A model generated the notes under the pieces. The model was not told the origin of the DNA, did not search any database, and was given only the letters and a program-made list of their open reading frames with translations. Below, one piece after another: positions 1-22,173 of a stretch of DNA of 22,173 nucleotides (position 1 is the first letter of the stretch; each line of letters opens with the position of its first letter). The position numbers and the translations under genes were made by a program. The stretch is from a virus: positions 1-22,173 of IMG/VR virus record IMGVR_UViG_3300044644_001325. One strand, 5' to 3'.

Positions 1-69
1 GAAAACACATCAGGGACAAAACGAGAGATTGTTTTGAATTCGTTAAACGATTTTTTTACATGGCGCTGA
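1..69 (+). CDS. C-terminal end of a structural (baseplate-type?) protein, partial
   Basis: The frame is open from the window edge to a TGA at 67-69 and encodes the last 22 residues of a protein, ending NSLNDFFTWR. Its stop overlaps the start of the next gene (ATG at 60), as in tightly packed phage operons. The neighbours (a PFERDIY-type small protein and a tail hydrolase) suggest a baseplate hub gene, but too little is present to identify it from sequence. Confidence 0.6.
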   Translation, partial: ENTSGTKREIVLNSLNDFFTWR

Positions 70-239
70 GTCATAATTCGTTGGGTAACTATTTCTCAAC
101 GATATTTTCATTGGCCCAGCACCATAAATATTCAATTAGTGAGATTGAACATCTTATGCCATTTGAAAGAGATATCTATGTTCAGATGTTAGTTGATTAT
201 CTTAAAGAAGTAGAAGAACTCAAAAATAAGAGCAAATAA
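60..239 (+). CDS. Small T4-like baseplate/tail assembly-type protein, 59 aa
   Basis: This 59-aa frame starts at ATG 60, inside the end of the preceding gene, and ends at TAA 237-239 directly before the ATG of the 696-aa gene. It carries a SISEIEHLMPFERDIYV segment. In T4-like phages short proteins with this 'E.MPFERDIYV..L' pattern occur beside baseplate hub genes and are usually annotated as hub or tail assembly proteins. The C-terminus is a charged helix. No clear Shine-Dalgarno is visible, so translation is probably coupled to the upstream gene. The exact T4 counterpart cannot be assigned from sequence alone. Confidence 0.68.
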   Translation: MALSHNSLGNYFSTIFSLAQHHKYSISEIEHLMPFERDIYVQMLVDYLKEVEELKNKSK

Positions 240-2330
240 ATGAATCAAGCAGAACTTTCGCAACTCTCCGGTGTAATTCGTTCTTCAATGGGCGAATCAG
301 CTGGTCAATTCAGAGAAGCTGCGGAAAGAGGAAATGCTAATCTAGCCAAGATTATGGGAACTATTGCTGCTGCCATTAAGGCGCAGCGACAGGATCTCAA
401 TGATCTTCAAAATGTTCTACAAGAAAACGAGGGCGTATCTGAAAGAAATTCTTCTACACTACAAGCAATTCAATCAGAGCTTCAAGACATAAATTCTGGC
501 ATACATGATATGGCTACTGGCATCAAAAATATGGCCAGAGGAATATCAAACGTTGATAATAGTATCTTTAGATTAAATCAAGACCTACAAAGCTCAATTG
601 GACAAAGTTTATTACCAGGTATTTTAACTGGTCTTAGCGGAACAGCTATGTCCATAGTTAAAGGTATTGGTGCTTTAGCTATGGGCGGATTGGCTTTTGG
701 CGCAGGTAAAACTGCTATGGATTATATGACTGGTGGTGGTGCAGGTGGCGGTGGTGGAGGACTAGGTGCTGCTGGTGGTGTTAAACAGGTAAGCAATCCT
801 GTTATGGCAAAGGACATATACAGCTATCTGACAAAAGAAAAGGGTATTGATCACGAACACGCTGTGGGAATGCTGGCTAATATACAAAACGAATCAAGAT
901 TTAATTCAGGCGCATATAATCGCAACGACGTTAATGGTCCATCAGGTGGTTTGTTCCAACATCATGATAATTTAAGAACTGGTGAACATAGATTCACTGA
1001 TATGACTAGAGCAGCTGGTCCGGACTGGCAGAAAAATTGGAAGGGACAAATTGATTATGCTCTGACTGAACGTGAAATGAAGTCTTATTTAAAAACTCCA
1101 GTTTCTAGCGGCCAAGAAGCGGCTGCTCAATTTGTTTATAAATTTGAAAAACCAAGAGATCAAGCTGGAGAAGCTTCAAGAAGAGCAGGAAACGTTGCCG
1201 CCGTAGAAAAAGCTATAGGTGGCAAAACAGAAACTAATGCGCCAACCAGCAGCGGATCCGCTACTCCTCAATCTTCTCCAATGCAATCTAAGTTTGAACA
1301 ACCACCAGTTTCTTCTGAAAGCGTTTCTAGAGTTGAAAAAATTGGCGGAGAACATGGGCATGGCCCAATAAGTGGTGCGGCTGAACATAGTCATAACGAA
1401 AAAGAAGCTGGTGTCGGTAAAATGTCTCCTCTACCCGGTGGCGATATACTTGCTTTAGGTAAAGCACTACAAGCGCAAGGGATAAGAGTTTCAGAACACC
1501 CAGCATTTGGTGGCGTTCATCCAGAGCAACATCATCCAGGTTCTGCACATAATGACGGAATGGCAATTGATATCAACGCTCCTGGCTCTGTAGTTGAGGC
1601 AAATGATCCTGTTTGGGGCAAGAGATTTGACGAATTAGCAAAACAAATTCAAGCTGCTGGATACACTGTTCTATGGAGAACCAAAGGTCATGACAATCAT
1701 ATCCACGCTCAAATAGGTGGTAAAGGCATCAAAGGCGGTCATTCTGTAATAGGTGGTCAAACAACGCCTGGAGCAGAACCATCTGCAACAACTCCAGGTT
1801 CAGGTTATTCGCCACAACAGACTGCAACTCCAGTTGCAATGACACAGGCAATGCCTGGAACTGCTGCAGGTTTGACCCCAGAGCAAATGACAATGATGAT
1901 GACAGGAATGAATCCTATGGCTGCAGCTGCAGCGTCAGCAATGATGGGTCAATTACAATCAGCTCAAGAAGAAGCTGCAGCGATCGCTCCACAACAACAA
2001 GCAGAACAACCACAATCACAACAGTTATCTAGTACACAAATACTAGAACAATTAAGTAGATCTACAGAAAACGCTCAGGTTCTTAAACAAGCTGCTGTAA
2101 CAAATCAAGTTCAACAAGAAATTGCGCAACAAGAACCAATATCTGAAATACTTGCTTCTATATTTGGTCAACAATCTACTCCATCTTCCACCATTGTTAA
2201 TAACAGTAGTAATATCAGCGCTGGTGGTTACAATGGCACATATGATGTTGGATGGCCAGATTGGGCTGAAATGATTGGTGGTAATCATTGGAAAGAAATG
2301 AAGAATTACAAAAAGAACATGTGGGGTTAA
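240..2330 (+). CDS. Virion-associated peptidoglycan hydrolase: tail lysozyme + M15-type peptidase, 696 aa
   Basis: A likely baseplate or tail-tip enzyme that opens the cell wall during infection. Residues 1-125 are polar and predicted helical or coiled-coil. Residues about 120-165 are hydrophobic and Gly/Ala-rich, followed by a poly-Gly linker (about 165-180). Residues about 187-325 match the phage tail lysozyme pattern, with IYSYLTKEKG.....A.GMLANIQNESRFN placing the likely catalytic Glu at 218. Residues about 395-500 match the M15/VanY-type LD/DD-peptidase fold: SAHNDGMAID gives zinc ligands H437 and D444, and HDNHIH gives H487/H489. The tail (about 510-650) is Gln/Ala/Met-rich low complexity. 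It follows the baseplate-type genes and ends just before a bidirectional terminator. Two different wall-cutting activities in one protein is the notable point. The host target bonds are inferred. Confidence 0.85.
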   Translation: MNQAELSQLSGVIRSSMGESAGQFREAAERGNANLAKIMGTIAAAIKAQRQDLNDLQNVLQENEGVSERNSSTLQAIQSELQDINSGIHDMATGIKNMARGISNVDNSIFRLNQDLQSSIGQSLLPGILTGLSGTAMSIVKGIGALAMGGLAFGAGKTAMDYMTGGGAGGGGGGLGAAGGVKQVSNPVMAKDIYSYLTKEKGIDHEHAVGMLANIQNESRFNSGAYNRNDVNGPSGGLFQHHDNLRTGEHRFTDMTRAAGPDWQKNWKGQIDYALTEREMKSYLKTPVSSGQEAAAQFVYKFEKPRDQAGEASRRAGNVAAVEKAIGGKTETNAPTSSGSATPQSSPMQSKFEQPPVSSESVSRVEKIGGEHGHGPISGAAEHSHNEKEAGVGKMSPLPGGDILALGKALQAQGIRVSEHPAFGGVHPEQHHPGSAHNDGMAIDINAPGSVVEANDPVWGKRFDELAKQIQAAGYTVLWRTKGHDNHIHAQIGGKGIKGGHSVIGGQTTPGAEPSATTPGSGYSPQQTATPVAMTQAMPGTAAGLTPEQMTMMMTGMNPMAAAAASAMMGQLQSAQEEAAAIAPQQQAEQPQSQQLSSTQILEQLSRSTENAQVLKQAAVTNQVQQEIAQQEPISEILASIFGQQSTPSSTIVNNSSNISAGGYNGTYDVGWPDWAEMIGGNHWKEMKNYKKNMWG

Positions 2331-2334
2331 TAAA

Positions 2335-2357
2335 AAAGGGGCCAATTTGGCCCCTTT
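2335..2357. terminator. Strong hairpin terminator between convergent transcripts
   Basis: AAAGGGGCC, loop AATTT, GGCCCCTTT form a perfect 9-bp stem. Read on the minus strand it is followed by TTTTTTATT, an ideal intrinsic terminator for gp32. Read on the plus strand it is followed by TTTCGCTTT and may also stop transcription from the 696-aa gene. Confidence 0.92.
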
Positions 2358-2361
2358 CGCT

Positions 2362-3270
2362 TTAGTCATTAGCAAGGTTCTTGAAAAACTTTAACGACTC
2401 ATCATCATCTTCTTCCAATTCATCGCTAGAATAAATTGGCGTACTAGATGCCTTAAACTTAGGAGCAGCTTCTTCTTCCTGCCAAGGAACTTCAGTATTC
2501 TCAGCTGCCTTACGCTTTGCAGGAGCAGAATCTTCAGCCAGAACCTTTGACAAACGAGACTGTAGCTCTTCATAAGACTTGAAGTTCTTAGGATCTAGGA
2601 ATTCCTGAAGAGAATGTTCGCTCTTCCAAACCTTTTCTAGCTCTTCGTCATCCTTAAGAAGAGGACCTGGCTTATCAAACTCTGACTTATCATAATTACG
2701 ATAACCCTCTAGATTACGAATCTTCAGCTTGAAATTAGCGCCAGCCCACATATCGAATGGATTGATTGCTTCTTCGTCAGCAAACTGTGGCTCCATTGCT
2801 TCCTTCAGCTTATCAAAAATCTTCTTTCCATACTTATAAAGGAAAACCTTACCTTCATTTGCTGGATTACCCTGGTCGCTAACAACGTAGACATTGCTGA
2901 TAAAATGAAGGCGACGCTTCTGCTTACGAGCAATTTCCTTATTAGCTTCGATTCCAGAGTTCCATAGCTTAGAATTATATTCAGAAACTGGATCGTTCTT
3001 ACCAAGAGTTGTTAGTGAATTTTCAATATACCATCCGCCTGGACCCTGGAAACCATGATCAAACAAACGTACGAAAGGAACATCTTCGTTGTTTGGCGGG
3101 GGAAGAAAACGAATTACAGCGTAACCATTTCCAGCCTTATCGACTGTGGGCGACCAGAAACGATCATCAGATCCTTTACCTTCGCCGCCTGAAATCTTGT
3201 TTAGTTCTGCTGTTAGTGTTTCGAGAGACTTCTTACCAGAAGCTGCTTTGAGGGACTTAAAATCTACCAT
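2362..3270 (-). CDS. 32: Single-stranded DNA-binding protein, T4 gp32-like, 302 aa
   Basis: Cooperative ssDNA-binding protein for replication, recombination and repair. The length matches T4 gp32 (301 aa). The N-terminus has a basic GKKS segment before TAELNKI, like the T4 LAST/cooperativity motif. The core (WSPTVDKAGNGYAVIRFLPPP; FDHGFQGPGGWYIENSLTT; KYGKKIFDKL; GYRNYDKSEF) is typical of gp32 from cyanobacterial and other non-enteric T4-like phages. The C-terminus is strongly acidic (DELEEDDDES), as expected for the partner-binding tail. The protein contains no cysteine, so the T4 zinc site (His plus three Cys) is absent. The start has GGAG 8 nt upstream. It is the last gene before the 2335-2357 terminator and follows gp59, as in T4. 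Confidence 0.95.
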   Translation of the reverse strand: MVDFKSLKAASGKKSLETLTAELNKISGGEGKGSDDRFWSPTVDKAGNGYAVIRFLPPPNNEDVPFVRLFDHGFQGPGGWYIENSLTTLGKNDPVSEYNSKLWNSGIEANKEIARKQKRRLHFISNVYVVSDQGNPANEGKVFLYKYGKKIFDKLKEAMEPQFADEEAINPFDMWAGANFKLKIRNLEGYRNYDKSEFDKPGPLLKDDEELEKVWKSEHSLQEFLDPKNFKSYEELQSRLSKVLAEDSAPAKRKAAENTEVPWQEEEAAPKFKASSTPIYSSDELEEDDDESLKFFKNLAND

Positions 3271-3331
3271 GTGTATTTCTCCGTATTACAGTGTATAACA
3301 ATTGTATGTTGGGCATTTGTATCACCCGCCA

Positions 3332-3907
3332 TTATTTAGTATACTCCATATCATTCATCATGTCAAGCATTGTCTGCTTAACTTTCTCATAATCAAATTT
3401 GATGAATGGAGTATATTTTACAACCCTCAATCGGATATCTTCCCATATTGGGTCATATTCAAGTTTAGAGTCCCAATAAATGATCGCCTTTGTCATTTTA
3501 ACAAAGATACAAAAAGACTCTAAACTGATCTGGTTACCAAGATATAATCGAAGGGCGGCTGGATGTTGCTGCCCTCCTGGTTCTTCTAATATTTTCTTGA
3601 AATCGTTTTTAAAATTATATGTTAGAGATTGGTTTCGCTTTTTCCAATTTTGGTATGTGGACTGCGCTACTTCAGAATAAGCTAGATCACGTATCCACAA
3701 CTTCGGATTATTACTAAGATTAGCTATAAGAAACTCATGATAATTCTCAATCTTTGAAAGTTTCTCAAAGAAAATCTTGTCTTTTCGCTTCTCAAATGAA
3801 GCTGGTTTTAATCCTGTCTTCCCATTGTATTTGATGTAGTCGTAGTCTTTTTTTGAGAAGTGGTTTTTGAGGGCGATGTACTCTTTATATGCTTCGAACG
3901 CCGACAT
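3332..3907 (-). CDS. 59: Replicative helicase loader, T4 gp59-like, 191 aa
   Basis: Loads the gp41-type helicase onto gp32-coated ssDNA at forks and recombination intermediates. T4 gp59 is 217 aa. Shared features include the N-terminal segment KKDYDYIKYNGK (T4: KYDVIKYNW), the following KRKDKIFFEKLSK (T4: KRRDKYFFQKLSE) and NLSNNPKLWIRDL (T4: NLVANQDAWIGDI). Position directly upstream of gp32 also matches T4. The first 33 codons or so overlap the 3' end of the SprT-like gene in another frame, so the two are probably translationally coupled. Identification rests on pattern plus synteny. Confidence 0.88.
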   Translation of the reverse strand: MSAFEAYKEYIALKNHFSKKDYDYIKYNGKTGLKPASFEKRKDKIFFEKLSKIENYHEFLIANLSNNPKLWIRDLAYSEVAQSTYQNWKKRNQSLTYNFKNDFKKILEEPGGQQHPAALRLYLGNQISLESFCIFVKMTKAIIYWDSKLEYDPIWEDIRLRVVKYTPFIKFDYEKVKQTMLDMMNDMEYTK

Positions 3908-4377
3908 AATTCTTCAGGTTCTCCATATTGTAGATAAGTCAGAAATTTGAAGTATAGACCTTTTTCTCGACCATACGCTTCAATTTCCCAGGGACATTCC
4001 CAATAATCCATTTCTTCGTGTAGATATCTTTCGCCTTGCCACTTTACCATCCGAACTGGACGCCAAATATCTTTCATTTCGCCTTTAGCATATTGCTTAA
4101 GATGAACCATTTCATGCGCAAGAGCAAGCAAAGTTTCTTTTTTACTCAAAGCATGGTCAATACCTATTAAAAACTCTCTGCAACTATTATTGTCGTCTGT
4201 CCAATCGCAGTATGCATAATCTCCGTCATTTTTGTTAAAATGCTCAAACTGAACAGTCAAACGGATATTATTAAAGAGCTTCCCGCCTCCGATTAGATAT
4301 TTACCATAAAAATAAGCTGCTTTTTTAACTATCCCCAAGGATACATGCGATGGTCGACCGATTGTTTTTATACGCAT
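3808..4377 (-). CDS. SprT-like zinc metalloprotease, 189 aa
   Basis: The motif LALAHEMVHLKQY gives an HExxH zinc site (H88, E89, H92 from the chosen start). A later YWECPWEIEAYGRE segment may give a third ligand or substrate contact. SprT-type proteins act at DNA or DNA-protein crosslinks (compare Spartan/Wss1), which would fit its place between late coactivator and helicase-loader genes, but the substrate is unknown. The start is ATG 4377, with GGAGG 5 nt upstream. An exact T4 late-promoter box lies at 4406-4413. The C-terminal tail is Lys/Ser/Thr-rich (SPSKTTSQKKTTTTS), is encoded within about 100 nt shared with gp59 in another frame, and is probably disordered. Confidence 0.8.
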   Translation of the reverse strand: MRIKTIGRPSHVSLGIVKKAAYFYGKYLIGGGKLFNNIRLTVQFEHFNKNDGDYAYCDWTDDNNSCREFLIGIDHALSKKETLLALAHEMVHLKQYAKGEMKDIWRPVRMVKWQGERYLHEEMDYWECPWEIEAYGREKGLYFKFLTYLQYGEPEELCRRSKHIKSTSPSKTTSQKKTTTTSNTMGRQD

Positions 4378-4405
4378 AAACGCCTCCAACAATGGTTGAA
4401 CCTAA

Positions 4406-4413
4406 TATTTATA
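4406..4413 (-). promoter_or_regulatory. T4-type late promoter box (TATAAATA) upstream of SprT-like gene
   Basis: Minus-strand TATAAATA is identical to the T4 late promoter -10 consensus recognised by RNA polymerase with gp55/gp33 and the sliding clamp. It lies at the 3' end of gp33, and transcription from it would start about 20 nt before the SprT-like ATG. Confidence 0.55.
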
Positions 4414-4627
4414 TGGGAAGTCTAGCTCCACGTTTTAAAATGTTTAGATTTTCTGCCTCGACCTGAATTTTAGACTTCATCACTGGGTCTTTTCTGATCC
4501 AGTATGCAGCAGTTTCTACCTCTAGATTATTTTTCTGACACCAAAAAACAACAGCATCAATATATTCTATATTTTTGTCTCTGCAGAGTTTTTCGACTTC
4601 GTCGACGAAGCCTGAATTTTTAAGCAT
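4409..4627 (-). CDS. 33: Late-promoter transcription coactivator, T4 gp33-like, 72 aa
   Basis: gp33 bridges RNA polymerase and the sliding clamp to activate late transcription. T4 gp33 is 112 aa; this is a short form like those of cyanophages. Residues FVDEVEKLCRDKNIEYIDAV align with T4 FIIEKMVEEFGMSYLEAT, and KIQVEAENLNILK with KIQSEAIDENLLR. The C-terminus (ARLPI) is hydrophobic and could be the clamp-binding end, as in T4 (DFLL). The gene order 33-59-32 is as in T4, apart from the inserted SprT-like gene. The ATG is preceded by AAGAAGAAG and lies inside the previous gene (61-nt overlap). Confidence 0.82.
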   Translation of the reverse strand: MLKNSGFVDEVEKLCRDKNIEYIDAVVFWCQKNNLEVETAAYWIRKDPVMKSKIQVEAENLNILKRGARLPI

Positions 4628-4791
4628 AGTTTTTCTTCTTCTTTCAATTCTGTAATTCTCTGTTCAAAGTAATTTATGACTCTAAAAAACTCCTGTCTAT
4701 CTTCAAAGGCTAACACATTATTCAATTCATATTCGAATGCATGTTTCAGATTATAAATCTGCGAAAGCGAAGAAGGACGAGAGTTTTTCAA
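4567..4791 (-). CDS. Hypothetical 74-aa protein upstream of gp33 (TTG start)
   Basis: Starts at TTG 4791 with AAGGA 7 nt upstream. The residues are helical and charged (AFEYELNNVLAFEDRQEFFRV, then ITELKEEEKL). The last 20 codons overlap gp33 in another frame. T4 has dsbA at this position, but I see no clear similarity to DsbA. The 61-nt overlap suggests that its translation and that of gp33 are coupled. Confidence 0.7.
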   Translation of the reverse strand: MKNSRPSSLSQIYNLKHAFEYELNNVLAFEDRQEFFRVINYFEQRITELKEEEKLCLKIQASSTKSKNSAETKI

Positions 4792-4802
4792 GCTACATTC
4801 CT

Positions 4803-4997
4803 TTAGATATAACCTAGAATAATTCCTAGAGGAGCTACAAAAATGCCAGCAACACGAACAATCGTCTTAGCTGTCAGAGGAGCATCAAACGAATTCCAAA
4901 GGATAAGGATATTCGAAACCCAACCATATATTGCAAAAACAACGATCAACAGATATGTTACATAAAAAACCATTCCAGGTTCGTCTCTATAAGTCAT
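4803..4997 (-). CDS. Small membrane protein, 64 aa
   Basis: Two hydrophobic helices (about residues 8-30 and 44-63) are separated by WNSFDAPLTAKTIVR. The layout (a YGW..NI motif after helix 1, a G.F.APLG motif in helix 2) resembles short inner-membrane proteins common in T4-like phages, some labelled superinfection-immunity-like. That function is only a guess. The ATG has GGAG 9-10 nt upstream. It lies downstream of the tRNA-Arg promoter, probably co-transcribed with the 36-aa gene. Confidence 0.72.
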   Translation of the reverse strand: MTYRDEPGMVFYVTYLLIVVFAIYGWVSNILILWNSFDAPLTAKTIVRVAGIFVAPLGIILGYI

Positions 4998-5013
4998 AAT
5001 ATATACTCCGATT

Positions 5014-5124
5014 TCAGTGGTTGTGATTCTGCTTCTTCCAGATGTAAGAAGTTAGGTGTAGTAACTTTTGGTGGATAGCATTAACGAAAGAACTATTCCA
5101 AAACCAGTGATCGTGTCTTGACAT
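5014..5124 (-). CDS. Hypothetical microprotein, 36 aa
   Basis: ATG 5124 has AGGAG 7 nt upstream, which is the main support. The protein is His/Trp-rich (DHWFWNSSF, TSYIWKKQNHNH) with no recognisable domain. It lies 18 nt after the tRNA-Arg 3' end and just before the 64-aa membrane protein gene, so all three probably share the promoter at 5229-5257. Confidence 0.6.
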   Translation of the reverse strand: MSRHDHWFWNSSFVNAIHQKLLHLTSYIWKKQNHNH

Positions 5125-5142
5125 TTTAGTTCTCCTAAGAAA

Positions 5143-5219
5143 TGGCGACTCCGGTACGATTCGAACGTACGACCCACAGATTAGAAGTCTGTTGCTCTAT
5201 CCTGCTGAGCTACGGAGCC
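5143..5219 (-). tRNA. tRNA-Arg (anticodon UCU)
   Basis: A 77-nt cloverleaf with encoded CCA. The acceptor stem is GGCTCCG/CGGAGTC with one G-U pair. The anticodon stem-loop CAGA-CTTCTAA-TCTG gives anticodon TCT (reads AGA/AGG). The T arm is GTACG-TTCGAAT-CGTAC. AGA is common in this phage's genes and usually rare in GC-rich alphaproteobacteria, so the tRNA probably supports phage codon use. Confidence 0.97.
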
Positions 5220-5228
5220 ATTATTAGT

Positions 5229-5257
5229 ATTATACTATGGTACAATCAGAAAGGCAA
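5229..5257 (-). promoter_or_regulatory. Sigma70-like promoter for tRNA-Arg
   Basis: TTGCCT (5252-5257), a 17-bp spacer and TATAAT (5229-5234). The start point would fall within a few bases of the tRNA 5' end. The -35 box lies in the 3' arm of the hairpin that ends the tmRNA coding piece. Confidence 0.8.
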
Positions 5258-5299
5258 GTCTTTTCTGTTTCGAGGTAAGACTTGCAGAACCCAATGAAC

Positions 5300-5341
5300 T
5301 TACGCTGCTAGAGCGAAGTCAAATGGAGCATTATCGTTTGC
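5300..5341 (-). CDS. tmRNA tag peptide ANDNAPFDFALAA
   Basis: The resume codon is GCA at 5341-5339, followed by AAC GAT AAT and ending GCA GCG TAA. Translation begins on a stalled ribosome and not at a start codon. The AND(N) beginning and (A)LAA end match alphaproteobacterial tags and ClpXP recognition. Confidence 0.93.
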   Translation of the reverse strand, partial: ANDNAPFDFALAA

Positions 5342-5405
5342 GCCATTTATAATTACCTTGATCTCAAAACGACCTTACTGTATCCCGTCGAACCTGTGCG
5401 CCCCC

Positions 5406-5498
5406 ATCATAGATACACTCAAATACCATTATTCGCTTCACAGTATCTTCCCACAGGGGATATTAATCAACCTGGCGAGTCGGGAAGGAGTGTATCTA
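5406..5498 (-). other. Intervening segment of the permuted tmRNA, removed on maturation
   Basis: It is bounded by a perfect 11-bp inverted repeat (TAGATACACTC at 5498-5488 and GAGTGTATCTA at 5420-5410). This extends the acceptor helix across the CCA end and the coding-piece 5' end. Inside is a further 6-bp pairing (CTTCCC/GGGAAG). Host RNase P and 3' processing enzymes would be expected to cut it out, as in bacterial permuted tmRNAs. Confidence 0.85.
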
Positions 5499-5570
5499 TG
5501 GTGGAGGCGGTGGGAATCGCACCCACGTCCAAGAAACCTATATTTCGTCTCTCAACGACCTCGGCAATTC

Positions 5571-5578
5571 TATTTATA
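5571..5578 (-). promoter_or_regulatory. T4-type late promoter box (TATAAATA) in front of the tmRNA
   Basis: Minus-strand TATAAATA overlaps the stop codon of the 94-aa gene and would start transcription about 6 nt downstream, right at the 5' end of the tmRNA acceptor piece. This implies late expression driven by gp33/gp55-modified polymerase. Confidence 0.6.
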
Positions 5579-5858
5579 ATGGGGCGAAGGTTTTATTGTG
5601 ACCGTCGATTGATAATGTGACTGCTCCAACGTAGCCACATTCTTTTGTTCCTGGAATGGAGAACTCGCCGCTACCATGCCAGTGAAATGTAGGAGCGTTA
5701 CAATCGCCGCCGTTAATAGAAACCAACGAAACATCCATCACCTTCTTTGCTTTACAGTGGATGATATGGCTATCGCTAGCCTTCTTATCGCATGATATAT
5801 CTTCCGATGCCATTGCTGTTCCACTCAATAATGAACTAATTATCAAGAGTGTTTTCAA
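5574..5858 (-). CDS. Secreted small protein, 94 aa (TTG start)
   Basis: The favoured start is TTG 5858, with GAGG 5 nt upstream. It gives the signal peptide MKTLLIISSLLSGTAMA with a cleavage site before SEDI. A GTG at 5894 in the same frame would add 12 residues. The mature part has four cysteines (DISCDKK, IIHCKAKK, GGDCNAP, TKECGYVG), suggesting disulfides in the periplasm. No family is recognised. It is the last gene of the secreted cluster and its stop overlaps the tmRNA late promoter. Confidence 0.75.
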   Translation of the reverse strand: MKTLLIISSLLSGTAMASEDISCDKKASDSHIIHCKAKKVMDVSLVSINGGDCNAPTFHWHGSGEFSIPGTKECGYVGAVTLSIDGHNKTFAPL

Positions 5859-5884
5859 AATCCTCAATTTGAGGATGCGGTGGT

Positions 5885-6007
5885 TCACTGGCACGGTCTA
5901 TTACTACTATCCCGTACAGCGCACTTGACGACTGTTCCGAGTGCTGAACAGCCAACCAAACTAAGAAAGGATAACCCCGCTAGAATTACTAGTAGATACT
6001 TCTTCAT
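5885..6007 (-). CDS. Small lipoprotein, 40 aa
   Basis: ATG 6007 has CGGAG upstream (GGAGAATAAAAATG). A basic start (MKKY), a hydrophobic stretch and lipobox LVGC place the lipidated Cys at residue 20, leaving a 21-residue mature peptide with two further Cys. The size resembles o-spanins or entericidin-like lipoproteins, but it is not proline-rich like typical Rz1. Its first 47 nt overlap the end of the 96-aa gene in another frame. Confidence 0.75.
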   Translation of the reverse strand: MKKYLLVILAGLSFLSLVGCSALGTVVKCAVRDSSNRPCQ

Positions 6008-6251
6008 TTTTATTCTCCGGATTAAATTCATGCTTATCAGTCTCATATAGAGCCACAGAAAACCATTCGTTAGAACCTTGGCGCTGATATTGAAAATCCT
6101 GCATAGGAACCATTACCATCTGTTTAGTTTCTGGATGAACCATCATCTTAGGAAACATTACCATGCGAATGTCGCATATTGGTTCTATCCTCTCGACCTT
6201 CCCGTGTGTAGGAAAATTAGCAACGCCACCATCTGGTCCAAGAATACTCAT
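5961..6251 (-). CDS. Hypothetical 96-aa protein in the secreted-protein cluster
   Basis: It begins with an ATGA overlap with the 116-aa gene. No signal peptide is seen from this start. The middle is Met/Pro-rich (RMVMFPKMMVHPETKQMVMVPM), followed by WFSVALYETDKHEF. Unrecognised. The codons and overlaps on both ends support a real gene. Confidence 0.72.
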   Translation of the reverse strand: MSILGPDGGVANFPTHGKVERIEPICDIRMVMFPKMMVHPETKQMVMVPMQDFQYQRQGSNEWFSVALYETDKHEFNPENKNEEVSTSNSSGVILS

Positions 6252-6598
6252 GTCTTTTGTCCTCTCACCTTTTCCAGAAGCTGATAAAGATATTCAATAG
6301 CAGATTCATTGAATGTTACGTTTTTTAGAATTGTTGTAACACAATATTGCTTAGCAGCAAAAGCATTACCATCAGAAGCCTTATCATATTCTACAACGTA
6401 GATATATCTTTCTTTAGACATCATGATCTCAGAAACTCGGTTATCATCCTTAAAACCATTATAAATGGTAGAAAGATTCTTATCGTCAATCATCTTCATG
6501 AAAACTTTATTTTCATAACACTTCAATTCCGACTCTGCTGCTAGAGCAGAGCCAGATAACATTGAAGCAATCACCACGCTATACATGATATTTTTCAT
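6248..6598 (-). CDS. Secreted protein, 116 aa
   Basis: An N-terminal signal peptide ends about ALA at residue 20 (SGSALA before AESEL). The mature protein is about 96 aa with two Cys (ELKCYEN, KQYCVTT), probably a periplasmic disulfide. No known family is recognised. The start is 2 nt after the 64-aa gene's stop. Export of phage proteins in this cluster suggests a role in the envelope or lysis. Confidence 0.78.
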   Translation of the reverse strand: MKNIMYSVVIASMLSGSALAAESELKCYENKVFMKMIDDKNLSTIYNGFKDDNRVSEIMMSKERYIYVVEYDKASDGNAFAAKQYCVTTILKNVTFNESAIEYLYQLLEKVRGQKT

Positions 6599-6600
6599 AA

Positions 6601-6795
6601 TTACTTCCTTGTGGTTACTTCCTGAACCTTCTGAGCGATCTTCTGTTCGTCGGTCTTACCAAAATTGGTAGGACGCTTCGGAGGCAGAGGAGTTTCTTCT
6701 ACATACTTTGAAACTGGAGGCGCAATAACGTCGCCAGCAAATGCACTACCACCCATAAGCATGGCAGCAACGGTCGATAAGATAATCTTATTCAT
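6601..6795 (-). CDS. Secreted proline-rich peptide, 64 aa
   Basis: Signal peptide MNKIILSTVAAMLMGGSAFA is followed by GDVIAPPVSKY. The mature part is short, proline-rich (EETPLPPKRPTNF) and basic at the end. AAAGGA lies upstream of the ATG. Unrecognised. It is first of the secreted run. Confidence 0.78.
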   Translation of the reverse strand: MNKIILSTVAAMLMGGSAFAGDVIAPPVSKYVEETPLPPKRPTNFGKTDEQKIAQKVQEVTTRK

Positions 6796-6796
6796 C

Positions 6797-6973
6797 TTAT
6801 TTCCTTTCGGTATTATTTACAATGTTCTTAAGCAAAGCAACATCGTAATTTGTGATACGAGAAAATGCACTAATCGCTTCTTCTCTTGATACTCCTTCTT
6901 TTTCTAGAAGGAATTTTGCTACGATCTTTATATCATTAAAGTCTTCGTAGAATTTTACTTCGTTGGCGTTCAT
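6797..6973 (-). CDS. Hypothetical 58-aa protein
   Basis: ATG 6973 overlaps the stop of the 377-aa gene (ATGA) and has GAGG 8 nt upstream. The acidic N-terminus (NEVKFYEDFNDI) leads into a helical VAKFLLEKEGVSREEAISAF segment that resembles small helical modules of T4-like phages. No function is assigned. It ends 1 nt before the next start. Confidence 0.72.
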   Translation of the reverse strand: MNANEVKFYEDFNDIKIVAKFLLEKEGVSREEAISAFSRITNYDVALLKNIVNNTERK

Positions 6974-8103
6974 GTAACCACCCTCAATAAAATCGTGTTT
7001 TCGTTGATACGATACGCAAGAGGCTTCTCTGTCTTGAGATCATCAAGGACTTTGCGGAGAACAAGTTTTCCGCCCTCAAGTATGCGTTTGACCAATTCGT
7101 TGGGATCTTTTCGTCCAATTGATCTCGTAATAGAACTAGATTCATCAAAGTTTGTAATGCTAGTACCTTTAATTTGTAACCCACCCCGATCGATCGCACG
7201 GAATACCGTGATATTTTTATATCTTGTATTGAAGGTCCACAATTCCTGCGCACCAATAATTCTTTCTGGACTAACAGAAGCAATTTTGTAAGTTTGATCT
7301 TCCTTCTGATACTTGAGATTCTTGACTTTCTTTTCGACCGAAACCGTTCTTGGCTTGCGAGCTTTCTTAACCTTTTTTGTATTCGAACAATATCTCTCTG
7401 CGTCTTCGATGAGAGTGTTGTAGAATGTGACGAGATTTTTGATCTCGGCTTTCTTGAGATGACGATAGCCTTCTTTGAGTTGTTCACATTTACCCTCATA
7501 TGCTTCTAGCAATTCATCTAAGACTGGGGTAAATTTGCAGATGATAGAAGTAGCGTATGCTGCCGGAATGTTATTCGACTGCAGCCACTCATAAAGAGAA
7601 AATTCTACATTATTGTAGATATAATCGTCTATCATTCCCTCAATTTCACCGAGAATATCGTGTGTACGCTCGCGCATGCGATCTTGAATAGAAACCGTTG
7701 GCTTACTATCTTCTTCCTTGGGCTCCTGGATGTATTTATATGTTTGTTTGATACGATCGTTTATATAATCTTGTGTTTCAGTAGGTAACTTACACCCTCT
7801 GGCAAGAAGACGACAAACCCAAGCAACAGTAGTAGGTATAAGACTGTCCGGAACAGATTTGATTTTCTTCGCGTCATTAACACGTCCTAGATTTTTAAGA
7901 TAGTCTATAATGTATTCTTTGGCCTCTGTATTGGTGCACATATAGTTATACCAATTCAGAGCATAGATGTAATCCACCTTTGTAAGAGGCTTTGTGAAAA
8001 TTGGCTCGTCGCCCAAATGCTTCTTATTAATGATATACTGCTCCGAGCGAGTCGTGCGAGTAATCTTCGGTTTACGTTTAATAAGAGCGGGTCGACGAGC
8101 CAT
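6970..8103 (-). CDS. Conserved T4-like hypothetical protein, 377 aa
   Basis: The start is taken at ATG 8103 (MARRPAL) because GGAGG lies 5 nt upstream; an ATG 12 nt earlier overlaps that site. The protein is basic and helical. The first 40 residues and a middle segment (KKVKKARKPRTVSVEKKVKNL) are Lys/Arg-rich, which would fit nucleic-acid binding. The C-terminal 110 residues look like a compact alpha/beta domain. I do not recognise a catalytic motif. It is driven by the promoter at 8126-8154. Confidence 0.85.
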   Translation of the reverse strand: MARRPALIKRKPKITRTTRSEQYIINKKHLGDEPIFTKPLTKVDYIYALNWYNYMCTNTEAKEYIIDYLKNLGRVNDAKKIKSVPDSLIPTTVAWVCRLLARGCKLPTETQDYINDRIKQTYKYIQEPKEEDSKPTVSIQDRMRERTHDILGEIEGMIDDYIYNNVEFSLYEWLQSNNIPAAYATSIICKFTPVLDELLEAYEGKCEQLKEGYRHLKKAEIKNLVTFYNTLIEDAERYCSNTKKVKKARKPRTVSVEKKVKNLKYQKEDQTYKIASVSPERIIGAQELWTFNTRYKNITVFRAIDRGGLQIKGTSITNFDESSSITRSIGRKDPNELVKRILEGGKLVLRKVLDDLKTEKPLAYRINENTILLRVVT

Positions 8104-8125
8104 GTTATCCTCCAAGTTATATAGA

Positions 8126-8154
8126 ATTATAACTTAGTTTTTATTAAAAGTCAA
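8126..8154 (-). promoter_or_regulatory. Early-type promoter for the 377-aa gene
   Basis: GC-TTGACT (-35, 8149-8154), a 17-bp spacer and TATAAT (8126-8131). The -35 overlaps the stop codon of the DUF932-type gene. Confidence 0.85.
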
Positions 8155-9128
8155 GCGGCTTCGGCCATCTCAACAGCGAGCTCAAGAGCCTTGGTCTTAA
8201 GACCCTTATTGTAGCCATACCAAGCAGACTGCAGACGAGTATCAGCCGTACGACCAAGAACATGATCAGTCATAAAAGTAACAGCATTAAATGCCTGCCA
8301 CCAGCTTCCCTCTGCGTATTCTGCACCAGGCTGAGTTTCAAGAATACCAAGAGCCATATTAGCATTCTTAGAACGCTTGCCTTCTGACTTATTTTCTTCT
8401 GTGACATTAGCCAGCGGGAAAATACGCTCAAAATACTCAACAACAGATTCAGTCTTAGCCTTCTTAGAACCAAGGAACTGAGCCATCTCCTTATACTTCT
8501 GTAGCTTGTCAGTAGCGATACCAAGCATATTCTTCACGTTAGCGGGATTAAACTGCTTACGATGAGAAATCTTAGCCATTCGTTCTACAGAAGAACTTAG
8601 AGACAGAGTCAAAGTGTTATTACAAACGACACGGATCGGAGTGAACCGAACATCTGTAGAAAACCCATACTTGTGGAAGTTAGAGAAAAGCAGATAAGAA
8701 TCGATAACATCGCCCTTAAACAGTTCGAAAGAGTCCTTAACCTTAGCAAGACCCCAAACGATCTGTCCACCCTTCAACGATCCAGCAGTATGCATCTCCA
8801 TATCGCCAGCCATAACGAATTCGTTAAAGAAATCAAAGGCTTCGGCGTTCTGAACAGGATTCCAGTCATCGGAGACAACATCAAGCAGCTTCTTGTCCTT
8901 CGTACGAACAAGAGCAGACTGCTTTGTCTCGATTACGCTATCCGGATCATTTTCGTCGAGAATAGCAAAAGTCGGAAACTTCTGCACTTCCCAGTTCAAA
9001 CCAGCAGCTTCGAGCATCTGATCCGGCGTAAGGTCATTAGGGACCTTTACGCCGAGACCATGCCACGGAACACCTCCAGCATAAGCCATCTGATACTTAC
9101 CGTCGAGGTATTCGATTTCATGAGCCAT
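8151..9128 (-). CDS. DUF932/TIGR03299-type phage protein, 325 aa
   Basis: The N-terminus (VPWHGLGVKVPNDLTPDQMLEAAGLNWEV) and the blocks SDDWNPVQN.EAFDFF, RFTPIRVVCNNTLTLSL and TRLQSAWYGYNKG are hallmarks of the phage/plasmid family TIGR03299 (DUF932). Family members are common in phages and plasmids. The biochemical role is not established. The full length is present. ATG 9128 has AAGGAG upstream, and promoter 9163-9191 lies immediately before it. Confidence 0.9.
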   Translation of the reverse strand: MAHEIEYLDGKYQMAYAGGVPWHGLGVKVPNDLTPDQMLEAAGLNWEVQKFPTFAILDENDPDSVIETKQSALVRTKDKKLLDVVSDDWNPVQNAEAFDFFNEFVMAGDMEMHTAGSLKGGQIVWGLAKVKDSFELFKGDVIDSYLLFSNFHKYGFSTDVRFTPIRVVCNNTLTLSLSSSVERMAKISHRKQFNPANVKNMLGIATDKLQKYKEMAQFLGSKKAKTESVVEYFERIFPLANVTEENKSEGKRSKNANMALGILETQPGAEYAEGSWWQAFNAVTFMTDHVLGRTADTRLQSAWYGYNKGLKTKALELAVEMAEAA

Positions 9129-9162
9129 TTTAGTTCTCCTTCACATCAACCATCATAAACAT

Positions 9163-9191
9163 AGTATAGCTCGATATTTTTAAAAAGTCAA
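9163..9191 (-). promoter_or_regulatory. Early-type promoter for the DUF932-type gene
   Basis: GC-TTGACT (9186-9191), 17 bp, TATACT (9163-9168). It lies between the 57-aa gene stop and the DUF932-type gene. Confidence 0.85.
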
Positions 9192-9195
9192 GCTC

Positions 9196-9369
9196 TTATT
9201 CAGAAGAATCAGAGACCGGTGCAGGCTGAGTGGGTAGCTGAGGAGCAGCCTGTTGGCGTAGCTTCTCAACGAGACCAGCGACCTGATCGTAAGGTAGCTT
9301 GCCCAAAGCAAACATGACAGCATTCGCTTCGTCAAAAGTTAGTTCGAACTTAATTACAACATCTTCCAT
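9196..9369 (-). CDS. Conserved small T4-like protein, 57 aa
   Basis: ATG 9369 has GGAG upstream. The segment FELTFDEANAVMFALGKLPYDQVAGLVEKLRQQA matches a small protein type frequent in cyanophage and other T4-like genomes. The C-terminus is Gln/Pro/Ala-rich and flexible. No activity is known. Confidence 0.75.
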   Translation of the reverse strand: MEDVVIKFELTFDEANAVMFALGKLPYDQVAGLVEKLRQQAAPQLPTQPAPVSDSSE

Positions 9370-9395
9370 TTTATACTCTCCATATGGTAGTTATA

Positions 9396-9608
9396 TTATG
9401 CAGTCTTTAGTTGGAGTAAAGACTCTTTGTGTTGGAAGTGAAAACCAGCGAGCCATTCTTTTTGACGGTATAGCTCGTTTTGAATCTGTCTTTCATCTTC
9501 CTGGTCAACGTCCATATAATTATATGGACAATCTTTTACAGAACCTCCTGATTCATAGTGAATACGACCTTCTGTGAAGAACTGATTACTAAATTGCCAA
9601 TCATTCAT
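9396..9608 (-). CDS. RMF-like candidate ribosome modulation factor, 70 aa
   Basis: The start is ATG 9608 (AAGGG upstream, ATGA overlap with the previous gene). The pattern G14....G21 G22...DCPY(26-29) ... R48...WL(52-53).G55 follows the order of conserved residues in E. coli RMF (GYQAGIAG...CPY...R..WLGGW), with about 14 extra residues between CPY and the WL motif. RMF dimerises 70S ribosomes. A phage version could quiet or redirect host translation. The match is short, so the assignment is tentative. Confidence 0.6.
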   Translation of the reverse strand: MNDWQFSNQFFTEGRIHYESGGSVKDCPYNYMDVDQEDERQIQNELYRQKEWLAGFHFQHKESLLQLKTA

Positions 9609-9781
9609 TTGTGTACCCTTTTCTGAATCCAACATTTATTAGGTTCATCATGACATTGGACTTCCATTCGAAGCCCAGATTCTTTCATTCTTGATGTTAT
9701 ATAGGTTTCATCTATACTGGGTATTATTAGTGTTCCTAATAGGACAGCTAAACCCAACAAAAATTCTTTTTCTTCGTTCAT
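9605..9781 (-). CDS. Hypothetical membrane-anchored 58-aa protein
   Basis: It has ATGA overlaps at both ends with the 106-aa and RMF-like genes. One hydrophobic segment (FLLGLAVLLGTLIIP) is followed by a polar domain with two Cys (VQCHDE, NKCWIQ). Unrecognised; probably inner-membrane or secreted. Confidence 0.68.
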   Translation of the reverse strand: MNEEKEFLLGLAVLLGTLIIPSIDETYITSRMKESGLRMEVQCHDEPNKCWIQKRVHK

Positions 9782-10098
9782 TTAGGGAATGAATAATATG
9801 CTTCGACAATTCTTTGCAGAGGACGCTCGAGAGCATCATAATGCTCTCTGTCCATAATTCCGCAAAGAATATCCATGTAATCTTCTGGTTCTACAAATTG
9901 TTTAACAACTTCTAGATACTGTTTTGCTGTTTTAGGTTCTTCAACAGGAATACCATTCACATTAGGAACATCATATCGCTTCATGTCTTCAGCAATAGAT
10001 TGAGCAATGACAGTCTTTGCCTTGTTGACAAAATCTCTCATTGCCTCTAATTCTAGTTGTTTTTGTGATTTTGGGAATGGTATGATCTTGGCGCTCAA
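9778..10098 (-). CDS. Hypothetical 106-aa protein (TTG start)
   Basis: TTG 10098 is preferred: AAGGA lies 8 nt upstream, just after the 50-aa gene's stop. Another TTG at 10116 is possible. The basic N-terminus (SAKIIPFPKSQKQLELEAM) is followed by helices, with VEPEDYMDILCGIMDREHYDAL near the end. Unrecognised. Confidence 0.72.
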   Translation of the reverse strand: MSAKIIPFPKSQKQLELEAMRDFVNKAKTVIAQSIAEDMKRYDVPNVNGIPVEEPKTAKQYLEVVKQFVEPEDYMDILCGIMDREHYDALERPLQRIVEAYYSFPK

Positions 10099-10103
10099 TT
10101 TAA

Positions 10104-10256
10104 TTATCCTTGACAACGAACACCAAACTTAGCATCAGCGCCCATGACTTTACCATGGAGAGTGCCAATATGACATGCTTTCTGCTCAATTTCTACATGT
10201 TGCTCAGTACATACACCAGCAACACACATATAAACAATCGCTGCAATCAATTTCAT
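10104..10256 (-). CDS. Small Cys-rich secreted peptide, 50 aa
   Basis: ATG 10256 has GGAG 7 nt upstream. MKLIAAIVYMCVAGVC resembles a signal peptide. The remainder has two further Cys (KACHIG, VRCQG), so a disulfide-bonded periplasmic peptide is possible. It ends 5 nt before the TTG of the next gene. Confidence 0.62.
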   Translation of the reverse strand: MKLIAAIVYMCVAGVCTEQHVEIEQKACHIGTLHGKVMGADAKFGVRCQG

Positions 10257-10268
10257 AATCTCACTCCT

Positions 10269-10394
10269 TTACACAAAAAACATATACCAATTATGGTATA
10301 CGAACCATCCTGCCAATAAAGCAAAAGCTGCTCTAGGCTGGAAAGTGCCCAACAATAACAAAAACACTACAACAAGTTTCGGATCAATAACCAT
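10269..10394 (-). CDS. Small membrane protein, 41 aa
   Basis: ATG 10394 has AAGGA 7 nt upstream. It is almost entirely hydrophobic with two short helices (LVVVFLLLLGTF; AAFALLAGWFVYHNW). No family is recognised. Confidence 0.62.
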   Translation of the reverse strand: MVIDPKLVVVFLLLLGTFQPRAAFALLAGWFVYHNWYMFFV

Positions 10395-10404
10395 AATATA
10401 TCCT

Positions 10405-10590
10405 TCAAGCTGCCTTTTTAATTTGTACAAAATGTTTCTTTAGATTATCAGAAGCTTTGTTTAAAATTTCGCCGGAAATGCCAATACGAATGAGATTAGC
10501 TAGCTCAATAATTTCCTCTTCTGAAATATCATTAGCTGGTTTAAATTCGAACAAATTACACTGATTGTATTTTTTAGAAGCTTTTGCCAT
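10405..10590 (-). CDS. Hypothetical 61-aa protein
   Basis: AAAGGA lies 7 nt before the ATG. The N-terminus is basic, followed by an acidic helix (DISEEEIIELANLIRIGI) and a basic tail. The gene is part of the continuous small-gene train. Unrecognised. Confidence 0.68.
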   Translation of the reverse strand: MAKASKKYNQCNLFEFKPANDISEEEIIELANLIRIGISGEILNKASDNLKKHFVQIKKAA

Positions 10591-10602
10591 GCGAAATCCT
10601 TT

Positions 10603-10794
10603 TTAAACTTTTCTTAGAGTCGAATCTGTTTCTATAATTTGCATTTCATCAAAAGGAACGAAATTATTTGAGTCAGGACTAGAAAAATGCTGTTTAGCTG
10701 TTTCTGCTTCATCCAAGGTGCTATAAAACCCAAGGACCGCACCACCATCATTTTTTTTCTTATGCATTAAAACGTAATAGTAAGGAATCTTCAT
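10603..10794 (-). CDS. Hypothetical 63-aa protein
   Basis: AAAGG is 7 nt upstream. The fold looks like a small alpha/beta unit: YYYVLMHKKK, then GAVLGFYSTLDEAETAKQHF. 'G.YSTLDEAE.A' patterns are common in small phage proteins near this region (compare the gene at 15078). Function unknown. Confidence 0.68.
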   Translation of the reverse strand: MKIPYYYVLMHKKKNDGGAVLGFYSTLDEAETAKQHFSSPDSNNFVPFDEMQIIETDSTLRKV

Positions 10795-10821
10795 TTGCTT
10801 ACCTTTTATTGGATTGATACT

Positions 10822-11007
10822 TTAGGCCCAAGAAACGGACACTTCCTTATATTCTGGGTTATCAATGATGAAATCTTCTAGTAAAGTTTCAAAATGTTCG
10901 CCCTCATATACATGATCAAAATACAAAACATCTTCATGTTTAGTATAAGCAGTCAGGCGAAACCCATTAGGTAGTTCATCGACATATATTTCTCGCGTAA
11001 TACTCAT
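10822..11007 (-). CDS. Hypothetical acidic 61-aa protein
   Basis: AGAGGA lies upstream of ATG 11007. The protein is acidic, with a strand-rich start (EIYVDELPNGFRLTAY) and a YEGEHFETLLEDFI helix. Unrecognised. A 77-nt gap separates it from the previous gene; I see only 10-14 codon frames in the gap. Confidence 0.68.
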   Translation of the reverse strand: MSITREIYVDELPNGFRLTAYTKHEDVLYFDHVYEGEHFETLLEDFIIDNPEYKEVSVSWA

Positions 11008-11084
11008 CGCCTATCCTCTTTACTTATTAAAATTGCCATAGCAGTAACAACGCCGACATATCATACCTCTAGAGACGGTTTACT

Positions 11085-11360
11085 TCAACTACTTTTTTCA
11101 CCACCATCGAAACAATGAAAGATCATACCAAGAACCTCCACAGTCCCCAAGTAGAGACCTGGCTCATCTGGTAATTCTTGGTCAGTCTCAAAGGTTCTTA
11201 CTAATCTTTTTACAATCGGTTTCGAAGTATCCACCTCTGCCCAAATAAACGGGTTTGACTTCTTGTGCGCAAGTTTGAGTATCTTCGCTCCTCTCGGCAT
11301 GGCGATCAGAGGATTAAGCATTGAGTTTATCTGGTATTTTCTAATACACCTCAAGCCCAC
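11085..11360 (-). CDS. DUF7352-type small phage protein, up to 91 aa
   Basis: The pattern KYQI.......MPRGAKILKL....NPFIWAEVD...P...R.....DQELPDEPGLYLGTV..LG.IFHCF matches the DUF7352-type family widespread in phages, function unknown. The start is uncertain: GTG 11360 gives 91 aa, while TTG 11354 has better spacing from AAGGA. The 5' end overlaps the previous gene by about 14-20 nt. Confidence 0.8.
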   Translation of the reverse strand: MGLRCIRKYQINSMLNPLIAMPRGAKILKLAHKKSNPFIWAEVDTSKPIVKRLVRTFETDQELPDEPGLYLGTVEVLGMIFHCFDGGEKSS

Positions 11361-11529
11361 GTTCCTTGCATTCTGCTAGGCATTCCCAGTATTCTTTACT
11401 GGCAACTCCACGAGCCTCTGTTTCCTGGTTCCAATTACCTTCTGCAGCCTGGTAATACATATACCTGCTCCAAAGAATTTGAAACTGAATTGTAAGATCT
11501 TCATCGCTGAGTTTAGTATAATCAGTCAT
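11341..11529 (-). CDS. Hypothetical 62-aa protein
   Basis: ATG 11529 overlaps the end of the 68-aa gene by 8 nt. Helical protein: LSDEDLTIQFQILWSRYMYY, then EYWECLAECKERGLEVY. Patterns of this kind (a C-terminal '..CL.E...RGL') are common in short phage proteins of unknown role. Confidence 0.7.
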   Translation of the reverse strand: MTDYTKLSDEDLTIQFQILWSRYMYYQAAEGNWNQETEARGVASKEYWECLAECKERGLEVY

Positions 11530-11728
11530 TACCCATATCCTTTATGACAGCACCAGGATTAATACAGACATTAGGTCCTTTTGCCACGATAACTGGAATA
11601 CCACCAGCATCACTACATGCCTTCATATAAACTTCAGATGGATTGGGACCTGAAAACATAAGGTCAATGAACAAAACCATTGTCAAAGACACAAAGCATA
11701 TGATCATAAATTTAAGAGCATCAAACAT
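11522..11728 (-). CDS. Membrane-anchored or secreted 68-aa protein with Cys pair
   Basis: One N-terminal hydrophobic helix (MIICFVSLTMVLFIDLMF) is followed by a short domain with 'ACSDAGGIPVIVAKGPNVCI'. The C...GG.P.......C layout recurs in small periplasmic phage proteins. Role unknown. Confidence 0.7.
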   Translation of the reverse strand: MFDALKFMIICFVSLTMVLFIDLMFSGPNPSEVYMKACSDAGGIPVIVAKGPNVCINPGAVIKDMGND

Positions 11729-11843
11729 CTATTTCACCTATACGTAATTCGGAGTCACTAGCAGGGCAATCAGCAGAGCCGATGTAAGCGATAACATATT
11801 CACAGCACCAATACTCACGATTGGATCTAGCGAGCAATGACAC
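11721..11843 (-). CDS. Hypothetical 40-aa protein (GTG start, tentative)
   Basis: This frame runs from GTG 11843 to TGA 11721-11723, overlapping the next ATG by 8 nt. Residues such as REYWCCEYVIAYIGSADCP look protein-like. No good Shine-Dalgarno is visible; coupling to the previous gene (15 nt away) is possible. Another overlapping 35-residue frame from ATG 11845 cannot be excluded. Confidence 0.42.
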   Translation of the reverse strand: MSLLARSNREYWCCEYVIAYIGSADCPASDSELRIGEIDV

Positions 11844-11857
11844 ATTAACAATATATA

Positions 11858-12067
11858 TCAACGTTCATTTCCATATTTCTCTTCTATAAGATCGATCAAA
11901 AACGTATACATTTCCTTATCCATGGGGAAGTCCATATAATGAGTTTGACGAATATCGAGATATCGTAATCCTTGACGTAAATGCTTCAGGAGCTCATCTA
12001 CAAAATCCATATGTTCATATTGTTTATGAAACTCTTTGAATAGTTTTGAGTTTGTATTGTCGCTCAT
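11858..12067 (-). CDS. Hypothetical 69-aa protein
   Basis: GGGG lies upstream of ATG 12067, 2 nt after the previous stop. Helical and charged (KLFKEFHKQYEHMDFVDELLKHL). The end of the protein (MYTFLIDLIEEKYG) may be an interaction helix. Unrecognised. Confidence 0.7.
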   Translation of the reverse strand: MSDNTNSKLFKEFHKQYEHMDFVDELLKHLRQGLRYLDIRQTHYMDFPMDKEMYTFLIDLIEEKYGNER

Positions 12068-12069
12068 TT

Positions 12070-12549
12070 CTATACCCCTCTCACTAATTTATCAGACGCT
12101 CGAATTTCCTCCCATGTCCATCCGCCAAGCTTGATGCCTTTATATTTTGTCCAAACCCAGCAGAAATAATCAGGCTCAATGTGCTCTTCGTCCTCTATCT
12201 TCTCGAAAAACCAAGGCGTAGCAAGTTTTATATTTTCTTTTGCCACCCATTCCTTGAATGTGTCGCAGAGCATATGCTCCAAGAGTTGGAGTTGATCTTG
12301 CGTTGGCTCGCGCTCAAAAATTGAATCCTGATCCTCGCCCCAACTGTCACAGTGGTCCACTATTGCCCTCTCAACCATGTCTGAGACATCAAACAAGGCG
12401 TCATAAGGGAAGTCTTTATATTCAGCACGGCAAATGTAGAAGTCGTCATTGAGAGCATAATAATCAAGACCCTCCTGGATAGCATCCCATCGGTTTTCGG
12501 CAACCATCTCGTACCAAGTCTCACGGTCGGCTGAATGAAACCATCTCAT
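12070..12549 (-). CDS. Hypothetical Trp-rich acidic protein, 159 aa
   Basis: The start is ATG 12549 (GGAG 7 nt upstream), nine codons inside the longest frame. Trp/aromatic and acidic residues are abundant (MRWFHSADRETWYEMV; FFEKIEDEEHIEPDYFCWVW; GGWTWEEI). No catalytic motif is recognised. Acidic proteins of this kind in early phage regions are sometimes DNA mimics, but that is speculation. It overlaps the 120-aa gene by 29 nt. Confidence 0.75.
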   Translation of the reverse strand: MRWFHSADRETWYEMVAENRWDAIQEGLDYYALNDDFYICRAEYKDFPYDALFDVSDMVERAIVDHCDSWGEDQDSIFEREPTQDQLQLLEHMLCDTFKEWVAKENIKLATPWFFEKIEDEEHIEPDYFCWVWTKYKGIKLGGWTWEEIRASDKLVRGV

Positions 12550-12883
12550 TGCTGTTCTCCCTCTCGCAAAGCGCAAATCGACATAAACTCTGGCTCATAC
12601 CATTAGCAATGTGAACCTTATAATAGCGACGGTGTCGAATAGCCATCAGCTTGGCATCAACTTCTTCTTTAGGATATGAAAAGTACTTGATGACAGTCTC
12701 CATAGCTTCCAGGTTCTTTTGATTCGCTGCTATATCTTCTCTCTTATAATCATACCTTAGAGGATCTTTTTTGACAAGCTCAATGTCTTCTTTCATACAG
12801 TAATAGCAAGTCTCATAGGTATCATACAGTGTTGCTAGAAGAACAGCGTCAACAGCTTCAAAAGGCAGTTCAACTTTAATCAT
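12521..12883 (-). CDS. Hypothetical 120-aa protein
   Basis: Begins MIKVELPFEAVDAVLLATLYDTYE, a pattern I associate with small T4-like hypothetical proteins. The helices carry scattered Cys (ETCYYCMKED). The C-terminal 10 codons lie within the next gene. Function unknown. Confidence 0.75.
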   Translation of the reverse strand: MIKVELPFEAVDAVLLATLYDTYETCYYCMKEDIELVKKDPLRYDYKREDIAANQKNLEAMETVIKYFSYPKEEVDAKLMAIRHRRYYKVHIANGMSQSLCRFALCERENSNEMVSFSRP

Positions 12884-12885
12884 AA

Positions 12886-12999
12886 TTACCCCACATTCCT
12901 ATCATCATCGTTTTTACCAAAGAACACCGAAGCGAACAAAAGCGCAACCAACAGGAAACCCAGTGGCCATATTACATAGGTCCAGAGAAAATCAATCAT
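12886..12999 (-). CDS. Small membrane protein, 37 aa
   Basis: The ATG at 12999 overlaps the end of the DUF7448-type gene. One long hydrophobic helix (FLWTYVIWPLGFLLVALLFA) is followed by a charged tail (GKNDDDRN). No clear Shine-Dalgarno, so translation is probably coupled. Longer frames starting upstream would lie over the DUF7448-type gene and are less likely. Confidence 0.6.
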   Translation of the reverse strand: MIDFLWTYVIWPLGFLLVALLFASVFFGKNDDDRNVG

Positions 13000-13345
13000 T
13001 TTGGATAATTCTACATTGCACTGATTCAGAGTAGTAACCATTAGAAGTCCCCAACCAACGAATGGTAACAGATCCCTTAATGGTACGAAAGTTATAGAAA
13101 GTCCAAGTAGCACTTTCATATTGCATATCACCACTCTCTGTATCTTCACGAGCCTCTAGAATCGGTGTACCCACCAAATCATCAAGATCACCAATAATTT
13201 CCTCGACACGAACATCCTCGCAGCAATCTTGCTCATGATAGAACAAAAAAGAAGGAGTATCACCCTCACCAACGAACTTCAATTCTTCGCTGTCTTCATA
13301 ACCTTTAATCTTAGAGAAGGTTAACCCAATCATCTTCTCAATCAT
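12992..13345 (-). CDS. DUF7448-type small phage protein, 117 aa
   Basis: The start is ATG 13345 (ATGA overlap with the 73-aa gene, GGAG 8 nt upstream). The pattern FYHEQDCCEDVRVEEIIGDLDDLVGTPIL followed by WTFYNF.TIKGSVTIRWLG.SNGYYSESV is characteristic of the DUF7448-type family found in many phages. The role is unknown. The DCC pair and W/G-rich strand region are conserved features. Confidence 0.85.
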   Translation of the reverse strand: MIEKMIGLTFSKIKGYEDSEELKFVGEGDTPSFLFYHEQDCCEDVRVEEIIGDLDDLVGTPILEAREDTESGDMQYESATWTFYNFRTIKGSVTIRWLGTSNGYYSESVQCRIIQND

Positions 13346-13563
13346 ACCATTGGCTCCGGTGTTTTCCACGTTTCGGTAATTGCATATTCGTCTCTATAAT
13401 AACCACATTCTTGTATAGCAAAGAGAATAGTTTCTGCCATTTGCTGATCGTAGGTAGAGGCCACGATATGTCCTCTCGTTACATTATACACGTGCCATGT
13501 AAAATCGCTATAAAGCGTACGCTCGACATATGGTTTGGTAATTTTACACTTGATTACTGACAT
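13342..13563 (-). CDS. Hypothetical 73-aa protein
   Basis: The start is ATG 13563 with GAGG 5 nt upstream. Strand-rich: VIKCKITKPYVERTLYSDF, then VYNVTRGHIVAST. First gene of the long train running down to about 9396. No strong promoter is visible just upstream; 13564-13749 contains no convincing gene. Confidence 0.72.
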   Translation of the reverse strand: MSVIKCKITKPYVERTLYSDFTWHVYNVTRGHIVASTYDQQMAETILFAIQECGYYRDEYAITETWKTPEPMV

Positions 13564-13749
13564 GTTATCCTCGAACTTTAAAAGTGTGAAAATTTTGTTG
13601 CGGATTTTTTTAGAATCCATTCGGTAAAGTCAGTGTGGTGGATGACCTTTAAGGCGTGTCGTGGTGTGTGGAGATAATGTTAAGCATAGGGTCCCCCGCC
13701 CACAAAAACCCGATTTTTCTAAAGGTGCGACCGTTTTTTCGATGTCTTC

Positions 13750-13854
13750 CTACTTACGTGAAAACATCTTTCGACGATACCGAATCACATCCACATACAA
13801 CTGGATCCAAAACCCATAGGCAATACCAAGCACGAACAGAGCCACGAATTCCAT
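13750..13854 (-). CDS. Single-helix membrane microprotein, 34 aa
   Basis: ATG 13854 has AGGAG 6 nt upstream. The hydrophobic helix (FVALFVLGIAYGFWIQLYV) is followed by a basic tail (RYRRKMFSRK), predicting a cytoplasmic C-terminus. It is preceded by the promoter at 13901-13929. Confidence 0.66.
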   Translation of the reverse strand: MEFVALFVLGIAYGFWIQLYVDVIRYRRKMFSRK

Positions 13855-13870
13855 CTTCATCTCCTAACGG

Positions 13871-14014
13871 TTAACAATCAGTCTCAAACCCATCGTATCC
13901 ATCATACCACCAAAAGCGCCCAATGTCAAGCAAAATCTTCTCGGTGGCGATATTATTTTTTTGAGAGTGCATGAGAGCTCTCCAAAGAGAATAGTGATTC
14001 ACATGAGCTACCAT
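13871..14014 (-). CDS. Hypothetical 47-aa protein
   Basis: ATG 14014 overlaps the previous stop (ATGGTAG). The C-terminal part is aromatic (LLDIGRFWWYDGYDGFETD). The frame runs through the promoter at 13901-13929, so either the gene carries an internal promoter or one call is wrong. The Shine-Dalgarno is weak. Confidence 0.5.
   Translation of the reverse strand: MVAHVNHYSLWRALMHSQKNNIATEKILLDIGRFWWYDGYDGFETDC
13901..13929 (-). promoter_or_regulatory. Early-type promoter, near-consensus
   Basis: GC-TTGACA (13924-13929), 17 bp, TATGAT (13901-13906), about 45 nt before the 34-aa microprotein. The -35 is a perfect consensus. Confidence 0.82.
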
Positions 14015-14181
14015 TCTCTATACTGCCGAGCTCGAGCAAGCCTGTATTGGTCATTGGCCCATTGGTCAAGCTCAAGCACCTCTTGGTTATACTCGTCTTC
14101 GGACAACATACCCTTGGTATACTGTAGGTCTAGCTTGTCCATCTGACGTTCGACGATGCGTTCGATTTGGTCCTCAGTCAT
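14008..14181 (-). CDS. Hypothetical 57-aa protein (SHOCT-like helix pair)
   Basis: The start is ATG 14181 (GGGAG 8 nt upstream, ATGA overlap with the 27-aa frame). Residues LQYTKGMLSEDEYNQEVLELDQWA resemble short oligomerisation modules of the 'G.LTEEEF...K' type. Acidic. Function unknown. Confidence 0.7.
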   Translation of the reverse strand: MTEDQIERIVERQMDKLDLQYTKGMLSEDEYNQEVLELDQWANDQYRLARARQYREW

Positions 14182-14261
14182 AGGTAGTGCTCCCACAGGA
14201 TATGTCCAAGCCATATGATTTCGGTCTCACGGGTAAATACAGCAAAGTCGAAGTCAGTCAT
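14178..14261 (-). CDS. Hypothetical 27-aa microprotein
   Basis: ATG 14261 overlaps the stop of the 62-aa gene and its TGA overlaps the next ATG (ATGA). The peptide MTDFDFAVFTRETEIIWLGH... has no known match. It exactly fills the space between two genes with coupling overlaps, which favours a real frame. Confidence 0.5.
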   Translation of the reverse strand: MTDFDFAVFTRETEIIWLGHILWEHYL

Positions 14262-14442
14262 TGGTCTTCTCCACTTCGAATTTGAGTTCTAGAGCTCTCA
14301 ACACATACTCAACACGGTGCCAGGGAAGCTCATGCAGAACCATAGCCATTTGAGACTCGAGATAGCCAGCCGTATAGGTTTCACCACGATCCTCGATCAT
14401 CTTGTCGACGATCTTCTGCATACGATCAACAATCACACTCAT
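14254..14442 (-). CDS. Hypothetical 62-aa protein
   Basis: The start is ATG 14442 with GGAGG 6 nt upstream; that Shine-Dalgarno is encoded by the LED codons of the preceding 37-aa gene. Helical: VIVDRMQKIVDKMIEDRGETYTAGYLESQM. Unrecognised. Confidence 0.7.
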   Translation of the reverse strand: MSVIVDRMQKIVDKMIEDRGETYTAGYLESQMAMVLHELPWHRVEYVLRALELKFEVEKTND

Positions 14443-14443
14443 G

Positions 14444-14557
14444 TTAGTCCTCCAGCGTGCCGGGAACAATCCAAAAGGAACAAGCCGTGTCCCACGAACC
14501 CGTCTGATTGATATATGCGACGCAATAACAGTCCAAAAGCCTGGTAGCGGATATCAT
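14444..14557 (-). CDS. WVVPGTLED-family microprotein, copy A, 37 aa
   Basis: ATG 14557 has GAGGAG 7 nt upstream and sits about 20 nt after the start point expected from promoter 14584-14612. The C-terminus SFWIVPGTLED is shared with copies at 15281 and 16466. It contains three Cys (LDCYCVAY, TACSFW). The final LED codons double as the Shine-Dalgarno of the next gene. Confidence 0.7.
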   Translation of the reverse strand: MISATRLLDCYCVAYINQTGSWDTACSFWIVPGTLED

Positions 14558-14583
14558 CTCAGTTCTCCTCATCAACTATTCTC

Positions 14584-14612
14584 AGTATACCTCGGATCGG
14601 GATAAAAGGCAA
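14584..14612 (-). promoter_or_regulatory. Early-type promoter for copy A operon
   Basis: GC-TTGCCT (14607-14612), 17 bp, TATACT (14584-14589), followed within about 25 nt by the 37-aa gene. Confidence 0.82.
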
Positions 14613-14627
14613 GCGATATTTTTAAAA

Positions 14628-14783
14628 TTAATCGTGCCGCTTCTCCATAACGAGAGTATACTTACCATCGCTCCACAGCTTGGACTTAACTACAACATAG
14701 CCATAGAACTGCCACTCTTTCGCGACACGGGCTACGTATGCTTTAGATCCAGTTATGATCTTCCGAAACTTGTCCTGAGCCAT
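14628..14783 (-). CDS. Hypothetical basic 51-aa protein
   Basis: ATG 14783 overlaps the previous stop by 1 nt (TAATG), with GGAGG about 10 nt upstream. Basic: DKFRKIITGSKAYVARVAKEW, then VVVKSKLWSDGKYTLVMEKR; a small strand-rich fold is likely. Unrecognised. Confidence 0.68.
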   Translation of the reverse strand: MAQDKFRKIITGSKAYVARVAKEWQFYGYVVVKSKLWSDGKYTLVMEKRHD

Positions 14784-14956
14784 TACTCATCATCCTCCGG
14801 TTCGAAGAAATCAGCGTAGCCATAGCTGTCCCAGAACTGCCTCATGCTATTTTCGCTGGACCAAGACAATAGCTGCTCAGCAAGAGTCTTAGGATCGAGC
14901 AAACCCTCATCCATAAGATCGAGGATCATGTTCGTGTATGGGCGAGAAGTATACAT
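14783..14956 (-). CDS. Hypothetical acidic 57-aa protein
   Basis: TAATG overlap with the previous gene and GGAG 8 nt upstream. Helical: MILDLMDEGLLDPKTLAEQLLSW, ending in acidic residues (EPEDDE). The 'MDEG.LD...LA...L.WMS' layout is frequent in small phage proteins. Function unknown. Confidence 0.7.
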   Translation of the reverse strand: MYTSRPYTNMILDLMDEGLLDPKTLAEQLLSWSSENSMRQFWDSYGYADFFEPEDDE

Positions 14957-15078
14957 TAACGATTCTCCGCATTAGAGATAAGATCGGAATATAACCACAC
15001 ACAAACACCGTGCCAAATCAGCTGATGCTCAGCCCAGTTGTTGATCTGGGCAATGATGTGAACTGGGATATTATACAT
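14956..15078 (-). CDS. Hypothetical 40-aa microprotein
   Basis: TAATG overlap with the 66-aa gene, GGAGG 7 nt upstream. Begins MYNIPVHIIAQINNWAEHQLIW. No known family. Part of a five-gene operon started at 15449-15476. Confidence 0.66.
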   Translation of the reverse strand: MYNIPVHIIAQINNWAEHQLIWHGVCVWLYSDLISNAENR

Positions 15079-15278
15079 TATACAGCCTCCTGATCATATT
15101 CACCGTAGGCACGAGCACCGATCACTCGACTCTCGATCGAGTAGCTATCGAATGCGAACATACCCTGTTTGTTGATATACACTTCCTTGTGAAACTCAGC
15201 ATCCTCTTGCGTGTGATAAACACCCAGGAGCATCGTATCCTCATATTCGATATGACCGAGCAGAACGTAGACTTCCAT
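15078..15278 (-). CDS. Hypothetical 66-aa protein
   Basis: The start is ATG 15278 (GGAGG 7 nt upstream, encoded by the LED codons of copy B). The pattern EVYVLLGHIEYEDTMLLGVYHTQEDAEFHKEVY resembles the family 'V.VL.....E....LGVY.T.E.AE.....'. Similar small alpha/beta proteins occur at 10603 and 16941 in this window. Function unknown. Confidence 0.74.
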   Translation of the reverse strand: MEVYVLLGHIEYEDTMLLGVYHTQEDAEFHKEVYINKQGMFAFDSYSIESRVIGARAYGEYDQEAV

Positions 15279-15280
15279 GA

Positions 15281-15424
15281 TTAATCCTCCAGGTTCAGAG
15301 TACCAGGAACAACCCAATAGCTAGGGCAATCAATATGGCCATCGTTTTTCCCGGTCAGATAGAACATACAGCCATCAACAAACACAAACGTATGACCATC
15401 GACGTAGCCCATATCCCAGCCCAT
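15281..15424 (-). CDS. WVVPGTLED-family microprotein, copy B, 47 aa
   Basis: ATG 15424 has GGAGG 5 nt upstream and lies about 20 nt after the expected start of promoter 15449-15476. Strand-like FVFVDGCMFYLTG precedes CPSYWVVPGTLNLED, the family C-terminus. As in copies A and C, the end supplies the Shine-Dalgarno for the following gene. Confidence 0.72.
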   Translation of the reverse strand: MGWDMGYVDGHTFVFVDGCMFYLTGKNDGHIDCPSYWVVPGTLNLED

Positions 15425-15448
15425 AGTATCCTCCATCATCATATTACC

Positions 15449-15476
15449 AGTATACCCTATTCTCGGGAAAAGGCAA
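15449..15476 (-). promoter_or_regulatory. Early-type promoter for copy B operon
   Basis: GC-TTGCCT (15471-15476), 16 bp, TATACT (15449-15454). Directly upstream (15484-15503) is the conserved CTGTGCTGTAACG element. Confidence 0.82.
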
Positions 15477-15483
15477 GCGATAT

Positions 15484-15576
15484 CTGTGCTGTAACGTCAA
15501 ATATTTTAAAAAAATGTCGTTTACGTAAACGCCACCTGGAGCTCCGCGGAGACAACGATGGTCGAACGTAAACGAC
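15484..15576. repeat. Control-region module 1: conserved element plus inverted repeats
   Basis: CTGTGCTGTAACG-TCAAATATT (15484-15505) matches elements at 17292 and 19271. CGTTTACGTAAACG (15518-15531) is a perfect 14-bp palindrome. GTCGTTTACGT (15517-15527) and ACGTAAACGAC (15566-15576) form an 11-bp inverted repeat around a GC-rich centre. These look like binding sites for a dimeric regulator. Confidence 0.7.
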
Positions 15577-15583
15577 TTTAATA

Positions 15584-15697
15584 TTGACTTTTTTTTAAAA
15601 ATAGAATAGTATAATGGGTGGATGGCCAGTTTCACTCTGTATATGACACATCCACCCAACTCAGAGCCACTGGATCAAGGGCCAGCACTCTAAGATC
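15584..15697 (+). other. Candidate plus-strand promoter with a structured short RNA or 23-aa peptide
   Basis: TTGACT (15584-15589) is followed by TATAAT (15610-15615, 20-bp spacing) or TAGTAT (17-bp spacing). Downstream, TGGGTGGATG (15615-15624) pairs with CATCCACCCA (15649-15658). A frame from ATG 15622 to TAA encodes MASFTLYMTHPPNSEPLDQG plus three residues, without a good Shine-Dalgarno. The transcript would run into the 3' end of the 166-aa gene. No terminator is seen. Confidence 0.35.
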
Positions 15698-16198
15698 TTA
15701 GACCAATGCTTTTACAGCATCCATGGTCAGAAAGCGAGGAGACTTGAAGGAATCAAGATCATTCGTGACATCCTCGACATACTGGCGAGCTTCATCGGCA
15801 TCGAAGTTCGGAACACCAGCCGCTTCCGGCTCAGCAATCTGTCCCTTCATATACTTACGTCCGACAGCCTTCAGACGAGCAAGATTCTTGTTACGGATAT
15901 CCTGCAGTTCCTCAACAGTCTTGTCCGTAACCTTCGGCTTATCGCCCTGCACCTTCGGCTTCGGCACCTTAACCAGCTTCGGTCCCTTAGCAGCCTTAGC
16001 AGCCTTGGCCGGAGCAGCACGAACAGCCTTGTCGACAGTGCCGAGCGAAGGATCAGCCTTAACACGGAGAGCATACGCTGCACGAGCGTTCTTCTCAGTC
16101 CAGCCAAACTCAGCCATCAGCAACGGGAGGACATCGGCCATCGCCTTGCCCTGGTTATCCTTCATAATGCGAATCACGATCTCAGTCTTCGTAGCCAT
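15698..16198 (-). CDS. Lys/Ala-rich candidate DNA-binding protein, 166 aa
   Basis: The start is ATG 16198 (AGGAG 7 nt upstream). Residues 1-50 form a helical domain (KTEIVIRIMKDNQGKAMADVLPLLMAEFGWTEKNARAAYALRVK is the span) resembling small winged-helix or plasmid/phage helix-turn-helix modules. Residues 55-95 are a histone-H1-like, Ala/Lys/Pro-rich linker (RAAPAKAAKAAKGPKLVKV). The C-terminal third is a helical acidic domain. A non-specific DNA or nucleoid-binding role is inferred. Its codons are notably GC-richer than its neighbours'. Promoter 16227-16255 precedes it. Confidence 0.78.
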   Translation of the reverse strand: MATKTEIVIRIMKDNQGKAMADVLPLLMAEFGWTEKNARAAYALRVKADPSLGTVDKAVRAAPAKAAKAAKGPKLVKVPKPKVQGDKPKVTDKTVEELQDIRNKNLARLKAVGRKYMKGQIAEPEAAGVPNFDADEARQYVEDVTNDLDSFKSPRFLTMDAVKALV

Positions 16199-16226
16199 CA
16201 TCTATCTCCTGCCTCACTATATTACC

Positions 16227-16255
16227 AGTATACCTCGGATTTCGATATTCGTCAA
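16227..16255 (-). promoter_or_regulatory. Early-type promoter for the Lys/Ala-rich protein gene
   Basis: CTTGACG (-35 TTGACG, 16250-16255), 17 bp, TATACT (16227-16232). An 8-bp inverted repeat TAAAGTCA/TGACTTTA (16261-16268, 16285-16292) lies just upstream. Confidence 0.78.
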
Positions 16256-16302
16256 GTCCCTAAAGTCAAATTTCTGAAGAAAAATGACTTTACCTAGTGT
16301 TT

Positions 16303-16464
16303 TCAGTTACTTACCAACGATTCATGATCCTGCACGTCATATCCGAAGAATGCAGCACTCTCTTTATACCAGTCAATATAATGCTTGACTGCCACGCGAG
16401 ATATATTATGATACTCTTTCGAATATCCGTTGAAGTAGATATAGAGATCATACGTGTTAATCAT
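16303..16464 (-). CDS. Hypothetical 53-aa protein
   Basis: The start is ATG 16464 with GGAGG 6 nt upstream (encoded in copy C). MINTYDLYIYFNGYSKEYHNISRVAVKHYIDWYK suggests a strand-helix unit. Unrecognised; last gene of its operon. Confidence 0.7.
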   Translation of the reverse strand: MINTYDLYIYFNGYSKEYHNISRVAVKHYIDWYKESAAFFGYDVQDHESLVSN

Positions 16465-16465
16465 A

Positions 16466-16591
16466 TCAATCCTCCAACGTTCCAGGAACAACCCAATAAG
16501 ATTGATGATCACTATTAGCAGCATATGCCACAACATGACCAAACACACCGAGATCAGCGTATATCATCAGATGATTAACATATACTACCAT
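16466..16591 (-). CDS. WVVPGTLED-family microprotein, copy C, 41 aa
   Basis: ATG 16591 has GGAGG 8 nt upstream, inside the end of the 38-aa gene. Hydrophobic beginning (VVYVNHLMIYADLGVFG) and C-terminus HQSYWVVPGTLED. The last three codons and stop (TTGGAGGATTGA) form the ribosome site for the 53-aa gene. Confidence 0.72.
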   Translation of the reverse strand: MVVYVNHLMIYADLGVFGHVVAYAANSDHQSYWVVPGTLED

Positions 16592-16592
16592 A

Positions 16593-16709
16593 TCACATTC
16601 CTCCATCAAGATAAGCAATCAGTGCCAGGCCAAGAGCAAGTCCAAACGATACGATTGCCAGAGCAACCAGTTGAACCAGCGTTTCCGAGTCAAGTCGATC
16701 GAGTCTCAT
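16593..16709 (-). CDS. Single-helix membrane microprotein, 38 aa
   Basis: ATG 16709 has GAGGAG 6 nt upstream. After a polar start (MRLDRLDSET) it is one hydrophobic helix (LVALAIVSFGLALGLALIAY). The terminal DGGM codons carry the next gene's Shine-Dalgarno. Confidence 0.68.
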   Translation of the reverse strand: MRLDRLDSETLVQLVALAIVSFGLALGLALIAYLDGGM

Positions 16710-16719
16710 ACTATTCTCC

Positions 16720-16893
16720 TCAGCTATGATACGGAGCACAGTCATCAATAATAACATATCGACGACCATTATATTCCTGGATGACTACCATATCAGCAGT
16801 AACTGCTTCCTGATACTCCTGGTTCATTCCCATCTCGACTTCATAGTCCTGGGGGAGAGTTTGGAGCTTTGCGATCAGTTCAGCTACAGTCAT
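16720..16893 (-). CDS. Small phage protein, 57 aa
   Basis: ATG 16893 has AAGGA 7 nt upstream. MTVAELIAKLQTLPQDYEVEM is a pattern seen repeatedly in short phage proteins ('M.V.ELI..L..LP.D..V'). The second half is strand-rich (MVVIQEYNGRRYVIIDD). First gene behind promoter 16927-16954. Function unknown. Confidence 0.76.
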   Translation of the reverse strand: MTVAELIAKLQTLPQDYEVEMGMNQEYQEAVTADMVVIQEYNGRRYVIIDDCAPYHS

Positions 16894-16926
16894 CTTCGAA
16901 TCCTTTATTTCAACCTTACATATATG

Positions 16927-16954
16927 ATTATACCCGTTCTCTACGAAAAGTCAA
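16927..16954 (-). promoter_or_regulatory. Early-type promoter for copy C operon
   Basis: GC-TTGACT (16949-16954), 16 bp, TATAAT (16927-16932). The -35 lies in the last codons of the 60-aa gene. Confidence 0.82.
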
Positions 16955-17123
16955 GCACTAATTTCCGTCGAGTTACTATACTGGTATAGTAGCCATCAAC
17001 GCCATCGTCGTAGAGCCGCTCGATATACGCTTGAGCCTTAGCTTCGTTAGAGAACACACAGGTAAGCTCATCATTAACAAACACGCAGTAGATCAGTTTC
17101 AGTTCATTCCGAGCCGTATCCAT
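16941..17123 (-). CDS. Hypothetical 60-aa protein
   Basis: The start is ATG 17123 (GAGGAG 6 nt upstream). LKLIYCVFVNDELTCVFSNEAKAQAYIERL has the shape of small phage alpha/beta proteins ('YCVF..DE...VFS...KA.AYI'). Driven by the promoter at 17149-17177. Function unknown. Confidence 0.74.
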   Translation of the reverse strand: MDTARNELKLIYCVFVNDELTCVFSNEAKAQAYIERLYDDGVDGYYTSIVTRRKLVLDFS

Positions 17124-17148
17124 CATCAACTCCTCAGCTTATATTCTT

Positions 17149-17177
17149 AATATACCCCAATCTTTTAAAAAGGTCAA
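17149..17177 (-). promoter_or_regulatory. Early-type promoter, proximal of a tandem pair
   Basis: GC-TTGACC (17172-17177), 17 bp, TATATT (17149-17154), about 25 nt before the 60-aa gene. Confidence 0.8.
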
Positions 17178-17209
17178 GCGAAAAGTAATAGTAAACTGAT
17201 CTTTTTTTC

Positions 17210-17221
17210 GTTTACGTAAAC
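17210..17221. repeat. GTTTACGTAAAC palindrome, site 2
   Basis: A perfect 12-bp palindrome, identical to the cores at 15519-15530 and 19318-19329. It sits between the two tandem minus-strand promoters, where a bound protein could block transcription from the distal one. Confidence 0.7.
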
Positions 17222-17255
17222 TGCTGGTGGCCTCCACCCTCCCGCCTTCCCTAAT

Positions 17256-17284
17256 ACTATACCTGATCCGCAGCGAAAAGTCAA
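17256..17284 (-). promoter_or_regulatory. Early-type promoter, distal of a tandem pair
   Basis: GC-TTGACT (17279-17284), 17 bp, TATAGT (17256-17261). Transcripts would carry a leader of roughly 120 nt containing the palindrome before the 60-aa gene. Confidence 0.78.
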
Positions 17285-17291
17285 GCGAAGA

Positions 17292-17311
17292 CTGTGCTGT
17301 AACGATCAAAT
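17292..17311. repeat. Conserved 20-bp control element, copy 2
   Basis: CTGTGCTGTAACGATCAAAT. Near-identical copies are at 15484 and 19271. All three lie just upstream of a minus-strand early promoter; this one also precedes a plus-strand promoter. Confidence 0.72.
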
Positions 17312-17318
17312 ATTTCTA

Positions 17319-17347
17319 TTGACTTTTTATTGCCTTTGGGGTAATAT
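17319..17347 (+). promoter_or_regulatory. Early-type promoter for the plus-strand 68-aa gene
   Basis: TTGACT (17319-17324), 17 bp, TAATAT (17342-17347), divergent from the minus-strand pair. Confidence 0.75.
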
Positions 17348-17372
17348 TAGGTCTAAACTGAAGGAGAACTCC

Positions 17373-17579
17373 ATGAAAGCGATTTATTTCCCCTTTAAAG
17401 GTTCAAATAATTGGGCTTTTATTAATTCATGGGTTAATAAATTCGGCCCGATAGGTTTAATATATCACGGAGAAAATGAAATGATGATCCCCGTTTTAGC
17501 GACCGAATTAGAAATTTATAATAATAAACCTTTAAACTATTATAAAAATTGCCCCCGATATAATAGAATTCGGAGGTAA
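17373..17579 (+). CDS. Hypothetical 68-aa protein
   Basis: The start is ATG 17373 with AAGGAG 6 nt upstream; upstream in-frame ATGs lie in the promoter. Begins MKAIYFPFKGSNNWAFINSW, basic at the end. Codon use is very AT-rich (all Leu codons are TTA). No family recognised. The 140 nt after it contain three tandem 10-bp repeats and the opposing terminator. Confidence 0.72.
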   Translation: MKAIYFPFKGSNNWAFINSWVNKFGPIGLIYHGENEMMIPVLATELEIYNNKPLNYYKNCPRYNRIRR

Positions 17580-17650
17580 TTAATTAATAAAGTAATTCAC
17601 TAAGAATTGCTGATGTTGTGTGGTTGATAATAAAGTTCAACACCGACACG

Positions 17651-17680
17651 CATTAACGAGCATTAACTCGCATTAACGAG
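17651..17680. repeat. Three tandem 10-bp repeats
   Basis: CATTAACGAG, CATTAACTCG, CATTAACGAG in exact 10-bp phase, followed by a partial ATTACTCG. CGAG...CTCG halves could also pair. It lies between convergent genes; a helical-phase binding site or slippage product is possible. Confidence 0.6.
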
Positions 17681-17710
17681 ATTACTCGGATCGAATAACG
17701 CATCGATTTC

Positions 17711-17732
17711 TAAAAGGGGATTAAAAACCCCC
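17711..17732 (-). terminator. Intrinsic terminator for the 17721-19209 operon
   Basis: On the minus strand, GGGG-GTTTTTAAT-CCCC is followed by TTTTAG. It overlaps the stop codon of the 78-aa gene, a very compact arrangement. Confidence 0.6.
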
Positions 17733-17957
17733 ATCAATTACGCTTAATATTTTCTCTTCCCAGAGACTAATATCCATTATATCAGCGCCAACTATAGCGT
17801 TATAGGTTAGATCAACTTCCTCGTCTATTATTTTTTCTTTAGTATCAATATCAATTACGGTTAATTGGCCGACGTAATCTCTTATTCTAACTACCTTACA
17901 ATCATATTTGTGGACTCCGTCCTCGCTATCTAATTCGGCTTTCCATATTATAGTCAT
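17721..17957 (-). CDS. Hypothetical 78-aa protein
   Basis: The start is ATG 17957 with GGAG 7 nt upstream. Strand-rich: YDCKVVRIRDYVGQLTVIDIDTKEKIIDEEVDL, probably a small beta barrel. Acidic. Last gene of a seven-gene operon. Unrecognised. Confidence 0.74.
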   Translation of the reverse strand: MTIIWKAELDSEDGVHKYDCKVVRIRDYVGQLTVIDIDTKEKIIDEEVDLTYNAIVGADIMDISLWEEKILSVIDGGF

Positions 17958-17958
17958 T

Positions 17959-18117
17959 TTATTTCTCCACACAAACGTAATGAATCATAGACTGGTGATA
18001 CTTATCCGGGTATACACGAATAAGGGCTTCACCAGCCGCCTTACATTTGTCTAGCGAATTAAACTCCGCCGTAATTGCCGCCTTATAATATAAAAGAGCG
18101 ATTAGAACGTAGGTCAT
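17959..18117 (-). CDS. Small secreted or membrane-anchored protein, 52 aa
   Basis: ATG 18117 overlaps the previous stop (TAATG). The N-terminal hydrophobic stretch (YVLIALLYYKAA) is followed by EFNSLDKCKAAGEALIRVYP and a final YVCVEK. The F.S...C..A...C layout resembles small phage proteins of unknown function. Confidence 0.68.
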   Translation of the reverse strand: MTYVLIALLYYKAAITAEFNSLDKCKAAGEALIRVYPDKYHQSMIHYVCVEK

Positions 18118-18323
18118 TATTCTTTTACCTTCATAATATGATACCCGGAGTCTTTCATAATTTTAGTATAGGCGTCTCTAACCGCTTCAGCCTTATAAAG
18201 GCTTTCAGAGACGAATATCATATGAATATCACCAGAGATTTTACCTACTAGAGCGTATTTACCGCCAGTAGACCATTCACAATATTTTTCAGTTTCGCAC
18301 GGAACGAGTGTAATTCTATCCAT
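18117..18323 (-). CDS. Hypothetical 68-aa protein
   Basis: AAGGAG upstream of ATG 18323. GKYALVGKISGDIHMIFVSESLYKAEAVRDAYTK suggests strands followed by a helix, like other small alpha/beta proteins here. Unrecognised. Confidence 0.72.
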   Translation of the reverse strand: MDRITLVPCETEKYCEWSTGGKYALVGKISGDIHMIFVSESLYKAEAVRDAYTKIMKDSGYHIMKVKE

Positions 18324-18334
18324 TTTATTTCTCC

Positions 18335-18529
18335 TTAGTTAGCGAATATAATAGGCAATACGATAAAGCAGGTCGGGCCAGCTAGCATTGCCATAAAAAT
18401 CTGAAATGGTAACATATCCCAGTCGAATTGATCTTTTAGATAGTCGTCTGGGTATTTACGTTTCATTAGATACATATAAACGCCCTGGCCTAATAGGCCA
18501 CTAATAACCCAACCTAGAATGAAAATCAT
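18335..18529 (-). CDS. Small two-helix membrane protein, 64 aa
   Basis: Helix 1 (FILGWVISGLLGQGVYMYLM), then a charged loop (KRKYPDDYLKDQFDWD), then helix 2 (FQIFMAMLAGPTCFIVLPIIF). The small-protein layout is common in T4-like phages. Role unknown. Confidence 0.74.
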   Translation of the reverse strand: MIFILGWVISGLLGQGVYMYLMKRKYPDDYLKDQFDWDMLPFQIFMAMLAGPTCFIVLPIIFAN

Positions 18530-18532
18530 TTA

Positions 18533-18742
18533 TTACTCTCCTGCCATAAGATTAATCAGGCGATGTTTATCAGTTATTGCCTCGTCTTTAGTCGAAAAAG
18601 GAATATATACTTCCTCGAATTCGTGATCGATTAGGATTTTATAATAATATACATTACTCGTTTGGTTATGTTCAACAGGGGTTATTAATACAATATAATC
18701 CGTGTTGATATACGTATCCCCTTTGATATTAATTAAAGCCAT
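18533..18742 (-). CDS. Hypothetical 69-aa protein
   Basis: MALINIKGDTYINTDYIVLITPVE resembles short strand-rich phage and bacterial proteins with an 'IN.D.I' start. It ends in a helix (KDEAITDKHRLINLM). Unrecognised. Confidence 0.72.
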   Translation of the reverse strand: MALINIKGDTYINTDYIVLITPVEHNQTSNVYYYKILIDHEFEEVYIPFSTKDEAITDKHRLINLMAGE

Positions 18743-18746
18743 TTTA

Positions 18747-19010
18747 TTATTCTCCTACGGTCAGTTCAACCCACCAGTGACTAGAATTAGCAACTGTTGA
18801 TCCGCCCTTAAACGGTTTCCATACTTCACCGTAATTAACCAGGCGATACCTAATTCCCGCTTCTTTTAATCTATTCTCTATATAATTACACAACGATTCA
18901 GCGGTTACTCCGTGCCTATAAAAGAAACCACGGCGGATTAATATATCACCATTACGTTTACGCGAAATAGAATCAGCGTAACCGCCGAGAGCATTTTTAA
19001 CTGCTTTCAT
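18747..19010 (-). CDS. Conserved small phage protein, 87 aa
   Basis: The core NGDILIRRGFFYRHGVTAESLCNYIENRLKEAGIRY, followed by GEVWKPFKGGSTVANSSHWWVELTV, matches a widely distributed short phage protein family whose role is unknown. The conserved FFY.HG and G..V...SHWWV blocks are intact. Confidence 0.8.
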   Translation of the reverse strand: MKAVKNALGGYADSISRKRNGDILIRRGFFYRHGVTAESLCNYIENRLKEAGIRYRLVNYGEVWKPFKGGSTVANSSHWWVELTVGE

Positions 19011-19011
19011 T

Positions 19012-19209
19012 TTATATTCCTCCCTCGCTTAATTCCTGTTCTTTATTCCCTATGAATAATTCTAATTCGTAGAGAAAATCAGTTAGTTCTTCGTCTGACG
19101 CCGTATTCGGATCTGTAAAACCTAATTCGGTTGAAGGCCAGTCAAAACCTAATTCTAAGGCGGGTTTCATTAATTCGTTTATTTCGTTTATCATTTCTTG
19201 ACGGGTCAT
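19012..19209 (-). CDS. Hypothetical acidic 65-aa protein
   Basis: First gene of the 19209-17721 operon, 27 nt after the -10 of the promoter at 19236-19263. Strongly acidic helices (EMINEINELMKPALELGF; ASDEELTDFLYELELFIG). Unrecognised. Confidence 0.74.
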   Translation of the reverse strand: MTRQEMINEINELMKPALELGFDWPSTELGFTDPNTASDEELTDFLYELELFIGNKEQELSEGGI

Positions 19210-19235
19210 TTTAGTTCCTTTCAGCTTATAGTTTT

Positions 19236-19263
19236 AGTATACCCGTTTAGAGAAAAAAAGCAA
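19236..19263 (-). promoter_or_regulatory. Early-type promoter for the 19209-17721 operon
   Basis: GC-TTGCTT (19258-19263), 16 bp, TATACT (19236-19241). The conserved 20-bp element lies just upstream (19271-19290). Confidence 0.8.
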
Positions 19264-19270
19264 GCGCTGA

Positions 19271-19329
19271 CTGGGCTGTAACGATCAAGTTTACGTTCGA
19301 ACGTATACGAGTCTCTCGTTTACGTAAAC
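19271..19329. repeat. Control-region module 3: conserved element and two palindromes
   Basis: CTGGGCTGTAACGATCAAGT (19271-19290) matches the elements at 15484 and 17292. TACGTTCGAACGTA (19292-19305) is a perfect palindrome within the near-palindrome GTTTACGTTCGAACGTATAC. GTTTACGTAAAC (19318-19329) is the third copy of the 12-bp palindrome. The module separates divergent operons. Confidence 0.72.
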
Positions 19330-19371
19330 CAAATTTTTTTAAAAAAAGTGCCCGTATGGCTCAGATACCGC

Positions 19372-19399
19372 TTGCCTTTTTCTAGGTTTAGGGTAATAT
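19372..19399 (+). promoter_or_regulatory. Early-type promoter for the plus-strand operon
   Basis: GC-TTGCCT (19372-19377), 16 bp, TAATAT (19394-19399), about 30 nt before the 76-aa gene. Confidence 0.78.
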
Positions 19400-19431
19400 A
19401 AGAATATAAGGTTGAAACTAAGGGGAAATCT

Positions 19432-19662
19432 ATGAACTATCCGACTCAAGCTGAACTGTTCTCTCTTATCACCCGCACCGAGTTTAAGCCGCTAGACGCC
19501 GTAGAGCGCCAGACCTGGGCGGGTTGCGAAAGCGAAAATCCGCTTATCGGTTACTCGGATAATTCGGCGCTCGCTATTATTATTGACGGTGAGAATATTA
19601 CTATTTCTCACTGCGACGACGAATTCGGTGGGCGTATGTATAACCTTAATCGCCTCGCCTAA
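19432..19662 (+). CDS. Hypothetical acidic 76-aa protein
   Basis: First gene of the plus operon (AAGGGG upstream). The start PTQAELFSLITRTEFKPLDAVERQTWAGCE is followed by strands (ALAIIIDGENITISHCDD). Resembles short acidic early phage proteins; no function known. Confidence 0.76.
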   Translation: MNYPTQAELFSLITRTEFKPLDAVERQTWAGCESENPLIGYSDNSALAIIIDGENITISHCDDEFGGRMYNLNRLA

Positions 19663-19677
19663 TAACGGAGAATAATA

Positions 19678-19929
19678 ATGGATACGATCAATAAAGAATG
19701 GGTTATTCAAACGAGTGATCTCGCTGATCTATACGAGGCGAAAGAAATAGAATTAGATAAGTTCACCGACGACCAGCTTCATTATCTGATCTACTGGAAT
19801 TTCGGTTATTCCGGTCCGGTAACGGTAAATGAAACTAAAGAGAGCGAGGCGGAATTAATTCGTCGTGGGCGTCCGTTTAATGTTGATCGGGCGGTAGAAA
19901 TTGTTGATATAACCGAGGAACTCTACTAA
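19678..19929 (+). CDS. Hypothetical acidic 83-aa protein
   Basis: CGGAG lies upstream of the ATG. Acidic throughout, with FTDDQLHYLIYWNFGYSGPV and a final VDITEELY. It shares the A of its stop with the next ATG (TAATG). Unrecognised. Confidence 0.74.
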   Translation: MDTINKEWVIQTSDLADLYEAKEIELDKFTDDQLHYLIYWNFGYSGPVTVNETKESEAELIRRGRPFNVDRAVEIVDITEELY

Positions 19930-20156
19930 TGCGCTACCATATCGACTGCACGAAATTTACTCGTGATAATATAGTTGCTATGCTAGAAGATCGCGGGTAT
20001 AATGAAACTAGTAAAGATATCTATGCCGTAGAATATGAATCTACTTTTAATGGTCAGGTCAAATATAAAATCAAATTCAATGAAGATGGCGTTGGTCAGA
20101 CGGATAACGTCTATATCTTTATTGACACAGACGGAAAGTTGGTATGTGATTACTAA
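19929..20156 (+). CDS. Hypothetical 75-aa protein
   Basis: The start overlaps the previous stop by 1 nt. Helix (TRDNIVAMLEDRGY) followed by a strand-rich part (YKIKFNEDGVGQTDNVYIFID). The stop codon adjoins the first 12-nt repeat array. Function unknown. Confidence 0.74.
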   Translation: MRYHIDCTKFTRDNIVAMLEDRGYNETSKDIYAVEYESTFNGQVKYKIKFNEDGVGQTDNVYIFIDTDGKLVCDY

Positions 20157-20191
20157 GTTGGTCACTCGATAGGTCAGGAGATAGGTCATGA
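20156..20191 (+). repeat. 12-nt repeat array 1 (3 units) overlapping a ribosome site
   Basis: AGTTGGTCACTC, GATAGGTCAGGA, GATAGGTCATGA. The AGGAG Shine-Dalgarno and the ATG at 20188 of the 94-aa gene are built from consecutive units. Confidence 0.8.
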
Positions 20192-20472
20192 AACATTTCC
20201 GTGTTACTAATAACCACCGTGATTCTGCTATGACTTGCCTTATGGGCTATGTTAATACAACCTACGCTCGCCTAGTTGAAGTGTTTGGTCAGCCGATTAA
20301 TGGCTCCGGTGATGGTAAAGTTAATTCCGAGTGGATTATTAAGTTCGCTAACGGTGAAGTAGCTACCATTTATAATTATAAGACGGGAACGACGCCGACC
20401 GACGATTATGATTGGCATATCGGCGGTAATAAGAGGTGGGTCGTGGCGGCGGTATCGGCGTTGGTCGCCTAG
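20188..20472 (+). CDS. Conserved small phage protein, 94 aa
   Basis: TTYARLVEVFGQPI.....KVNSEWIIKFANGEVATIYNYKTG followed by YDWHIGG matches a common short phage protein family ('Y..L...FG.P......K....W.I.F.DG..ATIYD.K...P......WH.GG'). The biochemical role is unknown. The AGGAG ribosome site lies in the repeat array. Confidence 0.8.
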   Translation: MKHFRVTNNHRDSAMTCLMGYVNTTYARLVEVFGQPINGSGDGKVNSEWIIKFANGEVATIYNYKTGTTPTDDYDWHIGGNKRWVVAAVSALVA

Positions 20473-20506
20473 TTGGTCATTCAGTTGGTCAGGAGATAGG
20501 TCATGG
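20459..20506 (+). repeat. 12-nt repeat array 2 (3 units plus one in the coding end)
   Basis: CGTTGGTCGCCT (in the last codons of the 94-aa gene), AGTTGGTCATTC, AGTTGGTCAGGA, GATAGGTCATGG. As in array 1, the last two units supply AGGAG and the ATG (20503) of the next gene. Confidence 0.8.
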
Positions 20507-20820
20507 ACATTCAATACTTTATCGAAGATATCTCGGAACAGGTTCAGAACTATGTCAATGAAAATATGGAAGAGGTATTTCTAAACGAAACTAAGATTGG
20601 TCTTGATCCTAGAGCATCATATGCTCCGATCTTTATCAATCGTAGCGGAATTGCAGTTAAGAAAAGCTACGATCGTAATATGCAGTATTACGGTGGGTTT
20701 GAGTATGTATATAAAGAATACCGCCACGAGATGGGTGACTATGTATTCTATCTCGCCGACGACGAGCGAGTTGGTGGTCATATCGATAGTTACTATGAAC
20801 AAAAAGAGGAAGTAGAATAA
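20503..20820 (+). CDS. Conserved small phage protein, 105 aa
   Basis: The block KIGLDPRASYAPIFINRSGIAVKKSYDRNMQYYGGFEYV, followed by RHEMGDYVFY, matches a short phage protein family with the same 'IGLD.RA.YA.....D..I.V.K..DR.LQYYGGFEY' spine. Function unknown. Last gene of the operon. Confidence 0.8.
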   Translation: MDIQYFIEDISEQVQNYVNENMEEVFLNETKIGLDPRASYAPIFINRSGIAVKKSYDRNMQYYGGFEYVYKEYRHEMGDYVFYLADDERVGGHIDSYYEQKEEVE

Positions 20821-20845
20821 ACTACTTCCCCCTAATAGGTATTCA

Positions 20846-20893
20846 AGTTGGTCAGCCCGCTGGTCATTAAGTTGGTCAGCGGGTTGGTCATGC
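20846..20893 (+). repeat. 12-nt repeat array 3 (4 units) without a following gene
   Basis: AGTTGGTCAGCC, CGCTGGTCATTA, AGTTGGTCAGCG, GGTTGGTCATGC. CCCGCTG and CAGCGGG in the array can pair (7 bp, 14-nt loop). Only a 6-codon frame follows, so it may be a relic of a lost gene leader or part of the operon's 3' end. Confidence 0.75.
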
Positions 20894-20983
20894 CATTAGG
20901 AATACTCTAATCATATAATATACCATCTCAGAGACTATAATGGTCACTGAGACACCAACGATCACGCCTACTAATTTAGTCAT
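20888..20983 (-). CDS. Membrane microprotein, 31 aa
   Basis: ATG 20983 has GGAGG 5 nt upstream, within the end of the 75-aa gene. Almost entirely one hydrophobic helix (LVGVIVGVSVTIIV), ending YYMIRVFLMA. The stop lies in repeat array 3 on the opposite strand. Confidence 0.55.
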   Translation of the reverse strand: MTKLVGVIVGVSVTIIVSEMVYYMIRVFLMA

Positions 20984-21203
20984 CATCCCCTCCCATATAT
21001 TTGTCCCACTCTTCTGGCGTAATACCAGTTCTAATAAACTCTCTGGCATCGTCAGACAACTCCGGGAATGCTTCCTGTATTAGTTTATCCCCACGACGCC
21101 AAGATAATAGGCGTAGTTCGAACTCGTCCTGTTCATAGATAGAAAACTCCATCGTGTGTAGCTTATCTGTGAATGGTGACGTCTTAGTAATTCTAGCTGG
21201 CAT
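20976..21203 (-). CDS. Conserved small phage protein, 75 aa
   Basis: RITKTSPFTDKLHTMEFSI..., WRRGDKLIQEAFPELSDDAREFIRTGITPEEWDKY matches a very widespread short phage protein ('TSPFTG..NTM......W..G..IQ.AFP.L...REFL.TG.TPEEWD'). Its role is unknown. TAATG overlap with the upstream oxygenase gene. Confidence 0.85.
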   Translation of the reverse strand: MPARITKTSPFTDKLHTMEFSIYEQDEFELRLLSWRRGDKLIQEAFPELSDDAREFIRTGITPEEWDKYMGGDDD

Positions 21204-21835
21204 TATTTAAACGATGGCCCTGTTGCCCAAATCACCAAAGAGTTTCGTTTACCTTTGGTAACTGGTAATACTTCATGAATGGTAAACGAAGGAAAGAATA
21301 ACATTGATCCTTGTTGCATTTCAAGAGTAATTCCTCGAGCGTGTGGGAATGATATCATCCCTCCCTCAAAATCTTTGGGGTCTGACAATAAAATTGAAAT
21401 TGATAATTTTCTTGATATTGAACCGTAATCTCTATCCGAGTGGGCAGAATAATGTTGGCTGGGCGCTTCATACTCTAGAAATTGCATAGGCTCTACAACG
21501 CCAGTTAGATCCATCTTAAAATGTCTCTCATTGGCCTGCTGAATTAGAGCATGAACCTTATGCCTTACAAACAAAAGATCGTTATGCTCTTGTTCTTCAG
21601 TAATACAATATGCCTTACAATCTCTTACTTCTTTGTCGGTAATACCCTCGCCGAGTAAACCGTCTTGTGGCTTTCCGTGTTCGTTGTAAAAATTAATAAT
21701 GTCTTTACATTCTTCTTTAGAAAAGACATCTTTATAGAAAGCAAACTCTTCAATATTATCTCTATATATTCCTAGCACATCAAAGATACTAGGTATCTTG
21801 ATTTCTTTTTCTTCATTACCAGTATCAATAATCAT
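21203..21835 (-). CDS. 2-oxoglutarate/Fe(II)-dependent dioxygenase, 210 aa
   Basis: Prolyl-4-hydroxylase/PKHD-like double-stranded beta-helix enzyme. The iron ligands are H132 and D134 (AHSDRDYG) and H187 (FTIHEVLPV), and the 2OG-binding basic residue is R197 (GKRNSLVIWA). LSISILLSDPKDFEGG is the typical mid-domain strand pair. Such enzymes hydroxylate proteins or modify nucleic acid bases; the target here is unknown. The first 35 residues are an extra N-terminal segment. ATG 21835 has GGAG 7 nt upstream. Confidence 0.88.
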   Translation of the reverse strand: MIIDTGNEEKEIKIPSIFDVLGIYRDNIEEFAFYKDVFSKEECKDIINFYNEHGKPQDGLLGEGITDKEVRDCKAYCITEEQEHNDLLFVRHKVHALIQQANERHFKMDLTGVVEPMQFLEYEAPSQHYSAHSDRDYGSISRKLSISILLSDPKDFEGGMISFPHARGITLEMQQGSMLFFPSFTIHEVLPVTKGKRNSLVIWATGPSFK

Positions 21836-21853
21836 TTTACAACTCCATGTATT

Positions 21854-22173
21854 TTAAGCAGCATCCATTACCTCTCTAATGTGAGAACAAGTACGACGAT
21901 AACCGAACCCAGTGCAATTACAAGCAAAGCTACCATCATCGCAAAGAGTAACAGTATAGGATTTGTCAGCCCTAGGAATAACAACCATTGTATTACTGGT
22001 GTCATTAGAGAGACTAGTATTACCCAGCCAGCCACAAATAATATTATCTTTATGTAGTATTCTAAATGGGGCATCCTTATCTCCTGTAGTCATAACAAAC
22101 CAATTGTCGTCGAGCCAGGGAAACCTAGGAACGACATCGCCAGTATAATCTGTATACTCTTTGACTACGCCAG
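21854..22173 (-). CDS. SWIM-type zinc-finger protein, 5'-truncated by the window edge
   Basis: The frame stays open past the internal ATG at 22093 to the window end, reading GVVKEYTDYTGDVVPRFPWLDD before it, so the gene probably starts outside the window. The C-terminus FACNCTGFGYRRTCSHIREV gives CxC-x8-CxH, the SWIM zinc-binding motif, which usually mediates DNA or protein contacts. No other domain is visible in the 106 residues or so seen. Confidence 0.75.
   Translation of the reverse strand, partial: GVVKEYTDYTGDVVPRFPWLDDNWFVMTTGDKDAPFRILHKDNIICGWLGNTSLSNDTSNTMVVIPRADKSYTVTLCDDGSFACNCTGFGYRRTCSHIREVMDAA

Follow-up and report, generated by a model that had tools for sequence, protein, structure and literature searches.

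A circularly permuted two-piece tmRNA gene at a recurrent position upstream of gp32 in T4-like phages

Results

Identification and structure of the tmRNA gene

Sequence analysis confirmed a real permuted tmRNA gene on the minus strand, at 5566-5246, of the window (the whole stretch of viral DNA analysed, 22,173 nucleotides of IMG/VR record IMGVR_UViG_3300044644_001325). tmRNA releases stalled ribosomes and tags the unfinished proteins on them; this one is encoded in two pieces, in the order acceptor piece, intervening segment and coding piece. Covariance-model searches of the window scored above the gathering cut-off with both RF04321 (tmRNA_permuted; 87.4 bits, E 7.5e-16, cut-off 47) and RF01849 (alpha_tmRNA; 58.3 bits, E 5.8e-14, cut-off 50), and ARAGORN independently called a permuted tmRNA at c[5209,5591]. 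The original prediction, a circularly permuted two-piece tmRNA to be checked with covariance models, was borne out by these three calls, and all of the elements it described lie on the minus strand. Among the Rfam lineage models RF01849 was the best at this locus (the remaining clan models gave lower scores or were not reported), which supports the alpha-type identity. The same metagenome yielded another contig with an identical tmRNA locus (100% over 13,812 bp).

The acceptor piece (about 5566-5499, minus strand, with a predicted 5' end) was delimited by the RF04321 and RF01849 alignments and by cofolding. It comprises the 5' part of P2, the T-arm (5526-5510), the acceptor 3' strand CGCCTCC (5509-5503), A73 (5502) and an encoded CCA (5501-5499). 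The 93-nt intervening segment (5498-5406, minus strand, from sequence and fold) is expected to be excised. The coding piece (5405-5246, minus strand, with a predicted 3' end; RF04321/RF01849, ARAGORN and cofold) contains the acceptor 5' strand GGGGGCG (5405-5399), the D-loop-like AGGTTCGACGGGAT, the tag reading frame and a 3' hairpin. The two acceptor strands form the 7-bp stem foreseen between the pieces, and the motif considered diagnostic is present in the coding piece as GGTTCGACGGGAT (5394-5382, minus strand). The acceptor domain resembles that of tRNA-Ala, with a G3.U70 wobble in the 7-bp stem, A73 and the encoded CCA; G3.U70 and A73 are features used by alanyl-tRNA synthetase. The 3' hairpin GCAAGTCTT/AAGACTTGC (5285-5277 with 5262-5254, within 5247-5285, minus strand) was seen in the fold, and a putative pseudoknot between CAGAA (5268-5264) and TTCTG (5251-5247) can be read from the same strand. 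The coding piece is short ahead of the tag, and pseudoknot 1 is not clear there.

In the precursor fold, a 12-bp inverted repeat (5499-5488 with 5420-5409) prolongs the acceptor helix; the z-score of the fold was -4.25 and none of the shuffles was as good. With the repeat stacked on past the acceptor stem, the precursor is able to form a single long hairpin, which would be the shape expected for RNase P cleavage at 5405 and trimming to the CCA. When the isolated pieces were cofolded they paired through the acceptor stem and P2, a helix that is weak in the window copy. Their interaction energy was -13.0, compared with a mean of -6.7 for shuffled partners (sd 2.6, best -15.7). Taken alone, this cofold energy is only modestly better than that of the shuffles and constitutes weak evidence.

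Tag peptide

The resume codon GCA (5341-5339) and the tag, both anticipated from the sequence, are present. ARAGORN and the coordinates give a reading frame GCA..TAA at 5341-5300 (minus strand), in which codons 5341-5303 encode ANDNAPFDFALAA and 5302-5300 is the TAA stop; the tag is in frame, starts with ANDN and ends with ALAA. ARAGORN placed an extra Gly before the tag, which was rejected as an artefact of the program's frame start because the relatives begin at GCA or GCT. The tag of relatives L003 and L004 reads ANDNYAPFDFALAA, from which ANDNAPFDFALAA differs by an in-frame codon loss. Across the syntenic set, almost all of the tags start with AN[DNE] and all of them end with -[LIM]AA. 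The exact tag had one match among viral contigs, the contig identical to the window, and no match in the 84,980 GTDB species genomes searched; nor did those genomes contain a looser AND-x-APx[DE][FY]A-type pattern that accommodates the L003 and L004 tags. Within this search the tag is consequently phage-type, although ANDN is a usual start and ALAA a usual end.

Carrier phage and gene neighbourhood

The tmRNA gene is followed directly by a tRNA-Arg(TCT) gene (5143-5219; ARAGORN, RF00005 66.6 bits). Beyond it lie genes for a gp33-like late transcription coactivator (4409-4627; PHROG_254, E 6.5e-14), a gp59-like helicase loader (3332-3907; PHROG_269, E 1.4e-49) and a gp32-like ssDNA-binding protein (2362-3270; PHROG_224, E 4e-114), and all four genes share the minus strand with the tmRNA. 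The identical contig (L083, 58.5 kb) continues past the 13,812-base shared stretch into T4-type tail tube and baseplate genes. Given these neighbours and the tail genes, the initial description of the carrier as a T4-like phage was right. A megablast comparison of the whole window with named phages gave no match. Immediately upstream of the tmRNA, the window has a series of small ORFs (5574-6795, minus strand; 64, 116 and 106 aa) whose N-termini resemble signal peptides and which match nothing in PHROGs. Elsewhere it carries an auxiliary 2OG-Fe(II) oxygenase gene (21203-21835, minus strand; PF13640, PHROG_61) and a large ORF with a Phage_lysozyme2 domain (240-2330, plus strand; PF18013), a tail lysozyme candidate.

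Just upstream of the tmRNA, a T4-late-type promoter-like TATAAATA (5571-5578, minus strand) shares bases with the stop codon of the preceding ORF. This motif occurs at 3 sites in the window against 2.1 expected, which is not above chance, and its weight as evidence comes solely from its recurring position in relatives. Measured upstream from the CCA, NATAAATA recurred at a fixed distance in 15 of 28 copies, and a sigma70-type TTGAC-N15..19-TAnnnT, likewise at a fixed distance, in 10 of 28, compared with about 1% at random places in each case. The window copy has NATAAATA and lacks the sigma70-type promoter; in several relatives the motif stretch also fits a sigma70 promoter. These arrangements hint at late transcription of the window copy and early transcription of others, such as that of Melnitz.

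Conservation in related phages

Relatives were defined as the best 80 gp32 matches in IMG/VR, and many of their records were searched with RF04321. Of the first 50 records searched in IMG/VR, which were 49 gp32 relatives plus L083, 24 scored above the cut-off of the model, and most of the others were short fragments. Where a gp32-relative locus extended at least about 6.5 kb upstream of gp32, the model search found a tmRNA in 18 of 19 cases (the exception is L012). All 27 ARAGORN calls were on the same strand as gp32 and upstream of it, 1.3-9.7 kb away. The named relatives Mosig and HTVC008M matched RF04321, while cyanophages S-ShM2 and S-CREM1 and phages C48C1, phiM12 and AG-345-L05 gave no match to this model.

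The acceptor stem was compared across 29 distinct IMG/VR and phage tmRNAs. G1-C, G2-C and G3.U70 were invariant, and pairs 4-6 showed two-sided GC/CG/AT/TA swaps. Pairing in the stem stood at 97.5%, and none of 2000 shuffles exceeded 90.1%; three of the 29 rows were incompletely paired, apparently from an anchor rule that set them off register. Between related pairs the intervening segment was 6-57% identical, and unalignable or nearly so, whereas identity in the acceptor part and the 5' coding part was 60-99%; L101 and L103 are too alike to be informative in this comparison. Covariation in the acceptor stem, together with tags that keep their frame and end, indicates that the RNA is under selection.

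The slot upstream of gp32 is occupied by either of two RNA types, as assigned with Rfam: beta in L206, L207, L208, L210, L213, L236, L254 and L255, and alpha in L003, L004, L008, L010, L211 and L256. Mapping of the alpha/beta label on the gp32 tree gave 6 changes, at least 2 of them forced by well supported branches, in a tree of one gene with typing from model scores. Capture from a host, as originally suggested, is plausible as an origin, but the slot is common to deeply diverged phages, so any capture is old and was then probably followed by type switches.

In L005 (IMGVR_UViG_3300020548_000018, 5927-6619), an HNH endonuclease-like ORF (154 aa) was observed within the intervening segment of the permuted tmRNA, and such an ORF lies between the acceptor and coding pieces in L261, L263, L264, L265, L268 and L269 as well. 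The ORF is identical in the intervening segments of six contigs, with relatives at 66% (L268) and 43% (L269); L266 is cut and retains only the coding side, and L267 has a 70% relative just upstream of its permuted tmRNA. The Pfam HNH score (21.0) is just under the cut-off (21.4). More distant relatives of the ORF have no tmRNA around them, and the papers searched gave no relevant account of an HNH-like gene in a tmRNA intervening segment. It looks like a mobile HNH-like gene that uses the discarded segment as a safe place.

Comparison with known tmRNAs

The window gene shares with the alphaproteobacterial two-piece tmRNA (RF01849, e.g. Caulobacter) its gene order, G3.U70 acceptor stem, encoded CCA and ANDN tag start, the bacterial side of this likeness being partly established knowledge. 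It differs in being phage-borne, in the short segment before the tag and in its weak P2, and its exact tag is absent from the GTDB genomes searched. The mycobacteriophage tmRNAs compared here are one-piece, whereas the window gene is permuted. Phage-carried tmRNAs are likewise found in mycobacteriophages Bxz1, Wildcat and DS6A and in Bacillus phage G (PMC4131195); the DS6A tmRNA consists of the tRNA-like domain only, while the window has a permuted gene with a full tag.

The novelty implied by the original prediction did not hold, since two-piece ssrA genes in T4-like phages are published and are common at the same genome position in relatives. The two-piece ssrA of the T4-like marine phage Melnitz, which has close relatives in SAR11 phages, was published in 2022; of 133 unique phage tmRNA structures that study counted 53 as suggested two-piece forms, and 17 of the 47 contigs that clustered with Melnitz carried a permuted tmRNA (PMC9004378). 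The 2025 tmRNA database holds 79 phage sequences (PMC11915505), and the Mosig record carries an SsrA annotation. Methylophilales phage Melnitz and Pelagibacter phage Mosig (MZ577097, MT647606; PMC9004378) resemble the window in having a permuted alpha-type tmRNA in a T4-like myophage, placed upstream of gp33, gp59 and gp32, and a reported tRNA-Arg(TCT). The Melnitz tag, ANDNYVPVDYALAA, is different from ANDNAPFDFALAA. Melnitz also has a glutamine riboswitch directly after the tmRNA (RF01739, 52.8 bits, L234 1886-1934), whereas the Rfam search found none near the window tmRNA at E<=1. Given these precedents and the phage entries of the tmRNA database, the kind is already known, and the window gene is one more phage-borne two-piece tmRNA.

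Discussion

The window locus probably encodes a working two-piece tmRNA of the alphaproteobacterial type. We infer from the sequence a role in ribosome rescue with delivery of tagged products to ClpXP. One precursor would be transcribed during infection; host RNase P together with 3' nucleases would then process its hairpin into two RNAs that stay joined through the acceptor stem and P2. Host alanyl-tRNA synthetase would charge this RNA, and host SmpB would bring it to ribosomes stalled on broken mRNA, where ANDNAPFDFALAA would be added to the nascent product, directing it to ClpXP or other host proteases. The phage would probably benefit because ribosome turnover is maintained while nucleases break mRNA, independently of the host ssrA supply. 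A search for SmpB (PF01668) found none in 34 phage records, mostly fragments but including the complete Mosig, Melnitz and phiM12 records; in the control search it was found in 10 of 14 bacteria. The phage RNA therefore presumably relies on host SmpB.

A tmRNA picks stalled ribosomes, not particular proteins. We therefore regard it as unlikely that the main role is to send chosen host or phage proteins to ClpXP, for takeover or amino-acid recycling, in place of general ribosome rescue, although the ALAA-type tag end would suit such a role and it has been proposed for Melnitz (PMC9004378). It is very unlikely that the RNA serves as a decoy, titrating SmpB of the host or blocking its trans-translation, as has been suggested for the DS6A tmRNA with its tRNA-like domain only. 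The lack of an SmpB gene in the 34 phage records fits a decoy, and DS6A is a precedent for inhibition by the tRNA-like domain only (PMC4131195; PMC11915505); however, a decoy would have no need of the coding piece, and the tag frame is intact in the window and its relatives, where AN[DN] at the start and -[LIM]AA at the end are conserved and the codon loss between ANDNAPFDFALAA and ANDNYAPFDFALAA is in frame. This conservation of the tag argues against a mere decoy. That the gene is a functionless passenger acquired by imprecise prophage excision is very unlikely and already disfavoured by conservation: ssrA genes are often integration sites and the Melnitz authors raised such an origin (PMC9004378), but the gene is whole, occupies one fixed place across diverged T4-like phages, has covarying stems and promoter-like motifs ahead of it, and those window ORFs that were searched yielded no integrase.

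Ribosome rescue remains the preferred function, and a broader reading built on it is tentative. In this phage group the slot beside gp33-gp59-gp32 may be an almost constant component of the cluster for replication and late transcription, a slot in which alpha and beta permuted tmRNAs have been swapped over time; the RNA, with a phage-specific tag and host SmpB, might take over ribosome rescue during infection, and its intervening segment might, in relatives, be where HNH mobile genes land.

The relatives show that the tmRNA keeps its position across a broad group of T4-like phages. This makes the question of why a phage carries its own ribosome-rescue RNA testable in cultured Mosig, HTVC008M, Melnitz and Stenotrophomonas phage DLP_6. 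The Pelagibacter phage HTVC008M has a permuted alpha-type tmRNA at KC465899.1 145161-145370 (L253, 90.6 bits), and Stenotrophomonas phage vB_SmaS-DLP_6 an unannotated permuted beta-type tmRNA at KU682439.2 102838-103059 (L252, 136.8 bits), beside a tRNA cluster.
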